This document shows, piece by piece, positions 1-64,000 of a stretch of DNA of 64,000 nt (the first letter of the stretch is position 1; each line of letters opens with the position of its first letter). The notes under the pieces were generated by a model. The model was not told where the DNA came from. It did not search any database and saw nothing but the letters and a program-made list of their open reading frames with translations. The position numbers were made by a program, and so were the translations under genes. The DNA comes from Thermoguttaceae bacterium (GTDB lineage: Bacteria; Planctomycetota; Planctomycetia; Pirellulales; Thermoguttaceae), in contig JANXBW010000020.1 in the NCBI GenBank assembly GCA_025060325.1, positions 1 through 64,000 on the forward strand, in the 5' to 3' direction.

Positions 1-782
1 AGCGGCCGAATCGACCGCTGGCATGCCCAGTGAGCAAGGGGAGCAAGCTGAAATTGCTGTTAACTTCTCGCTCGGAACCCCCGCCTCGAGCTTTCAACGC
101 TGCGACACTTATCTCCTTTTCGCTAAATAGCTCCACGACCGAGGTCTAGCGCTTGCCGGCGTGGTGGCAGAAACCGTAAACAAATACGATTTGCTGGCGA
201 AAGTCGCGCCGGGCAGCGAAACCCTGCTTAAAAACGAATCCACAAGTGCGTTAACGACTAAGAGTAGTGCGATAGCGTTGCGTCCGTTGATATCATGCTG
301 CCTTAGCCGTTTTGGTGGCGAGGGGATTGTTCGCGTAGAGTCTACAAGCGCTGCGTGGGGTGATCGCGTCATCCTGATGCCCTCATATCCGTTTCGTCCG
401 GTTCTTCTCCAATCAGGAGCTCCGAAGATAAAGCAACTGGACCAGGCGGCGCCTGCGGGGCAACCAGGCCTCTACTGGCCGGCGCTTGTGAGAGCGAGGG
501 CCGTTGCAGACCACGTGGATCCCTCGGTAATACACAAGCCCCTGCCGCAAAGTCTCCAGAACGACGATAAGCAACTCTGCATTGCACCGCGGGCCAACGG
601 GCGGAACGACCGGTTTCCTCGTAGGTAAGCCCGGAGAGCGGCCAGATGAGAGTCCTTCACTGTTAAACAGAAGTGGCCAGCACCATTTCAGACGTATTGG
701 TCTTAGTGAGGATTTGTCACCAATCCTGCTGTGCGTAGCGCATCAAGGTGTTGGTAGTGGTTGGGGAGACGCCTTTGCCAAA

Positions 783-803
783 GCCCGGCCCCTCAGGCCG
801 GGC
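783..803. repeat. GC-rich hairpin (8-bp stem)
   Basis: GCCCGGCC at 783-790 is followed by its exact complement GGCCGGGC at 796-803, with a 5-nt loop. No T-run follows on either strand, so a Rho-independent terminator is not supported. It lies in a gene-free region and has no assigned role. Confidence 0.5.
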
Positions 804-1432
804 CTGCGGTCCTTACGCGGGGTTGGCATCACCGCCCGTGCCCCTGCCGCATCCAGCGCGTCTCAGTTTTCTGGTAGCGACGGCGCTCGACTTTGTCTTA
901 AAGAAAGTATTGTCCTATCGGACTACGTGCTCAAACACCTCGGTCTCATCCGAAGAAAACGAGGTCTAAAGCCCCCGGCAGTGGACCGGTTCTCCCTTAG
1001 CCGGACCGCATCGGACCAGCAGCGGTCGGGGCCGACGCCCCCGAAAGCCGGGTCGGTGCAGCTGCGGGCGAACCGCTTCCGCACTGACGGCAATGCCGCT
1101 TTTCAGTGCCAGCACCGCACAGGTCCACCGCGAGCGGACCAGGCCGAAATCGCGGGGCGTCTTCTCCACCCGCCAGCCGTCCACCCATGCCGCTCCCACT
1201 GGGAAAATCCCCGTCGGTCGCTGGCTCCAAAGCCCATACGGAGCCCCACGCCGCCCACACGCGGAAGATCCCGCACCTTTTGGCCGGCTGCCCCAAAGCT
1301 TCTGCCACACCCCCTTACCAATATGCTGACTTGACCCGGGAGATGGCTTTGGGACTGACCTGAAGGGACTGGGTGCCCACCCCGGCTACTTCACGGTTTG
1401 CCGGCGATAATGGCCGGTCGAATTCCTCCGGC

Positions 1433-1478
1433 TGCCGCATCTGGGCTCCAGTAATTGCCGCATCTCGGCTCCAGTAAA
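1433..1478. repeat. 23-bp imperfect tandem repeat, two copies
   Basis: Two adjacent copies of a 23-bp unit containing TGCCGCATCT and GGCTCCAGTAA differ at only a few positions. No gene overlaps convincingly and only two copies exist, so this is a local duplication and not a CRISPR. Confidence 0.6.
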
Positions 1479-1933
1479 AGGAGCACGAAGGCCGTTTGCA
1501 CCTGGCAGTCGCGAGGGACCAACCCCAGAGAGATCTGGCGGTCTTCGGGCAAAAGGCGGGTGATGGTGCTGCCTTCCATTGCTCGGCCCCCATGGTCTTG
1601 ACTTTTTTCCAAACATCCGTGTCCCGACCGAAGGGCCAAGCCTTTTTATTTGGCAAGATAAGTTAAGATGCTTCCGCTACCCTCCCCGTGTGGAGCTATT
1701 TAGTTGGGGAAGCTGCTTAGGCCGGCCGGTGAGCGCTATGGGGCCGCATTCTGACCAGGTCATCGCTCGAGGGGGTGTCTTTTAACCCTTTCGTTCTAGA
1801 ACTTTTCAACAACTTGTGGCCCCGCAGGTGGCCCTGTAAGTGACGGAAAGGGGGAAAAAGAGCGGCCAGGATACTAGATATTGTGCTAGCTGCCACCTGG
1901 TGCCACTATATGCAGGACTATACACCCCCCGAC

Positions 1934-2290
1934 TGGAGGCGGCGGGAATCGAACCCGCGTCCCGCGACAGCTGCAGCACAGGCTTCTACGTGCGTAGTCG
2001 GTTTTTTAGATTTCGCCGAGTGGGCTCCAACCGACAGGATCCCGCGCGGCTAGTTGGGTGTGTGCCTGATGCCGGGCCCACCCAACCAAGCCCGACACGA
2101 GCCGAGTTTCGGGGCCAGCCTTCAGAGCTCCTCGGCTAAGCTCCTCGGCCGGGGCTGCGCGGTTAGTTTAGGCAGCCAAAGCCAAGCTGGTGTTGGCAGG
2201 TATTTTTCGGTCAGCTTTTTACGTGGGCCGCTGACCAACCACGGCACGCCACCTGCACTCAGACTGCCCGGTCGAATCCAATTCGCCCCC
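1934..2290 (-). ncRNA. ssrA: tmRNA (transfer-messenger RNA), one-piece
   Basis: On the minus strand the 5' end (2290) begins GGGGGCG and continues with the conserved tmRNA start motif GGATTCGACCGGG. The 3' end (1934) carries a T-arm of the form GGTTCGATTCCCGCC and an acceptor strand CGCCTCCA. The two ends pair as a 7-bp acceptor stem with one G-U pair. The 3' CCA is not encoded, because GTC follows the discriminator A. An internal tag frame ending LALAA-stop lies at 2168-2197. The length of about 357 nt and the uninterrupted order fit a one-piece tmRNA. Its role is trans-translation: rescue of stalled ribosomes and tagging of the nascent chain for proteolysis by ClpXP-type proteases. The clpC gene is about 40 kb away and not linked. 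Confidence 0.95.
2168..2197 (-). other. tmRNA-encoded proteolysis tag (ANTSLALAA)
   Basis: Reading the minus strand from the GCC resume codon at 2195-2197 gives A-N-T-S-L-A-L-A-A followed by TAA at 2168-2170. A second TAA lies two bases further downstream in another frame. The C-terminal LALAA matches the universal degron ending (ALAA/LAA) of bacterial tmRNA tags. The resume codon was placed by analogy with the E. coli tag (A-N-D...), so the start is inference while the stop and ending are read directly. Confidence 0.85.
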
Positions 2291-2642
2291 GGGTTTTCAA
2301 GGCAGGCTAGTCAATAGACCTCAGCCCCTGCATTAGTATATTACGGCCTCGGACCCAGAAACTTGCGCGAAAATTTTCGGTTTTCTTTCGGCTTCGCCGA
2401 CGCTCAGACTAAAGAGAACTCACCGCCGGACATAGCACCGCGATATTTTCGTAGCCTCCCGGGCAAAGGCTACAACCCCCATTCTCAGAACCCCGCGTCG
2501 GGACCACCCATCGTGGAATTTAATCTCCACCCCTGCCGCTTCCTGCCAAGTTCGTGCCTCGCCTGTGTCAGCCGAGAAATTCCTTCGCTATCCGGCTCTG
2601 AGTCGAAAAGTGCCTTCTCCGCACCGATAGCTTCGGAAACGG
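2291..2642. other. Intergenic region upstream of tmRNA
   Basis: About 350 bases without a gene. It should hold the tmRNA promoter. A TATACT hexamer on the minus strand (2335-2340) could be a -10 box about 40 bases before the mature 5' end, but no convincing -35 partner is visible. A small hairpin with a TTC loop (2389-2401) is present. Confidence 0.4.
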
Positions 2643-3656
2643 CTATGCGATGGGGGTGTTAGCCGTGCTCAAGTACTGCCGATAGGCGACGGGCCCGCCG
2701 GCCACCACAAGGGCCATCACCACCCCATTTTCCCTCCAAAGGCTGGCCGAGAACGTGGCTGTATTGAGCATCGGTGCTTCCGGGGGGATGGCGGGTGCGC
2801 CCGACACATCGGAGGCAAAAACGTACAGGGTTGCCCGCCCGCTTCCAATCCGTGGTAAATCGAAGGCAACGGCCTCTGTCCCTCCGACCATTCGCACCCA
2901 TCTCCACCGAGATTGGGCAACTCCCCCCACGAATTTGGAGGGGCGATATCCCCACGGTGGATCCTCAGCAGAAACCGGGGTACCCGAGGCGAAAATCGCC
3001 TCCTCCCCCTGAAACGTGGCAATAGCCAGCTGCAGGACCTGTTCGACCGATTGCGATTCTGAGTAGCCAGGCCTAAAAAGCCATAAAACTGGCCAAATTG
3101 CGCAAAATAGCAAGGCAGTAAGACCGATCGATACCGACACCCAAACGGCTACTCCACGCTCCAAGTGTTTGCCACGGAAGACCCCCCGGACACGATTTGC
3201 GAAACGGGAATAGCTATTTGAAAGGTCCAAATTCTGATCCGGACCGGCCTCACTTGACTGGCTCTGACCCCAGAAGCCCGGGAGCGCCGCACCTGGGGTG
3301 GGAGTTACCACAGCAGGCACAGCCTCCGCGCTGCCACCCCCAACCTCGGAAGAAGCAGCCTCCGCCTCGTGGCTAACAGAAGAGATGCCAAATCTTGCGG
3401 CTAAAGCCGACAGAACACCTTCCGCCAATCCGGGCGGCGTCGGCACAGCATGCATCAACCGGCGAATTCTTTCATCCGCCGCCAAGACCGCCTCGAACCG
3501 GGCTTTCGCCTCCGTGTCGCTCTTAAGAGCTTCAGCTAACGAACTGAGAGCAGGATCCGAAAGGCTATCCTTGGCGGGCTGAAATATTTCCATCAGGCGG
3601 TCCGCAGCGGCCGGGACCGGGCCACCACAGCGCTTATTTCTTTTTCTCCGATTCAC
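2643..3656 (-). CDS. Putative single-pass membrane anti-sigma factor
   Basis: A 337-residue protein read from a GTG start preceded by AAGGA at good spacing. That start lies inside the last codons of the ECF sigma gene (23-base overlap), which implies translational coupling. Residues 1-165 are a cytoplasmic, Ala/Glu-rich and partly low-complexity region. One strong membrane span lies at about 169-194, followed by an extracytoplasmic domain of about 140 residues rich in beta-type sequence. This topology and the overlap with a sigma gene are typical of anti-sigma factors. However, no HxxxCxxC zinc anti-sigma motif is present, and I do not recognise the outer domain. The function as anti-sigma is therefore inferred from position and topology; a sigma-regulated membrane protein of other role is the alternative. 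The translational unit ends at 2643, 350 bases before tmRNA, which is transcribed in the same direction. Confidence 0.7.
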   Translation of the reverse strand: MNRRKRNKRCGGPVPAAADRLMEIFQPAKDSLSDPALSSLAEALKSDTEAKARFEAVLAADERIRRLMHAVPTPPGLAEGVLSALAARFGISSVSHEAEAASSEVGGGSAEAVPAVVTPTPGAALPGFWGQSQSSEAGPDQNLDLSNSYSRFANRVRGVFRGKHLERGVAVWVSVSIGLTALLFCAIWPVLWLFRPGYSESQSVEQVLQLAIATFQGEEAIFASGTPVSAEDPPWGYRPSKFVGGVAQSRWRWVRMVGGTEAVAFDLPRIGSGRATLYVFASDVSGAPAIPPEAPMLNTATFSASLWRENGVVMALVVAGGPVAYRQYLSTANTPIA

Positions 3657-4212
3657 GGGCTAAGTCCTTCGTTTTCGAAGGTCTCCGCTTTTTTTCCCGT
3701 GCTCTAGCCACCACGTCTTGCGTTGGTTCGAGCAACTCCCGCAGTCGCCTTTTTGCCCGAAACAATCCGCTCATTACGGTCCCCATGGGCAGCCGAAGTT
3801 GCTCGGCGATCTCCTGGTAGGAAAGGTCGTCAAAGTAAAACATCGTCACCAGGATCCGCCACCGGGGCGGCAATTGGGCAAGGGCCCGTCGCAAGGCACC
3901 AACTTGTTCCGGTTCCTCCGGCTGACTGTCCGACTCCTGTCGATCCAGCACTTCCGGCGGGCAAGCCTCTTCTCCCCCTTGGTCACGAAGGTGATTCAGA
4001 AAAAGACGCCGACAGATCCGGGTGAGCCAAGGCCAGACTTTCTCCGGAGACCGGAGCTGAGAGCGCTTCTCGAACGCCCGGCAGAAAACCTCCTGAGTCA
4101 AATCTCTGGCCTGATGGTAATCTCCCGTCAGAAAGAGAGAATACCGAAATAGCTGGTCGGCGTACTGGCGGACCACTTCAGCGAAATCCCAGTCGCCGCT
4201 TGTCTGGCTCAT
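3634..4212 (-). CDS. RNA polymerase sigma factor, ECF (sigma-70 family)
   Basis: 192 residues from an ATG at 4212 with AGGGG upstream; a start 27 bases earlier is possible but lacks a better site. Region sigma-2 lies at about residues 10-75, with the signature GDYHQARDLTQEVFCRAF and a following WPWLTRICRRLFLNHLRD helix. Sigma-4 lies at about 112-165, with LPPRWR...DLSYQEIAEQLRLPMGTVMSGLFRAKRRLR, the -35-binding helix-turn-helix. Region sigma-3 is absent, as expected for ECF factors. The C-terminus carries an unusual highly basic tail (K/R/E-rich, about 25 residues) past sigma-4. It overlaps the start of the membrane protein at 2643-3656, its presumed regulator. Function: directs RNA polymerase to a stress or envelope-response regulon. 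The exact ECF group cannot be told by eye. Confidence 0.93.
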   Translation of the reverse strand: MSQTSGDWDFAEVVRQYADQLFRYSLFLTGDYHQARDLTQEVFCRAFEKRSQLRSPEKVWPWLTRICRRLFLNHLRDQGGEEACPPEVLDRQESDSQPEEPEQVGALRRALAQLPPRWRILVTMFYFDDLSYQEIAEQLRLPMGTVMSGLFRAKRRLRELLEPTQDVVARAREKKRRPSKTKDLARESEKKK

Positions 4213-4788
4213 AACAGGCCCCTGATTAATGACACCCAAAGCCGCCCCAATATTCCTGGGGTCGGATCCCCCCGGCCAAACGACGCTATTTTACTCCCCT
4301 CACACCCGTCTCCCCAGCCATACGGCAGAAAAAAGGGAGGAACTGCCTCATCTTTGCGAGGCTTCATGTCAGATTTGTCCACATGGACACCATCACCCAC
4401 CTAATAGAGAAAACTTCGTGCAGCTTGTGAGCGAATTGCCGACTTTGCGTACGACTCCGGCTTTAGCGGACATGCCGGCCAATTTTCCCCTTTTCGGTTC
4501 GATTCTGAGGCGTTGGGTTTTTGGGTCTGAGCTGGATAATACTTCACCCAGAATGCGCGGTCTTATGAAGAACGCGAAATCCACTTCGTCGATACACGAC
4601 GGTGCGCCTCAAAGCTGCTTATTTCATGCGCCACAACACCCTCGCACAGAATTCCCGCCAATTCCCTCGGTGATCCCCTGCCTAAGAACGATCCTTACGG
4701 GCCCGGACTGAATGTATGGCTCGTTCGGGTTTAGATCATATACACCCGGGAACTTAGGCGCCCGCAGAGGCAATGGTGCTTCAGCTGC
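4213..4788. other. Intergenic region upstream of the ECF sigma gene
   Basis: About 575 bases between the sigma factor and the end of hemC. No protein-like frame is visible. It should contain the promoter for the sigma/anti-sigma pair, possibly autoregulated, but I could not identify a repeated ECF promoter motif by eye. Confidence 0.4.
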
Positions 4789-5724
4789 CTAGTCGGAGGG
4801 CAATCCCATCGGCCTGGACCTGGCCAGTGCGATGCACTCCCCGGCGCCCATGCCGAGAAGCTGGGTGGCAAGCTTTTCGCCGAGTAAGTCCGCGTTTTGC
4901 GGACTGTCGGACTGGGTTGCGTCCAGTCGGCGACGACCATCCGGCGAGAGGACCCGGCCTGCCAAGACGAGTCGCTCGTTGCGGATCATTCCTAGGGCGG
5001 CCACAGGGGCAAGACATCCCCCCTTAAGATAGCGGAGAAAAGACCTTTCTGCCTCGACGGCGGCTCTGGTTGGATAGTGATCAAGCCTGCCCACCAGCCG
5101 GACTAAGTCCGGATCGTCGGTCCTTACCTCAACGGCTAGTGCTCCCTGACCCGGGGCCGGCAGCATAAACGCACCCGGCAGTCGGTGGCAGTCAGAAGTC
5201 AACCGATTAAGACGTTGCAAGCCGGCTTCGGCAAGAACGATCGCGTCAAACTGCCCCTCGCGAAGCTTCCGCAGTCGCGTGTCAACATTGCCGCGTAGCG
5301 GCTCTATTCGCAAGTGTGGATAAAGATACCACAGCTGTGCCCGCCGCCGCGGACTAGTTGTTCCCACAACGACCGGGCTTGCCAAGACGGAAAGCCCTTC
5401 CGCTCGCGGACAGACCAACACATCGAAGGGAGATTCGCGGGCAAGCACCGCTGCCAGCCTTAGTCCAGCAACCGGTTCGGTTGGCAGATCTTTCAGACTG
5501 TGAACGGCGATATCCACCCGGCCATCAAGAAGTGCATCCTGGAGTTCCTTGGTGAAAATCCCTCGCGATTCCCCAAGTGGCGGGGCACCTTCCTGCTGCC
5601 TGTCTCCAGTGGTCGTGATTAAGACCAGTTGGACAGCCGCTCCCAGATCCGCTAATAACTGGGCAACCTGGGCCGTTTGAGACCGAGCAAGTTGACTTCC
5701 CCGCGTGCCTATGCGGATGTGCAC
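4789..5724 (-). CDS. hemC: Hydroxymethylbilane synthase (porphobilinogen deaminase)
   Basis: 311 residues, GTG start with AAAGGAG about 8 bases upstream. It polymerises four porphobilinogen units to hydroxymethylbilane in tetrapyrrole (haem, sirohaem) biosynthesis, in the cytoplasm. The N-terminus IRIGTRGSQLARSQT is diagnostic. It is followed by TTTGDRQ, the AVHSLKDLPTE segment, TSPRRRAQL and the lyase core PAPGQGALAVEVR. Cys237 in LKGGCLAPVAALG is the residue that covalently holds the dipyrromethane cofactor. The C-terminal domain ends GMGAGECIALAR. Length is normal for the family. No other haem gene is adjacent: the HEAT-like gene lies upstream and the sigma gene downstream, all on the same strand but well separated, so it is probably monocistronic. 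Confidence 0.97.
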   Translation of the reverse strand: MHIRIGTRGSQLARSQTAQVAQLLADLGAAVQLVLITTTGDRQQEGAPPLGESRGIFTKELQDALLDGRVDIAVHSLKDLPTEPVAGLRLAAVLARESPFDVLVCPRAEGLSVLASPVVVGTTSPRRRAQLWYLYPHLRIEPLRGNVDTRLRKLREGQFDAIVLAEAGLQRLNRLTSDCHRLPGAFMLPAPGQGALAVEVRTDDPDLVRLVGRLDHYPTRAAVEAERSFLRYLKGGCLAPVAALGMIRNERLVLAGRVLSPDGRRRLDATQSDSPQNADLLGEKLATQLLGMGAGECIALARSRPMGLPSD

Positions 5725-5960
5725 AGGATTTCTCCTTTAACTCTCCTGTGGGTGCACAGCCCGGCCGAGTGATCTGGTGGCAGGTCAAGATAGCCGATAA
5801 GTGACCAATCGAAAAGGCATGCGCGCGTCTAAGACAATCTTGACGGCGGGACAACGCGGGGGGCCAGTTCGGCTAAGAGAGCCGCTGGAGTGCCATCGCC
5901 CAGCAAAACCACCGTACTGGGAGAGGTCGATTGGGGAATAAGGGACTTCAATTAGAAACC

Positions 5961-5978
5961 GGCCCTTTAGGACGGGCC
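5961..5978 (-). terminator. Possible terminator of the HEAT/receiver-like gene
   Basis: On the minus strand GGCCC and GGGCC (5961-5978) form a 5-bp stem with an 8-nt loop, followed by GGTTTCTAATT, about 30 bases after the stop codon at 6008. The stem is short and the T-run is interrupted, so this is tentative. Confidence 0.35.
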
Positions 5979-6007
5979 TCAACCTGGCTGTGGCTTAGCC
6001 GGGAAGC

Positions 6008-8383
6008 CTATGGGGGGAATGCACCAACCTGGATGGTCGCCGGTTGTCGGCCCTCAATGGCATCCAGAATGGCCCCGAGGATTTCTCGCTCTATAGGGCT
6101 GGTCGGTCCAATTTGGTTGTACAAGTCGTACTGCCGCTCAATTTGTTTCGTGGTCAACAAAATTCCAAAGCGAGAGACAGTTTCTCCAAACACTTGAACT
6201 GCCTCCCGTCGTAATGCTTCCGGCACCGACTGGCGACTGGCAAACTGGACAAGACTCGTCTGAGCTGTCGGAGAGCCAATCGCACCTAAGAGTTTCATCG
6301 CCGCCGGCGCCCGATCCGGAAAGTTAAGCTGAACGGCCAGAACCGGCTCCATTCGGCTTAGCGAAAGTATTTGGGCCGTGCGGTCAATATCCCTAGCTAA
6401 GACCTGCAGGATGGCTTGGGCTACCCAGCTGCGCTCATTGCGGGCCAAAAGTGCTCCGTGATCTAGCCGGCGCAACTCGTCCACTTGCCACTTAATTGAC
6501 TCTAGCGAATGTGGTCGAGAAAAGGCCTTCCCCATGGGGTTTCGTGCCGCCACCTGTTGGGCGCGGTCCAGTGTGCCGGCCCGCGCCCAAATCCCCACCG
6601 GCACGGGTGCAGACCGGCAATCAGCTGCCAGCTGCTGAACTAATGTATCCACAGGCGGATCGTCAAGGCCCAAGTCAAGGAAAGCAACTTCGAAATCCGG
6701 CGAATTTGTCAACAAACGGAAGGCGTCCCGCCCGGTGCGAACTGTGTCCACCTCGAAGCCAAGCTGAACCAAAAACCCTGCCACCGTCATTGCCTCTGCC
6801 GTATTGGCCGAGGCTATCAAAGCTCGGCTTCTGCCTTCCGAGGCCAGGAAAAACCGCACAGTTTCCCCCAACCAACTGGCCCCAGCAAAGTGACAGTTTT
6901 CAGCATGTTGCAGGATCGCAGTTAAAGCGAAGAACCGTACACGCCGATCAGCTCGCCGAAGCGCTTCCACAACCGGGGAGGGATCCACATGACTTGAGGT
7001 CAACAACCGCTCGTCAGATCGGCCCGCGACTATCGCCAATACGACGGCACTAGCAATGGGCAACCGGTGCTCCTGGCCTAGACAAAAGACCTGGATAAGT
7101 TCGGCACAGGAGATCTGATCCCATGCCTTGGCTAACTTGTTTGCTGCTTCTGCAATCTCCCGCAGACTTCCCTGCCCGCCGGCAAGCTCTGCCGCGCACA
7201 GCAGGTTGTAGTGCGAAGCTAATGCAAGCTGAGGAGCCATCTGAGCTGCCGCCCGGGCCAAGAATGCCGCTTCCCTCCTCCGCACCTCGCCCACTGGGAG
7301 TTGCTTTACCTCGGGGACGCCTTGCTGGTGATCCCAAAACCACCATGCACAAGTGGCACCGCGCTCCGCGGCAAGAGCTTCATTCAATAGCTGACGTACC
7401 TGTCGGACCAAAAGCCCAGCGGCTGCCTCGGGCTGGGGCACATCGCCGTAGAGGCTAGCGAAGACTTGCCAGGCTTGGCGACCAGCGGCACTATCTGCTC
7501 GAACCGTCGCCGCAACCAGGAGATAAGGCCCGAGCCCCTCCAATCGGAGCATGCCCGCCAAGCTGGCCGCCTCCGCCGCCATCGGTTCTGGCCCTTCCTG
7601 AAGTATCGCCCGAAGCGGCCCAACAGCCTCCTCTCCCAATTGTTTAAGCACGTTTAAGGCGCGACGCTGAAAATGGCCCGACGTGACATCCGGCGAACTT
7701 TTGCCCGCCACCAGCCCCTCAACCAAGGGTGCGACAGCAAAGCCCCCGGAGCGCCGCAGGTCTTCGGCGGCTTTCATGGCAACGCGGACATCTTCATCAC
7801 TCAGCTGGGCGACCAGTTTCCGAAGCCGGTCGATATCCCGGCGGTGGGCATCAAGAGCCGCCCCTAACGCCTGGGCCAAATCCCGAGCTTCCGGCGCAAG
7901 CTCCGGCCGCATGGCCATTTGGTAAAACATCTCCGCACCGAAGCGCTCCTCCAAATCCACAAGTGTCGCCCGCCGCGTAGCGTCATCTTGGTTGGCAAGT
8001 TCGACGAGAATCTTCTTGATAAAGCCCTTCGCCAAATCGACCTCGCCCAGATCGGCCAAAATCTTGGCAGCCCGAGCGCACTCCCACGGAAAGGTCGGGT
8101 TGGTGGCGAGAATGGCTTGGGCCGCCGGACTAGCCGTCGATGGAGCGGAGGTCCCTTCCGGTGGATTAGCAGCCAGGGGGGCAGCCTGTTCCGCGGGAGC
8201 CTGGAACGCTCCCCCACCGCCGGGTTGACCCTGGGCGGCCGCCAAGGGCAAGGCTAAAAGGCAGGCTATGCCGCAACAGCAAAGCCCCCGTAATACGAAT
8301 GAGGCCACTGCCCCCAAACGTCCGAACCGTTGGCGTTTCAGGGAACACTTCGCGATTTTCAAGGATTTACGCCTCCGGAGCAA
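6008..8383 (-). CDS. Exported HEAT-repeat-like protein with embedded receiver-like domain
   Basis: 791 residues. A long basic N-terminus and a hydrophobic stretch (about residues 27-50, ending LALPLAAAQG) look like a signal peptide. Residues 50-110 are a Pro/Ala-rich linker. About 110-510 is alpha-helical with repeated two-helix units such as LNVLKQLGEEAVGPLRAIL and VVEALRRADRRVRFFALTAIL, resembling HEAT/ARM repeats. About 515-640 resembles a response-regulator receiver: ALIASANTAEAMTVAGFL, then DFEVAFLDLGLDD with an Asp near 566 at the phosphoacceptor position, and a late Lys in PMGKAFSRP. The acidic pair normally found after the first strand is missing (SANTAEA instead). A short helical C-terminus follows (SPTAQTSLVQFAS...REAVQVF). 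No kinase or DNA-binding domain is present. Function unknown; a scaffold with a degenerate, non-phosphorylated receiver is my best reading. Confidence 0.8.
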   Translation of the reverse strand: MLRRRKSLKIAKCSLKRQRFGRLGAVASFVLRGLCCCGIACLLALPLAAAQGQPGGGGAFQAPAEQAAPLAANPPEGTSAPSTASPAAQAILATNPTFPWECARAAKILADLGEVDLAKGFIKKILVELANQDDATRRATLVDLEERFGAEMFYQMAMRPELAPEARDLAQALGAALDAHRRDIDRLRKLVAQLSDEDVRVAMKAAEDLRRSGGFAVAPLVEGLVAGKSSPDVTSGHFQRRALNVLKQLGEEAVGPLRAILQEGPEPMAAEAASLAGMLRLEGLGPYLLVAATVRADSAAGRQAWQVFASLYGDVPQPEAAAGLLVRQVRQLLNEALAAERGATCAWWFWDHQQGVPEVKQLPVGEVRRREAAFLARAAAQMAPQLALASHYNLLCAAELAGGQGSLREIAEAANKLAKAWDQISCAELIQVFCLGQEHRLPIASAVVLAIVAGRSDERLLTSSHVDPSPVVEALRRADRRVRFFALTAILQHAENCHFAGASWLGETVRFFLASEGRSRALIASANTAEAMTVAGFLVQLGFEVDTVRTGRDAFRLLTNSPDFEVAFLDLGLDDPPVDTLVQQLAADCRSAPVPVGIWARAGTLDRAQQVAARNPMGKAFSRPHSLESIKWQVDELRRLDHGALLARNERSWVAQAILQVLARDIDRTAQILSLSRMEPVLAVQLNFPDRAPAAMKLLGAIGSPTAQTSLVQFASRQSVPEALRREAVQVFGETVSRFGILLTTKQIERQYDLYNQIGPTSPIEREILGAILDAIEGRQPATIQVGAFPP

Positions 8384-9080
8384 TTAGAAAACAGCCTTTG
8401 TCAACTTTATGATGTTTGCCATTCGCTCGTCTAAAACCGCAAACACACAAGCGTGTGAAGCGCGGCTGTGCTGATCTTGCTCGCATGTTGCAGCCTGTTT
8501 ACGGGTCAGTACGGTTTCGCAGCGCGCCACGCGGAAATCCACCCCCCATGACAATCCGCAACCGAACTGGAGGCGGAATCGCCGAAGGACCCTTACCACC
8601 CTCAAAACCGGAATAACCTCTACCCTTGCCGCTAAATGGGCACCACCCGCAAGTCAACGGCCTGAAGAGTTGCACGCGGATGTCTTTAGGAGAACTTCCC
8701 GGCCGTACCCCTCCCCGGCCTTAACACTAGCTAGTCGCCGTAAGTCAAATCAGCAAACTTTTCCCTCGGGAAACTTTTCCGTTCCTTAACCCGAGGCCCC
8801 CATACTTTCCACTTTAATTGCCGAGTGGGCAAATTGTTACTTTCCGCCACCCCTCAGGGAGATTGGTACCCCGCTGCCCGAGTGGCCCGAGACTTGGCCC
8901 CCGAGAGATCTATTAGCCTCATCGACGGGCGGATAGGGCACTAACGGGGATCTTTACGCCCTCATTCCGCTTGTGAGCCCCGAGGAACAATGGTCGCCAC
9001 GACCGATCCGTTTCCCCCACTTGCCCCAAAACCCGGCAGTCGCCCTCTTCGTGCCTAGCACGGCCCTTTGAGACCGCCAA
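8384..9080. other. Intergenic region between argH and the HEAT-like gene
   Basis: About 700 bases with no credible gene. It contains a direct repeat of AAACTTTTCC (around 8757-8780) and an inverted pair CCTCGGG/CCCGAGG separated by about 19 bases, downstream of argH on its coding strand. A poor terminator is possible. The upstream control region of the HEAT-like gene must also lie here. Confidence 0.4.
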
Positions 9081-10460
9081 TCACTTAATGCCGAGCCGCT
9101 CCTTCCAGCGTCGGACCTGTAAGGCAACCTGTTCGGGGTGGGTCGACCCAGCGCTCTGCATGGCCTGGACGGCGTTTCTTGCCCCCAAACAGGAAAACAC
9201 CTCCGGGCCCACGTCGCCAATCTCTTGGCGAAATTCCTCCAAGCTGATTTCCGCAAGGCGGCGTCCCGACTCGATGGCCCGGCGGACTAACCGGCCTACC
9301 ACGTGATGGGCATCGCGCTGGGGGATGCCCCGGCGGATCAAAAACTCCATTAAAGTTGTTGCATCTAGAAAACCTACCTCCACCGCTTGCTGGAGGATAT
9401 TTCGGTCCAGCCGGGCGGCGGAGACCACCTCCGCGGCGATTTCCAAACACGCCGAAACAGTGTCAAAGGCGTCAAAAAGCGGGACTTTGTCTTCCTGAAG
9501 ATCCCGGTTGTACCCGAGGGGTAACCCTTTCAAAAGAACCAGTATCGTCTGCAAATCCCCAATGACCCGCGCGCATTTGCCCCGGACTAACTCTAGCACA
9601 TCTGGATTCCGCTTCTGCGGCATGATTGAAGAGCCAGTGCAGTAAGCATCCGGAAGCGAAAGGAAACCAAACTCAGTCGACGACCAAAGGATCCAGTCCT
9701 CGGCCCACCCACTTAAATGGATGGCCGTTAGTGCCAAGCAAAACAAAAATTCGGCGATAAAGTCCCGATCGCAAGAGGCGTCAATCGAGTTCTCCAGGAT
9801 CCCGGCAAAACCGAGTGCCCGCGCCGTTTGATCTCTGTCTATCGGGAGAGACGTCCCAGCGATAGCAGCCGCCCCGAGAGGCGAAAGATTCACCCGACGC
9901 CGACAGTCGGCCAGCCGCTCTCGGTCTCGGCCAAATCGTTCGCAGTAGGCCAGCCACATATGGGCCGCTAGCACAGGCTGTGCCCGCCGCAGGTGGGTGT
10001 AGGCTGGGACGATCACTCCTTCATCTTGATCACATCGGGCAACAAAGGCCCGCTGGAGGGCCTCGATCTTCTTGTCGATCTGGTCAATTGCTTCCCTAAC
10101 CCATAAGCGTAGGTCTGTGGCAACCTGATCGTTCCGGCTCCGAGCCGTGTGAAGCTTTTTCCCAAGCTCGCCCAGCCGATCGACCAGAGCCTGTTCCACG
10201 TGCATGTGGATGTCTTCCAGCTCCTGGCGGAAGGGAAGTTCGCCCCGGTCGATCATCAATCCAATGTCTTCCAGGGCCTTTGTGAGCTTTTCTACTTCCT
10301 CCGCAGAAAGTAAACCGACCGCCCCTAACATCTGTGCGTGGGCGATCGAGGCAGCGATATCCTGCCGGTAAAGGCGCCAGTCAAAACTGATGCTTTCCGT
10401 GAACTGCTCCACACTGGGAGCCGTCTTTTCCCGAAACACTCCTCCCCAACGCTTTTCCAA
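9081..10460 (-). CDS. argH: Argininosuccinate lyase
   Basis: 459 residues, TTG start with AAAGGA at good spacing. It cleaves argininosuccinate to arginine and fumarate, the last step of arginine biosynthesis, as a cytoplasmic homotetramer. The start MEKRWGGVFREKTAPSVEQF is typical of the family. The conserved segments of the fumarase/aspartase superfamily are present: HMHVEQAL, HTARSRNDQVATDLRLW, YTHLRRAQPV, and the flexible catalytic loop GSSIMPQKRNPDVLELVRGK (about residues 275-295), which carries the catalytic Ser. The C-terminal ARNAVQAMQSAGSTHPEQV closes the protein at normal length. No argG or other arg gene is adjacent in this window. Confidence 0.97.
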   Translation of the reverse strand: MEKRWGGVFREKTAPSVEQFTESISFDWRLYRQDIAASIAHAQMLGAVGLLSAEEVEKLTKALEDIGLMIDRGELPFRQELEDIHMHVEQALVDRLGELGKKLHTARSRNDQVATDLRLWVREAIDQIDKKIEALQRAFVARCDQDEGVIVPAYTHLRRAQPVLAAHMWLAYCERFGRDRERLADCRRRVNLSPLGAAAIAGTSLPIDRDQTARALGFAGILENSIDASCDRDFIAEFLFCLALTAIHLSGWAEDWILWSSTEFGFLSLPDAYCTGSSIMPQKRNPDVLELVRGKCARVIGDLQTILVLLKGLPLGYNRDLQEDKVPLFDAFDTVSACLEIAAEVVSAARLDRNILQQAVEVGFLDATTLMEFLIRRGIPQRDAHHVVGRLVRRAIESGRRLAEISLEEFRQEIGDVGPEVFSCLGARNAVQAMQSAGSTHPEQVALQVRRWKERLGIK

Positions 10461-10806
10461 GGCGAAGGTCCTTTCGTAACGCGGAACTGTTTACGACCTC
10501 GGTTCTCAAATCGTTAACAAACTTCGCCGGGCGATCTTACCCGGACATCTCCACTAGCTGCCGCAAGAGAACAAACGGCGGTTGAGCTACCGTATCCTGC
10601 TGATTCTCCGCCAAGGCCGGTGAAATGCGTAAGTCTGCCGGCTAATAATGAACCTGCAGCATCCCGCGGCCCGAAAAAGTTCAACTCTCGGGGGCTTCTT
10701 CCCGCCGGTCACCCCACTGGCCACGCTGTCCACGGACTCCCATCATAAGCCGACGTTGATCATCTTGGACTAAATGGCGGCAAGTGGCGATATAACTCTT
10801 CGACCG
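10461..10806. other. Intergenic region
   Basis: About 345 bases between the methyltransferase gene and argH, both minus strand. No gene or clear hairpin terminator was found. It should contain the argH promoter. Confidence 0.4.
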
Positions 10807-11994
10807 CTAAATCACGCGACAAATAAAGCATTTTAGGTAGTCGGTCTCCGGGCAGAAAACGTTCACCGGGTGGTCAGGGGCCGCCCCCCGTTGCTCAAGG
10901 ACCTGGATTGTTCGACCGGTCTTTTCCGCCACACCAAAAAGTACTTGCATGAATTCCGCCCGAGAAACACGACCCGAACAGCTGCAGCTTACCAGGATGC
11001 CACCCGGCTCAAGCAGAGAGACAGCCAGCCTGTTGACAAAGTGGTATGCCCGGAGCGCTTGAGCAATTTGGCCCCGTCGGCTGGCAAAGCGAGGGGGATC
11101 TAGGATGACCCCCTCAAACTTGCGACCCTCGGCCACGTACTTTTCAAGGAGGGGGAAGACTTCAGCTTCGAGGAACACGATATTGGCAATGCCGTGGTCG
11201 CTGCTTACCTCCCGGGCTAGCTGGAGTGCCCGGTCGCTAGAATCGACGGCTTCAATCGAGCGTGCTTGGCCACGAATTGCCGCCGTTAACGAAAAACCCC
11301 CCGTGTAGCAGTAAAGATCCAAAATGCGCCGACCCGCCAGGTAACGGGCGGCAGCCAAACGGTTCTCCCGCTGATCCAAGTAAAAACCGGTCTTTTGACC
11401 CTTCCGCAAATCTACTCTGTGGCGGATCCCATGCTCCACGATCGTGACAACCTCCGGTACCTCACCAAAAAGCACACCCTCGGGCAGTTCGAATCCCTCC
11501 GCCGCCGAGGCCGCCGGGTCTTTTCGCACAAGTATCCCCTTGGGGCCTAGGATTTCCTTGAAAATCTCCGTAAATGTTGACAACCGTTCTGCCAGCCCGA
11601 AGGCCGTCGGTTGAAACACCAGGTATGGGCCGTAGCGGTCGACAATCAGGCCGCTCAAAGCGTCCCCTTCACTGAAAACAAGCCGACATGCTCCTTCCGG
11701 ATCCAAATACCCTAACTGCTCGCGAAGCTCAACCGCCCGCACAATCCGCGCCCGCCAAAAGTCCCTGTCAAGCAGTTCGTTTTCATCCCAGGTGTAAAGA
11801 CGAACACGAATACGGCTCTTTTTGTTGTAGATGCCGCGGGCCAAGAACTGGCCATCCTTCGTGACCACGTCCACAACATCGCCGTGACCTACACCACTTT
11901 CCACCATCATGACCGAGGAACTAAGGACCCATGGGTGTCGGCGAAGAACCGCTGGCACACGATCGTCTTTGATAATAACACGCTTGCCGGCCAT
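10807..11994 (-). CDS. Class I SAM-dependent rRNA methyltransferase, RlmI-like
   Basis: 395 residues, ATG start after CGGAAG. An N-terminal PUA-type RNA-binding domain covers about residues 1-75 (RHPWVLSSSVMM, GDVVDVVTKDGQFLARGIYN). It is followed by a central domain and a Rossmann-fold methyltransferase with SAM motif I LDLYCYTGGFSLTAA (about 224-238), an acidic VDSSDRALQLA, and motif IV DPPRFA (about 298-303). A late CSCSG segment holds cysteines in the place where m5C methyltransferases carry catalytic Cys. The family includes E. coli RlmI, which makes m5C1962 in 23S rRNA. Substrate identity here is inferred from family, not shown. Confidence 0.92.
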   Translation of the reverse strand: MAGKRVIIKDDRVPAVLRRHPWVLSSSVMMVESGVGHGDVVDVVTKDGQFLARGIYNKKSRIRVRLYTWDENELLDRDFWRARIVRAVELREQLGYLDPEGACRLVFSEGDALSGLIVDRYGPYLVFQPTAFGLAERLSTFTEIFKEILGPKGILVRKDPAASAAEGFELPEGVLFGEVPEVVTIVEHGIRHRVDLRKGQKTGFYLDQRENRLAAARYLAGRRILDLYCYTGGFSLTAAIRGQARSIEAVDSSDRALQLAREVSSDHGIANIVFLEAEVFPLLEKYVAEGRKFEGVILDPPRFASRRGQIAQALRAYHFVNRLAVSLLEPGGILVSCSCSGRVSRAEFMQVLFGVAEKTGRTIQVLEQRGAAPDHPVNVFCPETDYLKCFICRVI

Positions 11995-12524
11995 TGCTTC
12001 CGTTAGGGTAATTTATCCTCCTAGCACTATTTCGTAAACGCAGAAGTTGCTGACACCTAAGGTAGGCTCCCCATCACTCGCCTCTAGCAGAAGCCTCGGG
12101 TGAACGGGTGCAAGGTTCCCGCGGTAGGTGCGAGGGTTTCCGCCGCCCCCTCCTGCCAACATCACAAATGCAGCAAATTTGGCCACAGACTTAGGCGGTT
12201 TTTCCGGAGAGCCATGCGTTTTTGTACCCAGCCCGCCTCACTCGCTTATGACGCACCTGCCCTTTCTTCCTTTCCCGGCAAGGCAACTTCCCCCAAGTAT
12301 AATGAGTTAGCTTTTTCCCCAGTACCCGCGCTGGTGCTGAGCGACGGGCAGTTTCAGGGCTTACTTACAATTAGCGGCCCCGGAGAAAAGGCCGCCGCGA
12401 TCTTTCCCTGCGCCGGGTTTTCCGCTTGCCGGGCACGGAAGATCTCGCGGTGATCCGCTTTAATCGTCAACCGGCAGCTAGCGGCCCCGAAATAAATCCG
12501 GCAATGCCCCAAGGAGGACGTCCC
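11995..12524. other. Divergent intergenic region
   Basis: About 530 bases between the divergently transcribed methyltransferase (minus) and AIM24-like (plus) genes. Both promoters should be here. I see no RNA gene and no credible small protein. Confidence 0.4.
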
Positions 12525-13208
12525 ATGCAGTACGAGCTTCTCTCCTCTGGTTCGTTTATGATGCTCAAAGTGAAGCTTGAAAACGGGGAATCAATCAAAG
12601 CCGAAGCGGGGGCCATGGTCGCTGTGAGTCCCACAATTGAAGTCTCAGGCCGGCTAGAGGGGGGCATAATCCGCGGCTTAGCCCGCACCTTGGCGGGCGA
12701 AAAATTTTTCTTTCAACAACTCACGGCAAGTCGCGGGCCTGGCGAGGCCCTGCTGGCCCCGGCTCTTCCCGGCGAAATTTTTGCAATACCCCTCGACGGC
12801 CGCACGGATTATCTCGTCCAAAAGGATGGTTTCCTTGCTGCAACCGCGGAGATTGAGGTCAGCACGAAAATCCAAAACTTGCTGAAAGGGCTTTTCTCAG
12901 GAGAAGGCTTTTTCGTGTTGAAGGCAAGCGGCCTGGGCACGCTTTTCGTCAACTCCTTTGGGGCGATACTTCCCCTGGATATCCCGTCGGGACAAGAGTT
13001 GGTCATCGACAATGGGCATTTGGTCGCCTGGCCAGCTTCGGCGGACTATTCCATCGAAAAGGCGGCCCGGGGATGGATTTCCTCGATCACGTCGGGCGAG
13101 TTTCTCGTGCTGCGATTTCGCGGCCCGGCTCGGGTTCTAATTCAAAGCCGAAATCCCCATGCCTTCGCTGCATGGATTGCCGACATGCTGCCCCGGTCAA
13201 GGAGCTGA
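12525..13208 (+). CDS. AIM24 family (TIGR00266-type) protein
   Basis: 227 residues from an ATG at 12525 with a very strong AAGGAGG at 12511-12517. The reading frame is open for 99 bases further upstream, but this site decides the start. The beta-rich sequence MQYELLSSGSFMMLKVKLENG, then EAGAMVAVSPTIEV and GLARTLAGEKFFFQQLTA, followed by GLGTLFVNSFGAILPLDI and VAWPASADYSIEKAARGW, matches the tryptophan-RNA-attenuator-like fold proteins named AIM24/TIGR00266. Members are widespread and of unknown biochemical function. There is no signal peptide or membrane span. The gene stands alone, with the next gene convergent on the minus strand. Confidence 0.9.
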   Translation: MQYELLSSGSFMMLKVKLENGESIKAEAGAMVAVSPTIEVSGRLEGGIIRGLARTLAGEKFFFQQLTASRGPGEALLAPALPGEIFAIPLDGRTDYLVQKDGFLAATAEIEVSTKIQNLLKGLFSGEGFFVLKASGLGTLFVNSFGAILPLDIPSGQELVIDNGHLVAWPASADYSIEKAARGWISSITSGEFLVLRFRGPARVLIQSRNPHAFAAWIADMLPRSRS

Positions 13209-13550
13209 CTTTCGACCTCGGGGCCGAGGGCAAAACCACTTTTTGCTCCGGGCCGTTCAGTGGATTCCGCATCCTGAGGCGGAGCACTCTGCCAGCATGG
13301 CGCCCGAATTGATCAGAGGGAGTGCCCCCGGGCCATCAAGTCCCACTAGCCACCTGGGCACAGGAATTAGCAACAAGTTCGGACTCGAAGAACCGCGCAG
13401 GGACCCGCGCGGAGGCAGAAGTTAGCCCGGAACCAAAGGCCTGCACCCAGGCTGCAGTCCCTATCGAAGGGAGGTTCACCCGCCCCAGAGGGAACGGAAA
13501 AATCCCTCGCCAGATAGGCTTGAATTATGAGAATCAGAAAGTTTGGCGGT
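13209..13550. other. Convergent intergenic region
   Basis: About 340 bases between the 3' ends of the AIM24-like gene and the ADP-ribosylglycohydrolase gene. No credible gene, and no strong hairpin followed by a T-run, was found. Confidence 0.4.
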
Positions 13551-14897
13551 TCACTGCTGCTCGCCAGGAGGAAATTTAATCTGGGCCATCTCCGCTTCGG
13601 TGAATCGGCTGTTAGCAATCGGCCCGGGTTCCCAACATTGTTCTAGCTTGCTGGGTGAGGGTTCCCGCACCGGAATGAGCCAAATTTCTTCCCCGCTGGG
13701 GGAGGTCTCGATCTTCCCCCCCACCCGAAGCACTGCTTGGCGGGCCAACTTTTCGCAGACAGCAAGCACGTCGTTAAAAGTGTAAGGCGTGTGGCTAAAG
13801 CGACGCGACAAATCAAGGGCGGAATGATATTCCGCCGAGATTCCTGACCGGCCCAACACGGTACCTAAAACCCCGGCCGCATTCGAGGGATTGCAATCGC
13901 TATCCTGTCCACACCTCGTGGCGATGATGATCGTTTGGGCGAAATCCCCTTTCCCATACAGTAAGCCCATAGCGATATAGGCCCCGTTGATCTTTGCGTC
14001 GATGTTGAACTCGCTTTTCGGTCCCGAGCAAGAATAGCGGCGGTAATCGGGGTTGAGGTTATATTTTGCCTCAATTTTCTGCCAAGTTGCTTCCCAATTG
14101 TCTGGTGCTTCTTTGTACCACTGCAGGACATCCCGAATGCATTCGGCGTACTGGCTTTCCTGGGGAATACATCGCAAACCTGCTTCGACGATCCGGACTG
14201 GATCGCTTTCGAAGAAAGCGGCGGCATACATCCCGCCTACAAATTGGCCCCCGTAAACACCGTCACCGTAGTTCATCAACCGACCGAACTTTTCTCCCAG
14301 CTCGATCACCAGCTGCGGCATCCCAGGGGCGATCAAACCGGAAAAGTCGGCTTCGATCTGATAATCGATATCGTCGGCGTGTTTATTAAACTGAGGATGG
14401 CCCGAATCAGGCGGGGCAATGCCGCTGCGGAGATTATCTCGGCCAGCGCGGTTGGCGTGCCAAAGCCGATATTCACTGTTGGCAAAGTCAATCCCTGCCT
14501 GTCTGATCGACACATCCCAACCGTGGACTTCTAACGTCCGCAGGAAGGTCATTTCCACATATAAATCGTCTTGTCCAAAGGCATCGTTGATCATCTGGGG
14601 CTGCCAAGTCGGCATTTGATCGGCGGGGATGATCTGAGCCCGCCAACGGAACTCAGTCGGTCCCCCCCAAGCCACGCCAGCCATCTGGCCGATCCATCCC
14701 CCAGCCATCTTGTCCCGGTAAACACTCACGGGGAGACGGCGGAATTCTTGCCCGACCGCCATGCCAGCTAACCCCCCTGCCACCAAACCAATCGTCACGC
14801 AAAACATGCGTAGCCACCATAAAAAAACTGCGGCCCGCGAAAAGCTCATACCTTTCCCCCATGCCCTGCTAAGCGCACTCGGACGGGCTGATCCCAT
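13551..14897 (-). CDS. Exported ADP-ribosylglycohydrolase family protein
   Basis: 448 residues, ATG start with AAGGAGG seven bases upstream. A basic start and hydrophobic segment (about residues 20-48, ending GLAGMAVGQ) form a probable signal peptide. The ADP-ribosyl_GH fold follows: KMAGGWIGQMAGVAWGGPTEF as the opening helix, DAFGQDDLYVEM with the first pair of metal-binding Asp residues, and the late motif ATRCGQDSDCNPSNAAGVLG with the second metal-binding Asp pair. These are the dinuclear Mg sites of the family. Intracellular members remove ADP-ribose from proteins such as dinitrogenase reductase. Exported planctomycete members probably act on other glycosidic or ribosyl substrates, but the substrate is unknown. 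Confidence 0.92.
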   Translation of the reverse strand: MGSARPSALSRAWGKGMSFSRAAVFLWWLRMFCVTIGLVAGGLAGMAVGQEFRRLPVSVYRDKMAGGWIGQMAGVAWGGPTEFRWRAQIIPADQMPTWQPQMINDAFGQDDLYVEMTFLRTLEVHGWDVSIRQAGIDFANSEYRLWHANRAGRDNLRSGIAPPDSGHPQFNKHADDIDYQIEADFSGLIAPGMPQLVIELGEKFGRLMNYGDGVYGGQFVGGMYAAAFFESDPVRIVEAGLRCIPQESQYAECIRDVLQWYKEAPDNWEATWQKIEAKYNLNPDYRRYSCSGPKSEFNIDAKINGAYIAMGLLYGKGDFAQTIIIATRCGQDSDCNPSNAAGVLGTVLGRSGISAEYHSALDLSRRFSHTPYTFNDVLAVCEKLARQAVLRVGGKIETSPSGEEIWLIPVREPSPSKLEQCWEPGPIANSRFTEAEMAQIKFPPGEQQ

Positions 14898-15588
14898 CTG
14901 ATGCCTCCTTCATCACCTCGGCAATTAGTGAACGTCGTACCAACCTTCGAGACGGAAATCTCAAATACCTCGAAAAGGCTACCTGATCGCTTGGGCACCC
15001 CGAATTTTGCCAATTTCAGCCTATATTATATGCTCCCAGTTTTTCGGCGCCCGCTAGCCTCCAAGCTAACTGCCGGAAGCGGGAACCGCCTAAGCATCAA
15101 CGGGTAAGAGATCCCGGCAAAACCTGCTGCTCTCCAACTTCGCACCACTCCACGTCGACAGTCGCCGCCGGGCGGTTGGGGAACCCGGCTCGCCCACTCA
15201 TCAACTATCCGTAACTTTGCCATTCGGAGGCGACACCAACAAGCGGCTTCGTTGTCGAAATCTCGGCCACGGGACAGCTCACTACCTGGGCGCAAGGGGT
15301 TTAGTGCGCCAGTTGTCAAACAAGGCGCTCTGGTCGGGCCAAGCCCCACCCAGGCATGAAACAGCCGAGGTTATATCGCGCCATTGCTCAACAACCATAG
15401 AACCTGAGCGCGCGAGGCAAAGCTTCTCTTCTCCCGCCAAAAGCCTCCGCTATCGGCTCTTTGTCAACGCCCGGCTTTCCTAAAAGACAGAATACCCCAC
15501 TTTAAACTGGCCGGAGGCCAGTTCCACTCTCCAACGATGTGGCTAGCTGATGCAACCACCCTTGCTGACAAGGGCTGAGGGTTCCGCC
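14898..15588. other. Intergenic region with an 8-bp hairpin
   Basis: About 690 bases between two minus-strand genes. No gene is credible. A perfect inverted repeat at 15505-15523 is described separately. The promoter of the ADP-ribosylglycohydrolase gene should lie in its right neighbour's direction, not here. Confidence 0.4.
15505..15523 (-). terminator. Hairpin downstream of the Gfo/Idh/MocA gene
   Basis: AACTGGCC and GGCCAGTT form a perfect 8-bp stem with a 3-nt loop, 66 bases after the stop codon at 15589. The stem is strong, but on the minus strand it is followed by TTTAAAG and no longer T-run. Terminator function is plausible but unproven. Confidence 0.4.
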
Positions 15589-16911
15589 TCAAATTTCGTC
15601 AAGAGACCACGGCTTGCGGTACTCGTAGTGGAGCAGGTTGTTGGCCTCGGGCATGTTTGTGAACCGTTCGTTGACAGGGTCCCAATCGAGCCGGGCCCGC
15701 AGCATCAGCGAAATGTTGGCAATTAGACTACAAGTCGTGGAACGGTGCCCCTCTTCGACATCGGCGTTCGGCTTTTGGCGGCTGCGAACACAATCCAGGA
15801 AATTCCGAGCATGAAGCACCGTGGGATCGCCAGCCGGGCCTTCGATCTTGATCGGCTCCATTCGTGGGCTAGGATCCTGAAATTGACCACCGCGTTCCGG
15901 CACGACATGAATGGTGCGGTACCCAATGTAAGCTGTGCCGATCGTCCCCCGGAGTTCAAGTTCAGCCCCGGCTACCGGGAAGATCGGATTGCCGCTAGCC
16001 TCGTACTGCCCAAAGATGGCCAGCCGGCCCGCCGGGAACTCGAACACCGCCTCCAGCGTATCCGGAATCGTCCGATCATCGTCAACGGCGTAGCGGCCCC
16101 CCATGGCGCAGACCGCACTCGGAGCCAAATCCCCGTTCACCCAGCGGATGGCATCCAGGTAGTGGATACCCCAGTTGGCCATCTGCGAAGAATACAAATC
16201 CCACCATCGAAATTTGTATGGGTGGATAGTTGCCTGGAAAGGTCGAGCCGGCCGCGGCCCCAGCCACAGATCCCAGTTGACATGAGGCGGCGGCTCCGTG
16301 GGCGGAGCATGCCCAATGCCAGTGGGCGCCATGTTGCTAAGACGATAGGCCCGGCTGACAGTAACTTTGCCGATTTTGCCCTCTTGCACCAGCTGGACAA
16401 GCTGCATGTACAACGGGGAGGATCGCCGCTGAGTTCCCACTTGCACGACGCGATTATACTTGCGGGCAGCGTCCACCATCTTCCGCCCTTCGACAACGGT
16501 AATTGAAAGCGGCTTTTCCACGTAAACATCTTTACCGGCCTTGCAGGCCATGATGGTTTGAATCGCATGCCAATGGTCTGGTGTGGCGATCACCACCGCA
16601 TCAATGTCCTGCCGATCAATCAGTCGGCGAAAGTCTTCATAGCGATCAACTTTCCCCCCGACCCGACCCGCAGCCTTCTCCAGAATCTCTTTGTCCACAT
16701 CGGCCAGGGCGACAATCTGGCAATCCTTATGCTCCGAGAAGGCATCCATTAGCTGTTGACCACGATTGGCTACACCGATGAAGCCCAGCCGAATTCGCTC
16801 GTTAGCTCCTAAAATCCGAAAGCCCGCAGAATTAACTGCCGGCAGCATCGCTCCTGCCGCCATTGTGCCGGAGAGTTTGCCAAAACTTCGCCGCGACAAT
16901 GGTTGTCTCAT
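15589..16911 (-). CDS. Gfo/Idh/MocA family oxidoreductase, Tat-exported
   Basis: 440 residues from the ATG at 16911, which has GAAGGG nine bases upstream; an ATG nine bases earlier overlaps that site and is unlikely. The N-terminus MRQPLSRRSFGKLSGTMAAG is a twin-arginine signal (SRRSFGK). The Rossmann domain begins IRLGFIGVANRGQQLMDAF and contains VALADVDKEIL, DAVVIATPDHWHA and the conserved EKPLSITVVEGRKMV. The C-terminal half carries VNWDLWLGPRPARPF and WGIHYLDAIRWV, typical of the planctomycete/verrucomicrobial subgroup. Members use NAD(P)(H) to oxidise, reduce or isomerise sugars or sugar-like substrates. The substrate here is unknown. Export with a pre-folded cofactor fits the Tat signal. 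Confidence 0.94.
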   Translation of the reverse strand: MRQPLSRRSFGKLSGTMAAGAMLPAVNSAGFRILGANERIRLGFIGVANRGQQLMDAFSEHKDCQIVALADVDKEILEKAAGRVGGKVDRYEDFRRLIDRQDIDAVVIATPDHWHAIQTIMACKAGKDVYVEKPLSITVVEGRKMVDAARKYNRVVQVGTQRRSSPLYMQLVQLVQEGKIGKVTVSRAYRLSNMAPTGIGHAPPTEPPPHVNWDLWLGPRPARPFQATIHPYKFRWWDLYSSQMANWGIHYLDAIRWVNGDLAPSAVCAMGGRYAVDDDRTIPDTLEAVFEFPAGRLAIFGQYEASGNPIFPVAGAELELRGTIGTAYIGYRTIHVVPERGGQFQDPSPRMEPIKIEGPAGDPTVLHARNFLDCVRSRQKPNADVEEGHRSTTCSLIANISLMLRARLDWDPVNERFTNMPEANNLLHYEYRKPWSLDEI

Positions 16912-17358
16912 AGCGATCATCCCTTCGGTAACGAGTCATTCCGCAACTTGCTACTTCCGTTATGTTGACGATGAACAAGCCCGAGCAACTGTTACTTTTA
17001 CCGCTGGACGAATCCGCGCTTTGTTATCCTAACCTTCCCGCATTGCCGGGTCAAACAGGGAGGAACTGACACCTCCCAATAAAACCCTTACTAGGAAGAG
17101 TTGCAAGAACCACTTCAAGGCACCTTTCCCGCCCCAGGAAACGTAACCTTGCCAAAATCCGCAGAGGCCCAAACTTACATCCCGTCCGTGTGCCTGGGTG
17201 AGTCAGTCTTTCGCAACAAGTGAGCCCCCATCAGCCTTGCGGGAAAAAACTTTGCCGGTGCTGATCAATGTCAGAAGCCAATCGCCACAAGTGGTGGGGT
17301 TTGGGTCGGGGAAAACCTCAAAATCTTCCTACAACCAGGCCCTCAATTCGCTTTATCG
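16912..17358. other. Intergenic region
   Basis: About 445 bases between the Gfo/Idh/MocA gene and the end of the HzsA-like gene. No gene or clear regulatory structure was recognised. It should contain the promoter of the oxidoreductase gene. Confidence 0.4.
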
Positions 17359-19890
17359 CTACTCAATCTCGGGCACAGGGATAATCTCGCCGCGAAGCTG
17401 TGCCGCCTGGAGGGCCCGATCGTATGTCCCGTAGAAGGGTACATTGGCGTCAAGCCAAAGGTAAATCACCCGGCGCTCCTGGTCCGAAAGCCGGACTTCC
17501 TGCCGATGGAGCGAATCATCAATAATGGCCGCCAAACGACTCATCCGTGCTCCCATTCGGCCAGGACGAGTCACAATTTGATCAATACTTGCTCCTCCCC
17601 ACTCAAAAAAGGCCACATAGGGCCGCAGGTTGTTATACGCCCGGGTGAACAGCCCCTCCGGCTTACCTGTTAAATCAGGCTTTGCAGCCACCGGCCCCCT
17701 TGTGTTAACAGAAATGGTCCCCCCTTGGGAACCGCCTGAATTGTGACATCGCACGCAATGCCGATCCAAAATGGGCTGAATGAGCCGCACAAAATGAAAC
17801 GGTCTTGTGCCGTCGGGTCCGGGGACTAGCTCGGAAGGGGGTCTCCGGATGGCCATTGGCAGACGATCAGGCGGGGCCTGAGGCTGCGGCTCGTGGCAGC
17901 CAACACATCCCACTCGCTCTCCCGGACGGAAATAGACCGTGGAGCGCATTCCCTGGATGGCTTTCCCCGTCGTGTCAACAACTTGAAAGTACAGGGGTTT
18001 GCCTGCCGGCACCCGAAAATAAGCCGATCCGTCTGCCTCGATGGGCACCGTCCCCAAAAGTGCCCGAGCATTTTCCGCATTGGCATGACCGATTCGCGGA
18101 TCGTTAACAGCCGGGGTGCTCTTGGGGAAAAGTTGAAAGACTCGCAGATGATCCACCCGCACATCAGCCGGGAAGGGAAGGTGACTCCTTGTAACATCCA
18201 CAATGTAAACGAAAGCCTCGCCTTCCTCCGCCGTCTCCTTCTGGGGATCCGCTGAAGAAACAAGCGGCATTATGCTTGGCTTCGGGCGGGGAACAAGGGG
18301 AATTGGATCTAAGCAGGCAAATCCTTCGTCAATATACAGGAGTTCCAAATTTCCCCAACGGTCATAGTAGTAGATGCCTGTTCCCTCCTCGCGGGCATGT
18401 CCCGATCCGATACCGGGCAAGCGTTCGTACCCGAAGGCCACCAAAAAGCAATCCTCCGACAAAGGCCACGGCGAAGCGAAATAGCCGGCCGGCCATTCGT
18501 TTGGCGTCTCCGGGAACTCAATATCCGGCGTCAGGTTTTCTAGGCATTCGAAGCGATCTTCGCCGCTAGCGCGGTCAAGCAGCGCTTTGCGCGGATCAAA
18601 AAGGACGAGTGCTCCGCCCACGATCGCGTGATGAGCGCCAGCGATAAAAGCAATTTTTTGCGAACCCGGAATGGCCCGAGGCTGGAAGCACGCACTGATG
18701 TCCATGGTATAGTTGCCGAAAATGGCCCTGGCACCGGTTCCATCAGGCAGACACGTCCATAAACCGTGGAAGTGCGCTGCGGACCGGTCCACGTAGTCCC
18801 AGCGGCTGTAGCAAATCCGGCCGTCGTTTAAAACCGCCGGGTGCCACTCGTTTGTCTCGTGATAGGAAAGCGTGATAATTTCGCCCGTTTCCCGGTCCAA
18901 GCGGTGAAGCGTATAAGTCGGCAGAGGCTCCCACCAATTATTGCAACGACAATATCCCCCACGGCGACTGGACAAAAAGACAAGGTCCCCGTCCGGCAGA
19001 GGGCAGGGGCTAATGTCATCCTCACGACCGAAAGTAAGCTGTTTGATTTGTCCGGTGTCAAGTTCCAGCTCATAAAGATGAAAGCTCTGCCGGCCTGCGC
19101 CTTGATAATCCCACTCAGGGGGCAAGGGTGCTGATGTCAACATCTGCCAATTAGGACGCACCGGCCGGTCCCGCACACCGGAACGTACTTCCACATACGC
19201 AAAGTATGCCCGATGCGCTTCGTAGTCCAGCGCCAGCGTTTGGTAAGCCCCTGGTGGCAGGCGACCTTCCGTGAGAGACCGGACCTTCATCGATCGGCCA
19301 GGCTCTTCGAGCACATACACGCCGCCACCCCGAAGATCGGCCACGTTGTAATAGTGCCCCACATATTCATGGATCATCTGACAAACGAACCGACGGGTCT
19401 TCAGAAATAGAATCGGGAATCGGCCGATCCCCGCGTCTTGCAAAACCCACTGCCGAAGGGTCCCGCGAATGTTGTTATAAAGCTCCTCGTCACGGCGCCC
19501 TTCCACCGCGGTGGTGCTCGACCGAAGGAGCCCAGTGGCCTTTTTCCACTGATCAACAGTGGCCTTTCGCGACTGAAGGGTTTCCGCGGCCAATCGGCTG
19601 GACATGCCTTGCAAAGTGGCCTCGGCCCTTGCTACAAGCCTTTCAAGCGACTGAAGCGAGCCTGGCTGATCGACTCGGCGTGCTTCCTGCCTGAACCAGT
19701 CTCTGCGGACAGCGGCGGCCAACTCGGGCGCAAGCTCGTCTAGAGGTTGGCCTCCGGCCAAAGCCACCGAAGCGACAACCCCCCACACTGGCCAAGACAG
19801 GACAAAAACCACAAGATTCTTCCAAAGTGACTTTGATAAACAAATCCGGGGGTGAGATGAGTGCATACAGAGTTGAAAAGCGCCGGCCAT
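17359..19890 (-). CDS. Hydrazine-synthase-alpha-like exported protein with two CXXCH haem motifs
   Basis: 843 residues from the ATG at 19890 (GGGGAG upstream); an open frame continues 96 bases further but lacks a site. A hydrophobic segment at about residues 22-45 (VVFVLSWPVWGVVASVALAGG) is a signal peptide. The next 120 residues are helical. The middle is a WD40/PD40-like beta-propeller (LALDYEAHRAYFAYVEVR, DDISPCPLPDGDLVFLSSRRGG, HPAVLNDGRICYSRWDYVD). The C-terminal quarter carries CVGCH (Cys662) and CVRCH (Cys712), two c-type haem sites. This architecture is that of the HzsA-related family found in many non-anammox planctomycetes. The anammox enzyme condenses NO-derived hydroxylamine with ammonia, but HzsB/C partners are absent here, so hydrazine synthesis is not implied. 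Likely a periplasmic redox or binding protein. Confidence 0.85.
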   Translation of the reverse strand: MAGAFQLCMHSSHPRICLSKSLWKNLVVFVLSWPVWGVVASVALAGGQPLDELAPELAAAVRRDWFRQEARRVDQPGSLQSLERLVARAEATLQGMSSRLAAETLQSRKATVDQWKKATGLLRSSTTAVEGRRDEELYNNIRGTLRQWVLQDAGIGRFPILFLKTRRFVCQMIHEYVGHYYNVADLRGGGVYVLEEPGRSMKVRSLTEGRLPPGAYQTLALDYEAHRAYFAYVEVRSGVRDRPVRPNWQMLTSAPLPPEWDYQGAGRQSFHLYELELDTGQIKQLTFGREDDISPCPLPDGDLVFLSSRRGGYCRCNNWWEPLPTYTLHRLDRETGEIITLSYHETNEWHPAVLNDGRICYSRWDYVDRSAAHFHGLWTCLPDGTGARAIFGNYTMDISACFQPRAIPGSQKIAFIAGAHHAIVGGALVLFDPRKALLDRASGEDRFECLENLTPDIEFPETPNEWPAGYFASPWPLSEDCFLVAFGYERLPGIGSGHAREEGTGIYYYDRWGNLELLYIDEGFACLDPIPLVPRPKPSIMPLVSSADPQKETAEEGEAFVYIVDVTRSHLPFPADVRVDHLRVFQLFPKSTPAVNDPRIGHANAENARALLGTVPIEADGSAYFRVPAGKPLYFQVVDTTGKAIQGMRSTVYFRPGERVGCVGCHEPQPQAPPDRLPMAIRRPPSELVPGPDGTRPFHFVRLIQPILDRHCVRCHNSGGSQGGTISVNTRGPVAAKPDLTGKPEGLFTRAYNNLRPYVAFFEWGGASIDQIVTRPGRMGARMSRLAAIIDDSLHRQEVRLSDQERRVIYLWLDANVPFYGTYDRALQAAQLRGEIIPVPEIE

Positions 19891-20883
19891 TAAGTCCACT
19901 CCCCAAACTGTCGGCTCAGCCACCGTTCCGCATTCGTAGATGATCTCGACTTTCGTCGCTCGGTTGAGCAACGGCTCCCAGCGCACAAGGAAAGCAAATC
20001 CGTGCCGCCGAAGGTTCCTCCAGCTAGGCCACCTTCTAAACCCACCCCGCGCCGTTCACGCAGGTCTGACTTGGGCATCGCGGTGGCAAGCTTGGCACAT
20101 CCACCACGCATTGACCCCCGTCCAGCTTGACAGGGCGACCTACCTTTTTGGGCGGCGACGGAACGATCATTCCCAAATCCATCAGTTGATAGCCGGGACG
20201 CAACCCGATCAAGAACCGGGCTGAACCTCGACAAGGCACCAGTCGTCACCCCTTCCGGCTATAGTCCCCATGCTCGATAGCCGGCTTGCCAAGAGCGGCA
20301 CGAGGCTCAACTTCCGCCCGGAAAAGCCCACATCACTCTCAAGCTCCCTTCACACGCGCCAGAGATCCCCGCGTTTCGCATGGCCACGTTTTACCAAGCA
20401 TCTTGCGAACTTGTTGGTCGACCACTCGTGCGGTGGGGCATCCCCTCGCTTCGGACGTGCCGGCGGCCCGATGGAATATACTCTCGGCATGACTTCCGCT
20501 GTAAGGATTGTTCCCTTCGCCCGCCCGGCCTGTTAAAGTAGACGCCTCCCGCCACACGGCTCGGCGCGATCCCGCCTAATGGGGCGGCCGATTGTAAAGC
20601 AAGGCAAGCTCGCAGCTGGAACTTGGGGTCGTCAAAAACCCACGGGAACTAGTGGTATGATTTGTTGCAGCATCTTGCAATCCGTGTGTCAGTTCCGGCA
20701 ACTTCGCCGAAAGCCAACAACCAAAGAGCCGTGCATCCCGCCGAGAAGTTTCTTCAAAGCTGAGGAAAGTTCGGGCTACATATAAGCCGTCGTACACGAA
20801 TAGCCACAGATTTCGAAACCGCGGTTTTCGGCCAGATGGGCACCGTCGCGACACATGATCACCTGCCAGATGGGAGCGGACAC
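19891..20883. other. Divergent intergenic region, almost 1 kb
   Basis: Lies between the minus-strand HzsA-like gene and the plus-strand sulfatase. No gene is credible. One minus-strand frame near 20060-20120 holds an isolated CXXCH but is closed by stops on both sides. Promoters of both flanking genes should be here. Confidence 0.4.
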
Positions 20884-22224
20884 GTGGTTCGATTGGAACG
20901 CTTAAGGTACCGAGGAAGCTTTAAGTTTGCATGGCTCTTGGCAAGCTTGGGGGTAGGGACACTTGCTGTTTGGGGGCAGGCGGCACAACCGCAGCTGGGG
21001 GATCGGCCTTTTCCAGTTAATGTCCTCCTAATCATTGGCGACGATCAAGGCTGGACCGACTTTGGTTTTATGGGGCACGCGGTGATCCGCACCCCTCACT
21101 TGGACCGCTTAGCCTCGCAAAGCCTGGTGTTTACGCGTGGGTATGTTCCCTCCAGCCTCTGCCGACCCAGTCTAGGCACTTTGGTCACAGGCCTTTATCC
21201 ACATCAACATCGCCTCACCTGCAACGATCCCCCGCAGGCAGGCACCGAAGCCGAGCGTCTGGCCTTGCGCGAGGAGCAGATTCGCTACATCGACAGACTG
21301 CCGACTTTGCCCAGACTCCTTGCGCAACGGGGATATCTAAGTTTGCAAACGGGCAAGTGGTGGGAAGGACATTACAGCCGGGGCGGCTTTACCCACGGCA
21401 TGACGCACGGCGATCCGAAACGGGGAGGCCGCCATGGCGACGAAGGTCTCCGGATCGGCCGCGAAGGACTCGAGCCCATTTTCCGTTTCATTAGGGAATG
21501 CGGCGAGCGGCCATTTTTCATTTGGTACGCACCTTACTTACCACACGAACCACACAATCCACCGCCGGCCATCTTGGAAAAGTACCGCCGTTTGACGGAT
21601 TCGCCCTATGTGGCGGCTTACTGGGCCATGTGCGAATGGTTCGACCAAACTTGTGGCCAATTGCTTGACCACCTAGAGCAAACCGGGCTGGCCCAACGAA
21701 CTCTGGTAGTGTTTGTCGTCGACAATGGCTGGATTCAAAATCCAACCGGTCGGGGATTTGCCCCCAAGTCGAAGCGCTCTCCCTACGACGGCGGTCTTCG
21801 GACACCCATCATGCTGAGGCTGCCCGGGGTGATTGAACCTAGGCGAGATGACGTGACTCCGGTGTCGACCGTTGACATCGTGCCAACGATCCTACGGGTA
21901 TGTGGGGTGGATGTACCGCCAGAACTACCCGGTAGCTGCTTGCTGGATCCGGAGGCGCTTCAGCGTCGAGCGGCCATCTTCGGGGCAACTTTTACGCACG
22001 AGGCTGTTGATGTTCACAACCCGGCGGCTAACCTTATGTACCGATGGACAATCGAAGGGTGGTGGAAGCTTATCGTTCCTCACCGAGCCAATGTGGCGGA
22101 GGGTAAGCCGGAACTTTATAACCTTAAGGAGGATCCCCACGAGAGCCGCAACTTGATCGATGAGCATCCGGAGGTGTACCACAGGCTTTTGCAGCGTATC
22201 GAAGGGTGGTGGTCCGTCCCGTAA
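20884..22224 (+). CDS. Sulfatase family protein with atypical CRPSL active-site motif
   Basis: 446 residues from a GTG at 20884 with GGGAG eight bases upstream; an ATG at 20836 is the alternative. A signal peptide is visible (FAWLLASLGVGTLAVWGQA). The alkaline-phosphatase-superfamily fold begins NVLLIIGDDQGWTDFGFMG with the metal-binding Asp pair. The nucleophile region reads SSLCRPSLGTLVTGLYPHQH with Cys93. The standard formylglycine signature is CxPSR; here the fifth position is Leu and an Arg sits at the second. Later segments HYSRGGFTHG, VVFVVDNGWIQNP (second metal site, DN) and SKRSPYDGGLRTP fit the family. The gene converges on a radical SAM gene 24 bases away. Function: probably hydrolysis of sulfate or phosphate esters outside the cytoplasm; whether the Cys is matured is uncertain. 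Confidence 0.88.
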   Translation: MVRLERLRYRGSFKFAWLLASLGVGTLAVWGQAAQPQLGDRPFPVNVLLIIGDDQGWTDFGFMGHAVIRTPHLDRLASQSLVFTRGYVPSSLCRPSLGTLVTGLYPHQHRLTCNDPPQAGTEAERLALREEQIRYIDRLPTLPRLLAQRGYLSLQTGKWWEGHYSRGGFTHGMTHGDPKRGGRHGDEGLRIGREGLEPIFRFIRECGERPFFIWYAPYLPHEPHNPPPAILEKYRRLTDSPYVAAYWAMCEWFDQTCGQLLDHLEQTGLAQRTLVVFVVDNGWIQNPTGRGFAPKSKRSPYDGGLRTPIMLRLPGVIEPRRDDVTPVSTVDIVPTILRVCGVDVPPELPGSCLLDPEALQRRAAIFGATFTHEAVDVHNPAANLMYRWTIEGWWKLIVPHRANVAEGKPELYNLKEDPHESRNLIDEHPEVYHRLLQRIEGWWSVP

Positions 22225-22248
22225 GGTCCTCCGCGAAAGAATGCGGGA

Positions 22249-23139
22249 TTAGCCTTCCGGACCGAAAACAGCCACCGGAAGACCCGTCCGCGTTCGAATA
22301 AGCTCACCCAGAGAGATAAGCTCTGCCCGAGAAAGAGGGGCGACGAAATATTCCGCCGGTGGCCGAGCTATTGTGTACACTTGCACAAGCTTGACCGTTC
22401 CGCCATTTGCGCGGATGTCATTGAGCCTTTCGCAATATGCCTCAAGCTCTTCCGGCGGGGGCGCCTGTCCGTTAATTTTCATAAAGAGGGATTGGATCAC
22501 AACTGGGCGCTTCCGGGCCGTTTGGCAAATATTATCAACAATTTTCTGCAACTTGATGGGGGTGCGGGCAATTCGGGCAAAATAATCCTCGGTTCCTGCA
22601 TCGAGCTTAGCCCAAATCTCGCCGTTGTTGGCGTCGAGGATCGCAAGACCCTCTTCCACCTGAGCTCGGTCAAGCAGACTGGCGTTTGTGATGAGAACCA
22701 GCTTGAGCATCCACAGGGACCGCTCCCGGCGGAGCTCGGCTGCCAACTTCACAGCGTCGACAAACTGCGGACAAGCTGTCGGTTCACCATCGCCGCTAAA
22801 GGCAATATCGTGAACATGCCGCCGCTGAGGTGGTAGATGAGAAAACGACGGATGGGTGAAAAGCCCCTCCGGGGTCACATAGTTGAGCATCTCATCCAGT
22901 TCTTCCCGGAGGCGCAGCAAGGAGATCTCTTGTCGCGGGGGCCGAGTTGATCGATCCACCTGGCAGTAAACACAGGAAAAATTGCAGCTCTTATCCGGAT
23001 TCAAATTGACGCCAATGGACACTCCTCCCGCCCGTCGGCTAATCACCGGATAAACATAACAGTTATCCTCAAACGTGCGAGGATGGTTGCTAACAAATGT
23101 TCGGATTAATTCACTCGAAAAACGCTGCTTCTCATTCAT
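22249..23139 (-). CDS. Radical SAM protein
   Basis: 296 residues from the ATG of MNEKQRF at 23139. The frame is open for 57 bases upstream, but the extra residues look non-conserved. The signature CNFSCVYCQVD supplies the CxxxCxxC ligands for the 4Fe-4S cluster that cleaves S-adenosylmethionine. It is preceded by RRAGGVSIGVNLNPDKS and followed by HDIAFSGDGEPTACPQFVDAV, the glycine-rich SAM contact. The TIM-barrel core continues with LVLITNASLLD and EIWAKLDAGTEDYF. These segments resemble the MoaA/PqqE-like radical SAM proteins annotated in many bacteria as 'radical SAM protein' without substrate. No substrate peptide or partner gene is adjacent, so the reaction is unknown. It converges with the sulfatase gene. 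Confidence 0.9.
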   Translation of the reverse strand: MNEKQRFSSELIRTFVSNHPRTFEDNCYVYPVISRRAGGVSIGVNLNPDKSCNFSCVYCQVDRSTRPPRQEISLLRLREELDEMLNYVTPEGLFTHPSFSHLPPQRRHVHDIAFSGDGEPTACPQFVDAVKLAAELRRERSLWMLKLVLITNASLLDRAQVEEGLAILDANNGEIWAKLDAGTEDYFARIARTPIKLQKIVDNICQTARKRPVVIQSLFMKINGQAPPPEELEAYCERLNDIRANGGTVKLVQVYTIARPPAEYFVAPLSRAELISLGELIRTRTGLPVAVFGPEG

Positions 23140-23663
23140 TGATGATCCGAAGGAAATCCTCCAAAAACGGTGCCTTAATCCAACAACATGGCTCATTGCC
23201 TCGGCAAGCTTTGCGGATTAAACCCTACGCTTTACCTACGGGTGGGCAAGGAGCGCCTATCAAGGAAAGCTCCCCGGAGCATTCGCCGAGATCTCTCAGA
23301 TGCCCGGGACTCCTCACGGAAATCCCCCACCGCTTTCCCGGCAAAAGCGTTGCTGCACTTTTCGGGCCAAAGCTCGGCCAAACCAATCCCTTGCCGGAAG
23401 CAAGCACAGCTTTGGCGAATGGGCTGCCCACTATGCGGTGACTTTTGGGGACCGGAACTCCTTTGCGCCACAGCCATTAGGAGGCAGAGAATTTTATCGG
23501 CCCCTCCAGCTTCTCCCTTTGATTACGGGACAAGACACGGCAAGTCACGACTTGCGAGCAAAAAGGAGGAAGAATGGACTTTTTGGCTCGGACAATTGGC
23601 AGATGCGACAAGCCCCTTTTGGGCGGAATCCGCAGGCACTAAACGATCAGAAGGTAAAAGGTC
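23140..23663. other. Intergenic region
   Basis: About 520 bases between two minus-strand genes. Frames on the plus strand are open for up to 159 codons, but composition is Arg/Ser/Pro-rich and no site precedes them. No RNA gene recognised. Confidence 0.4.
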
Positions 23664-23936
23664 TTAGGCCCGGCGAATGACCGTGAATTCGTCCATACAG
23701 ATGGAAGTGAGTTCTCCGTCCGGTAGTTCGAGCAAGATCACATCGCTAAAAACTTTGTCGTCAGGTGCTCGGCGGAAGTGAAGCCCGTGCCGGGTGCGCT
23801 CGGTGCGAACAACCGTCCCGACTGTCTTGACGGTCCGACGCTGCAGGCCGACAGTGACCACCTGCTCCACTTCGATGCGATCACCGGGCTTCAGTTCTTC
23901 AAATCTCGTCAACGTGGATGCATTCGAGCCAACCAT
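23664..23936 (-). CDS. Short conserved-looking cytoplasmic protein, function unknown
   Basis: 90 residues from the ATG at 23936, chosen because AGGAGG lies eight bases upstream; the frame extends a further 78 bases without a site. The sequence has no signal peptide or membrane span and is beta-strand-like: LKPGDRIEVEQVVTVG, TVKTVGTVVRTERTRHGLHF, SDVILLELPDGELTSICMDEF. It reads as a small SH3/OB-type barrel, possibly binding a nucleic acid or acting as a regulatory module. I do not recognise a named family. The strong ribosome binding site and clean amino-acid composition make it a real gene. Confidence 0.8.
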   Translation of the reverse strand: MVGSNASTLTRFEELKPGDRIEVEQVVTVGLQRRTVKTVGTVVRTERTRHGLHFRRAPDDKVFSDVILLELPDGELTSICMDEFTVIRRA

Positions 23937-24603
23937 GCCGTTGCCTCCTCCAAGATACCCGCACCAAGCCGCCGCAGAACCTTTTTCCATTGTAGATGTA
24001 CGAAGGATTCCCAAAAAAGGTGACTGTTTGCCCGGGGTCCAAGCTCGGCCAAATTAGCCAACTCGACTGCCCGACGACTCAAAAAACTCGCTTGGGCCGA
24101 AAGTGCCAGCCTCAGCAACCAGCAAACAAAATGGACCCCCAGGTGGTAAGGGTCTCGAACCCATTCCCGGGCGGGATGTTTGACTCAAGGTCAAGGAGGG
24201 GCGGACAGACTGCAAACTCACGCCAGCCAAACCGCAACTGAAGGCTGTAGGCGGAACGAAGGGCGGCAGATCGCAGAAGCTAAAATTCTTGCTAGCGCCG
24301 AAAAGTCACTAAGTTAGTGCACAAATGATTATTTGATCTCGGCTGCCCACGCCCGGGGCCCGTTATACCGAAGCTCTGCCCCGCCCCTTAAGCTGAGCAA
24401 ACTTGACCAATGGAAGAGCCACCAAAGGCTGGCGAAAAAGATTCCGGGCTTTTCTGTATCGCCAAACAAGGCCAAACGGGCCCACCGCGGTGTGGCCGCG
24501 GAATCAAGAACATGCCCAGCCCGCGGCACATTTTGGTGCCTGAGCCACGGCGCTAAATCCTCGCCAATTTCGTCTCTCAACAATCAGTCTGGCACGACGG
24601 TTA
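23937..24603. other. Intergenic region
   Basis: About 665 bases without a credible gene. A GGTTCGAGACC-like segment on the minus strand around 24150-24165 recalls a tRNA T-arm, but no matching acceptor stem, D-arm or anticodon arm can be drawn. Confidence 0.4.
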
Positions 24604-25344
24604 TCAGCGCCGCCGGCGAGAACTCGTAAGGGCTAACCGGAGCAATAGCCAGGCGGCTTCAAAACCCTCGCGCCAGTTAATTTTGGAGTGCCCGGCGGCA
24701 CGTTCCACAAAGCGAATAGGGACCTCCACAATGCGTGCTCCCCGCCGTCGGAGCCGCCATAAGATCTCCTCAAAGAAGGAGAACCCCTGGGAGCGGACCT
24801 CCTCTAACGGAAGCTGAGCCAGAGTCTTCACGCGGTAGCAGCGGAATGCACCGCTACAGTCTCGCACTGGCAACCAGAGGAGCCATCGAGCGTACAGGTT
24901 AATAGCCCACGACATCAACCGACGAAACCACGGCCAGCCCTCAATCATGCCCCCTCGCACGTACCGGGAGCCAATCGCGACGTCAACAGGGGTACCGGTC
25001 ACCGGGTCCATTGCAGATAGAAGGTCGGGCACATGATGAGGGCGATGACTCCAGTCGGCATCCATGGTCACAAGGAGGTCGTAACCAGCTTCGACGGCAT
25101 ACCGTATGGCCTGGAGATGGGCCGTGCCGATCCCTAACTTGCCCGGCCGATGAGTGACCTTTAGCCGTGGCTCGTGGGCCGCCTTTGCCTCGCACCACCG
25201 CCCCGTGCCATCAGGCGAATTGTCATCCACGACAAGCACATCTGCCTGCGGACAAACGCGCCAAATCTCTTCCAAAAGGGAGGGAAGATTCTCCATCTCG
25301 TTATATGTGGCAAGGGCTACAAGAATTCGCCGCAAGCTAACCAC
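24604..25344 (-). CDS. Polyprenol monophosphomannose synthase (GT2 family)
   Basis: 246 residues, GTG start with GGGAG upstream. A GT-A glycosyltransferase: ILVALATYNEMENLPSLLEEI at the N-terminus, VLVVDDNSPDGTG (nucleotide-binding Asp residues at about 38-40), DLLVTMDADWSHRPHHVPDLL (DxD metal-binding motif), and VAIGSRYVRGG with GAFRCYRV downstream, all hallmarks of dolichol-phosphate mannose synthases. It transfers mannose from GDP-mannose to polyprenyl phosphate at the inner face of the membrane, making a donor for periplasmic mannosylation. It has no C-terminal membrane spans, so it is the soluble, single-domain type. The sugar and lipid specificity is inferred from family. Confidence 0.93.
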   Translation of the reverse strand: MVSLRRILVALATYNEMENLPSLLEEIWRVCPQADVLVVDDNSPDGTGRWCEAKAAHEPRLKVTHRPGKLGIGTAHLQAIRYAVEAGYDLLVTMDADWSHRPHHVPDLLSAMDPVTGTPVDVAIGSRYVRGGMIEGWPWFRRLMSWAINLYARWLLWLPVRDCSGAFRCYRVKTLAQLPLEEVRSQGFSFFEEILWRLRRRGARIVEVPIRFVERAAGHSKINWREGFEAAWLLLRLALTSSRRRR

Positions 25345-25760
25345 CTTGCTCCCAAAGTGCGGCCCACGATTAAAAATATACTTTCGCTCGGCTGCCCCTT
25401 ACGGCGGTAACCGCTAACTTCGAACCTTTCGCTAACCGTCCACGGGCATCGGATCTAGCGTCTCCACTTGGCACACCGATCCTGGGTGCAAGACTCTGCC
25501 ATCAAATGTTGATTTAATTGACCCTCGCGGCCGAAGTATTTCGGCCAAACCCCGGCATATCTCTAAACTCGAACAATCTGCGCAGAAGCCAAGCGAAGGT
25601 TCCGCGGGCGGGCCAGTACTTGTCGACTGGGCCGCATCCGCCGGGCAAGGAAACTTCCTCAATCTGCGAGATAGCGCCTGGGCTTGGCCTTCCCACACAT
25701 GGGTCGCCAAAATATGCGATGCAGATTGTTTGCGGATCCCGCGCAGCTTCCAGGACGCAT
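25345..25760. other. Intergenic region
   Basis: About 415 bases between the mannosyltransferase and SMP-30 genes, both minus strand. Open frames on both strands have no convincing start or composition. No hairpin terminator was evident for the SMP-30 gene. Confidence 0.4.
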
Positions 25761-26813
25761 TTAAAAACCAAGTCCTTTGGTCGTTGTCTTAACCCGACAG
25801 AGGAACATGTGAGCGGTAATAAACAGTGTGGAGCCATCCGGGCCGCCAAAGCAGCAATTAGCTGTCGCTACCCCCGGACTAATTCGACCGAGGAATTCGC
25901 CTTGAGGCGTAAAAATGTTGACACCGCCCGGCCCCGTCGCCCACAGGTTGCCTTTTGCGTCAACAGCCATTCCGTCCGGCGCTCCCCGAAGCTTTCCCTC
26001 TCGAACCCAGCTGGTGGCGTCAAAGAACACTCGCCCCGGCCCAATACTGCCGTCCGGCAAGACTGGATAAGCCATCCAAATGGGGCGCTGCCCGTCAGAG
26101 TTGGCCACGTAGAGCGTCTTCTCGTCGGGCGAAAGAGCAATCCCATTAGGCCGCGAAAGCTCTTTGGTGAGCAGCGTCACCTTCCCGTCGGGAGTTACCC
26201 GGTAAACGCCGCAAAATCCGAGGTCGCCCAACCGTTCCCTCTCCGGTCCCTGAAGGCCGTACGGCGGATCGGTGAAGTAAAGAATCCCATCGGACCGAAA
26301 AACTAAATCGTTGGGGCTGTTAAAGCGTTTTCCCTCGAACCGGTCGGCAAGGACCGTCCATTTCCCGTCCTTCTCCACACGGACCACCCGCCTATCTCCG
26401 TGTTGACAAATAGTCAGTCGGCCTTGTGGATCCAAAATTAGCCCGTTCGACCCCGGCTCACCTGCACGGGGTTCACTGCCCGTATAGCCGCTTGGCTTCA
26501 TAAACACGGAGAGACCTTCCCCCTCTTTCCAGCGAAAGATGCAGTTTTGGGGCACATCCGAAAACAGAAGGTACCCTCCCTCGCGAATCCACACCGGACC
26601 TTCCGACCACTTAAAACCCTCTGCCAACTTTTCGATCTTGGCGTCCGGAGGGAGAAGCTCGTTAATCCGTGGATCAGCCCGCTCGATGGTGCCGATGACT
26701 TGAGGGGGATCGACCGCCTGCTGACTAGTTGCCACATTCGCGGCAAAGATGAAAAGCAGGCTAATCCCCAAGAAAGCGCCACCCGTTGTCAACCACTGCC
26801 GATATGGCTTCAT
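25761..26813 (-). CDS. Exported SMP-30/gluconolactonase/LRE family protein
   Basis: 350 residues from the ATG at 26813, set by AAAGGAGG at ideal spacing; the frame is open 231 bases further upstream but reads as non-coding. A signal peptide precedes ATSQQAVDPP. The six-bladed propeller follows: KLAEGFKWSEGPVWIREGGYLLFSD, SNGLILDPQGRLTICQHGDRRVVR (metal-ligand Asn), NSPNDLVFRSDGILYFTDPPYG (second Asn/Asp ligands), SRPNGIALSPDEKTLYVANSDG and GAPDGMAVDAKGNLWATGPGGVNI. These fit calcium-dependent lactonases that open sugar lactones such as gluconolactone. The true substrate is unknown. It stands alone on the minus strand. Confidence 0.94.
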   Translation of the reverse strand: MKPYRQWLTTGGAFLGISLLFIFAANVATSQQAVDPPQVIGTIERADPRINELLPPDAKIEKLAEGFKWSEGPVWIREGGYLLFSDVPQNCIFRWKEGEGLSVFMKPSGYTGSEPRAGEPGSNGLILDPQGRLTICQHGDRRVVRVEKDGKWTVLADRFEGKRFNSPNDLVFRSDGILYFTDPPYGLQGPERERLGDLGFCGVYRVTPDGKVTLLTKELSRPNGIALSPDEKTLYVANSDGQRPIWMAYPVLPDGSIGPGRVFFDATSWVREGKLRGAPDGMAVDAKGNLWATGPGGVNIFTPQGEFLGRISPGVATANCCFGGPDGSTLFITAHMFLCRVKTTTKGLGF

Positions 26814-27483
26814 TTCTCGACCTCCTTTGGACCACGCAATGAGCAAACTTCGCCCCAAAAGACCCGATGCCTTTTGACCATACCTCCCACCGGCCTCCAG
26901 TGAGAGCCACCTTCGCCATTTTGACAAAGACAGCCCCGCGGTGGGATAACGCGAGAATTGTGGTTGGACTGTTCCGGGGAGAATTCCACCCTTTTTTCCT
27001 GCGACTCCTATTTTCAGCCTGTTCGCCGGTTTTGCCAGCACCAAGTATGGGCAACACAGGTTTTCGCCGCCAAAGGAGATAAGTCGGGCACATGCCGCGC
27101 CCCACCGGCGTAGCTTGGCTCTATCAAACGCAAGCTAAAAAGCGGGTGCCGGAAAGCTCTAGGACGGCCAGGGCGAGGGCGGGCGAGGGAGCCACGGCAA
27201 ACAGCCGTCAGCCCCGCTGATATGGCGACGTATTCCTCCGTGGTCTGTCTGCAGCAGATAGGGAATAAGCAGGTCATTCTGCACTCCCCTAGCCCGGTGG
27301 CGCTTCGCTACTTTTAGGAGGCCAAGTTTGTGAGCCGGCTTACTCCGGTCCGGTGTGAGCCGCCGATCGGATCGGATTGGCCGCGAGGAATGTGGGCGTT
27401 GGCTCCGGTCAGTTATAGGGCCGCGGTCCGCGGATGTCCGGCGGTCCGCCCACCTGTCGCTTGCTCCGCTCCGCCGTGGGGCC

Positions 27484-27628
27484 GCCCCCTTGAACGGGGG
27501 CAAGCTTTCGCGAAGAAGCTCCGGCGGAAGAGGGCTGAAAGTAAGGTCGGTAGTCCTTCAAGGATTGCCGGACAGCTCTGCCAGGCTTGGAACCTCGTGG
27601 GCAGCGGGGAAAGCCCTTTGGGGCTTCC
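27484..27628. repeat. Cluster of three hairpins, possible structured RNA
   Basis: GCCCCC/GGGGGC (27484-27501, 6-nt loop), AGCTT/AAGCT (27503-27520, with the inner loop itself partly palindromic), and GGAAAGCCC/GGGCTTCC (27608-27628) occur within 145 bases. They sit in a gene-free region. I tried to fit RNase P, 6S and SRP RNA signatures and none matched. A structured transcript is a hypothesis only. Confidence 0.3.
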
Positions 27629-28093
27629 TGGGAGCGAGACCCTGTTTAACCCCCGAGAACTAAGTCTGACGGGGTGACTCCAAGCGCGGGCGCACGTGAG
27701 GTTCCGGAACGCGTCGGCGCTCTTTTTCGTGGCTCGCCCTTTTGTCGGAGGCCGCCCACGGCCCAACCACCATTCCCATTTAGCTTAAGGGATCGATCGT
27801 TTGGCCGGGTACGGTGCCGCCTAATCCCCCACTGCCGATTTGCCTTCGTAGCGTCCAGGGGTGGGGAAAAGCTTCGTCCAGAGCTGGGCGAGGATCTTGC
27901 CGGCATTCCCCCCAGATGGTCCCCAGTTCTGTCTGTTCCCGCCAATTCTTTGCCTCTGTCTTAGGGTAAATTCGGCCCCGGGAGTAGGCACGCCATCCTG
28001 TGGCCTGAATCCGCTTCAAGGCCAACTTTCTCGTAGCACCTTCAGCCGGCACTCCCGGGACGGGTGACCACTACGGCCGTTTGGGTGGCTCGC

Positions 28094-28121
28094 CTGACCA
28101 GAGGATGATCGTCCTGGTCAG
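28094..28121. repeat. 8-bp inverted repeat with 12-nt spacer
   Basis: CTGACCAG at 28094-28101 and CTGGTCAG at 28114-28121 are exact complements. There is no T-run after either arm. The spacing could fit a hairpin or an operator-like site about 850 bases upstream of the sulfatase-like/sulfotransferase gene. Confidence 0.45.
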
Positions 28122-28706
28122 CCGCTCGGCTTAGACGTGGCGGAAGAGGGCTACGGTTTAATCACCGAGAACGGCGCTCCCAGAACATAAGGCCCGGTCG
28201 TTCCAGGTAGTCACACAAAAGGAAACTTCAGCGACCAAGAGAGCGCGTCTGACCCGCAGCAGGCTGGATTAGGGTAAATCGGCTAAGGCATCTCTAGGGA
28301 TCTTTTCGCGAAACTCTTTGCAGCCCGCGGGGTTTGGACTAGTAGAAGAAATGCGAGATTGGTTTCAGTCGGTGCTCCGAAGAGGGTTTGAACTGCCCGG
28401 TTTGCGCAATGACCTTTCGGTTGTGGGCAAAAGCGGGCGGTGGCTACTTCGGAGTTGATGTCTTTGTTTTTCGGCAACCCTAATACTTTCAGGGTCGTCG
28501 GGGAGTAGTCGGTTTTAGTCTCCGCTTGTCATAACCACACTTTCCGGGCCAGGCTCAGCGGGGAAGGGACGTTTGCTCTTCTCGGTTCTCCGACAGAAGG
28601 CGACCCTTGCGCTCTAGGGGCAGAGCTCTGGGGGTTCGGGCCGCAATTTGGTTGCAATTAGAAACAAAGGAAGACGGCTCGAACTCAAGTGGCGGATAAG
28701 TCAGCC

Positions 28707-28937
28707 ATGCAATTTTTCTTTTTTGTCCCAAGCTATTTTGTCCCAAGCTATTTGACTCCGGAGCACTCCGTTCCCTCATTATCGATCCTCGCTGGACTGG
28801 TCGGGATCCTTTTGGCCGTTGGCAAAAGCTGGCTGAGCGTTTTCTGGCAGTTTCTCCGCCTGTTTACGAGCCGGCGTAGGGGCCAAGCTTCGCGTGCCGC
28901 GGTGGCAGCCGTCTCAGGCAGGGGAAAACACGCTTAG
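28707..28937 (+). CDS. Possible small single-span membrane protein
   Basis: 76 residues if read from the ATG at 28707. Residues 8-17 are a five-residue direct duplication (FVPSYFVPSY) caused by a 15-bp tandem repeat in the DNA. A hydrophobic span SILAGLVGILLAVGKSWLSVFWQFL is followed by a basic tail RLFTSRRRGQASR, consistent with a membrane anchor whose C-terminus is cytoplasmic. It ends 29 bases before the large sulfatase-like/sulfotransferase gene on the same strand, so the two could be co-transcribed. The upstream ribosome binding site is weak, and a start further downstream could remove the duplicated part. I do not recognise a family. It may also be a chance open frame. Confidence 0.45.
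   Translation: MQFFFFVPSYFVPSYLTPEHSVPSLSILAGLVGILLAVGKSWLSVFWQFLRLFTSRRRGQASRAAVAAVSGRGKHA
28722..28753. repeat. 15-bp tandem repeat
   Basis: Two adjacent copies of TTTTGTCCCAAGCTA, followed by TTT of a partial third. The period is a multiple of three and keeps the plus-strand frame of the small membrane ORF open, duplicating five residues. Confidence 0.75.
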
Positions 28938-28966
28938 GGGTCTTATGGAGACGGGGCTCCTTGCCA

Positions 28967-31900
28967 ATGGTCAACGAGGGGGAGCGATCATTCGCCGGAA
29001 AGCAACCGTCTCCCACGCTGGGATCGGTCATTCTGTGGGCTATCTGGTGGGGACTCCTGTGTGGCTTTTTGGAGCTTGGCAACCAAAAGCTCCACGACTT
29101 CCTGCTCGGTTTGCCGCTCCCATTGGGCCCGGAAGCCTTGTGGCTTGCCCCCGCTGTCGCCTGCGCACTATTCCTTGCCGTCGGGATTTTTCTCCTGCTA
29201 CTTGGGGTCGCTATCCGGCCCCCTGCCGCAATTACACTGGCACTTTTCTCCTATCCCTTTTTGCTCGTCGCCAACCTGGTCCTGATGTATCGCCAGATTC
29301 ACCCCGTATCGGGCGCACTGGTCGCACTTGGAGCCGGGGTGTTTGCAGCAAGAACCTTGATCCGGCATCTTGAGCGGTGGCATCGCCTGGTCACCCGCAG
29401 TATCCTCCCCCTGAGTATCGGGGCCTTTGTTTGGTCGATGGGCAGTGCTTTTGGCCCCAGGCTTTATGAGCAGCACCTAGCCTCGGCACTTAGCTGTCGC
29501 CTTCCCTATGCCCCAAATGTCATTGTGGTCATTTGGGACAGCGTTCGGGCCGCTAGTTTGAGCACATACGGTTATCACCGAGAAACCTCCCCCAATCTGT
29601 CGCGCTTGGCAGCCGAGGGAATTCTCGCTGAACTAGCCGTGGCGCCCTCTTCGTGGACACTCCCCAGCCATGCGGCATTCTTTACCGGCCTCTGGCCCGA
29701 CCAACTTCGCACCGTGTGGGGAAGGGAGCTTGAAAACGATGTCCCCACACTAGCCGAGGTCCTTCGGGATCATGGATATTTGACGGCGGGCTTTTCGGCG
29801 AACCAACTTTTTTGTACACGAATCCACGGCCTTCATCGAGGATTCATCCACTTTGAAGACTTTAGCGACCTCCGTACCGAATGGCTCCTTAGTCTGGCCA
29901 TTGGTCGACGAGTGGTCACCAGTCCCCGACTCCAGTTCCTGCTTGGCCGGCGACATTATTGGGGGCGCAAAACCGCCGAAGAAACGATCGCCGATTTTCT
30001 TCGGTGGCTTGATCGCTCGCAACACCGACCGTTTTTTGCCTTTTTGAACCTCATCGACGCCCATCAGCCTTATTTCGCCGCGGAACCATTTGATGAAACG
30101 TTCGGCCCACGGCATCTCCGGGAAGGGATCCGTTACGACGCGGAACTTCGTCATGCGATCGTGCTTGAGCCAGAGCGGCTCTCAGTGGACGAGCGCCGTG
30201 CCGAGCAAGATGCCTACGATGGCGCAATCGCCTACCTCGACCATTGCTTGGGGATGCTTGTCAACGCCCTTGCCCTTCGTGGCCTCCTTGATGAGGCAAT
30301 CTTGCTCATCACGTCAGATCACGGCGAGCATTTTGGCGAGCACGGGCTTCGCGACCATGGGAACTCGTTATATCGGGCCGTTATCCATGTGCCGCTTGTT
30401 CTGCGGCTGCCTCGGGCAGCTTGTGCCGGAAAAAAGGTCACCCTCCCCGTCTCTTTGTGCGATCTTCCGGCCACGATCCTCGACCTTGTCGGTCTGCCGG
30501 GCAAACTGCCAGGTTGCTCATGGCGAGGGCTTTGGGAAACGGAATCAGGGCCCAGGCATTCCCTTCATTCGTCGCGACCTATTTACGCGGCACTTCGGCC
30601 GCTGATTCCACCCTTGCAGGGTGAGCTGTTTATGGACGCGGTCATCTTTGACCGGTGGTGGTATATCCGCGACGGCTCCGGCCGACAAGAACTCTACAAT
30701 TGGCAACTTGATCCAGCAGAAGTCAACAACCTTGCTGCCTCGCCAGAAGGGGCAAAAGTTGTTGAGCAACTAGATCAATTACTGCAAAAGCGGCGGCCGA
30801 GGGGACAAGACGAGCCACCGGACTTTACCTCCGGTGACCAGCCCACGCCACCGGCCTTACCAAACCCAGCTTTAAGCTCGGCCGGAAGTTTCGCCAAATG
30901 CGTCTGGCCTGCCGTTTATATATCCCTTTGTGCATTGGCTGCCGGGTTCTTGGCGCAGCTTGCCCATCTTAGCATCGTTCTGGCATGGTCCCGAAAACGG
31001 TGCCTCCAGGGCCGGTATTTTGGCCTTCCCAAGGCGGAGCGAAAAAAGTTTGCGCGGATTCTGCGGCGGCACCGTCGCGTGTTGACGCCAACTTTGTTTG
31101 TCCTAAGCAAACTCGGATCCGTTCGGCTTGACCAAGCGACTTTCTTGTTTCGGGCGGTAGCCGGTCCTAAAGGCTCCTGTAGCCCAGAGTCTTTCCGTGC
31201 TGCGACAGAATATCGGCCTTCCCCACACGATGTTTTTGTGGTGACCCAACTGCGGTCTGGCACCACGTGGATGCAGCAGGTCGTTTACCAAATACTTGTC
31301 CGCGGGAAGGTGGACTTAGGGCACTCCGGCCAAACCATGGGGGCGGTTTCCCCGTGGCTTGAGTCGCTGTGGACGATTCCTCCCTGGGAAGCGCCGCTCC
31401 TTGGGCAGCGGCCAGCCTTTCGCATTATCAAAACACACTTGCCAGTAGAGCTTTGTCCCCTGGCCTCGGCAGCTAAGTATATTTATGTGGCCAGACACCC
31501 GGTGGCCTGCTTTGCGAGTTGTGTCGACTTTTTCCGGGCGAACCTCGGGCCATTCCGGATCGAACTTGAGGAGATCCTCCGTTGGTTCTGCGATCGAAAA
31601 TTGGCTTGGTGGACACCTTGGCCCGACCATGTGGGAAGATGGTGGCAACTGGCACAGCAAAACGACAACATACTATTTACCACGTATGAACAAATGGCCA
31701 GCGATTTGTCAGCCGTGGTTCACCGGGTGGCACATTTCTTAGGTGTTTCGCCTCTTTCCCCGGAGGAGATTTCCAGTGTCCTTAAGCACGCAAGCTTTAT
31801 CCATATGAGGACCCACTACGATGCCTTCGAGGTAACTCCGCCCCACCTACTGCGGCAGGGCGAACCTCTCTTTGTCGCTGGGCGGTGCCACCGCCACGAG

Positions 31901-32092
31901 CATCTGCCCGGAAGTGTCGTAAACGAAGTAAGAGATTTTTGTCGACAAGCCCTATCGGCCCAAGGAGTTTCGCTCGCGGACTACTATCCGGATCTTGATG
32001 ATAAGGAGCAGCGTGACAGGCTATTGACCGGGCGACCGTGCCCGTCCCAAGGCGCTCGGTTCTGGCCCGGAAAGTGTAGCACCTCTCCCTAA
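28967..32092 (+). CDS. Membrane fusion protein: sulfatase-like (AP superfamily) domain plus PAPS sulfotransferase domain
   Basis: 1041 residues from the ATG at 28967 (a TTG six bases earlier is an alternative). Five membrane spans lie within about residues 18-165. The alkaline-phosphatase-superfamily domain covers about 180-590: NVIVVIWDSVRAASLSTYGY (metal Asp), SSWTLPSHAAFFTGLWP with Thr231 at the nucleophile position, and ITSDHGEHFGEHG with Asp451/His452. It lacks the Cys of formylglycine sulfatases, so a phosphohydrolase or phosphotransferase is more likely. A sixth span at about 649-673 is followed by a basic stretch (WSRKRC, KAERKKFARILRRHRR). The C-terminal sulfotransferase covers about 750-1000: VVTQLRSGTTWMQQVVYQ (5'-phosphosulfate loop, residues 761-768), FRIIKTHLP, and YVARHPVACFAS (3'-phosphate motif, Arg843). 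Positive-inside topology puts the first catalytic domain outside and the sulfotransferase in the cytoplasm. Acceptors are unknown. Confidence 0.9.
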   Translation: MVNEGERSFAGKQPSPTLGSVILWAIWWGLLCGFLELGNQKLHDFLLGLPLPLGPEALWLAPAVACALFLAVGIFLLLLGVAIRPPAAITLALFSYPFLLVANLVLMYRQIHPVSGALVALGAGVFAARTLIRHLERWHRLVTRSILPLSIGAFVWSMGSAFGPRLYEQHLASALSCRLPYAPNVIVVIWDSVRAASLSTYGYHRETSPNLSRLAAEGILAELAVAPSSWTLPSHAAFFTGLWPDQLRTVWGRELENDVPTLAEVLRDHGYLTAGFSANQLFCTRIHGLHRGFIHFEDFSDLRTEWLLSLAIGRRVVTSPRLQFLLGRRHYWGRKTAEETIADFLRWLDRSQHRPFFAFLNLIDAHQPYFAAEPFDETFGPRHLREGIRYDAELRHAIVLEPERLSVDERRAEQDAYDGAIAYLDHCLGMLVNALALRGLLDEAILLITSDHGEHFGEHGLRDHGNSLYRAVIHVPLVLRLPRAACAGKKVTLPVSLCDLPATILDLVGLPGKLPGCSWRGLWETESGPRHSLHSSRPIYAALRPLIPPLQGELFMDAVIFDRWWYIRDGSGRQELYNWQLDPAEVNNLAASPEGAKVVEQLDQLLQKRRPRGQDEPPDFTSGDQPTPPALPNPALSSAGSFAKCVWPAVYISLCALAAGFLAQLAHLSIVLAWSRKRCLQGRYFGLPKAERKKFARILRRHRRVLTPTLFVLSKLGSVRLDQATFLFRAVAGPKGSCSPESFRAATEYRPSPHDVFVVTQLRSGTTWMQQVVYQILVRGKVDLGHSGQTMGAVSPWLESLWTIPPWEAPLLGQRPAFRIIKTHLPVELCPLASAAKYIYVARHPVACFASCVDFFRANLGPFRIELEEILRWFCDRKLAWWTPWPDHVGRWWQLAQQNDNILFTTYEQMASDLSAVVHRVAHFLGVSPLSPEEISSVLKHASFIHMRTHYDAFEVTPPHLLRQGEPLFVAGRCHRHEHLPGSVVNEVRDFCRQALSAQGVSLADYYPDLDDKEQRDRLLTGRPCPSQGARFWPGKCSTSP

Positions 32093-32451
32093 CCGTCGGA
32101 CGCCTGGTCGTCGAGCTCAATAGCCTCCAAGCGCAACTCGTGCCCCCCTTGGAGGGTTATTTCCGGCGATCCGCACAAGGGGCATTGGAAGAGCAAGTCT
32201 TCCGCCGGCGATTTCTGGCCACAGGCCCGGCACAGGCAGTCGCCGGGTACACTCCGGAGGACAAGCTCAGCCCCCTCCAAGAAAGTCCCCGCAGAAAGGG
32301 TGACAAACGCGAAATCAAGCGCGTCTGGGAGCACGCCAGACAATGCCCCGACCGCAACTTCCACGGACCGGACCCGCCCGGCAAGGCCTTCTCGATCAAG
32401 CACAGCCCGAACTTGCTGGATAAGTGCCTCAGCGATTGTAGCCTCGTGCAT
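32089..32451 (-). CDS. hypA: Hydrogenase/urease nickel chaperone HypA
   Basis: 120 residues from the ATG of MHEATIAEALIQQ at 32451; nine additional upstream codons are open but would bury the essential N-terminal His2. HypA delivers nickel (with HypB) to [NiFe]-hydrogenase large subunits. Ni binding uses the N-terminal amine and His2 of the MHE start, both present. The zinc site is CRACGQ...CPLCG, two CxxC motifs at about residues 73-95. The sequence RVRSVEVAVGALSGVLPDALDFAF fits the family. No hypB-F or hydrogenase gene lies in this window, so it is an orphan here. Its stop codon (TAG) overlaps the TAA of the convergent sulfatase-like/sulfotransferase gene, sharing CTAA. Confidence 0.93.
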   Translation of the reverse strand: MHEATIAEALIQQVRAVLDREGLAGRVRSVEVAVGALSGVLPDALDFAFVTLSAGTFLEGAELVLRSVPGDCLCRACGQKSPAEDLLFQCPLCGSPEITLQGGHELRLEAIELDDQASDG

Positions 32452-32777
32452 TGGGAATATCCCTCTGGCTACCGGCAAAATTTATCCTACCGGCTAGTCC
32501 CGCTACGCACGAAGCTTACCCGCATGAAGAAAGGCCCCGCCGCGGCAAGGCCTATCCATCCCAGCCGAAATGCGGGGCCTCTTCCACACCGAGAATTCCG
32601 GCAACCTCGCAACGCCTAGCGAAGTTGTGCGGCCGACAGCCCTTGCAAGTAGCTATTATCCTAAACGCGGCGCCAGGGCTTCAGGCCAAAAAGCCGTTCC
32701 ACGAAGCGCAAACCGCCCTCCTGCCGAGCCCCGGTCGGATCGAGGTGCATGTTTGGCACCACGAGCGGCCAGTACTG
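32452..32777. other. Intergenic region with a terminator-like hairpin
   Basis: About 325 bases between the minus-strand hypA and coiled-coil genes. Contains the stem at 32532-32580 (separate entry). No gene recognised; the hypA promoter should lie between the stem and 32451. Confidence 0.4.
32532..32580 (-). terminator. Possible terminator of the coiled-coil protein gene
   Basis: Read on the minus strand, AGGCCCCGC pairs perfectly with GCGGGGCCT across a 31-nt loop that itself can fold, followed by TTTCTTCAT. It lies about 200 bases after the stop codon at 32778 and 80 bases before hypA. The long loop and short T-run make it moderate evidence. Confidence 0.4.
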
Positions 32778-33647
32778 TCATTTCTCCTCCGAACGCTTTT
32801 CAAGCCGCTCAATCCGCCCAGCTAGTTCCTCCAATCGGCGGGCCAATTGCTCCGTGCGACCGAGCAGCTCGCGAACCGCCTCGCCAATCCGGCGCATCTC
32901 GCCCATCACAGGTCCACCCTCCGGTGGGCCGGGGGGCAAGACCACCGGCTGGCCTTCGCGGATCCGGCCCGCGATCTCCTCCACTCGGCGGGCGAGCTCC
33001 GGGAGTCCGGCCGCGTGGAGATTCTCGATTGCCGCCCGAAGGCGTTCCAGCCGCCGCTCCCGTTCCTCAGGCGGCATTTCCGGTCGCCGTTCAGGGGGCG
33101 GGAGATCCCGGCCAGCCTCGGCCCGCGCGATCATTTCCCGCAGCCGCGCCATTTCCGCCCTCAAACCCTGGAGCCGGCGTTCTTCGCCCGCCTTTTCGGC
33201 CTGCGCAATTTGCTCCTCCAGCTCGGCAATGCGCTGCCGGAGTCGCTCCAGCGGCATGGGCGGTCGAGGCCGATCACCACGCTCCAAAGCCGCAAGCTGC
33301 CGTTCAATTTCCTCCAACTTTCGCGTTAAAGCCTCCCGGCGATCCGGTTGAGCCTCCCCCAGCTCACGCAATTGCCTACGAATTTCCTCGGCAGCACGCT
33401 CCAGTTCCTCCCGCTGGCGGGCAACGCGCTCCGGTACAGGTCTATCCGCCCGTTCTGCGGGAGGACGCCGCCCCTCTTGCGCTTCCGGCGGACGGTCCCC
33501 TTCCACCTCCGCGAGCACAGTCGCCCCGATTGCAGACGTGGCGGACCTCTCCCCGAAAAGCGCTGTGATACCAGCTGTTAAGATGAGCCCTCCCAGAAGC
33601 AACGCCAACCCGAACGCCAATCCAGCGACGCGTCTAGAGCGAGCCAT
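32778..33647 (-). CDS. Membrane-anchored coiled-coil protein, function unknown
   Basis: 289 residues beginning MARSRRVAG followed by one hydrophobic span (about residues 8-32), either a signal peptide or an N-terminal anchor. The rest is almost entirely charged heptad-type sequence, for example REELERAAEEIRRQLREL, RKLEEIERQLAALERG and LRQRIAELEEQIAQAEKAG, with short Pro-rich interruptions (PPPERRPEMPPEERERR). It ends with another coil, LLGRTEQLARRLEELAG. No enzymatic motif is present. The gene sits between hypA and a decayed beta-helix gene, all on the minus strand. A structural periplasmic protein is possible; function is unknown. Confidence 0.85.
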   Translation of the reverse strand: MARSRRVAGLAFGLALLLGGLILTAGITALFGERSATSAIGATVLAEVEGDRPPEAQEGRRPPAERADRPVPERVARQREELERAAEEIRRQLRELGEAQPDRREALTRKLEEIERQLAALERGDRPRPPMPLERLRQRIAELEEQIAQAEKAGEERRLQGLRAEMARLREMIARAEAGRDLPPPERRPEMPPEERERRLERLRAAIENLHAAGLPELARRVEEIAGRIREGQPVVLPPGPPEGGPVMGEMRRIGEAVRELLGRTEQLARRLEELAGRIERLEKRSEEK

Positions 33648-33717
33648 ACCTTCCTCCCTCCTCCAGAATGTAAGGGTCTTGCGACTTCCCCCTCGACCCC
33701 GACCCCCCGATTTGCCG

Positions 33718-34681
33718 TCACCGGCATTTTACTCCGGGCCGGTTAGTCAAGCAAAAAGAAGAGGAACCGAATCTGATGGCCCGATCGCACCAAAGCTGGC
33801 ACTTTTCGAAAATGCGATTGCAACCATTGCGACGGTCAGCCGAATAACCCTTGGGGGCAATACAATCGTCGTCGGTGCGGACAAAGCATTCGGAGACATG
33901 CACACTGTCGGCGTTGCTGACGGTGATATCATCGTCGTTGGGAAACCGGCTAGCACAAATCTCGACGTTCCGGATATCTACATCGCTGGTGCGGACGACG
34001 GACACGCCCGCCCGCCACGAAAAGCGAACGATAATTCCTGCGACATCAACATTCCTGCCGGTAACACGTAGGGGGACCTCACGACGCTCAAAATGGCCCC
34101 AATCGCTGCCGTCGATGATCTCTCGGCCCCGCACTTTGGCCTCATTTCCCCCCACTTTCACCGCACCCTTCAGAATGGCGCCCCCGGCAAGGTACGAGCT
34201 TTCTCCATCGCCAAGAGTGACATCCCTCTTGTGTATTCCCAGAGGCACAAAGATGAGGCGCTATCCTCCTTCCTGCGGCAAATCGACGGGTTTGCAAAAA
34301 TGTCGAGGGCATTATGCGGAGAGGCACCATCGGGGAGAAAAGTAATGTGGCATGGCCCTGGCAATGTCAACAAAGCGCTTTGGCCCTCCACCTTCGGTAC
34401 GATGCCAAATCGCTCGGAAATCACGCGAGGATTGGCAAGTGGGAGATTGCTTGCCACCCGCAGGGTGGCATGTTCGTCAACATCAAACTGACAAAATTCT
34501 TAGACGCGGACAGGGGAACCAGCATAAACGGGCACGCTTTGTTGCCCAATTTCCACATGATAAAGCCCTGAGGTAGGCGCCCCCTCGGGCGCTGGATAAA
34601 TGACCGTCTCTCCCTTTCCTCCACAAGCTAGCAAAGCCGCAAGCAGCGCAGCCGAAAGTTTATGAAAACTTTTTTCCTCAT
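33718..34681 (-). pseudogene. Decayed GH28-like (polygalacturonase-type) beta-helix protein
   Basis: Fragments in two frames join into one protein-like sequence. From an ATG at 34681, one extra base in the A6 run at 34670-34675 would give a signal peptide (FHKLSAALLAALLAC), then ETVIYPAPEGAPTSGLYHV. TAA at 34500-34502 interrupts it, yet the same frame continues as QFDVDEHATLRVA and LPGPCHITFLPDGASPHNAL. A second one-base loss in the T5 run near 34295 shifts the frame, TAG at 34261-34263 interrupts it again, and RLIFVPLGIHKRDVTLGDG through VRTDDDCIAPKG follows. The DDxxxA-type segment resembles the GH28 catalytic Asp pair. The sequence stops at 33718, before the C-terminal half of a normal GH28 enzyme. 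Two homopolymer indels could be sequencing errors, but two in-frame stops and a truncation argue for decay. Confidence 0.8.
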
Positions 34682-35079
34682 GGATAAGCCTTTTTTCCGA
34701 ACGACCGATGTTTACCTCCCACAACCCGGCGCATGTTTGCGCAAAGCCACAGAAGGATCGCACAACGGCCGGATAGCCGCATTAACGGAATTCGGGTCTT
34801 TGTAATTCGGCCAACGGTGCGGTGCGGCGGCAAGTTCAAATGTGAAACGGGAAATTCTCGCTGCCAGGGCGATTCGGTTTATTCGGCTGACTGCTTTAAA
34901 GGCCGACCAAGCTGTAATATAAAGGAATAGGCGGCATTTACGAGGCGCCACGTCGCGGTCGCCCACGGAAGGCCAAAATTCTCCAAGATGGAACCTGGAC
35001 TGGCACTTTATTCAAATATTTCGGCATACACGAGTGTCAGGAATTCCCCTTCCCTAGCTGACAACGGGAGGATCCTTCC
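34682..35079. other. Divergent intergenic region
   Basis: About 400 bases between the pseudogene (minus) and the transglutaminase-like gene (plus). No gene recognised. It should contain the promoter of the plus-strand gene. Confidence 0.4.
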
Positions 35080-36843
35080 ATGATATGGCAAAACCGGTCT
35101 GGTTTTATTCACAAACTGGCTGCGGTGGTTTCCGTGGTTTTGCTTGTTGGATCGACGTCAGCCGCCTTGCAGGCCCAGGAGGTTACTCGGACGCCAGTCC
35201 TCCTCCAGGACGTGCGCGTCGTATGCGATCGGGCGCCAGATTGTTCCTCGCTCAGAAGTCTTGTGGAATCTGTCACCCGGCAGTGCCAGACGGATGATGA
35301 ACGGGCAATTGCCCTTTACAACGTATGCCGCTACTTGATTTATCACCATGCTTATCCGACCGAAAGGAAGCCGATCTCAGCGCTTAAACTCATTCACGTC
35401 TATGGATGGGCACTTTGCGGCGGCGAGCACACCGTGCTGGGGGCCCTGTTTGAAGCAGCCGGCTATCGGTGGCGCTATCGCGGCTGGAGCGACCCCGGCC
35501 ACACCACAATCGAAGTCTTCTACGGTGACCGCTGGCACTGGCTGGACACGTTTCTTAAGTTTTACACCTGGGCTCCCGATCCGCGTGCTCCTCGTGGGTG
35601 GACAATTGCCTCCCAAGAGGACATTAAGGCCAACCCTGATTTGATCACAAAGGCCATAGTGTTCGACGAAGCCAGAAAGGTTTGGTACTTCCGCCACAAT
35701 CCGTTTACGATTCGCGGTGGGCAGGCCCAGTGGACAGCACCGGCCCTTCTTGTCTGTGGCGACAGTCCCGACGGCATCCTTAGTGGCGTGCGAAGTAGCC
35801 GCAATGCCGGCAGTCCCCGCGGCTGGGGATCTATCGTGTTCGATGATCCTTCCTATTCCGCCGCTGTAAACCTTCGGCCGGGTTATCGCCTGGACCTCAC
35901 GTGGGATAAGGAACCGGATGGGTGGTACTTTGGCACTAGTAAGAACCCACCGCACCACACTTGTGGGGACAAAGACTATCGCAATTGTCCAGTGATTGGA
36001 CCCATTCTGGAACCTTACGGGGGGACGGAGCGCCGCCGGACGTGGTCTAACGGCCGATTGATCTTCGCCCCAGATTTGAAAAACGAGGACTGCCTGAGCG
36101 GCCTGGAGGACGTTGACAATGTCGCTGTACGCAATGGGCAAATTGTTCTTGTTGACGAAAGCCGGCCGGGCCGGGTGGTAATCCCTATGGAATCCCCGTA
36201 CGTGGTAGCCAAAGCCGTGTTGACGGTAGAACCTGGACCGGTTGAGCTTGAGCTATCGCGCGAGGGGGAGCCGTTCCGACCAATAAGTCTTGAGGCCTTC
36301 TCCGATGCCGTCCGCGGTATCTACAGCTATCGCCTAAGGCTTACGTTTACACACGCCCTTAACCGATTGGAAGTCATCAGTGTCCTCCAGCACAATCAGG
36401 AGGCTTTGCCCTATCTTGCCCCGGGCCGCAATCGTATCTCGGTGTCCGTCACCAACCCAGAGGTGCTGCGGCGTTACCGCCTTGTCATCACCTACGCTTA
36501 CTGTCCAGGGTGGCGGGAGCGCACGCCGGAGGAGATCTACCAGGCGGGAGCAGAAATTGCCCGCGCGCACTTTGCCCGCTGGATTGAGCAGCCGGTGGTG
36601 GTCCGTAAAGTTGTTGACCGTGTACCGTGCGAGTTCGAAATCCTGATTCCCACACCCCGAGGTAAACAGCCGGTTTATCCGCGAATGCTTTTCCTCCGCC
36701 GGGAATTGTTAACCGCTGGCCAACAACCAGCCGAGGTGCCAACTCCGCCATCGGAGCCAACGGTCGGGCCGGAGGAAGAACTCCGCGAACTGCCTACACC
36801 TTGGCTTCTCGGCGCTCTCCCGCCGGGGGACCTACGCCAATGA
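35080..36843 (+). CDS. Exported transglutaminase-like protein
   Basis: 587 residues, ATG start with GGGAGGA at good spacing. The signal peptide (FIHKLAAVVSVVLLVGSTSAALQAQ) ends near residue 34. A transglutaminase-core (papain-like) domain follows at about 45-165: Cys113 in VYGWALCGGEHTVLGALFEAAG, His141 in PGHTTIEVFYGDRW and Asp156 in HWLDTFLKFY form the expected Cys-His-Asp triad. The remaining 400 residues are beta-rich with no recognised catalytic motif, including GYRLDLTWDKEPDGWYFG and GRNRISVSVTNPEVLRRY, which resemble sugar-binding or jelly-roll domains. Such proteins occur widely in planctomycetes; many act as peptidases or are of unknown role. Substrate unknown. It is monocistronic and converges on the cls gene. 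Confidence 0.88.
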   Translation: MIWQNRSGFIHKLAAVVSVVLLVGSTSAALQAQEVTRTPVLLQDVRVVCDRAPDCSSLRSLVESVTRQCQTDDERAIALYNVCRYLIYHHAYPTERKPISALKLIHVYGWALCGGEHTVLGALFEAAGYRWRYRGWSDPGHTTIEVFYGDRWHWLDTFLKFYTWAPDPRAPRGWTIASQEDIKANPDLITKAIVFDEARKVWYFRHNPFTIRGGQAQWTAPALLVCGDSPDGILSGVRSSRNAGSPRGWGSIVFDDPSYSAAVNLRPGYRLDLTWDKEPDGWYFGTSKNPPHHTCGDKDYRNCPVIGPILEPYGGTERRRTWSNGRLIFAPDLKNEDCLSGLEDVDNVAVRNGQIVLVDESRPGRVVIPMESPYVVAKAVLTVEPGPVELELSREGEPFRPISLEAFSDAVRGIYSYRLRLTFTHALNRLEVISVLQHNQEALPYLAPGRNRISVSVTNPEVLRRYRLVITYAYCPGWRERTPEEIYQAGAEIARAHFARWIEQPVVVRKVVDRVPCEFEILIPTPRGKQPVYPRMLFLRRELLTAGQQPAEVPTPPSEPTVGPEEELRELPTPWLLGALPPGDLRQ

Positions 36844-36987
36844 GCAGTGCTCGCCCCTTTTGAAGCGGCCGGCAAGGTCGGCGGCGGGATATTCGCACAA
36901 GTCGCCGCACAACGATCAAGGACTCCGCCGCTTGATGAATAGCTTGTTTACAATACCCTTGCAAGCTACAGACAACTCCTTCTAGCT

Positions 36988-37003
36988 TTTGTCAACGGAT
37001 GTT
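36988..37003. repeat. Short inverted repeat between convergent genes
   Basis: GTCAAC-GGAT-GTTGAC is a perfect 6-bp stem with a 4-nt loop between the 3' ends of the transglutaminase-like and cls genes. T-rich sequence precedes it on the plus strand but does not follow it, so terminator function is weakly supported. Confidence 0.35.
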
Positions 37004-37040
37004 GACTCTGGCGTTGATTTGGCCGGGAAGGGGCCGACTT

Positions 37041-38492
37041 TCATAGCAGGGGACTCATCAGTCGAGCAATTCCGTCAAGGGTCTTTAGCCATTCGGGCCG
37101 AGCCTGCCACTCCTCTGGTGTCAACATCCGCGAGCGGGCCAAATACTGGAACTGAAGCCGACGTAACTCGGCGGTCACCCTTTGGCCGTAAAGCAGCAAG
37201 TTGACCTCGAAATTGAGGCTGAATGAGCGAATATCAAAGTTCCCCGTCCCTAGGAAGGAAAAACAGTTATCGATTGTCATTGTTTTGGCGTGAAGCAGAC
37301 CGGGCCGATAAAGATAAATCTTGCAGCCCAGGTCCAAAAGATCGCCGAAATAGGACCAGGCGGCGGCCCCAACTAGCAGTTTGTCGCATTTTTCCGGTAC
37401 GATTAGGATCACCTCCACGCCCCGCAGAACGGCGATTTGAACCGCCTGAAGGAACGACTGATCTGGCACGAAGTAAGGGGTGGTCACAATCACCTGCTGG
37501 CGAGCCGTGTGAAGGGCGCCAATCACCATGCGATGGTAATTCTCCACCGGGTAAGTCGGCCCGCTCGGCAGGACCTGGATTGGTACATCGCCCTTCGGTT
37601 GGGTGGCGGGGAAGAACGCCGCGTCGCTGAGAATCTCCTCTGTCTCGAAATACCAATCACCTAAGAAGACCGCCTGAAGAGCCAGAACGGCCGGGCCTTC
37701 CACCCGCGCTGTCATATCATGCCACGCTAGCCCCCGCCGGCCGTAGTCGGCGTTGATAATATTCTGCGAGCCGGTGTAACCCACCTTGCCATCGATTACC
37801 ACAATCTTGCGGTGATTCCGGACATCGATTCGGGCTACCGTGCGGCGGAAAAGTCCAACCGGAAGCGCAACCTGAACATTTACCCCCTTCCGAATAAGCT
37901 CCCCAGCCAAGCGGCGAAGCATGAACCGAGACCCCACAGCGTCAACAAGTACGCGGCAAGCTACCCCCCGTGCGGCAGCGCGAATGAGGGCCGCACCCAC
38001 CCTCTGTGCCGTCTCATCATCATGGAAGATGTAAAAAAGCATGTGGATGTGATGAGAAGCCTGGTCGATGTCGTCAATTAGCCGGTCGATGACATCCTCG
38101 GTCTCGGTAAGAAACTCCACGTGATTACCGCCGAGAATGGGCATTTGGCCGAGACGCTCTGCCAAACGAACGGCGGAGGACGCCTCGGCGGGAAGGGCCG
38201 GGTTGACCACCAAACTATCTTGGGGGAGCCGACCTATTTGCCGATGAAATTCCTCAATGAGCTGGCGATAGCGCTCCACCCGCCGCCGCGGTAGGCGGTT
38301 ACTCCCAACCAGTAAGTAAAGGACCAAACCCACCCACGGAAGGAAAAAGATGACGGTAAGCCAAGCCAAAGCAGCATTGGGACTTCGCCGTCGCGGGACA
38401 GTGAAAAGCATCACCAATCGGATCGCCCATTCGGTGACGTAAAGCAGCACGTAAAGGATTTCTCGCGATCCCGCATCCGTCCATAAGGACAT
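37041..38492 (-). CDS. cls: Cardiolipin synthase (phospholipase D superfamily)
   Basis: 483 residues. Two N-terminal membrane spans (about residues 8-27 and 38-60: VLLYVTEWAIRLVMLF, AALAWLTVIFFLPWVGLVLYLLVG) anchor it in the inner membrane. Two HxKxxxxD motifs form the active site: HRKIVVID within RNHRKIVVIDGKVGYTGSQNI at about residue 230, and HAKTMTID within LLHAKTMTIDNCFSFLGTGNFDIRSF near 405. It condenses two phosphatidylglycerol molecules (or PG and PE) to cardiolipin. Length and architecture match bacterial Cls. No phospholipid gene is adjacent. A GTCAAC/GTTGAC inverted repeat lies downstream at 36988-37003. Confidence 0.95.
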   Translation of the reverse strand: MSLWTDAGSREILYVLLYVTEWAIRLVMLFTVPRRRSPNAALAWLTVIFFLPWVGLVLYLLVGSNRLPRRRVERYRQLIEEFHRQIGRLPQDSLVVNPALPAEASSAVRLAERLGQMPILGGNHVEFLTETEDVIDRLIDDIDQASHHIHMLFYIFHDDETAQRVGAALIRAAARGVACRVLVDAVGSRFMLRRLAGELIRKGVNVQVALPVGLFRRTVARIDVRNHRKIVVIDGKVGYTGSQNIINADYGRRGLAWHDMTARVEGPAVLALQAVFLGDWYFETEEILSDAAFFPATQPKGDVPIQVLPSGPTYPVENYHRMVIGALHTARQQVIVTTPYFVPDQSFLQAVQIAVLRGVEVILIVPEKCDKLLVGAAAWSYFGDLLDLGCKIYLYRPGLLHAKTMTIDNCFSFLGTGNFDIRSFSLNFEVNLLLYGQRVTAELRRLQFQYLARSRMLTPEEWQARPEWLKTLDGIARLMSPLL

Positions 38493-39298
38493 CGACGGCA
38501 GATCTCCCGAGTCGGCACTCTCGAGGGTAAATGGGCAGGTAGCCCCCGAATCAAATTACCGGACCTTCAGGAAGCGTTCAATGTGGAGGACCGCCCACCG
38601 TAGCTCCCTGCAAATCGCGGCACGGGGGCCAGACGGGGTATCCACCGGTATTCTCCCCGGGGGGGGTAAGCTTGGTTTTTCGCAAGAAGCTACTAGCCGG
38701 CCACTTGCCGCGGGCTGGGCATTTGCTCATTGCAAGTAAAGCAGGGTATCAGTTCCTAGGGTCAAGCACTCTCACCGATTTGAGAGCAAGTTTTTCGGCA
38801 GGTGGTAATGGGGCGGCCGCGAAAAAGCAACACCCGGATCACTCCTTTCGCAGCGGGGTGCCCGTTCGTGGCAGTTCTCGCGCCGGGATCGCGATGACCC
38901 TGTGGCAAGACTACCCTCCCACACCACTTCCAAAGCAGTTAAGTTCGATCGCCGTTGTAGACGGCTATTTCGTCGCGCTACAATTCCGTCCCCGAGCCAG
39001 GAACTGTAAGAGTGGTTTCCTTGGCTGAAGGTTGCCGGGGAAGAACGCAGGGTGTTCCCTTAAAAAACCACCCTTGGGTGGGGAAATAAAGATCCCAGAT
39101 ATGGCGGTTTTGGCGCAGATTTAGGCGACGAATCGCGGGTGTGCCGGCCGCGCCTTGGAGCTACCCGACCGCCTAAGGACGCGAAGGCGGTGAAATTAAG
39201 ACTCCCACGGCATTAATCCCGACGAAAAGGACGCGGTAGGGCGGGTTTTCGCCTTTGGGGAACACGTTTCCTTCTTCCTGTGTGGAAGTTCGCCAATT
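38493..39298. other. Intergenic region with a small hairpin and A/T run
   Basis: About 800 bases between divergent genes. A 118-codon plus-strand frame (from TTG at 38672) is not credible. The hairpin at 39062-39081 is described separately. Promoters of cls and the TPR protein gene must lie here. Confidence 0.4.
39062..39081 (-). terminator. Terminator-like hairpin with T6 on the minus strand
   Basis: On the minus strand CCACC-CAAG-GGTGG is followed directly by TTTTTT. No annotated minus-strand gene ends just upstream of it (to the right), so if it is a real terminator it implies an unannotated short minus-strand transcript, or it attenuates leaders upstream of cls. Confidence 0.4.
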
Positions 39299-39334
39299 TT
39301 GGATAACGAGGAAGCCCGCGGGCGAAGGCCAAGG

Positions 39335-39928
39335 ATGGCATATTTGCGCATAGTAATTCCCGGATTTAGTAGAGCTTATTCCTCCTTGGGGGCCACGCTC
39401 GCAGCTTGCTCTTTTTGGCTACTTTTCAACTTAACCCTCGTCAGTGAGACCCTGTGGACCGAATGGCTTTCGCGGGAAGCCCGCATCCTTCTTTGGGGAT
39501 TAGCCGCAGGGGCGTGGCTTGTGGCCATTAGCCTGGCTCGCCGGAAGGAAGATTCGCTCACTGCCGCGGGCGAAGAATCCCTCCGCGAAGAGAATGATCC
39601 TTTTCCGAACTTCCTCGAGCACTACTTAAGAGGCGATTGGGAGTTGCTAGCAGCTAAATTGGCCCGGCATCTCGAGCATAACCCTCAGGACGCGGAAGCA
39701 AGGCTCCTTTTGGCGAGCGTTCATCGCAGGCAGGGCCGGATCCGGGACGCCAGGAGACAACTTGAGCATCTCCGTCAGATCGATAGCTCCGGTCGCTGGA
39801 TCCTAGAGCTTCACCGCGAGAAGTCGCTTCTGCGGCAACTGGAGCTCGAACCAACGGAAACCTCGTCGGAGGGCTTGGCGCCTTTGAAAGAAGACTCCCG
39901 AACCGCAGAACACGCGAAAGCGGCTTAA
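39335..39928 (+). CDS. Membrane protein with a TPR-like cytoplasmic domain
   Basis: 197 residues from the ATG at 39335 (a TTG at 39299 is an alternative). Two hydrophobic spans lie at about residues 16-36 (LGATLAACSFWLLFNLTLV) and 50-69 (ILLWGLAAGAWLVAISLA). A soluble region follows with one clear TPR-like pair: FLEHYLRGDWELLAAKLARHL, then NPQDAEARLLLASVHRRQGRIRDARRQLEHL, ending in an acidic tail. Such small TPR membrane proteins are common in planctomycetes and often assist assembly of envelope complexes. The exact function is unknown. Positive and acidic ends fit a cytoplasmic C-terminus. Confidence 0.75.
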   Translation: MAYLRIVIPGFSRAYSSLGATLAACSFWLLFNLTLVSETLWTEWLSREARILLWGLAAGAWLVAISLARRKEDSLTAAGEESLREENDPFPNFLEHYLRGDWELLAAKLARHLEHNPQDAEARLLLASVHRRQGRIRDARRQLEHLRQIDSSGRWILELHREKSLLRQLELEPTETSSEGLAPLKEDSRTAEHAKAA

Positions 39929-41654
39929 GAGCTTGCTATCCCCACACTTCTCGGAAGCTTGGTGATCGGCCTGGTCTGGTCAGGACCAAATCCCTGACCC
40001 CTTCTGTAGTGTAACCCCAATGCCACCATTATGGTTAATTGCGGCCCTTTTCGTTTTGCCGCACGATGACATCCAGTGGCTTGGCCTAACCCGGTCCCAA
40101 GCTGCGAGCTTTGTTCGTAGCCGAAAAAATCGCTAAGACACGGATGTCCGGCCCGCGACGGGCAAAGGGAGCGGAACGGACTTCCAGGGGAATCCAGAAA
40201 CTCAGTCAGCCGGTTCTGCCTTTCGAATCGGGGCATGACCCAGAATTGTGCACCTGAAGCGGCACGGCTTTTGAAAGCAAGTTTTTGTGGGTTCGTCCTT
40301 TCTTGGGGTTTGAAAATTTCCTGAGGAAACGGTCCAGCTCAACTGGGCGAAGTCAAACCTTTGGGAAGACCGCTTCAACGGATGTGCCGCAACAATCCCG
40401 GTAAGCTAAATGGTTTCGGCAAATTCCTGGAACCGGAGGTGCTTCAGTCCCCAGGGGCCGGATCGGGATGGTAAGCGAGACCGCTTCCGACACGTTTTCT
40501 TGCCAGTCGTGAGAAAGGCTGGCGCCAAAATAGGCAGAATTACCGGAGGAATCAGGGACTGGCAGGTTTGGGCTTTCATTTATTGAGGGATCAGCCGTCC
40601 TGAATTTCGACTTGTTGTGGATGCGAAAAACTGCCGAATTTGAAGCATCGGAGGGCCAAAATCGGAGCGTATTCGTTCGATTTGGCGAATCGTCAGAAGC
40701 CGGCACAAATCCGCTAATGTATCTTTGATGGGTGGGGCCTCGAATTTTGCTCGTTTTTGCGCGTGGCTGAGCGGTGTGCGGCCGGTGCAGAGCCGAAGCC
40801 GTAACGGGTGTCCGGTCGGCTGGCTTTGGTTCACCAAACAGTCGGAAAGGGCGGGTTGCAGCTTTTCCTGGGGCAGCGTTTAAGCTTTCGGCTTTTGATC
40901 CGGAGGCTTGGGAGTTTGACAAGGGCTCATTCTTGGGCGGGGAGTGACCTATTCTAAGCGTCACGAGAAAAAGCGAGTGGTCATATCCACCTTTCGGGGG
41001 GATTAGCGCGTCGTTTCGGTAGCGGGAGATCCTTCCAGACCTTTTAAGTTTGAGAGGCGGGTACCGGAGAGGTAACTGACCGCAATAACCCTGATCTGGT
41101 GAGGCCAGCGCAACGGAGAACCTAAAAGACGGATTGTTTCGGGATATTGACGCGGCAAAGGCGTAATGGAATCCTTTCACTTTTTAAGGGGAAGAGCTGA
41201 GAGGAGAAGGAAGAGGCGACGCTGTTTGCATGATGCGATTGGGCTAACTGGACTAGGGTCACCAGATCGGTGCTGACGCGAGTGAAGACTTCGGGCAACA
41301 AACCCGATGGGCAAAAAGCCCGAACCACTGTCAAGCTAGCGTAAGGAAATTTGTGGCTGAGATCTTGCAAAATTTCTCCGGTAGGTTCAGTCGGGCAAGT
41401 TAAATCCAACGTAGAAATATGTGAGGACCCAACCCAAAGTGGGGGCAATCGTAGTGAAGCCCCTCGAGGGTTGGGGGCAGGCGGCCTCCCGGCCAAGCCG
41501 ATTGGCTCGCCGACTAGCCGCAGCTCGATTGGGAGTGGGAGCCTTCGGCTTCACGCTGCGGTCGTTTGCAACGAAAATAACTGGGGGTTTGGTGCTGGCG
41601 GAATGGTCCAAAGCACCGCGGTTCCTTAGATCTGCTTCGTAGAGGTTGTCGGCG
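39929..41654. other. Unexplained 1.7 kb gap upstream of clpC
   Basis: No gene is recognised. A 275-codon minus-strand frame (40353-41180) is open, but its product is Ser/Pro/Arg/Asn-rich with no hydrophobic core pattern, no start site and no family resemblance. Bases here look somewhat less GC-rich than neighbouring genes. The clpC promoter should lie near the right end; I see no CIRCE-type inverted repeat. Confidence 0.45.
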
Positions 41655-44198
<2,544 letters not shown>

Positions 44199-44324
44199 TG
44201 GCCCTGGGCGTTTAACCGGCGGCAATCAACCTTGCAAGTTGGCCGTTTTGGGCCAGCTAGCAAACCAAAAGCTACTCGGCAGACGCAGTACCGATAGGGT
44301 AGGCGGTATCTGGCCGATTTCTAA

Positions 44325-44356
44325 GCGGGGGCCGAGTGCCCCCGCGTCGTTTTTTT
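44325..44356 (+). terminator. Rho-independent terminator of clpC
   Basis: GCGGGGGC (44325-44332) and GCCCCCGC (44338-44345) form a perfect 8-bp stem with a 5-nt loop, followed after GTCG by seven T (44350-44356). It lies 127 bases after the clpC stop codon, the best terminator in the window. Confidence 0.9.
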
Positions 44357-44553
44357 GAAAGCCGGCGGCCTTTTCCGAGCTTTGCGCTAGGCTTTGCTAC
44401 CTGGCTTGGCCGCAAGCTTATAGGCGGGGCCCAAACTCCCTAAGCATCCACGCGGATTGATCGGAGAGATCTTCCGGTTCTAGCCGGATTTAGGCAGATC
44501 TTCTCGGGGCGTTGGGCCGACAAATGCTCGTTTTCCGCCAGGGTGCCGATTGC

Positions 44554-45945
44554 ATGAAAAGACCCAGCTGGGCGGCCTTAGATCGGCTTATCTTTTACGG
44601 CGGTGTAATGCTTCTGGTGGTGGTTTTCGTCGCCTTTTCCCGGGCCAATATCGCCGCCGATTCTGTGGACTATTACGGAATGCTGCAGTGGCTCACGCCC
44701 GAGCCAGAAAAACCCATACTCCGCAACCTATACTTTGCACAGCAAAGATCGCCCGGCTATAGCCTTTCGGCCACAATCCCCTACTTCTTGTTGACATTTG
44801 CTGTCGATCCTTTTGTAACCACCGAGCAGGTGGTGGAGTATCCACCTCCGCCGCCGTTTTTTCGCGGTCCACCACCCCCGCGCTGGCCGCCGGAGGAGAC
44901 ATTTTCCAACCCGGCAAAAGAGGGATTTTCCACCGTCCACGGGCCGGGCTTTCCGCCTCCGGGACCTAAGGGGTCTGAATTTGCGCTTATCCCGCCCCGA
45001 CCTCTCTTACTGCGCCACGTACCCTTCAAAGATTTTTATGTGCCGCATGAAGGGAGCTGGTTCCAGTGGAAGTTAGTGCTAGCATTAGCCACGACGAGCT
45101 TGTTTTTTCTCGTAGTCGGAGTGATAACGTGTGGACAATCCTTACGCTGCCGCTTTTCCGACTGGCCGGCCTATGCTCTTGTCATTGTTGCTATCCTTTG
45201 CTCGCCTATTTTCCTCGTCAACATCGTGACTGCGCCACTCTATGCGACGTTTACCGCATTTGGCGTTAGTTCTCTTTTCCTGCTATCCTTTATTCGGGCA
45301 CATGAAACTGGCACGCCAACCCAGGCCTTGCTCTGCGGAGCGTTCCTCGGATACCTAGTCCTGGTTCGGCTTGAAGTGGCTGTATTTGCGGGGACTTTGG
45401 CCTTCCTGTTAATTGTTAAAGGTCAGTGGCGGCTTGCAGTGTTACTTGTTATCGGGGCAAGCTGGGCGCTTGTCGCCTGGGTGCTGTACAATTTTGCAGC
45501 GTTTGGGAAATGGCTCAACTTTGCCATTCTGAAAGGCGATATCAACCGGCTTACCTTCCGACCGGGGTATTTCTTCGACAGTCTTTTGCACCCACTTTCG
45601 GGCGTGGTATTTTGGACGCCAGTTTTGCTGCCTGGTTTGATCGGCCTATTCTTGAGCCGGTCCTCGGCCTTGCGGTTTCTTGGAGTGGCATCGGTTGTGC
45701 TCGTGATTCTTTATGCCCTTCGTGTACCAATTATGTACGACCACGTCGGTGGACCGCCGCTTGAAATTGGCGGGATTCCCGTCACACCCCCTCCCACCTC
45801 TGGCGCGATGCGGGAGCTTATCCGTGCGGACAACAACCGCTATGTAACCGTCTTGCTGCCGTTTCTTATTGTCGGCGTGCGCGAGCTTCTCGCTGTGGTT
45901 GCTTGGGCGGAGCGCCCCGCAGAAAAGCCCGTGACTGCTCCGTAG
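44554..45945 (+). CDS. Polytopic membrane protein with a proline-rich external loop
   Basis: 463 residues from the ATG of MKRPSWAALDRL (ATG at 44524 and 44512 are upstream alternatives). At least nine hydrophobic spans are visible, starting LIFYGGVMLLVVVFVAF. A long loop after the second span (about residues 90-160) is strongly Pro-rich, with EYPPPPPFFRGPPPPRWPP and FPPPGPKGSE. The early segment IAADSVDYYGMLQWL with its Asp residue and the later LYNFAAFGKWLNFAILKG resemble membrane glycosyltransferases of the GT-C class, but no certain signature is present. Function unknown; a polyprenol-sugar-dependent glycosyltransferase is possible. It stands alone after the clpC terminator. Confidence 0.85.
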   Translation: MKRPSWAALDRLIFYGGVMLLVVVFVAFSRANIAADSVDYYGMLQWLTPEPEKPILRNLYFAQQRSPGYSLSATIPYFLLTFAVDPFVTTEQVVEYPPPPPFFRGPPPPRWPPEETFSNPAKEGFSTVHGPGFPPPGPKGSEFALIPPRPLLLRHVPFKDFYVPHEGSWFQWKLVLALATTSLFFLVVGVITCGQSLRCRFSDWPAYALVIVAILCSPIFLVNIVTAPLYATFTAFGVSSLFLLSFIRAHETGTPTQALLCGAFLGYLVLVRLEVAVFAGTLAFLLIVKGQWRLAVLLVIGASWALVAWVLYNFAAFGKWLNFAILKGDINRLTFRPGYFFDSLLHPLSGVVFWTPVLLPGLIGLFLSRSSALRFLGVASVVLVILYALRVPIMYDHVGGPPLEIGGIPVTPPPTSGAMRELIRADNNRYVTVLLPFLIVGVRELLAVVAWAERPAEKPVTAP

Positions 45946-46249
45946 AATCGGACCTGCTTCCCACCGAACGCCCGCTAACTACCTCAGATTACCGACACAA
46001 ATCGGACTGATTCGTCGGAGTTTCGGAGGATTCCCGCCTCATCCGCAGACACCGGCAAGAGCGAATTCATCTCGCCCCAGTATGCCCGAAGGCCGTATAA
46101 CACACGGGAGAATCTTTTTGCTCACTCGGCAGTTACTTTCGTGCCCAAAGACGGGGCCAAACCGCCGAGTTGAGTACGGCCTTGACAGGACTGGCAGTGC
46201 CTCGCGACATGGCTACTTGTGACGGTACTTGCGCCAGAGGTGACCTGCG
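45946..46249. other. Intergenic region
   Basis: About 300 bases before the MlaE-like gene. No gene or clear repeat. It should contain the promoter of the mlaE-mlaF pair. Confidence 0.4.
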
Positions 46250-47125
46250 ATGGAGTCCCCAGAAATCTTAAGTGACACGCAGAAGAAATTCCGACTGCCC
46301 CTTGTGGCGGGATTTCTCCATGTTTTGGAACAGCTGGGTGGGCAAGTCCTCTACGGATTAGAGCAGCTGGGGCATGTCACCCTTTTTGCGGCCTCGACTT
46401 TTGCCTGGCTATTTCGCCGCTGGCCCGCAAAGGGGACGATTTGGCCAACCTTTTATCAAGTGGGCGTTCGCAGCGTCCCTGTGGTTGCACTGACGGGAAC
46501 TTTTGTGGGAATGGTGCTTGCTGTTCAAAGTTACACGCAATTTCATCGGGTGGGGATGGAGACCTGGCTGGGAGCGGTCATCAACATGGCGGTGATTAGG
46601 GAATTAGGGCCGGTGCTTGCTGCAGTGATGCTCGCTGGGCGTGTGGGAAGCGCAATGGCTGCGGAGCTTGGCACCATGCGTGTCACCGAACAAATCGACG
46701 CCCTGACGGCCATGGGAACCAATCCCATTCATTACCTGGTCGTGCCACGCTTTCTTGCTTGCTTGTTGATGATCCCCGCTTTAAGCGTGGTGGCTGATTT
46801 TATGGGGGTGTTGGGCGGGTATTTTTACAGCGTCTGGATCTTGGGAATTGACCCCCACCATTATGTCCAAAATTCAGCCGATTACATCAAAGCGTTCGAC
46901 GTGTTGGCAGGGGTAGCCAAGACGTTTTTCTTTGGGGCGGCTATTGCCCTGATCGCCTGCTATCAAGGATTTCATTGTGCCCCTGGGGCAGAAGGTGTCG
47001 GTCGGGCTGCAACGGCCGCCTTCGTCGTCGCGTTTGTTGTAATTTTGATGCTTGACTTGGCACTGGGGATCATCATCGAGAAGATCTACCTGAGCATTTG
47101 GCCCGAGGGTCCGAAGCTATTATGA
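46250..47125 (+). CDS. mlaE: MlaE family ABC transporter permease
   Basis: 291 residues, ATG start with AGAGGTGA upstream. A hydrophilic N-terminus of about 45 residues is followed by five hydrophobic spans. The MlaE signature is clear: VPVVALTGTFVGMVLAVQSY, RELGPVLAAVMLAGRVGSAMAAELGTM, EQIDALTAMGTNPIHYLVVPRF, and the C-terminal GCYQG-equivalent IACYQGFHCAPGAEGVGRAAT. It forms the inner-membrane core of a lipid-transport ABC system. The ATPase gene follows after 88 bases on the same strand. No MlaD (MCE domain) gene is present next to them, which is unusual for the typical mlaE-mlaF-mlaD order. Confidence 0.94.
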   Translation: MESPEILSDTQKKFRLPLVAGFLHVLEQLGGQVLYGLEQLGHVTLFAASTFAWLFRRWPAKGTIWPTFYQVGVRSVPVVALTGTFVGMVLAVQSYTQFHRVGMETWLGAVINMAVIRELGPVLAAVMLAGRVGSAMAAELGTMRVTEQIDALTAMGTNPIHYLVVPRFLACLLMIPALSVVADFMGVLGGYFYSVWILGIDPHHYVQNSADYIKAFDVLAGVAKTFFFGAAIALIACYQGFHCAPGAEGVGRAATAAFVVAFVVILMLDLALGIIIEKIYLSIWPEGPKLL

Positions 47126-47213
47126 CGTCGGCTTAACTGCTAGGAGTGGTCCGCTGCGATCCTCCCGCGGCTCACCTTGTTTACTTGCGGACCGAACCAG
47201 GGCACTGTCCACA

Positions 47214-48107
47214 ATGGAAGAGAGCACACCTGTTGACAATCAATTGACTCAACGGGCTTCCCAACCGCCGACACAGGAGGCAGCGGCATGCCAAAACACA
47301 AGTTGCCGACCGATCCTGCGTCTTGAGGGCGTCTGGGTTTGGTTTGGTCGGCGAGTCGTGCTTCGGGACATTTGGCTAGATATCGCTCCTCGAGAGTCGG
47401 TGGCGATTATTGGTGAAAGCGGTTGCGGGAAAACAGTGCTGCTTAAGACTATGATCGGACTAATCCGGCCGAACCGGGGCCAAGTGTTGTTCGACGGTAT
47501 CAATCTGGGAGAAGTGGGCGAAGCAGAGCTTGCCCGGCTCCGCACCCGGTTGGGTTTCGTGTTTCAGCAGGCGGCCCTTTTCGACAGCATGACCGTCGGC
47601 GAGAACGTTGCCTTCCCCTTGCGGCAACACACATCCAAATCGGAAGAAGAGATCCGCCAGATTGCTCTGGCCCGTTTGGCAGAAGTGGGACTTCCCCCGC
47701 GAGTAGCTGAGCAATACCCGGCCCAATTATCCGGCGGAATGCGTAAACGCGTGGGAATCGCTCGGGCCCTGGCCCTTGGACCTGAGGTCATGCTTTATGA
47801 TGAGCCGACAACTGGTCTGGACCCTATTATGAGTGATGTGATCAACGAGCTAATCATGGCCACCCGGCGCCACCATCCCGTCACAACCGTAGTGGTCACG
47901 CACGACATGCGGACGGCCAAGAAGGTCGCCGATCGCATTGTGATGCTTTATCCCGTTGATCGTCTTAGGGCCGATGAAAGACAGATAATTTACGATGGTC
48001 CGGCCGTTGCCATCGATCAGGCCACGGATCCGAGAGTCATTCAGTTCATTCGGGGGGAGGCGGGCGAAAGACTCTTAGAGGTCCAGCAAAATGTGAACAA
48101 TCCGTAG
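47214..48107 (+). CDS. mlaF: ABC transporter ATP-binding protein, MlaF-like
   Basis: 297 residues. Walker A GESGCGKT (about residue 67), the Q-loop FQQAALFDSMTVGENVAFPL, ABC signature QLSGGMRKRVGIARALAL, Walker B VMLYDEPTTGLDPIMSD and the H-loop VVTHDM are all present. The KR after the signature (SGGMRKR) and the D-loop with TTGLDP are characteristic of MlaF/Ttg2A ATPases of lipid transport. The N-terminus has about 35 additional hydrophilic residues. It partners the MlaE gene immediately upstream and powers phospholipid movement between membranes. Its C-terminal tail (RGEAGERLLEVQQNVNNP) is short. Confidence 0.94.
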   Translation: MEESTPVDNQLTQRASQPPTQEAAACQNTSCRPILRLEGVWVWFGRRVVLRDIWLDIAPRESVAIIGESGCGKTVLLKTMIGLIRPNRGQVLFDGINLGEVGEAELARLRTRLGFVFQQAALFDSMTVGENVAFPLRQHTSKSEEEIRQIALARLAEVGLPPRVAEQYPAQLSGGMRKRVGIARALALGPEVMLYDEPTTGLDPIMSDVINELIMATRRHHPVTTVVVTHDMRTAKKVADRIVMLYPVDRLRADERQIIYDGPAVAIDQATDPRVIQFIRGEAGERLLEVQQNVNNP

Positions 48108-48525
48108 GGCACAGCCCGCGTTCGAAATTGACCGCCTCGAAACCTCCAACGGCACAACTGCTTTGGACCTGATTTCGGCCGGCGCGAGTAGAACGATGCC
48201 GGTAGGATATCACTGCGGCCGCGACGGCAAAAGTTTTCCGGTCGCTTAGATGGGGCTGCGCCTGAAGTTTTCCGATACGGGCGGAAAATCCTCGGGACTA
48301 CCTCTAGAGCGGGCACACGAATAAGCTCAATCGCTACCATTTTTGGCTTTTTGACAGGAACACCTTTCAAATAATGCCGTAGAAAAGAGTAAGCGCGGTC
48401 ACCGCAGAGACCTCGGTAACCTGGCCGGTGCTAGCGACGGAACCACTCAGTCTAACCAAAGAAAAAGGAAGCGAAAGTGGTAGTAGCTGGTGGTTGAATC
48501 TGGAAAATCCAGGGGAGCTCCGAGT
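48108..48525. other. Intergenic region where mlaD would be expected
   Basis: About 420 bases with no gene. No MCE-domain fragment could be recognised in any frame, so mlaD is absent here rather than hidden or decayed. Confidence 0.4.
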
Positions 48526-48795
48526 ATGACGGTTGAACGTGGTTTGCGACTGATGGCGGGGATTGTGGTCACCCTCAGCGCGATTTTGGGGTGGGTTCAC
48601 TCCCCATATTGGCTTATATTGACCATTTTCGCCGGCCTTAACCTCTTCCAGTCTGCTTTCACCAATTGGTGTCCTGCCGTTTGGTTCCTAAGCAAGTTGG
48701 GGCTGCGACCCTGCGTGCCGGCTGATCCGGTCCAGGCTTCGGTAGGTTGCTGCGGCGTTTACGAGCCCGTCGCCGCTTCTGCGACCAAGGAGTAG
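48526..48795 (+). CDS. DUF2892 (YgaP-type) small membrane protein
   Basis: 89 residues from the ATG at 48526 with AGGGGAG upstream. Two hydrophobic spans, LRLMAGIVVTLSAILGWV and YWLILTIFAGLNLFQSAF, are followed by TNWCPAVWFLSKLGLRPC, which is the hallmark TxWCP.....LG motif of DUF2892 (the membrane part of the rhodanese YgaP). A Cys-containing tail follows (SVGCCGVYEP). There is no rhodanese domain or rhodanese neighbour. In YgaP the domain accompanies sulfur transfer; here the role is unknown. It lies alone between mlaF and the convergent moxR gene. Confidence 0.88.
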   Translation: MTVERGLRLMAGIVVTLSAILGWVHSPYWLILTIFAGLNLFQSAFTNWCPAVWFLSKLGLRPCVPADPVQASVGCCGVYEPVAASATKE

Positions 48796-48857
48796 ACACG
48801 CCGAGGCCTTTGGCAAAAAGCGCATGCGGTCCCGAGGTAGGGCCGTAGAGCTTCCTA

Positions 48858-50126
48858 TTACTCCCTAGGACCCACGGATTTCTTGGGGACGGCGACTGCC
48901 GGCGGGGATAACGCGCTTCCGGTTACGTCCACCTCGGCTTCTCCGCCAGAAAGGGGCGATTCCGCCGGTGGAGGAATTGGCCCCGGGGGCGGTGGGGGCG
49001 GCGGAGGGGGTGTGACGCTTGCCGCAGCTCGAGATGCTTCCTTGGCTGGACCCTTTCGAGTCGGAGCGCGGACGGGTATATGTTCGCCGTAGGTCGGCTC
49101 GGGCACCGTGTTCAAAATCCGCTCGATGATTTGGTCAACGTCAATTCCCTCGGCATCGGCGTTGAAATTTGTGAAGATTCGGTGCCGAAGAACCGGGAAG
49201 ACAACCGCGCGAACATCCTCGGCAGTAACGGCATAGCGGCCGTGAAGAATCGCCCGGGCTTTGGCCGTCAGAATGATGTTTTGTGCAGCTCTCGGCCCGG
49301 CACCCCAGGCTAGGTAGTTTTTGACAAAGTCGGGCGCCGATGGATCTTTGGGCCGAGTCGCCCGCACAATATCCACCGCATAATCCACCATGTGTTGACT
49401 GGCCGGCACCTGGCGAACAAGGTGCTGAATCCACAGGATATCTTTTCCGGATAGCACGGGGTTAATGTCCTTCCGCATCGGCTGGGTGGTCGTCATCACA
49501 ATCTCCCGTTCCTCGTCCCTGGTGGGGTAGCCGATGTGGATGGAGAGCATGAAGCGGTCAAGCTGCGCCTCTGGCAGGGGATAAGTACCTTCCTGTTCAA
49601 TGGGGTTTTGAGTAGCCATCACAAAGAACGGCTGTTCCAAGGGGTAGGTCTTCCCGGCCACGGTGACCTCATATTCCTGCATCGCCTGCAGAAGAGCCGC
49701 CTGGGTCTTCGGCGGCGTTCGGTTGATCTCATCGGCCAGGACAATGTTGGCGAAAATCGGCCCTTTCACAAACCGGAAATACCGCTGGCCAGTGCTCGGA
49801 TCCTGATCGATGATTTCCGTTCCGGTGATGTCACTCGGCATGAGGTCAGGGGTGAATTGGATCCGGGAAAACTTCAGATGTAGCGCCTTGGCCAACGTGG
49901 ATACGGTGAGCGTCTTGGCCAAGCCGGGCACGCCAATTGTCAAACAATGACCCCGAGCAAAGATGCAAATCAGCATCTGCTCGATCATTTCGTCTTGGCC
50001 AATGATCACTTTGTGCACTTCGTTTAGGAGGAGCTCGCGGGCTTTGGCCACCCGCTGCACAATTTCCTCGGGGCTAAGCTGAGGGGCAGCTACCGGCTGA
50101 GACAAACTGGGTTGGGCACTAGACAT
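48858..50126 (-). CDS. MoxR family AAA ATPase
   Basis: 422 residues. The AAA core contains LLNEVHKVIIGQDEMIEQM, Walker A GVPGLAKTLTVSTLAKAL (about residue 80), RIQFTPDLMPSDITGTEI, Walker B IVLADEINRTPPKTQAALLQAM, VMATQNPIEQEGTYPLPEAQLDRFML (sensor 1) and GPRAAQNIILTAKARAILHGRY. This matches MoxR chaperone-like ATPases, which usually activate a partner with a VWA domain (DUF58 gene). None is adjacent here. The C-terminal 65 residues are a Pro-rich extension (TPPPPPPPPPGPIPPP) that differs from usual MoxR ends. The gene is divergent from the PA14-PKD-TPR gene, with about 320 bases between them. Confidence 0.94.
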   Translation of the reverse strand: MSSAQPSLSQPVAAPQLSPEEIVQRVAKARELLLNEVHKVIIGQDEMIEQMLICIFARGHCLTIGVPGLAKTLTVSTLAKALHLKFSRIQFTPDLMPSDITGTEIIDQDPSTGQRYFRFVKGPIFANIVLADEINRTPPKTQAALLQAMQEYEVTVAGKTYPLEQPFFVMATQNPIEQEGTYPLPEAQLDRFMLSIHIGYPTRDEEREIVMTTTQPMRKDINPVLSGKDILWIQHLVRQVPASQHMVDYAVDIVRATRPKDPSAPDFVKNYLAWGAGPRAAQNIILTAKARAILHGRYAVTAEDVRAVVFPVLRHRIFTNFNADAEGIDVDQIIERILNTVPEPTYGEHIPVRAPTRKGPAKEASRAAASVTPPPPPPPPPGPIPPPAESPLSGGEAEVDVTGSALSPPAVAVPKKSVGPRE

Positions 50127-50449
50127 TATGCCTAACTCCTCGTCGGGTCTTTCTTCAGTTGCGCACCAAACTTACATTAATTTATGCGGCATTTTTCCGC
50201 AATAACTGATATTTGTCTGCAACAATGCTGGGCGAGGCGACTTCGCAAGATCAAAAAGCTTCGTCGTAGCCGAACCTTCGTGACAAGCTGTAAAAATTGG
50301 CGGTCCCCTTTTTGCTGTGCCATCAAGGCTCCACCATGCTGGGCCGCTCCATTTTGGCGTGGTTAACGCACTGGGATAAGCCGTCGGGGCCAAAAGGAAT
50401 GCCATCGCCTATGTTTCCACTTCAGGATGAAGTTACTCGGTACTCCGCC
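50127..50449. other. Divergent intergenic region between moxR and the PA14 protein gene
   Basis: About 320 bases. No gene visible. Promoters in both directions are expected; a plus-strand start at 50411 or 50297 would shorten the gap. Confidence 0.4.
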
Positions 50450-52735
50450 ATGTTGAAGCGCCGTTCCCATCCTGGTCTGATAGCGCTCTTTTTCCTGGTG
50501 GCAGTCCTGGTTAGAGAACATGCGGCGGCACAAAGTTTCCGCTGCGCGGGGACGGAATTTAACGCCCAGCGGCCCGTGCGGGTTCCCCCCGACCGAAGTT
50601 TTTCCGTGGTCGTCGTGGAGTTTTTCCATCACGGCGAAATCCAGCCTGACGGAAAGAATGTTCTCGTTGCGACGGAGCGGCTCCGCCCGGTACCGACGCG
50701 TGTTCTCCAAGTTGGTCCCGGGGATTTTTGTCGGCTAGCCTTTCAGACGGTACCCCAGGAAGAAAGCTATGTGATCCTCTACGGGGGACAGCCCCCGGAC
50801 CCTGCCGCTTTACCCCCCTGGACAAGCCGCGACGGACTTTTGTTCGAGGCAAGGAAATTTCCGGCCGATGTCAATCTGTTTTCCTTCGACTCCGTGAAGA
50901 AGGCATTCGAACAAGCCGAGCCTATCGGGGCTGATTATGTTGACGGAGTGCTCCACGGATTCAACCCTGTGTGGCCCCGGCCAGAACCCTTTCTAAGCCG
51001 CTACTCCGGTTATCTGCACATCAGTACACCAGGGGTATACGGATTTTATACATCCAGCGAAGACTGTAGCTTCCTTGTGATTGATGACAAACTGGTGGTC
51101 GAAGCCCCCGGGCGCCATCGGCCGGAGCGGTTCGCCCAACCGGGAATGAGGCGTGATATCCGCCTGGAAGCTGGGCCGCATCGGTTTGAATACTATCACG
51201 CTGCTGCCGGTCCATCGGCGACCATGGTCGCTGCTTGGGAACCGAACCCTTCCGGCGCCAAGCCCCAGCCGCAAGCCATCCCGCCGGAGGTCTTTCGCTC
51301 CTGGGCGGTGGGGCGACTAACGCCGGGGCCTCCAAGCTCGCGGCGGGAAAAACTCATGCCTGACTTTACCTTTGAGGCCACCGGGGACGTCCCCTTGCCG
51401 GACAATCCGGATCCCTTAGTGGGGGTCGAATTCACCAACACCTCTCCGCCCGAACTTTTAACCCGGGTGAAAGTCCATTGGGATTTCGGCGATGGCCAGA
51501 CCTCCGAAGAGCTTAATCCGTTCCATGTGTACCTCCGGCCTGGCTTGTACACCGTGAAGCTGACGGTCACCCGCGCTGGCCGGCCGGTAGAAATTGCGCA
51601 CCGGATCTTAGTAGACCAACCCATTTACAACATCCCTCGACGGCGCGCCCAGGCCCAGAAGGGCGAACAAAGCTTCCCCACCATTGATCAATACTTGCCT
51701 ATCCTTTCCCAATACAACCCGAAGAAACTGGACGCCGTCTCACTTCGTCAGCTGGTGCTAGCTTACGAATACAAAGCCACACTACTCCTGGGGGGAGAGG
51801 AGCCGCCACAGCCCGGAGCCGGGAAGACGCCGCAAGATGTGGCTTCTACCCCCGAAGAGTTGGCACGACGCAAAAAGGAGCTTGCTGCCAAGCGAACCGA
51901 GGCCGCCAAATGGATCCAAGCGGCGGTAGCGGCGGGCCAGGTCGCTTTTGCCGGGCAAGCTGCCGCCCGTGGCGATGCAGAGCTTCTTGCCCTGGCGAGA
52001 CTTGTGGGGCCAATGGCCCGCGACTATCTGGGCGACTCAAAAGCGGCGCTGGCTATTTGGCTAGGGGCAGCTGAACGGCTTACCTCCCCGGAGGCCGTTG
52101 CGGAGGCTCAGACCGAGGCCGCCGACATCCTTGTCAACGATCTTACCTCTCCTAAGGAAGCCGCGTCACTTCTGGAAAGCGCCCAAAAGAAACTCGGCAC
52201 AGTCAACCGGGGGAACTTGGCGGCCAAGCTTGCCCGGGTCTGGGCGGATTATCACGCGGCGCTTGGTCAAGCTGACGAGGCTCGTCGGCTTTATCGCCAA
52301 GCAGAAGAGCGATTGCAGAATCCTCGAACCTATGTGGAACGGATAGCTTGGCAAGGGGCGCACTCCCGGTCGGTGGAAGATTTCCTCCAAGTGGATTGGT
52401 GGGAGCGGGCTGCCGAGCAACTTCGCAACTGGGAAGCAGAATTCCCCGCCGACAAGATTGAGGGGTATTGGGGCTATTTGAAAACACGATACTGGCTTGC
52501 GCGAAATCAACTCGGCCCGGCCCGGCAGGTGGTGGAACAGTTACTGACGATTAACCCCACCTCGCCGTACGCTGATTTGGCCCTCTTCGCCTTGGCCGAG
52601 GCAGAGGTCACCCGGGGCCTGCGAGATCAAGCACTGGCCCATTTACAACAACTCATTCGGGATTACCCCGGAAGTCCCACCATCCCCCAAGCAAAAGCCC
52701 TTCTTAGTAAACTGGAGCAGTCAACAAAAAGATAA
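50450..52735 (+). CDS. Exported PA14-like/PKD/TPR protein
   Basis: 761 residues from the ATG at 50450, which places a signal peptide (LKRRSHPGLIALFFLVAVLV) at the terminus; ATGs at 50411 or 50297 are possible but add odd residues. After an unassigned N-terminal region, a PA14-like domain lies at about 150-285 (GYLHISTPGVYGFYTSSEDCSF, VIDDKLVVEAPG, MRRDIRLEAGPHRFEYYHA). A PKD domain lies at about 305-395 with VHWDFGDGQTSEELNPFHVYLRPGLYTV, a textbook PKD pattern. The C-terminal half is helical with TPR-like repeats (ADEARRLYRQAEERL, QLIRDYPGSPTIPQAKALL). PA14 and PKD domains bind carbohydrates or mediate adhesion. It probably works at the cell surface. It is divergent from the MoxR gene. Confidence 0.85.
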   Translation: MLKRRSHPGLIALFFLVAVLVREHAAAQSFRCAGTEFNAQRPVRVPPDRSFSVVVVEFFHHGEIQPDGKNVLVATERLRPVPTRVLQVGPGDFCRLAFQTVPQEESYVILYGGQPPDPAALPPWTSRDGLLFEARKFPADVNLFSFDSVKKAFEQAEPIGADYVDGVLHGFNPVWPRPEPFLSRYSGYLHISTPGVYGFYTSSEDCSFLVIDDKLVVEAPGRHRPERFAQPGMRRDIRLEAGPHRFEYYHAAAGPSATMVAAWEPNPSGAKPQPQAIPPEVFRSWAVGRLTPGPPSSRREKLMPDFTFEATGDVPLPDNPDPLVGVEFTNTSPPELLTRVKVHWDFGDGQTSEELNPFHVYLRPGLYTVKLTVTRAGRPVEIAHRILVDQPIYNIPRRRAQAQKGEQSFPTIDQYLPILSQYNPKKLDAVSLRQLVLAYEYKATLLLGGEEPPQPGAGKTPQDVASTPEELARRKKELAAKRTEAAKWIQAAVAAGQVAFAGQAAARGDAELLALARLVGPMARDYLGDSKAALAIWLGAAERLTSPEAVAEAQTEAADILVNDLTSPKEAASLLESAQKKLGTVNRGNLAAKLARVWADYHAALGQADEARRLYRQAEERLQNPRTYVERIAWQGAHSRSVEDFLQVDWWERAAEQLRNWEAEFPADKIEGYWGYLKTRYWLARNQLGPARQVVEQLLTINPTSPYADLALFALAEAEVTRGLRDQALAHLQQLIRDYPGSPTIPQAKALLSKLEQSTKR

Positions 52736-52761
52736 ATGGATAACCGCGGAGGGTTCATGCT

Positions 52762-53661
52762 GTGGTAAAGCGAGCCATAAAGATCATCCGGCCGGTGGTG
52801 GACAAAACCGTCACCCCCTGTCATCGGCGGACCAACCCTTGCCAAGTAGTTGGGCACTGCTTCCTCAACCATTTGCGGAGCCGGGAACGAGGCTCGGTGT
52901 CTGTTCGCGCAGCCGGCTTTGCCGTTCTGACGATCACACTTGCGTGCCTACCAGCTTTGGCTGGAAAGCTTACCGTCGAGATCACTGGGCCGGCTGACCA
53001 AGTGCAATTTGTCGGCGGCTTCCAGCGCTGGGATAGCGATGGCAATTTACGTCGGCCGGTTAATCCCAAGGCGCGCATCGACGCGCCAGAGGTTGATGCC
53101 GTGGCCAAAAAGAGCGGTCCCCGCATGTGGACTTTTGATAATCTGCCGGCTGGCCGGTGGGAACTTGTGCTGCTGCTTGAGGGGAAAAAACGCATCGAGG
53201 GTTGGACGTATGCCCCGGTCCTTGAGTTTGACCCTTTCTTCCCGCCAACCGCCACCGTTGCTGACGAAGAAGATCGGACATGGATCCAGGAAGACATTCG
53301 CCGGTCACGCCACTACGAAAACAAAGTGGAACCGCTGGCAATGGGTGGCGACGAGAAAGCAATCCGTGTGTTGATGATGTTACTGCGCGATCTTCCCACC
53401 AGTTACGAATCGGAAATGCCGGGAGCGGCAACGCTCCGCTTCGAAATATGGCAGTACACTTGGCGATACGGCGGCTGGGTGAAAGAGCGGCGAACTCGGG
53501 TATTTCATCGCATCATCATGCCTCGGGATCAACTTCGGCAATGGACCTGGGTGTGGGATCCGAAGTTGGGCAATATCGAACTAACAACTACCCCAATGAC
53601 CATTCGGTACGAGCTTCCGGACTTAAGCACTCGACCTCTCCCTGGCCTTTACCCCTATTAA
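52762..53661 (+). CDS. Exported protein of unknown function
   Basis: 299 residues. A long hydrophilic N-terminus precedes a hydrophobic stretch (VRAAGFAVLTITLACLPALAGK) at about residues 49-68, so the true start may lie downstream of the ATG at 52762 (a GTG at about residue 46 would give a normal signal peptide). The mature part is beta-rich: TVEITGPADQVQFVGGFQRWDSDG, AGRWELVLLLEGKKRIEGW and TATLRFEIWQYTW-like segments. I do not recognise a family. It begins 26 bases after the PA14-PKD-TPR gene on the same strand and may be in one transcription unit with it, which suggests a shared surface or secretion role. Confidence 0.7.
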   Translation: MVKRAIKIIRPVVDKTVTPCHRRTNPCQVVGHCFLNHLRSRERGSVSVRAAGFAVLTITLACLPALAGKLTVEITGPADQVQFVGGFQRWDSDGNLRRPVNPKARIDAPEVDAVAKKSGPRMWTFDNLPAGRWELVLLLEGKKRIEGWTYAPVLEFDPFFPPTATVADEEDRTWIQEDIRRSRHYENKVEPLAMGGDEKAIRVLMMLLRDLPTSYESEMPGAATLRFEIWQYTWRYGGWVKERRTRVFHRIIMPRDQLRQWTWVWDPKLGNIELTTTPMTIRYELPDLSTRPLPGLYPY

Positions 53662-53785
53662 ACTCCCGCCTCGCTGAAAAAGACTTATGTCCTTCCCGAG
53701 GGAGGACGGCTTTTCTCCGGGAGCGACAGATGGCCGAGGCTGTGAACTTAGCCTGAATTTGTTCCCGCGGCAAGGAGGAAATGGG

Positions 53786-55207
53786 ATGTCCCGGCTCGTT
53801 GATGTATGTGTGCTCGTAAGTGCCCTGGCAGGTTTAGTGGCTAAGGGGGACCAACCCAACTCCTCGCTAGCCACCCGCCCGAACTTTCTTTTTATCCTGG
53901 CTGACGATCTCGGCTGGGGCGATCTGAGCTGTTACGGCAACCAGCAGTTCCGCACGCCGGCCCTTGATCGACTGGCGGCAGAAGGGATCCTGTTTACGCA
54001 GTATTATCAGGCAGGCTCGGTGTGTTCACCGTCGCGGGCCGCGCTGCTGACAAGTCGTTACCCGGCCGAGCTTCGCCTCCATGGCCATCTGGCCACCCCG
54101 GAGCAAAATGCCGCCCGTGGGATGCCCAATTTCATGGATCCGTCTGTGCCTACGCTCGCACAACTTCTTCGTCAAGCCGGTTACCGAACCATCCACATCG
54201 GAAAATGGCATTTGGGCCGGCCGGATCCAAAAGTCCCCAGCCTCGAGGCGTACGGTTTCGATACCGCCCGGTGGATCGATTGCCAGGAGGGAGAGCGGAA
54301 CCTTTGGCGGCTTGAGGAACGTCCCCGCGCGACGGCCATCCTTGTTGACGCGACAATTGAGGCTCTTCGGCAAGTGCAGGACCAGCCATTTTACTGTCAG
54401 CTGTGGCTTCATGATCCGCATGCACCGCTTAATCCCCCGGCGGAACTCATGGAAAAATTCCGTCGACAGACACCTCAGCGTTTCACCAGCCCTTTCATGG
54501 TGTACGCCGCCACGGTGGTAGAAATGGATCGGCAAATCGGGCGATTGTTCCAGGCCATGGACCAAATGGGGTTGCGGGACAATACTGTGGTTATCTTCTC
54601 ATCGGACAACGGGCCAGAGGATATCCAAATCGCCAATGCCGCTTGGTCCGGCGTGGGAAGCGCAGGACCGCTCCGTGGACGAAAGCGGAGCCTCTATGAA
54701 GGAGGAATCCGCGTGCCGTTTATCGTCCGCTGGCCAGCCGGGGCCCCGGCTGGAATCGTCGACACAAGCACCGTCATTGGCGGTGTTGACTTTTTGCCCA
54801 CTGTGTGCGAACTTGCTGGTGTCCCTATTCCCGAGGAAATGAAAGCCACCCTCCGCGGCGAAAGCATGGCGGAGGCCTTCCGCGGTAAGCCGCAGGAGCG
54901 ACAAAAACCGCTCTTTTGGGAATGGCGATTTAGAGTTTTTAACCATCCGTGGAATCGCTGCCCCATCCTGGCTATTCGCGAAGGTCCGTGGAAGCTCCTC
55001 ATGAATCCGGATGGGTCGCGGATGGAGCTTTACAATATCCTTGAGGATCCCGGCGAGCAAAATAACCTGGCCCCCTATCGCCCGGAACTTGTGGAGAAAC
55101 TTTCTCAACAACTCTTGGATTGGCAGCGGACTCTCCCGGCTGGTCCAGTGGAGCCGGCCGCGGGACGAAACGATTATCCCTGGCCAAGTCCAAAAACTAT
55201 GAAATAG
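53786..55207 (+). CDS. Arylsulfatase family protein (canonical CSPSR)
   Basis: 473 residues from the ATG at 53786 with AAGGAGG at ideal spacing; the open frame extends 99 bases upstream without function. A signal-like segment (LVDVCVLVSALAGLVAKG) is present. The fold begins NFLFILADDLGWGDLSCYGN with the calcium-binding Asp pair. The nucleophile motif GSVCSPSRAALLTSRYP has Cys80 in a perfect CxPSR, for conversion to formylglycine. Later TIHIGKWHLGR (Lys/His) and VVIFSSDNGPED (second metal site) agree. C-terminal ELYNILEDPGEQNNLA is typical of sulfatases. It hydrolyses sulfate esters, probably of algal or host polysaccharides. No anaerobic or aerobic formylglycine-generating enzyme lies in this window. 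Confidence 0.94.
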   Translation: MSRLVDVCVLVSALAGLVAKGDQPNSSLATRPNFLFILADDLGWGDLSCYGNQQFRTPALDRLAAEGILFTQYYQAGSVCSPSRAALLTSRYPAELRLHGHLATPEQNAARGMPNFMDPSVPTLAQLLRQAGYRTIHIGKWHLGRPDPKVPSLEAYGFDTARWIDCQEGERNLWRLEERPRATAILVDATIEALRQVQDQPFYCQLWLHDPHAPLNPPAELMEKFRRQTPQRFTSPFMVYAATVVEMDRQIGRLFQAMDQMGLRDNTVVIFSSDNGPEDIQIANAAWSGVGSAGPLRGRKRSLYEGGIRVPFIVRWPAGAPAGIVDTSTVIGGVDFLPTVCELAGVPIPEEMKATLRGESMAEAFRGKPQERQKPLFWEWRFRVFNHPWNRCPILAIREGPWKLLMNPDGSRMELYNILEDPGEQNNLAPYRPELVEKLSQQLLDWQRTLPAGPVEPAAGRNDYPWPSPKTMK

Positions 55208-55550
55208 CGCCAAACAGGGACATTGGTGATCGCTAAGGTGCCCCGCTTTTTTGTAAGCGAACAATAAGCCGGCTAATCAAACGGAAGAACAACGTCCGGA
55301 AACACCGGACCAAGCCGGGCCGAGGGGGCAAGCCGGGCTAAAGTTTACCTTAAGGCAACCAGCCGAAGGGTTCCTGCAGCCCTTGCCGATTTCAAGCTGC
55401 GGCAACCCTCGCAGGTATTGAACATTGGCTCACTGGTTTGTTTCCGCATCAGGGGTCGACCAGAGGATGACATGGACACATAAACAACTTTGTCAAGGCA
55501 GAAGACCTTCGGGATTGTTTTATCAGCCAAGTAGTCTCGCCCAAGACACG

Positions 55551-57221
55551 TTGGGTGGCGAGCTTGTCAACAAAAAAGGTTCTGTCAACCGACTCGGACT
55601 ACTCCTTCTGGTAACATTCATCAGCCTTGAGTGTGGCTGCTTTGTCGGAGAAAGGGCGGAGACGGTCCGAAGCCGTCCGGGTCCATCGCAACCCTCTCAA
55701 GCGGCGGAAGTTGTGGCTGATGCCACCAGTCCAACTGTCGAGGGTACCGCCTGGGACTGGACGGACCAGGGGGAACCTATCTCCGGGCGGGAACTGTGGG
55801 ACATTGCCTATGTTGCCGGTAGCAAGGTCGGATATGAACATACGATCATCGAAGAGCGCAAGCGCCGTGGACGACCACTTGTGCGAATCGTACAAAAGCA
55901 GGTGCTCTCTCTGCGGCGGTTTTCCGAAACAGTATCGACAACATTTGAACTGGAAAGTTGGCAAACCCCGGAGGGCCAGCTTCTTGTTTTTCGCGGAAAG
56001 CAGGAGCAGGGCATCTTGCCGATAGAGTTTTTCGGCTGGGCGGAAGGAAACTCCTTGGTTATCGAACAGAAGATTGGGGGGCGGAAGGAACGGCAGCAAC
56101 TTCCCTGGGATAAGAGCTACGGAGGTTTTCGCGCGGTGGAAGAATCACTTAAGCACCACGCCCTGCGGCCCGGGGAGAAATGGACCGTCCGCTATCTTCT
56201 CCCCGTCTTTAATGTCGTTGCCCAAACTGACCTTGAAGTAAAAGGCCCCGAGTTGGTTCCTCTTCTTTCCGGCACATACGAGTTGCTTCGCGTCGACACT
56301 CGGACGACGGCGCCAGGGGGTTTTGAGCTAACTGGTACCTTCTGGGTGGACCAGTCGGGCGAGATCCTCAAAAGCTACACCGATCTAATGAAGCTTGAAA
56401 CCTATCGGGGAACGCGGGAAGAAGCCCTGGCCGAATCAGCCGGCATCGCTCTCGACTGGGGCGAAGATATCCGCGTGCCGCTGGCAGGAACCCTTGACCG
56501 GCCCCATGAGAGCGAAATGGTCCGCTACCGCGTGCTATTGGAGGGGGGCGACGCTGCTCGACTTTTTGCCGTGGGGCCCACCCAAGCAGTGCGTCGGCTG
56601 GAAAACGGGGCCGTGGAAATAACTGTTTACGCCCTCCGGCCGGGTAGGAAAAGTCCGATTTCGACGCAGATCCCTGACGATCCGCCCAAAGAAGCGGACT
56701 GCAAACCTGGGCCTTATATCCAAAGTGACTACCCAGCAATCGTCGAGTTAGCAGCAAAGTCAACAGCTGGACTAAATGCGCCGTGGGATATTGCTGTGGC
56801 CTTAGAGCGGGTAGCTAATCAATGGATTACCGACAGCAACTACAAGGTTGGCTTTGCCACAGCGGCCGAGGTGGTTGACTCGCGTCAAGGGGATTGCACC
56901 GAGCATGCCTTGCTTCTTGCGGCGTTGGCTAGGGCGCAGAACATCCCCGCTCGAGTGGCCATGGGACTTGTGTACAATAACAAGGCCTTTTATTACCACA
57001 TGTGGACGGAAGTGTGGATCGACAATATGTGGTACCCCCTCGATGCTACGCTGGCCAGGGGCGGGATTGGGGCCGCTCATCTGAAAATGGCCACAAGCAG
57101 TTTGGAAAATTCGGCGGCTTTGGCACGGATGCTCCCGCTGCTTCAGGCCGTCGGCAAACTAAAGATTGAGATCCTCGAGGCCCGTTACCCCTCGGACTCC
57201 CCCCAGGAAACTACCCCGTGA
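55551..57221 (+). CDS. Transglutaminase-like superfamily protein
   Basis: 556 residues if read from the TTG at 55551, which places KKGSVNRLGLLLLVTFISLECGCF as a short signal peptide; ATGs at 55467 and 55425 are upstream alternatives, and the start is uncertain. Residues 60-370 are beta-rich with no recognised motif. The C-terminal region holds the transglutaminase core: Cys449 in DSRQGDCTEHALLLAALARAQ, His483 in FYYHMWTEVWI and Asp498 in MWYPLDATLA. This is a typical Cys-His-Asp triad, and the AARAQNIPARVAMGLVY segment fits the family. The protein is probably exported and may be a peptidase or cross-linking enzyme. Cys residues after the hydrophobic segment (ECGCF) raise the possibility of a lipoprotein, but the lipobox is poor. 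Confidence 0.8.
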   Translation: MGGELVNKKGSVNRLGLLLLVTFISLECGCFVGERAETVRSRPGPSQPSQAAEVVADATSPTVEGTAWDWTDQGEPISGRELWDIAYVAGSKVGYEHTIIEERKRRGRPLVRIVQKQVLSLRRFSETVSTTFELESWQTPEGQLLVFRGKQEQGILPIEFFGWAEGNSLVIEQKIGGRKERQQLPWDKSYGGFRAVEESLKHHALRPGEKWTVRYLLPVFNVVAQTDLEVKGPELVPLLSGTYELLRVDTRTTAPGGFELTGTFWVDQSGEILKSYTDLMKLETYRGTREEALAESAGIALDWGEDIRVPLAGTLDRPHESEMVRYRVLLEGGDAARLFAVGPTQAVRRLENGAVEITVYALRPGRKSPISTQIPDDPPKEADCKPGPYIQSDYPAIVELAAKSTAGLNAPWDIAVALERVANQWITDSNYKVGFATAAEVVDSRQGDCTEHALLLAALARAQNIPARVAMGLVYNNKAFYYHMWTEVWIDNMWYPLDATLARGGIGAAHLKMATSSLENSAALARMLPLLQAVGKLKIEILEARYPSDSPQETTP

Positions 57222-57477
57222 TTTCATCTCATAGGGGGAATCATTGAGCCGGAGCATCCACAAAGATCAATAGCGGACTGTGCTTTTGTCCGCTTGAGAC
57301 AAGACAAGCAGTTAGCGGAAAAGAAAGCAAACTTCGCCGCCCTCGGCCTCAACCCTTTACTCTTGAAATCCTCGGAGCCCGAGACCTCCGTCCAGATCGC
57401 GACTATCTGGCGATAGGAATATCCCCGCTAAAGAGTTGCGCTTTTGTCAACTGCTTTCGGATCAGCAAAATTTTTTG

Positions 57478-58152
57478 TCAACTGGCGAGTTTTTCCTCAG
57501 CATAACTTAGCCGGGCATACCGGGGAAGAAGCGTCCAAAGATCATCCCGGCGACCTTCTTGCCAGTAAAGCCAGGCGAGCTTCCCCGCCGTGCTTGCCCG
57601 CGGATACCACAATTCGGGAGGCAGGATTGCCACGGCATGGTCCTCGGGCACCGGATAACGGGCAAGCGCCGGCCCGGTCAGAAACGCCCCTTCCGGCAAG
57701 GAGCGAACCCACTGGTCAAATCGCACGAGGTGGGCACGCTCCTGCAATTGGAACCGGCCGGCTGCGTTGCGACGGAAACTGCCGGCCACCACCTCCCCAC
57801 GTTGGGCATCCACCGCCACATGCACCTCGTGATAACCTTCCGGTACCTGGTGGGCTATAACCTCTAAAGTGTCAAGCCCAAGGAGCTGCACTTGGGTGAG
57901 ATAGGCGTAAGTCTTGGCCGTGGCCACCGCGATCCGCAGTCCTGTAAACGATCCAGGCCCGACGGTCGTGACAACAAGTTGGATATCCCTCGCGTTCCAG
58001 CCGGAATCACAGAAAAGTTCTCTAATAGCCGGATGAAGGGAGCGAGTCGTGGGAACTTCAGCCGGCAAGACCTTCTCGGCTACCACTTGGCCCGAATCAA
58101 GCAGGGCAACACTGCCAGCGCGGTGACTTGTCTCTATAGCAAGTGTTTTCAT
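57478..58152 (-). CDS. tsaB: tRNA threonylcarbamoyladenosine biosynthesis protein TsaB
   Basis: 224 residues. The ASKHA-type N-terminus MKTLAIETSHRAGSVALLDSG, the SLHPAIREL helix and VVTTVGPGSFTGLRIAVATAKTYAY are diagnostic of TsaB (YeaZ). It lacks the HxxxH metal motif of the catalytic TsaD, as expected, and serves as its dimerising partner in making t6A37 on ANN-decoding tRNAs. The C-terminal half is less conserved but keeps VAVDAQRGEVVAGSF. No tsaD, tsaE or rimI lies nearby, so the gene is isolated, which is common. Confidence 0.94.
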   Translation of the reverse strand: MKTLAIETSHRAGSVALLDSGQVVAEKVLPAEVPTTRSLHPAIRELFCDSGWNARDIQLVVTTVGPGSFTGLRIAVATAKTYAYLTQVQLLGLDTLEVIAHQVPEGYHEVHVAVDAQRGEVVAGSFRRNAAGRFQLQERAHLVRFDQWVRSLPEGAFLTGPALARYPVPEDHAVAILPPELWYPRASTAGKLAWLYWQEGRRDDLWTLLPRYARLSYAEEKLAS

Positions 58153-58418
58153 GTACTGCCTGAGAGTTAACTCGGTCGGCCTCGGGAACGAATCAACCGA
58201 AAAGCCCGTGCCTAGACGCTCAGCTTAACACACCCCCATACCACTCTTGCCTCCAGGAACAAACCTCCTACCCTGAACGGCGGCATCACGGAACCTCATT
58301 CGGCCTTGCCTACTTCCGCCCGGATCTAAGCCCCTCTTGGCGATGTGGACTTAGCAACCGGCCGATGGAAAGCTAGTTACTCTCCCACTCGGAAAGGCTG
58401 AAATCCGCCCGGATTTTT

Positions 58419-59909
58419 TCAGCCAGGGAGGCGACGTTTCCGAAGCCAATCGGTATGGAATGGTCCTGCGCCGGGCTTGTCGATACGCCGATAGGTGTGC
58501 GCGCCGAAATAGTCCCGCTGCGCCTGAATAAGGTTGGCTGGCAGGCGCTCCGAGCGATACCCATCGTAATAGGCCAAAGCGGCCGAGAAGGCCGGCGTGG
58601 GAATACCGAGGTCAATCGCGGTCTTGACCACGTGCCGCCATGCGCCCTGCGCTTTGGCCACCGCTTCTCGGAAATAAGGAGCCAGAAGCAAATTCTCAAG
58701 ATTGGGATCAGCGTCAAAGGCCTCCTTGATCCGCTCCAAGAATACCGCGCGGATGATGCATCCACCCCTCCACAAGAGGCTAATGTTGCCGAAGTTAAGA
58801 TCCCATTGATACTCCGCCGAGGCCACTCGCATCTGAGCAAAGCCCTGGGCATAACTGCAGATCTTGGATGCATAAAGCGCCTGGCGGACCTGCTCGATGA
58901 ACTGCTTGCGATCTCCTTGATAACGGCCGTTAGGCCCGGGCAGTACCTTGCTTGCCCGCAACCGGGCATCTTTCAAGGCCGAAAGAGCTCGAGCGTAAAC
59001 AGCCTCGGTCACCAACGTGCTGGGAATGCCCAGGTCGAGGGCATTTTGGCTCATCCACTTGCCCGTGCCTTTAGCCCCGGCGCTGTCGAGGATTAAATCC
59101 ACAAGGTCTTGGCCTGTTTCATCGTCTTTGACGGTAAAGATGTCGCGGGTAATCTCGATGAGATAGCTGTTAAGCTCGCCTTGATACCATTCGCTAAAGA
59201 CGTCGTGAAGCTCGGCATTGGACAGGCCCAAGGCGTTCTTCATGATCCAGTAGGCCTCCGCGATAAGCTGCATATCGCCGTATTCAATGCCATTGTGGAC
59301 CATTTTCACATAGTGACCGGCACCGCGAGGGCCTACCCAATCGCAGCAGGGGATAGATCGTTCCGGGCCAACTTTGGCGGCAATTGCCTGGAAGATGGGC
59401 TTTACCAAAGGCCAAGCGGCCGGGCTTCCGCCGGGCATCATGCTCGGCCCATGCCGGGCACCTTCCTCGCCGCCCGAGACACCTGTACCGATATACAAAA
59501 AGCCACGGGATTCGACATACTTGGTGCGCCGCTCGGTATCCTTAAAATGCGTGTTGCCTCCATCGATGATCACATCGCCCGGCTCAAGCAGCCGGCATAA
59601 TTGATCCACGACGGCATCGATGGCCGAAAGCTCCGGATAAAGTTTTTCTTCGGGAGCCGGCACCGGATCGCCGGACTGAATCATCAACATAACTTTTCGT
59701 GGGCGGGAAAGGTTAGCCACCAGTTCCTCCAGCGAATGACAGCCCACGATCCGCCGGCCTTGGACATCCGGCCGCGCCATAAACTCGTCCACCTTGCTGA
59801 CAGTTCGGTTGAAAACGGCCACGCTAAAGCCGTGGTCCTCCATGTTGAGGACCAAATTCTGGCCCATCACAGCCAGTCCCATGAGGCCGATATCACACTT
59901 TTCCGGCAT
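58419..59909 (-). CDS. gnd: 6-phosphogluconate dehydrogenase, decarboxylating
   Basis: 496 residues. N-terminal Rossmann domain: CDIGLMGLAVMGQNLVLNMEDHGFSVAVFNRT (GxGxxG-like GLAVMG), MLMIQSGDPV and DVIIDGGNTHFKDTERR. The substrate-binding segment is GTGVSGGEEGARHGPSMMPGG, followed by WVGPRGAGHYVKMVHNGIEYGDMQLIAEAY with the catalytic Lys and Asn. The C-terminal tail has GAHTYRRIDKPGAGPFHTDW. This is the long (about 480-residue) form. It oxidises 6-phosphogluconate to ribulose-5-phosphate and CO2 with NADP+ in the oxidative pentose phosphate pathway. No zwf or pgl is adjacent. Together with PPi-PFK at 61294 it suggests a small central-carbon cluster, both on the minus strand. Confidence 0.97.
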   Translation of the reverse strand: MPEKCDIGLMGLAVMGQNLVLNMEDHGFSVAVFNRTVSKVDEFMARPDVQGRRIVGCHSLEELVANLSRPRKVMLMIQSGDPVPAPEEKLYPELSAIDAVVDQLCRLLEPGDVIIDGGNTHFKDTERRTKYVESRGFLYIGTGVSGGEEGARHGPSMMPGGSPAAWPLVKPIFQAIAAKVGPERSIPCCDWVGPRGAGHYVKMVHNGIEYGDMQLIAEAYWIMKNALGLSNAELHDVFSEWYQGELNSYLIEITRDIFTVKDDETGQDLVDLILDSAGAKGTGKWMSQNALDLGIPSTLVTEAVYARALSALKDARLRASKVLPGPNGRYQGDRKQFIEQVRQALYASKICSYAQGFAQMRVASAEYQWDLNFGNISLLWRGGCIIRAVFLERIKEAFDADPNLENLLLAPYFREAVAKAQGAWRHVVKTAIDLGIPTPAFSAALAYYDGYRSERLPANLIQAQRDYFGAHTYRRIDKPGAGPFHTDWLRKRRLPG

Positions 59910-60158
59910 AGTGCCTCAACTCCCCAAGATGAGTGGACAAAAATTCCCACAAAGAATATCCACACTTCCGCAACCCTTCCCGCCTAAGACAGACGGGACA
60001 ATGGGCCTTCGGATAACATCCGAGCTGCGGGTCAGTAACCCCAAACTGACTACCCAGGCCGAGGACACCGCCAGATCAATGCCTTGCGTGCAAGATTTTC
60101 TGAAGCTAAAGCCGGCCAACTCCAGTGGCCAGCAACCCACCGCATCCTCACGAACTCA

Positions 60159-61049
60159 TTATTTTTCGTCCTCAATGACAGGCCAAGGTGGACGATCCGG
60201 TAAATAACGGTTAAATTCAGCCACCAGAGCCTCTTCATATTCTCCGGCAAAACTGCCAGAAAGGAAGCGGTCAATTCCCTCTTTGAAAAACCGCTCCCAA
60301 CTAGCCTCCTCCCGACCGGGAATGATCGGGAAGAAAAGGGCGCCGTTTGCCTTGGCAGCTTGGTAGTCCCCGGGGGCATCGCCAATCATGAGGACATGGT
60401 TGGGCGGATAGGGATTGCCACCCCCCTTTGCCGCGTGACCCAGGCACTGCTTTTTTGTCCCAATTTCCTGCCCACAAATCGCCGCCACGTACTTTCTTAA
60501 ATCATGCTCTTCCCATTCTCGCTCCAGCGCCTCTTGCGGCGTGGCCGAAACGACCAAAATGTCGGCCTTGTCCTTTAGCCGTTCCAGGCTTTCCCGGACG
60601 AAGGGGAACGGCGGCACATGGCGAACAATCCGTCGAACTGATTCGTTGACCGCCTCCGACCATTCCAAAGTCCGCCGGAGATCGGGATCGTTTGTCTCCG
60701 CCACCACTTCCCGAAGTCGTTCGTTACTCAGCTTTGTCTCCTTGGCGACCCAATCACGAAGGCTCTGAGGAATGCGGATCTGGACGCCGCGGGCGCGGAC
60801 CTCCGGCCGTTTGCGAAGCCACTCTAAAGTCTCAATAAGAGCCGGGAACCGGTTCACTCCCCGACTTTTGGAATATAAGTTGACAAATTCCGCCGCTTCC
60901 CGGGCATATTTACTGACCGCTTGCAACTCCCAATAGTTGATCGTGTTGGGGATGAAGCACTCTTTGTGCTTCAGCTCCATCGTGTCAAAAGCGCACCCGT
61001 CGGAGTCAATACCAACCAGGAAATCATGTTTGCGAACAAACTCGAACAT
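60159..61049 (-). CDS. HAD superfamily hydrolase
   Basis: 296 residues from the ATG at 61049 with GAAGGA upstream; an open frame extends 39 bases further. HAD motif I is GIDSDGCAFDTM (Asp nucleophile and the acid two residues on, near residue 13). Motif II is ILVVSATPQEAL (Ser), motif III a Lys in KQCLGHA, and motif IV VLMIGDAPGDYQAAK with the acidic pair. A large helical cap domain fills residues 20-160. The gene lies between gnd and PPi-PFK on the same strand, so a phosphosugar substrate is plausible, but the substrate cannot be assigned by sequence alone. Confidence 0.88.
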   Translation of the reverse strand: MFEFVRKHDFLVGIDSDGCAFDTMELKHKECFIPNTINYWELQAVSKYAREAAEFVNLYSKSRGVNRFPALIETLEWLRKRPEVRARGVQIRIPQSLRDWVAKETKLSNERLREVVAETNDPDLRRTLEWSEAVNESVRRIVRHVPPFPFVRESLERLKDKADILVVSATPQEALEREWEEHDLRKYVAAICGQEIGTKKQCLGHAAKGGGNPYPPNHVLMIGDAPGDYQAAKANGALFFPIIPGREEASWERFFKEGIDRFLSGSFAGEYEEALVAEFNRYLPDRPPWPVIEDEK

Positions 61050-61293
61050 TTTTTCCTTCGCCCTACGTCTCCCAAGCCAATAAGTCAATCGCGCAAGTTT
61101 AGACCTTATTCCCCCAATGCCGATATCATTGCGGCTCCTTAGCCGCGATTCACCCGCTCCGGGTGAGCAGCCGCGCGATTTTGATAGCCCTATTCTTCGC
61201 CCCTGTCTGTTGATATTCCCGGTCTACGAGATCCCTTGCCCTGCTCGGTTGATTCATGAAGGTTGACTCGCAGCTTGCCTCATTTGGCCCCCG

Positions 61294-62583
61294 TTATTTC
61301 CGGTCGGCCTGGGGCACATACGGCGGCAGCTTCTTTTCCGCGTAAATGGGCTGAAGCCGCGCCAAGCGATGCCGCCCGCCCACCAGCGGCAGGTTGACCA
61401 TTTCCTCACCCACCAGTGGCTGGGCGTAACGGATAAAATCGTCAGTCACGTCGCGGCCGTTAGGGGCGATCCACTCCTTGGGGAATTTCCGTTCACTATT
61501 AGCCACAACTTGGAGCGGCACTTTGTCCAAGCGAGCACGGTACACCGTACCCGGTTCCCGGAGGATAGTGACCATATAGCCGCCTTCTCCATTGGCGGCA
61601 AGCTCCACCGCCTTTTGGCCCACCTGATATGCCTCGTCTAAGTCAACAACCGAGGCATAAGCCATCGAGTGCCGTTGGTCCGTACCTGGGACATTTCCCC
61701 GGGCAGCCCCCTTTGCCTTTAGGCCCACGCTGTTTAAGTAGTTGACGACCACCTGGGCGACTGTGGCCTTGCTTGAACCATACATCTGGTGCCCAAAGGC
61801 ATCCGTAACCTTGCCCAAATCGCCAACCTCAAAACCCTCGCTGATGACCACTAAACATCGGCCGGAACGCTTCAGCTCGTCGTTGACCTGATCGGCAAGC
61901 TGTTCCAAGGGAATAGGGGCCTCGGCCAGATAAATGTGCAGCGGGCATTCGCGATGGGGATCAGCCAGCCGGGCTGCCGCGGGAATAAAACCGATTTTTC
62001 GCCCCATCGCTTGAAGCACAAGCACGGGATCGGCCGGGCAAGAACCGCGGTTCTCTTCCTCGGCATATTGCACCATGTGCATCCAATACCTTGCCACCGA
62101 CCCATACCCCGGGGTGTGATCAACAAGCTTGAACTCGCTATCGCCCACGTCGTTGTCAATTGTCTTGGGTATTCCAACCGCGATGAGGTCGAGCCCCCTC
62201 TCGGCGGCTAGCTTGGCGATCTTATGGGCGGTATCCATCGAGTCATTGCCGCCGATGTAAAGGAAGTAACCGACATTGTGGGCTTTGAAAACTTCGATGA
62301 CCCGCTCAAAATCCTCCCGCTGGTTCTCCTTAAGTTTGTAGCGACACGTACCAATCGACCCGGCAGCGGGCGTATAGCGAAGGAGGGCAATTTCCTCGGC
62401 TGGCTGGGCGGACAGATTAATCAGTTCCTCCTTCAGAACGCCTTCAATCCCATGCTTTGCGCCGTAAACCGTGCCGATTTGGGGAAACTCGCGGGCTGCC
62501 TCTACCACACCTCGCAAGCTGTTATTAATAACCGCGGTAGGTCCCCCACTTTGTGCGACTACAAGGTTCCTCGCCTTTGCCAT
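61294..62583 (-). CDS. Diphosphate-fructose-6-phosphate 1-phosphotransferase (PPi-PFK)
   Basis: 429 residues from the ATG of MAKARNLVVAQSGGPTAVINNSL at 62583. It phosphorylates fructose-6-phosphate with pyrophosphate, reversibly, in glycolysis and gluconeogenesis. The phosphoryl-donor loop is GGNDSMDTAHK (about residues 107-117); the Asp in GG-N-D-S replaces the Gly of ATP enzymes and is diagnostic of PPi use. PKTIDNDVGDSEF (about 139) gives the Lys that also marks PPi-dependent forms. QAMGRKIGFIPAAARLA and NVPGTDQRHS follow. Length and motifs match the short PPi-PFK group. No ATP-PFK is seen in this window. Confidence 0.95.
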   Translation of the reverse strand: MAKARNLVVAQSGGPTAVINNSLRGVVEAAREFPQIGTVYGAKHGIEGVLKEELINLSAQPAEEIALLRYTPAAGSIGTCRYKLKENQREDFERVIEVFKAHNVGYFLYIGGNDSMDTAHKIAKLAAERGLDLIAVGIPKTIDNDVGDSEFKLVDHTPGYGSVARYWMHMVQYAEEENRGSCPADPVLVLQAMGRKIGFIPAAARLADPHRECPLHIYLAEAPIPLEQLADQVNDELKRSGRCLVVISEGFEVGDLGKVTDAFGHQMYGSSKATVAQVVVNYLNSVGLKAKGAARGNVPGTDQRHSMAYASVVDLDEAYQVGQKAVELAANGEGGYMVTILREPGTVYRARLDKVPLQVVANSERKFPKEWIAPNGRDVTDDFIRYAQPLVGEEMVNLPLVGGRHRLARLQPIYAEKKLPPYVPQADRK

Positions 62584-63400
62584 GGGTCGCGACCGTCCAA
62601 CTCCTGCTTGCAAACTGCTTGCTGAGCCTTTCCTTCTCGCTTTTAGTCCAGACAGGATTCCTGCCTACGCCGAAACCCCTTACGACATGCAAATTCCCCC
62701 ATTTTGGCGGGATCTTTCCAAAAAAGCGGATTGTACCCCGTTGCGGCGCTCTCTGCAATGAGCCGGCCGCCCCGCTTGGCTTCCCCTTAGTGCGGAACCC
62801 TTGGTCATACCATCTTGATATCGCTCAGTGGCTGTAGGCATATCCGGCACGCGGCACCGCCGTCGGCCTCCTTTGCCCTGGGACTTTCGGTCGCCGAGTA
62901 AGGCCAGCAGCCAGAAAATTGCCAGGCGAAGCTTGCCAGCCACGCTAAATGTGGGCAACCTGCCGCTAATCTTCCCTAAACTGCGTGAGGATCCGCGGCC
63001 GGGCCAAGGCTCGTAAATTTAAGCCTGGGTCTCATTCGGCCTTCTTGCCAGTCCAGCTCGGCGGGTGAAGGTTGGAGAAACCTAAAAAGCCGGCCAAATG
63101 CTCGTGGATTTCGGTCGGCCGGGGGTATCCACAACTTGGGGTTGAAGTCCTCCGGGCAGCTGCCTTGCTGGCCGTCTCCGGACGTCCCACGTTGTTTGCA
63201 AAGCAGAGCTCATCGGCAGCTTAGGTCCTCCTTTCGATGCCCCCGAATTTTTCTCCCAACTTCTTCATCTTTCCGGCCTTTCCTTAACCACCATAGTTGT
63301 GTGAGAAGGTCCGCGGGGGGATCATAAGAGCCCAAGGCCTAGCAACGACGAGATCCCCGCGGGCAAAAGCGTCCCTTTCCGCATGGGAGACAGACCTACC
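62584..63400. other. Divergent intergenic region
   Basis: About 815 bases between PPi-PFK (minus) and the partial secreted protein (plus). No gene recognised; short open frames on both strands look random. Promoters for both genes are expected here. Confidence 0.4.
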
Positions 63401-64000
63401 ATGTCGACAGTTATTTGCACACGAATGCCCCAAGCCAAGAGCCTGCCCTTTGCGCTAACGCCCCCGCTAGCTGCGCTTATTGCTTGCTGTTGGCTTCCAC
63501 ACGCGCATCCCCAGGATCTTGGCCACGGAGGAACCGTCCCCGCAAAACCGTTTGAGTACTTCCGCAATCCATGGACAGTCGTCGGACTAAAAGATTACGC
63601 CGCAGCTACCCGAGTAAGCCCCGAGGGAAAACTCCATCTGCCGGACGGTCGGCAAGTGGTGATCCGTTTGGGTCCTGAGGCGCAGCCCTTCCCCCGCCAC
63701 GGGTTTGCCGCCTTGTGCGATGGTTGGCTGCCAATCGTGTGTTTTCGGGCGGAATACGGAGGAATCGCTTATGAAGTCGCGTATTGGGCCAGTCCTCTGC
63801 CCGAAGTCAAAAACTGGGAGGAGGCCTACGCGTGGCCTGTAGCCGGCGATGGCTACAGCACATGGATCAGGGTCTTGGGTGTCAATCGAGGCACTGCTTC
63901 AGCCGAAGGTGCCGTCCACCTTGTCCTCTTTGACGGCACAAATGTCCACCATTTTAAGAAGGATGCTGCCCTTGGCCCGGGTGAGTCCTGCCAGTGGGCC
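63401..64000 (+). CDS. Exported protein cut by the right edge
   Basis: The frame from the ATG at 63401 runs 200 codons without a stop to the window end; ATGs at 63383 and 63425 are in the same frame. A signal peptide is visible (KSLPFALTPPLAALIACCWLPHAHPQD), after which EYFRNPWTVVGLKDYAAATRVSPEGKL, PDGRQVVIRLGPEAQPFP, CDGWLPIVCFRAEYGGIAYEVAYW and STWIRVLGVNRGTASAEG follow. The composition, with many Gly, Pro, Trp and Tyr, suggests a secreted beta-rich domain such as the N-terminal part of a glycoside hydrolase. I do not recognise the family, and the C-terminal portion is missing. Confidence 0.75.
   Translation, partial: MSTVICTRMPQAKSLPFALTPPLAALIACCWLPHAHPQDLGHGGTVPAKPFEYFRNPWTVVGLKDYAAATRVSPEGKLHLPDGRQVVIRLGPEAQPFPRHGFAALCDGWLPIVCFRAEYGGIAYEVAYWASPLPEVKNWEEAYAWPVAGDGYSTWIRVLGVNRGTASAEGAVHLVLFDGTNVHHFKKDAALGPGESCQWA

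Follow-up and report, generated by a model that had tools for sequence, protein, structure and literature searches.

Few signalling domains are as common in bacteria as the receiver, which is regarded as a cytoplasmic one. A functional receiver has five active-site residues, namely an acidic pair, the phospho-acceptor Asp, Thr/Ser, and Lys. Receivers from which one or more of these are missing are termed pseudo-receivers (PsR) in PMC12632262, in which their mechanisms are described as largely unknown. PsR and aspartate-less receivers (ALR) have the same receiver fold without one or more of the active-site residues, and they are located in cytoplasmic response regulators. In FrzS of Myxococcus xanthus (PDB 2gkg, 2nt3) the pseudo-receiver docks its partner via the α3-β4-α4 face (PMC12632262). 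The other group of proteins to be compared here is that built of HEAT repeats, in which the solenoid is alike; among the Foldseek matches listed for the protein described below are importins, CAND1, and β-catenin, and no listed HEAT-repeat match mentions in its title a receiver within the solenoid. Among the open PubMed Central papers listed in literature searches, none has a title or displayed abstract on a periplasmic or exported receiver. The words "periplasm" and "signal peptide" are absent from the main text of PMC12632262 and PMC4395418, and the passages with "heat" displayed from these two concern heat maps or heat shock.

The stretch of DNA analysed here, 64,000 nucleotides long and further called the window, carries a gene whose product combines, by computation, the receiver fold and receiver homology, a broken active site, HEAT-type surroundings, and a signal peptide found family-wide. 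The protein is probably an exported scaffold in which a non-phosphorylatable pseudo-receiver acts as a docking module, both the localisation and the function being predicted.

Gene and Protein Organization

The gene is an open reading frame of 791 codons on the minus strand, read from a TTG start (8383 to 6008; Table 1), in a genome of 4.78 Mb assembled in 89 contigs. The full-length AlphaFold model, based on 51 aligned sequences (mean pLDDT 90.0, pTM 0.83), shows HEAT-type helices flanking the receiver domain on either side, and their tandem helix-hairpin repeats form a solenoid, as expected of HEAT repeats and as the original prediction had it in calling the rest of the protein helical-repeat. 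In Pfam, the window protein alone gives only sub-threshold HEAT hits (HEAT_2), and HEAT_2 (PF13646) is found at E ≤ 0.1 in 29 of 30 family members. Comparison of the full-length model with viral structures returned generic response regulators and repeat proteins.

Table 1. Coordinates of the gene, the parts of its product, and the adjacent genes in the window
Feature	Position	Strand	Basis
argH (argininosuccinate lyase), constant upstream neighbour in the order	9081..10460	-	PF00206, PF14698
Whole gene, coding for a HEAT protein of 791 aa, exported by prediction and interrupted by a pseudo-receiver	6008..8383	-	ORF, homologues
Sec signal peptide (predicted), residues 1-50, LPLAAA↓QGQ	8234..8383	-	sequence rule, hydrophobicity
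Ala/Pro/Gly-rich linker, residues 51-82, low confidence	8138..8233	-	AlphaFold pLDDT < 50 for most of 47-79
N-terminal α-solenoid (HEAT-type), residues 86-513	6845..8128	-	AlphaFold helices, HEAT_2
β-hairpin within the solenoid, residues 344-363, conserved W-x-W-D (W348, W350, D351)	7295..7354	-	alignment, AlphaFold
Pseudo-receiver domain, residues 519-640, (βα)5	6464..6829	-	AlphaFold, structural and profile matches
Codon of D570, phospho-acceptor position	6674..6676	-	alignment, codon read
D588-x-R590, α3-β4 loop, among the domain's most conserved positions in the family	6614..6622	-	conservation
Codon of R623, catalytic-Lys position of receivers	6515..6517	-	alignment, codon read
C-terminal α-solenoid, residues 648-777, conserved RQYDxYN motif (~750-756)	6053..6442	-	alignment, AlphaFold
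hemC (porphobilinogen deaminase), lying downstream in the clade of the window	4789..5724	-	domain search, locus comparison

Fold and Descent of the Receiver Domain

The receiver domain is modelled in the full-length protein with block-mean pLDDT values mostly of 95-98, and its elements follow the strand-helix order of CheY: β1 520-524, α1 528-540, β2 544-548, α2 551-560, β3 564-570, α3 578-587, β4 596-600, α4 605-612, β5 618-622, and α5 627-638. Foldseek matches of the full model include CheY (4hnr, target TM 0.85, 2.2 Å) and PhoB (2iyn, 0.84). Modelled alone, the domain has a pLDDT of 86.9, and all 50 structural matches listed for this model are receiver-containing proteins (Z 17.1-18.5, the best at 2.1 Å over 124 residues).

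Matches by sequence profile point the same way. An order-level family profile (51 sequences) run against PDB sequences finds receivers at this place (5t3y at 1.7e-7, FrzS at 3.6e-5), with the best receiver matches at about 1e-10 once distant members are added, while a profile of the domain recovers canonical receivers in the window genome (5.8e-7). Response_reg of Pfam is reached at E ≤ 0.1 by 5 of 30 family members (best 5.4e-6). The window protein alone misses the Pfam threshold for Response_reg (PF00072), its receiver being visible only by profile or fold; in NCBIfam its residues 520-586 align to part of a TorS hybrid kinase/response regulator model at 2.1e-4, far below the cut-off. Distant members of the family bear recognisable receiver motifs.

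Since the high pLDDT and the CheY order of elements are joined by profile matches to response regulators in PDB, the resemblance is not a matter of chance, and residues ~519-640 are, as judged from the model and the profiles, a true CheY-like receiver by fold and descent. The original prediction had placed a receiver-like domain at about 515-640 and named a fold other than CheY-like as the result that would speak against it; structure prediction and structural search gave the CheY-like one. The domain thus has the parallel-sheet (βα)5 architecture and the detectable sequence homology that define the PF00072 clan, and it superimposes on CheY, PhoB, NtrX, and PrrA at about 2 Å with Z of 17-18.5. 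It differs from these receivers in having neither the acidic pair nor Thr/Ser nor Lys, in its predicted export, and in lying below Pfam detection.

Active Site

Active-site positions were assigned by alignment to the canonical receivers of the window genome. In the window protein S525/A526 occupy the place of the acidic pair, D570 that of the phospho-acceptor, A600 that of Thr/Ser, and R623 that of Lys, D570 being the sole survivor. The acidic pair is therefore missing, as had been predicted, and an Asp is indeed present, but at 570 instead of near 566, D563 being a second conserved Asp outside the phospho-acceptor position. The late Lys of the original prediction must be K619; it lies four residues ahead of the R623 position, and the protein therefore lacks the catalytic Lys as well as Thr/Ser. 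The window protein thus has no functional receiver site and is a PsR, recognised via profile and fold and not via the Pfam model; it is not an ALR, as D570 is present.

Counts for the family refer to 161 proteins, duplicate and truncated loci having been dropped before domain presence, active sites, and signal peptides were counted; in 156 of them a receiver is matched at 10 bits or more (91 at the order or class level and 65 at the phylum level). None of the 156 receivers has a complete five-residue active site. The phospho-acceptor Asp is present in 56 and absent from 100, and Lys is found in 12, versus 30 of the 30 canonical rows (6 of which are possibly repeats). As far as aligned residues tell, all 156 are pseudo-receivers by the definition in PMC12632262. 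The loss is graded, since Asp and Lys still occur together in seven members at the phylum level, and the site has not been fully abandoned, given that D570 is invariant in the ten members of A2 and that more than a third of the family receivers (the 56 mentioned above) still have the Asp.

Export and Localization

The window protein begins with a predicted Sec signal peptide having a basic n-region, a hydrophobic core, and then A-x-A↓Q, the position of the start codon being uncertain. The rule used to recognise such peptides is a home-made test of n-, h-, and c-regions over the first 200 codons, which may pick internal starts, as in L004. Of the 155 family proteins whose 5' end is complete, 141 satisfy it, versus 1 of 120 cytosolic proteins encoded in the same loci (0/58 activators, 1/42 ArgH, 0/20 HemA). 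Among the receivers of the window genome 2 of 27 places trigger it, and inspection showed both to be internal or spurious. The sole strong hydrophobic segment of the window protein is N-terminal (the mean over 19 residues peaks at 2.16, at residue 29), the maximum elsewhere being 1.39. Among 111 family proteins, an N-terminal 19-mer above 1.6 occurs in 91 and an internal one in 19, so that a few members could have further membrane contact.

By the positive-inside rule a basic n-region leaves the body of a protein outside, whether the hydrophobic segment is cleaved or not. With its basic n-region followed by A-x-A↓Q, the body of the window protein is thus expected outside even if uncleaved. These figures uphold the earlier view of the protein as exported by prediction; together with the lack of any complete active site they favour a pseudo-receiver in the periplasm, likewise a prediction, and tell against the alternative offered at the time, an N-terminal anchor with the domain inside. 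In this respect the family stands apart from PsR and ALR domains, its domain lying in a predicted exported helical-repeat protein and theirs in cytoplasmic response regulators.

Distribution of the Family

A homologue is found in 55 of 60 related genomes by protein search. A profile of 25 homologues has a match at E ≤ 0.001, a loose cut-off, in 241 of 246 Planctomycetota genomes, which is an upper bound, since HEAT or receiver alone can reach this value. Scanning of genome contigs by pattern and tblastn gave 63 loci with planctomycete names, partly overlapping the places found by protein search. One homologue, L097, belongs to the culturable Blastopirellula marina. The nearest named relatives come from an uncultured Thermoguttaceae bacterium (54% identity) and an uncultured Thermogutta sp. 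(45%). In four loci (L054, L055, L057, L059) the domain is cleanly absent and the flanking solenoid aligns. A receiver match is lacking in 5 of the 161 family proteins; in one of these, L126, the receiver lies in a separate frame.

Conserved Loop and Proposed Role

Among the 156 members, the lowest-entropy positions of the domain include G542, P595, R590, and D588, and L585, T591, and position 586 are also highly conserved, the latter being R in 107 members and A in the window protein. The family pattern of the α3-β4 loop is R/K586-x-D588-x-R590-T591, with D588 in 128 and R590 in 131 of the 156; these two positions are mostly gapped or differently occupied in the canonical receivers of the window genome. 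The usual output face, α4-β5-α5, is the most variable one in the family.

FrzS, one of the best profile matches, provides a parallel, its docking face being near the place where the window family is most conserved; what the family contributes to this comparison is the conservation of the loop. FrzS is cytoplasmic and is not known to have a HEAT solenoid or a signal peptide, both of which are predicted for the window family.

A receiver would have been inserted in a Sec-exported α-solenoid scaffold of the planctomycete periplasm and then stripped of its phosphotransfer chemistry, the resulting pseudo-receiver being a fixed docking module. We infer the docking role from the fact that neither kinase nor ATP is expected outside the cytoplasm. 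The α3-β4 loop may bind either another protein or the protein's own solenoid, similarly to the α3-β4-α4 face of FrzS, and docking would occur by this loop and not by the variable α4-β5-α5 face. Exported degenerate receivers conserved phylum-wide would be proof that a binding module can be made of this fold beyond the cytoplasm as well. Pseudo-receiver research would gain a naturally occurring example that no kinase is expected to reach, with domain-less relatives at hand for comparison, and a conserved, uncharacterised protein, predicted to belong to the envelope, is named in bacteria with unusual cell architecture.

Gene Neighbourhood and Alternative Explanations

In Pirellulales the gene is preceded on its own strand by argH in all 54 order-level loci that extend far enough upstream. 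Of the 56 loci extending far enough downstream, 42 have a receiver-less σ54 activator of the AAA+/Fis type after the gene, likewise on its strand. The activator is often followed by what we take, from their sequences, to be ccsA and then hemA. In the window and in its two nearest relatives, L061 and L062, hemC comes next instead and there is no adjoining activator. The window genome contains rpoN and no ortholog of the activator, its six strong σ54 activators scoring 291-390 versus about 540-670 for full-length orthologs.

At the phylum level, 70 loci were compared, mainly better-scoring listed rows and not a random sample, with many of them not independent. A regulator of the NtrC type is found within 3 kb in 10 of these, 9 of them divergent upstream, versus 1.28 expected from genome densities; the ten are spread over just six families and so do not count as independent (f28 three times, f64 and f50 twice each, f47, f82, and f102 once each). 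Neighbour maps based on greedy ORFs were left out of the NtrC counts owing to wrong frames in GC-rich loci. Those distant NtrC neighbours whose whole sequence was inspected each have a canonical receiver of their own. The link of the HEAT/receiver gene to σ54 regulation is suggestive.

Several other explanations of the domain have to be considered. It is scarcely credible that it has some other Rossmann-like α/β fold merely resembling a receiver: such a fold would account for the failure of the window protein alone to reach Response_reg in Pfam, but not for the exclusively receiver-containing structural matches listed, the response regulators found by profile at this very place, the receiver motifs of distant members, the five family members in which Response_reg is detected, or the partial TorS match, and it was rejected on the receiver matches by profile (PDB) and by structure. 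The domain could also be structural filler, packed against the solenoid and with no binding function, in line with the loss of catalytic residues, with the four loci that keep the rest of the protein without it, and with the five proteins lacking a receiver match. We consider filler improbable, as 156 of 161 proteins retain the domain and the D588/R590 loop exceeds the rest of it in conservation, a pattern for which an internal contact could also be responsible.

A further explanation dispenses with export: the N-terminal segment would be an anchor or a failed signal, and the receiver would be cytoplasmic, working in trans for the receiver-less σ54 activator or for NtrC. The downstream activator in most Pirellulales loci, the excess of NtrC-type regulators near distant members, and the partial survival of the active site in some members all agree with it, yet we consider it improbable too. 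The signal-peptide rule fires in 141 of the 155 family proteins, and the basic n-region predicts the domain to be outside even if the segment is uncleaved; moreover, the window, L061, and L062 keep the protein without an adjoining activator, the window genome has no ortholog of it, and the distant NtrC neighbours inspected over their whole sequence come with canonical receivers. A split response regulator formed with the neighbouring activator has been demoted because the activator is missing from the window's clade. An exported scaffold with a pseudo-receiver for docking thus remains the preferred explanation. A broader scenario, which we regard as rather unlikely, is that the receiver left the cytoplasm early in Planctomycetota and became a part of a widely conserved periplasmic scaffold; the receiver may still change conformation on binding a ligand or protein, with no phosphorylation involved, and report the state of the envelope to the adjoining σ54 activator. 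If true, it would mean a two-component part working on the far side of the membrane.

Several minor observations concern the loci themselves. The gene order in L063-L123 is argH, the HEAT/receiver gene, σ54 activator, ccsA, and hemA, often with carB divergent upstream; the activator (L063:7888-8958, L097:8128-9204, and other order-level loci) has the AAA+ and Fis parts without any sensory domain. The region 4789-10460 of the window suggests that its clade has lost the activator, ccsA, and hemA from the locus, hemC being found there. NtrC-type regulators are divergent upstream in the distant relatives L146, L151, L152, L156, L159, L163, L184, L190, and L199. A frame resembling the HEAT/receiver family, possibly a tandem HEAT paralogue, lies upstream of the gene in L138, L146, L156, L178, L184, and L190, some of these being perhaps wrong frames in GC-rich DNA, and in some phylum-level genomes (L133, L182, L194, L202; groups C8, C9, C18, C5) the gene is surrounded by another conserved cluster. 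Finally, the minus strand of the window at 2643-4239 codes for an ECF-type sigma factor followed by a 337-aa protein with a hydrophobic stretch and no Pfam hit, perhaps an anti-sigma factor.

Follow-up and report, generated by a model that had tools for sequence, protein, structure and literature searches.

A single-frame fusion of a membrane alkaline-phosphatase-superfamily protein and a PAPS sulfotransferase in a Thermoguttaceae bacterium

The fused gene and its product

The forward-strand frame at 28967-32092 of the window (the whole 64,000-nt stretch of source DNA analysed here) is translated without a stop into one protein of 1041 residues. Five helices are followed by an alkaline-phosphatase-superfamily ('sulfatase') domain (AP), a sixth span and a PAPS sulfotransferase (ST) (Table 1). 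Both domains, which the original prediction had named from the DNA letters, scored far above the Pfam cut-offs: Sulfatase (PF00884) matched residues 183-509 (E = 9e-45; 153.7 bits against a cut-off of 25) and Sulfotransfer_1 (PF00685) matched residues 753-957 (E = 1.4e-40; 139.8 bits against a cut-off of 22). The residues picked out in that prediction (T231, D451, H452, the loop QLRSGTTWM at 761-769 and R843) were found where it had placed them. On the minus strand, a HypA nickel-insertion protein gene (32089-32478) is convergent with the fused gene and overlaps its 3' end by 4 bases. The same strand carries, within about 6 kb of the fused gene, a family 2 glycosyltransferase gene (24604-25344) and a phospholipase D/cardiolipin-synthase-type gene (37041-38492); neither was seen beside the AP and ST sequences of the congeners G001 and G002.

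Table 1 Features of the fused gene in window coordinates
Feature	Coordinates	Strand	Basis
Fused gene, 1041 aa	28967..32092	+	ATG start (TTG at 28961 possible); same fusion in G001
Five N-terminal membrane helices, aa 18-173	29018..29485	+	AlphaFold helices; hydropathy
AP (sulfatase-fold) domain, aa 183-614	29513..30808	+	PF00884; fold matches at Z 27-33 to sulfatases, phosphonate monoester hydrolases, YejM, LtaP
Thr231, nucleophile position; WTLPSH motif, His235 replacing the sulfatase Arg	29657..29659	+	Alignment to solved sulfatases; invariant in 29 homologues
Asp451-His452 metal site and His464 (sulfatase Lys position)	30317..30358	+	Alignment to solved sulfatases; homologue conservation
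Linker, aa 611-645, no ATG	30797..30901	+	AlphaFold; 13% identity between the two fused proteins
Sixth membrane span; its helix covers aa 639-682, with a hydrophobic core at about 646-675	30902..30991	+	Hydropathy, AlphaFold; homology to the span at the N-terminus of stand-alone STs
Basic helical stretch, aa 676-720, predicted cytoplasmic	30992..31126	+	Charge distribution, AlphaFold
PAPS sulfotransferase domain, aa 721-1010	31127..31996	+	PF00685; fold match to SULT2B1a
5'-phosphosulfate loop QLRSGTTWM, aa 761-769	31247..31273	+	GTTW invariant in 40 homologues
KTH, aa 822-824, catalytic His824	31430..31438	+	K and H invariant in 40 homologues
3'-phosphate motif RHPVACFAS, Arg843 to Ser851	31493..31519	+	R843 in 39/40 (one unread), S851 in 40/40

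The full 1041-residue protein was modelled with AlphaFold using an alignment of 21 homologues (mean pLDDT 79.5, pTM 0.60). The model placed the N-terminal helices at residues 18-47, 55-82, 85-106, 113-133 and 135-173; a disordered, low-confidence linker (611-643) and a long helix (639-682) preceded the ST fold. Modelled alone, the N-terminal half gave a mean pLDDT of 75.9 and a pTM of 0.79. Positive charge was concentrated in a basic loop after span 4 and a basic stretch after span 6, which argues that AP lies outside the membrane and ST inside, where PAPS is made. The opposite-side topology proposed originally fits this positive-inside pattern as a prediction; the AP domain is thus expected to be extracytoplasmic and the ST cytoplasmic.

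Active sites of the two halves

The ST half kept R763 and T767 in the 5' loop, H824 as the base, and R843 and S851 for the 3' phosphate; GTTW, K822, H824, S851, G972 and R976 were invariant in 40 ST homologues. The features taken together to define a PAPS sulfotransferase (profile, 5'-PSB loop, catalytic His, 3'-PB Arg and Ser) were all present. Structure comparison matched the domain to SULT2B1a (Z 29.6, rmsd 2.2 over 265 residues), and the likeness to cytosolic SULT2B1 and its kin extends from the fold to the K/R-x-GTTW loop, the catalytic KTH and the R...S 3'-phosphate motif. Unlike the cytosolic SULTs, the bacterial ST family is anchored by an N-terminal span, and its member here is fused to an AP protein. 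The RKG loop that SULTs have near the C-terminus reads VAG in the window protein and RRG in G001, and is variable across the family. The same genome encodes APS kinase, which carries out the last step to PAPS, and a single other PF00685 match was found there besides the fused protein.

Alignment of the AP half to solved sulfatases indicated that Asp191 (its first metal Asp), His366, Asp451 and His452 are kept, and that Thr231 stands for Cys/Ser, His235 for Arg, His464 for Lys, and Ser/Thr at position 192 (Ser192 in the window protein) for the second Asp. All 29 AP homologues shared D191, R194, T231, H235, N361, H366, D451, H452, E454 and H464. The fold and PF00884 are those of type I (formylglycine) sulfatases and phosphonate monoester hydrolases of family S1; the replacements set the AP half apart from both. 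In place of the C/S-x-P-x-R motif with a convertible Cys or Ser that marks a formylglycine sulfatase, it has WTLPSH, with T and H invariant in the 29 homologues. The sulfate-pocket Lys expected 12 residues past the metal His/Asn/Gln, and present in the aligned 5g2v and 4uph, is likewise replaced by His464. Judged by these residues, the AP half is not a formylglycine sulfatase. A separate 462-aa sulfatase encoded at 20836-22224 on the plus strand of the window has the Cys motif SSLCRPSLGTLVTG and a DD pair, and is of the formylglycine type.

In the EptA residue set, Thr and Asp-His are joined by a further His, and the LtaS set combines Thr with Asp-His (PMC7576196). The fused protein is like EptA/MCR, LtaS/LtaP and YejM/PbgA in having five N-terminal spans, an AP domain whose outside location is predicted here, a Thr nucleophile and an Asp-His metal pair. 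His464 follows His452 by 12 residues, the spacing of His453 and His465 in EptA (PMC7576196). It differs from EptA and LtaS in having D191 where these have Glu, and from all three groups in the additional sixth span and predicted cytoplasmic ST. Curated EptA, MCR and YejM models scored below their cut-offs (the best EptA model reached 44 bits against 561, with 415-466 as its best stretch), and the AP half was therefore not filed as EptA, MCR or YejM. By sequence it is closest overall to sulfatases and phosphonate monoester hydrolases.

Structure comparisons with the full model matched the AP domain to sulfatases (for example 3ed4; Z 29.0, rmsd 3.5 over 389 residues). With the N-terminal half, sulfatases, phosphonate monoester hydrolases, YejM and LtaP matched at similar scores (Z 27-33; 28.4 for LtaP 4uop). 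Full-length PbgA (6xlp) aligned over residues 17-613, spans included (Z 28.7), with an rmsd of 18.2 over 435 residues, indicating that the relative placement of the domains differs. EptA was absent among the best 50 matches of the fold comparison, an absence that carries no weight against kinship.

Could the protein combine a true sulfatase with a sulfotransferase, so that one reverses the action of the other on a shared sulfate ester (editing or recycling)? The overall fold and Pfam match to sulfatases would fit such a scheme, but Thr is not known to become formylglycine, and in the view of the authors of the sulfatase classification PF00884 proteins with Thr need experimental proof before they can be called sulfatases (PMC5066984). 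In the AP half, His takes the place of both the sulfatase Arg and the sulfatase Lys; the Cys-type enzyme at 20836-22224 is a real sulfatase that offers a contrast within the window. We regard editing or recycling as very unlikely. Since Thr is not a known formylglycine precursor and the residue set is that of EptA and LtaS, phosphate-ester hydrolysis or transfer is the better guess; most likely, to judge from these residues, the AP half would act on a phosphate-ester head group, cleaving or transferring it as EptA, LtaS or YejM do. The original argument that Thr favours phosphoryl over sulfuryl chemistry thus gains support, and appears stronger with His235 and His464 replacing Arg and Lys in 29/29 homologues. 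The AP half is a clear case in which the label 'sulfatase' is probably wrong.

Reality and origin of the fusion

The congener G001 encodes the same architecture in a single 1014-aa frame, 53% identical to the window protein. Identity between the two reached 60% in the AP domains and 58% in the STs, but only 13% in the linker, which is open in both; it has diverged freely yet stayed open, as a translated tether does. The junction (residues 600-720 in the window protein and 590-705 in G001) contains no ATG in either fused gene. GTG and TTG codons are present in these regions, and an internal start is conceivable there. RNA structure at the junction gave nothing above shuffles.

In the third congener, G002, the halves are two adjacent genes (634 and 392 codons) separated by 17 nt; they lie in different frames, and both frames have a stop at the border. 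The second of these, the ST gene, has its own ATG, and a membrane span homologous to span six falls within the first 36 residues of its product. A sequencing or assembly error that joined two genes would agree with this two-gene arrangement. Against it, G001 provides an independent fused frame with a different linker, and the G002 genes, lying in different frames with stops in both, could not be joined by one error. Together with the divergence of the linker, this led us to reject the error explanation as highly improbable; a frameshift or assembly join near 30830-31000, the weak point foreseen in the original prediction, is excluded in practice by G001.

In trees of each half, the two fused genes grouped together (100/100 and 100/99), with G002 next as their sister (99/93 for AP, 92/88 for ST), followed by the other genus. 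This branching argues for one fusion from an AP-ST operon: the operon is most likely the older arrangement, and the fusion, derived by its position in the trees, would have arisen once, before the window species and G001 diverged. Separate halves in relatives had been named beforehand as a finding that would tell against a genuine fusion. They are indeed separate in G002, but fused in G001, and the trees make the fusion the later state.

The neighbouring genus shows further arrangements. In G370, a stand-alone anchored ST lies just downstream of the 3' remnant of an AP gene, which shows 54% identity over 72 aa to the AP protein of G778; in G778 itself, AP and ST genes are both present, on different contigs. 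At the G370 locus (L069:5543-6957), the AP gene is cut off beside transposase-like sequence, with only its 3' end left before the intact ST gene. The fusion is confined to 2 of the 3 searchable species of the genus, and no other single-frame fusion of AP and ST turned up when ST loci were retrieved from about 790 genomes of its order and phylum. Full-text searches of open-licence papers returned no paper on an AP-ST fusion. The fusion is real, and joins two known enzyme kinds in a combination undescribed as far as these searches reach.

The arrangement in G002 also bears on the role of the AP domain. The build of five helices plus AP domain is that of YejM, and the alignment to PbgA includes the spans; the extracytoplasmic domain might accordingly be a sensor or pseudo-enzyme, a role proposed for PbgA/YejM, and report the state of the envelope to the cytoplasmic ST. 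The metal and nucleophile residues are nevertheless all invariant in the 29 homologues, as expected of an enzyme, and the G002 pair has no covalent link. We consider a sensor unlikely.

Pairing of the two families and a possible working

When about 85,000 species genomes were scanned with the ST half, a span-anchored ST family emerged, with about 42 loci in which span and ST aligned. It occurs in at least six phyla: Planctomycetota, Gemmatimonadota, Acidobacteriota, Pseudomonadota, Verrucomicrobiota and lineages recorded as Deltaproteobacteria. Three genomes have a 5-span AP gene adjoining the ST gene: it follows ST on the same strand in Pirellulaceae PLA7, precedes ST on the same strand in Acidobacteria RBC068, and is convergent with ST in Gemmatimonadota bin741. 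Outside Thermoguttaceae, adjacency was found in 3 of the 17 genomes with both families, against a chance expectation of about 0.07 (P about 5e-5, in a test chosen after seeing the data and with an upper bound taken for the AP copy number).

Seven gammaproteobacterial genomes with the ST had no AP match at 1e-20, and the 5-helix AP protein is common in Gemmatimonadota, where it forms tandem arrays; each family can thus work alone. Linkage of AP and ST comes and goes, with four changes on each gene tree, and ST-adjacent AP proteins formed no single clade apart from the unlinked ones. The three congeners shared no gene context beyond the AP-ST pair. Around stand-alone STs, no clear recurring neighbour was found (those checked include HrpB helicase, a PTS transporter and a PALP enzyme); these neighbour clusters are weak evidence, as the simple ORF caller takes antisense frames in high-GC loci. 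The anchored ST genes at L112 and L114 (Enterovibrio) and L097-L107 (Gammaproteobacteria) lie in genomes mostly lacking a 5-span AP and have no clearly conserved neighbour.

Related bacteria make both enzymes from neighbouring genes, which suggests that AP and ST share one cell-envelope molecule. Our main reading, to which we give a probability of about one half, is that of a bifunctional inner-membrane protein, formed from two adjacent genes, whose halves serve one envelope-lipid or glycan pathway from opposite membrane faces. The metal-dependent, Thr-nucleophile domain of the 5-helix N-terminal half would cleave or transfer a phosphate-ester head group outside the cytoplasm. The sixth span, formerly the anchor of a stand-alone enzyme, would bring the chain back to the cytoplasm, where the SULT-type domain would use PAPS to sulfate a hydroxyl group, probably that of a membrane-borne acceptor. 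Fusion would fix the ratio and place of both enzymes in the shared pathway.

Neutral joining of neighbouring genes, with both domains at work on unrelated substrates and sharing only their expression, is a serious rival, though less likely than the shared pathway. The ST family occurs without the AP family in many genomes, the linker is unconserved, and linkage has been gained or lost repeatedly, all of which would agree with neutral joining; adjacency, however, recurs above chance in Thermoguttaceae, Pirellulaceae, Acidobacteriota and Gemmatimonadota, and no other neighbour family is clearly recurrent. One envelope molecule for both halves is the most economical reading, but that the halves act on the very same molecule is our guess. 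A more detailed version of the shared-pathway reading is tentative and rather doubtful: a lipid or lipid-linked glycan may be sulfated in the cytoplasmic leaflet by the ST, its phospho-linkage then cut or transferred outside by the AP, and the sulfated group delivered to an envelope polymer, in a pathway represented by the AP-ST gene pair of some Planctomycetota, Gemmatimonadota and Acidobacteriota.

Heparan sulfate N-deacetylase/N-sulfotransferase (NDST) also unites hydrolase and PAPS sulfotransferase within a membrane protein and applies them to a single polymer; both of its domains are on the Golgi lumen side, and its hydrolase is unrelated to the AP domain. The fusion described here physically links the anchored bacterial ST family to the Thr-type membrane 'sulfatase' family, and fusion and operon together make the partnership testable. 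The Gemmatimonadota arrays of the latter family comprise five to seven tandem 5-span Thr-type AP genes at L173 (G785:C3:392000-411500) and L174 (G783:C295:3000-22000).
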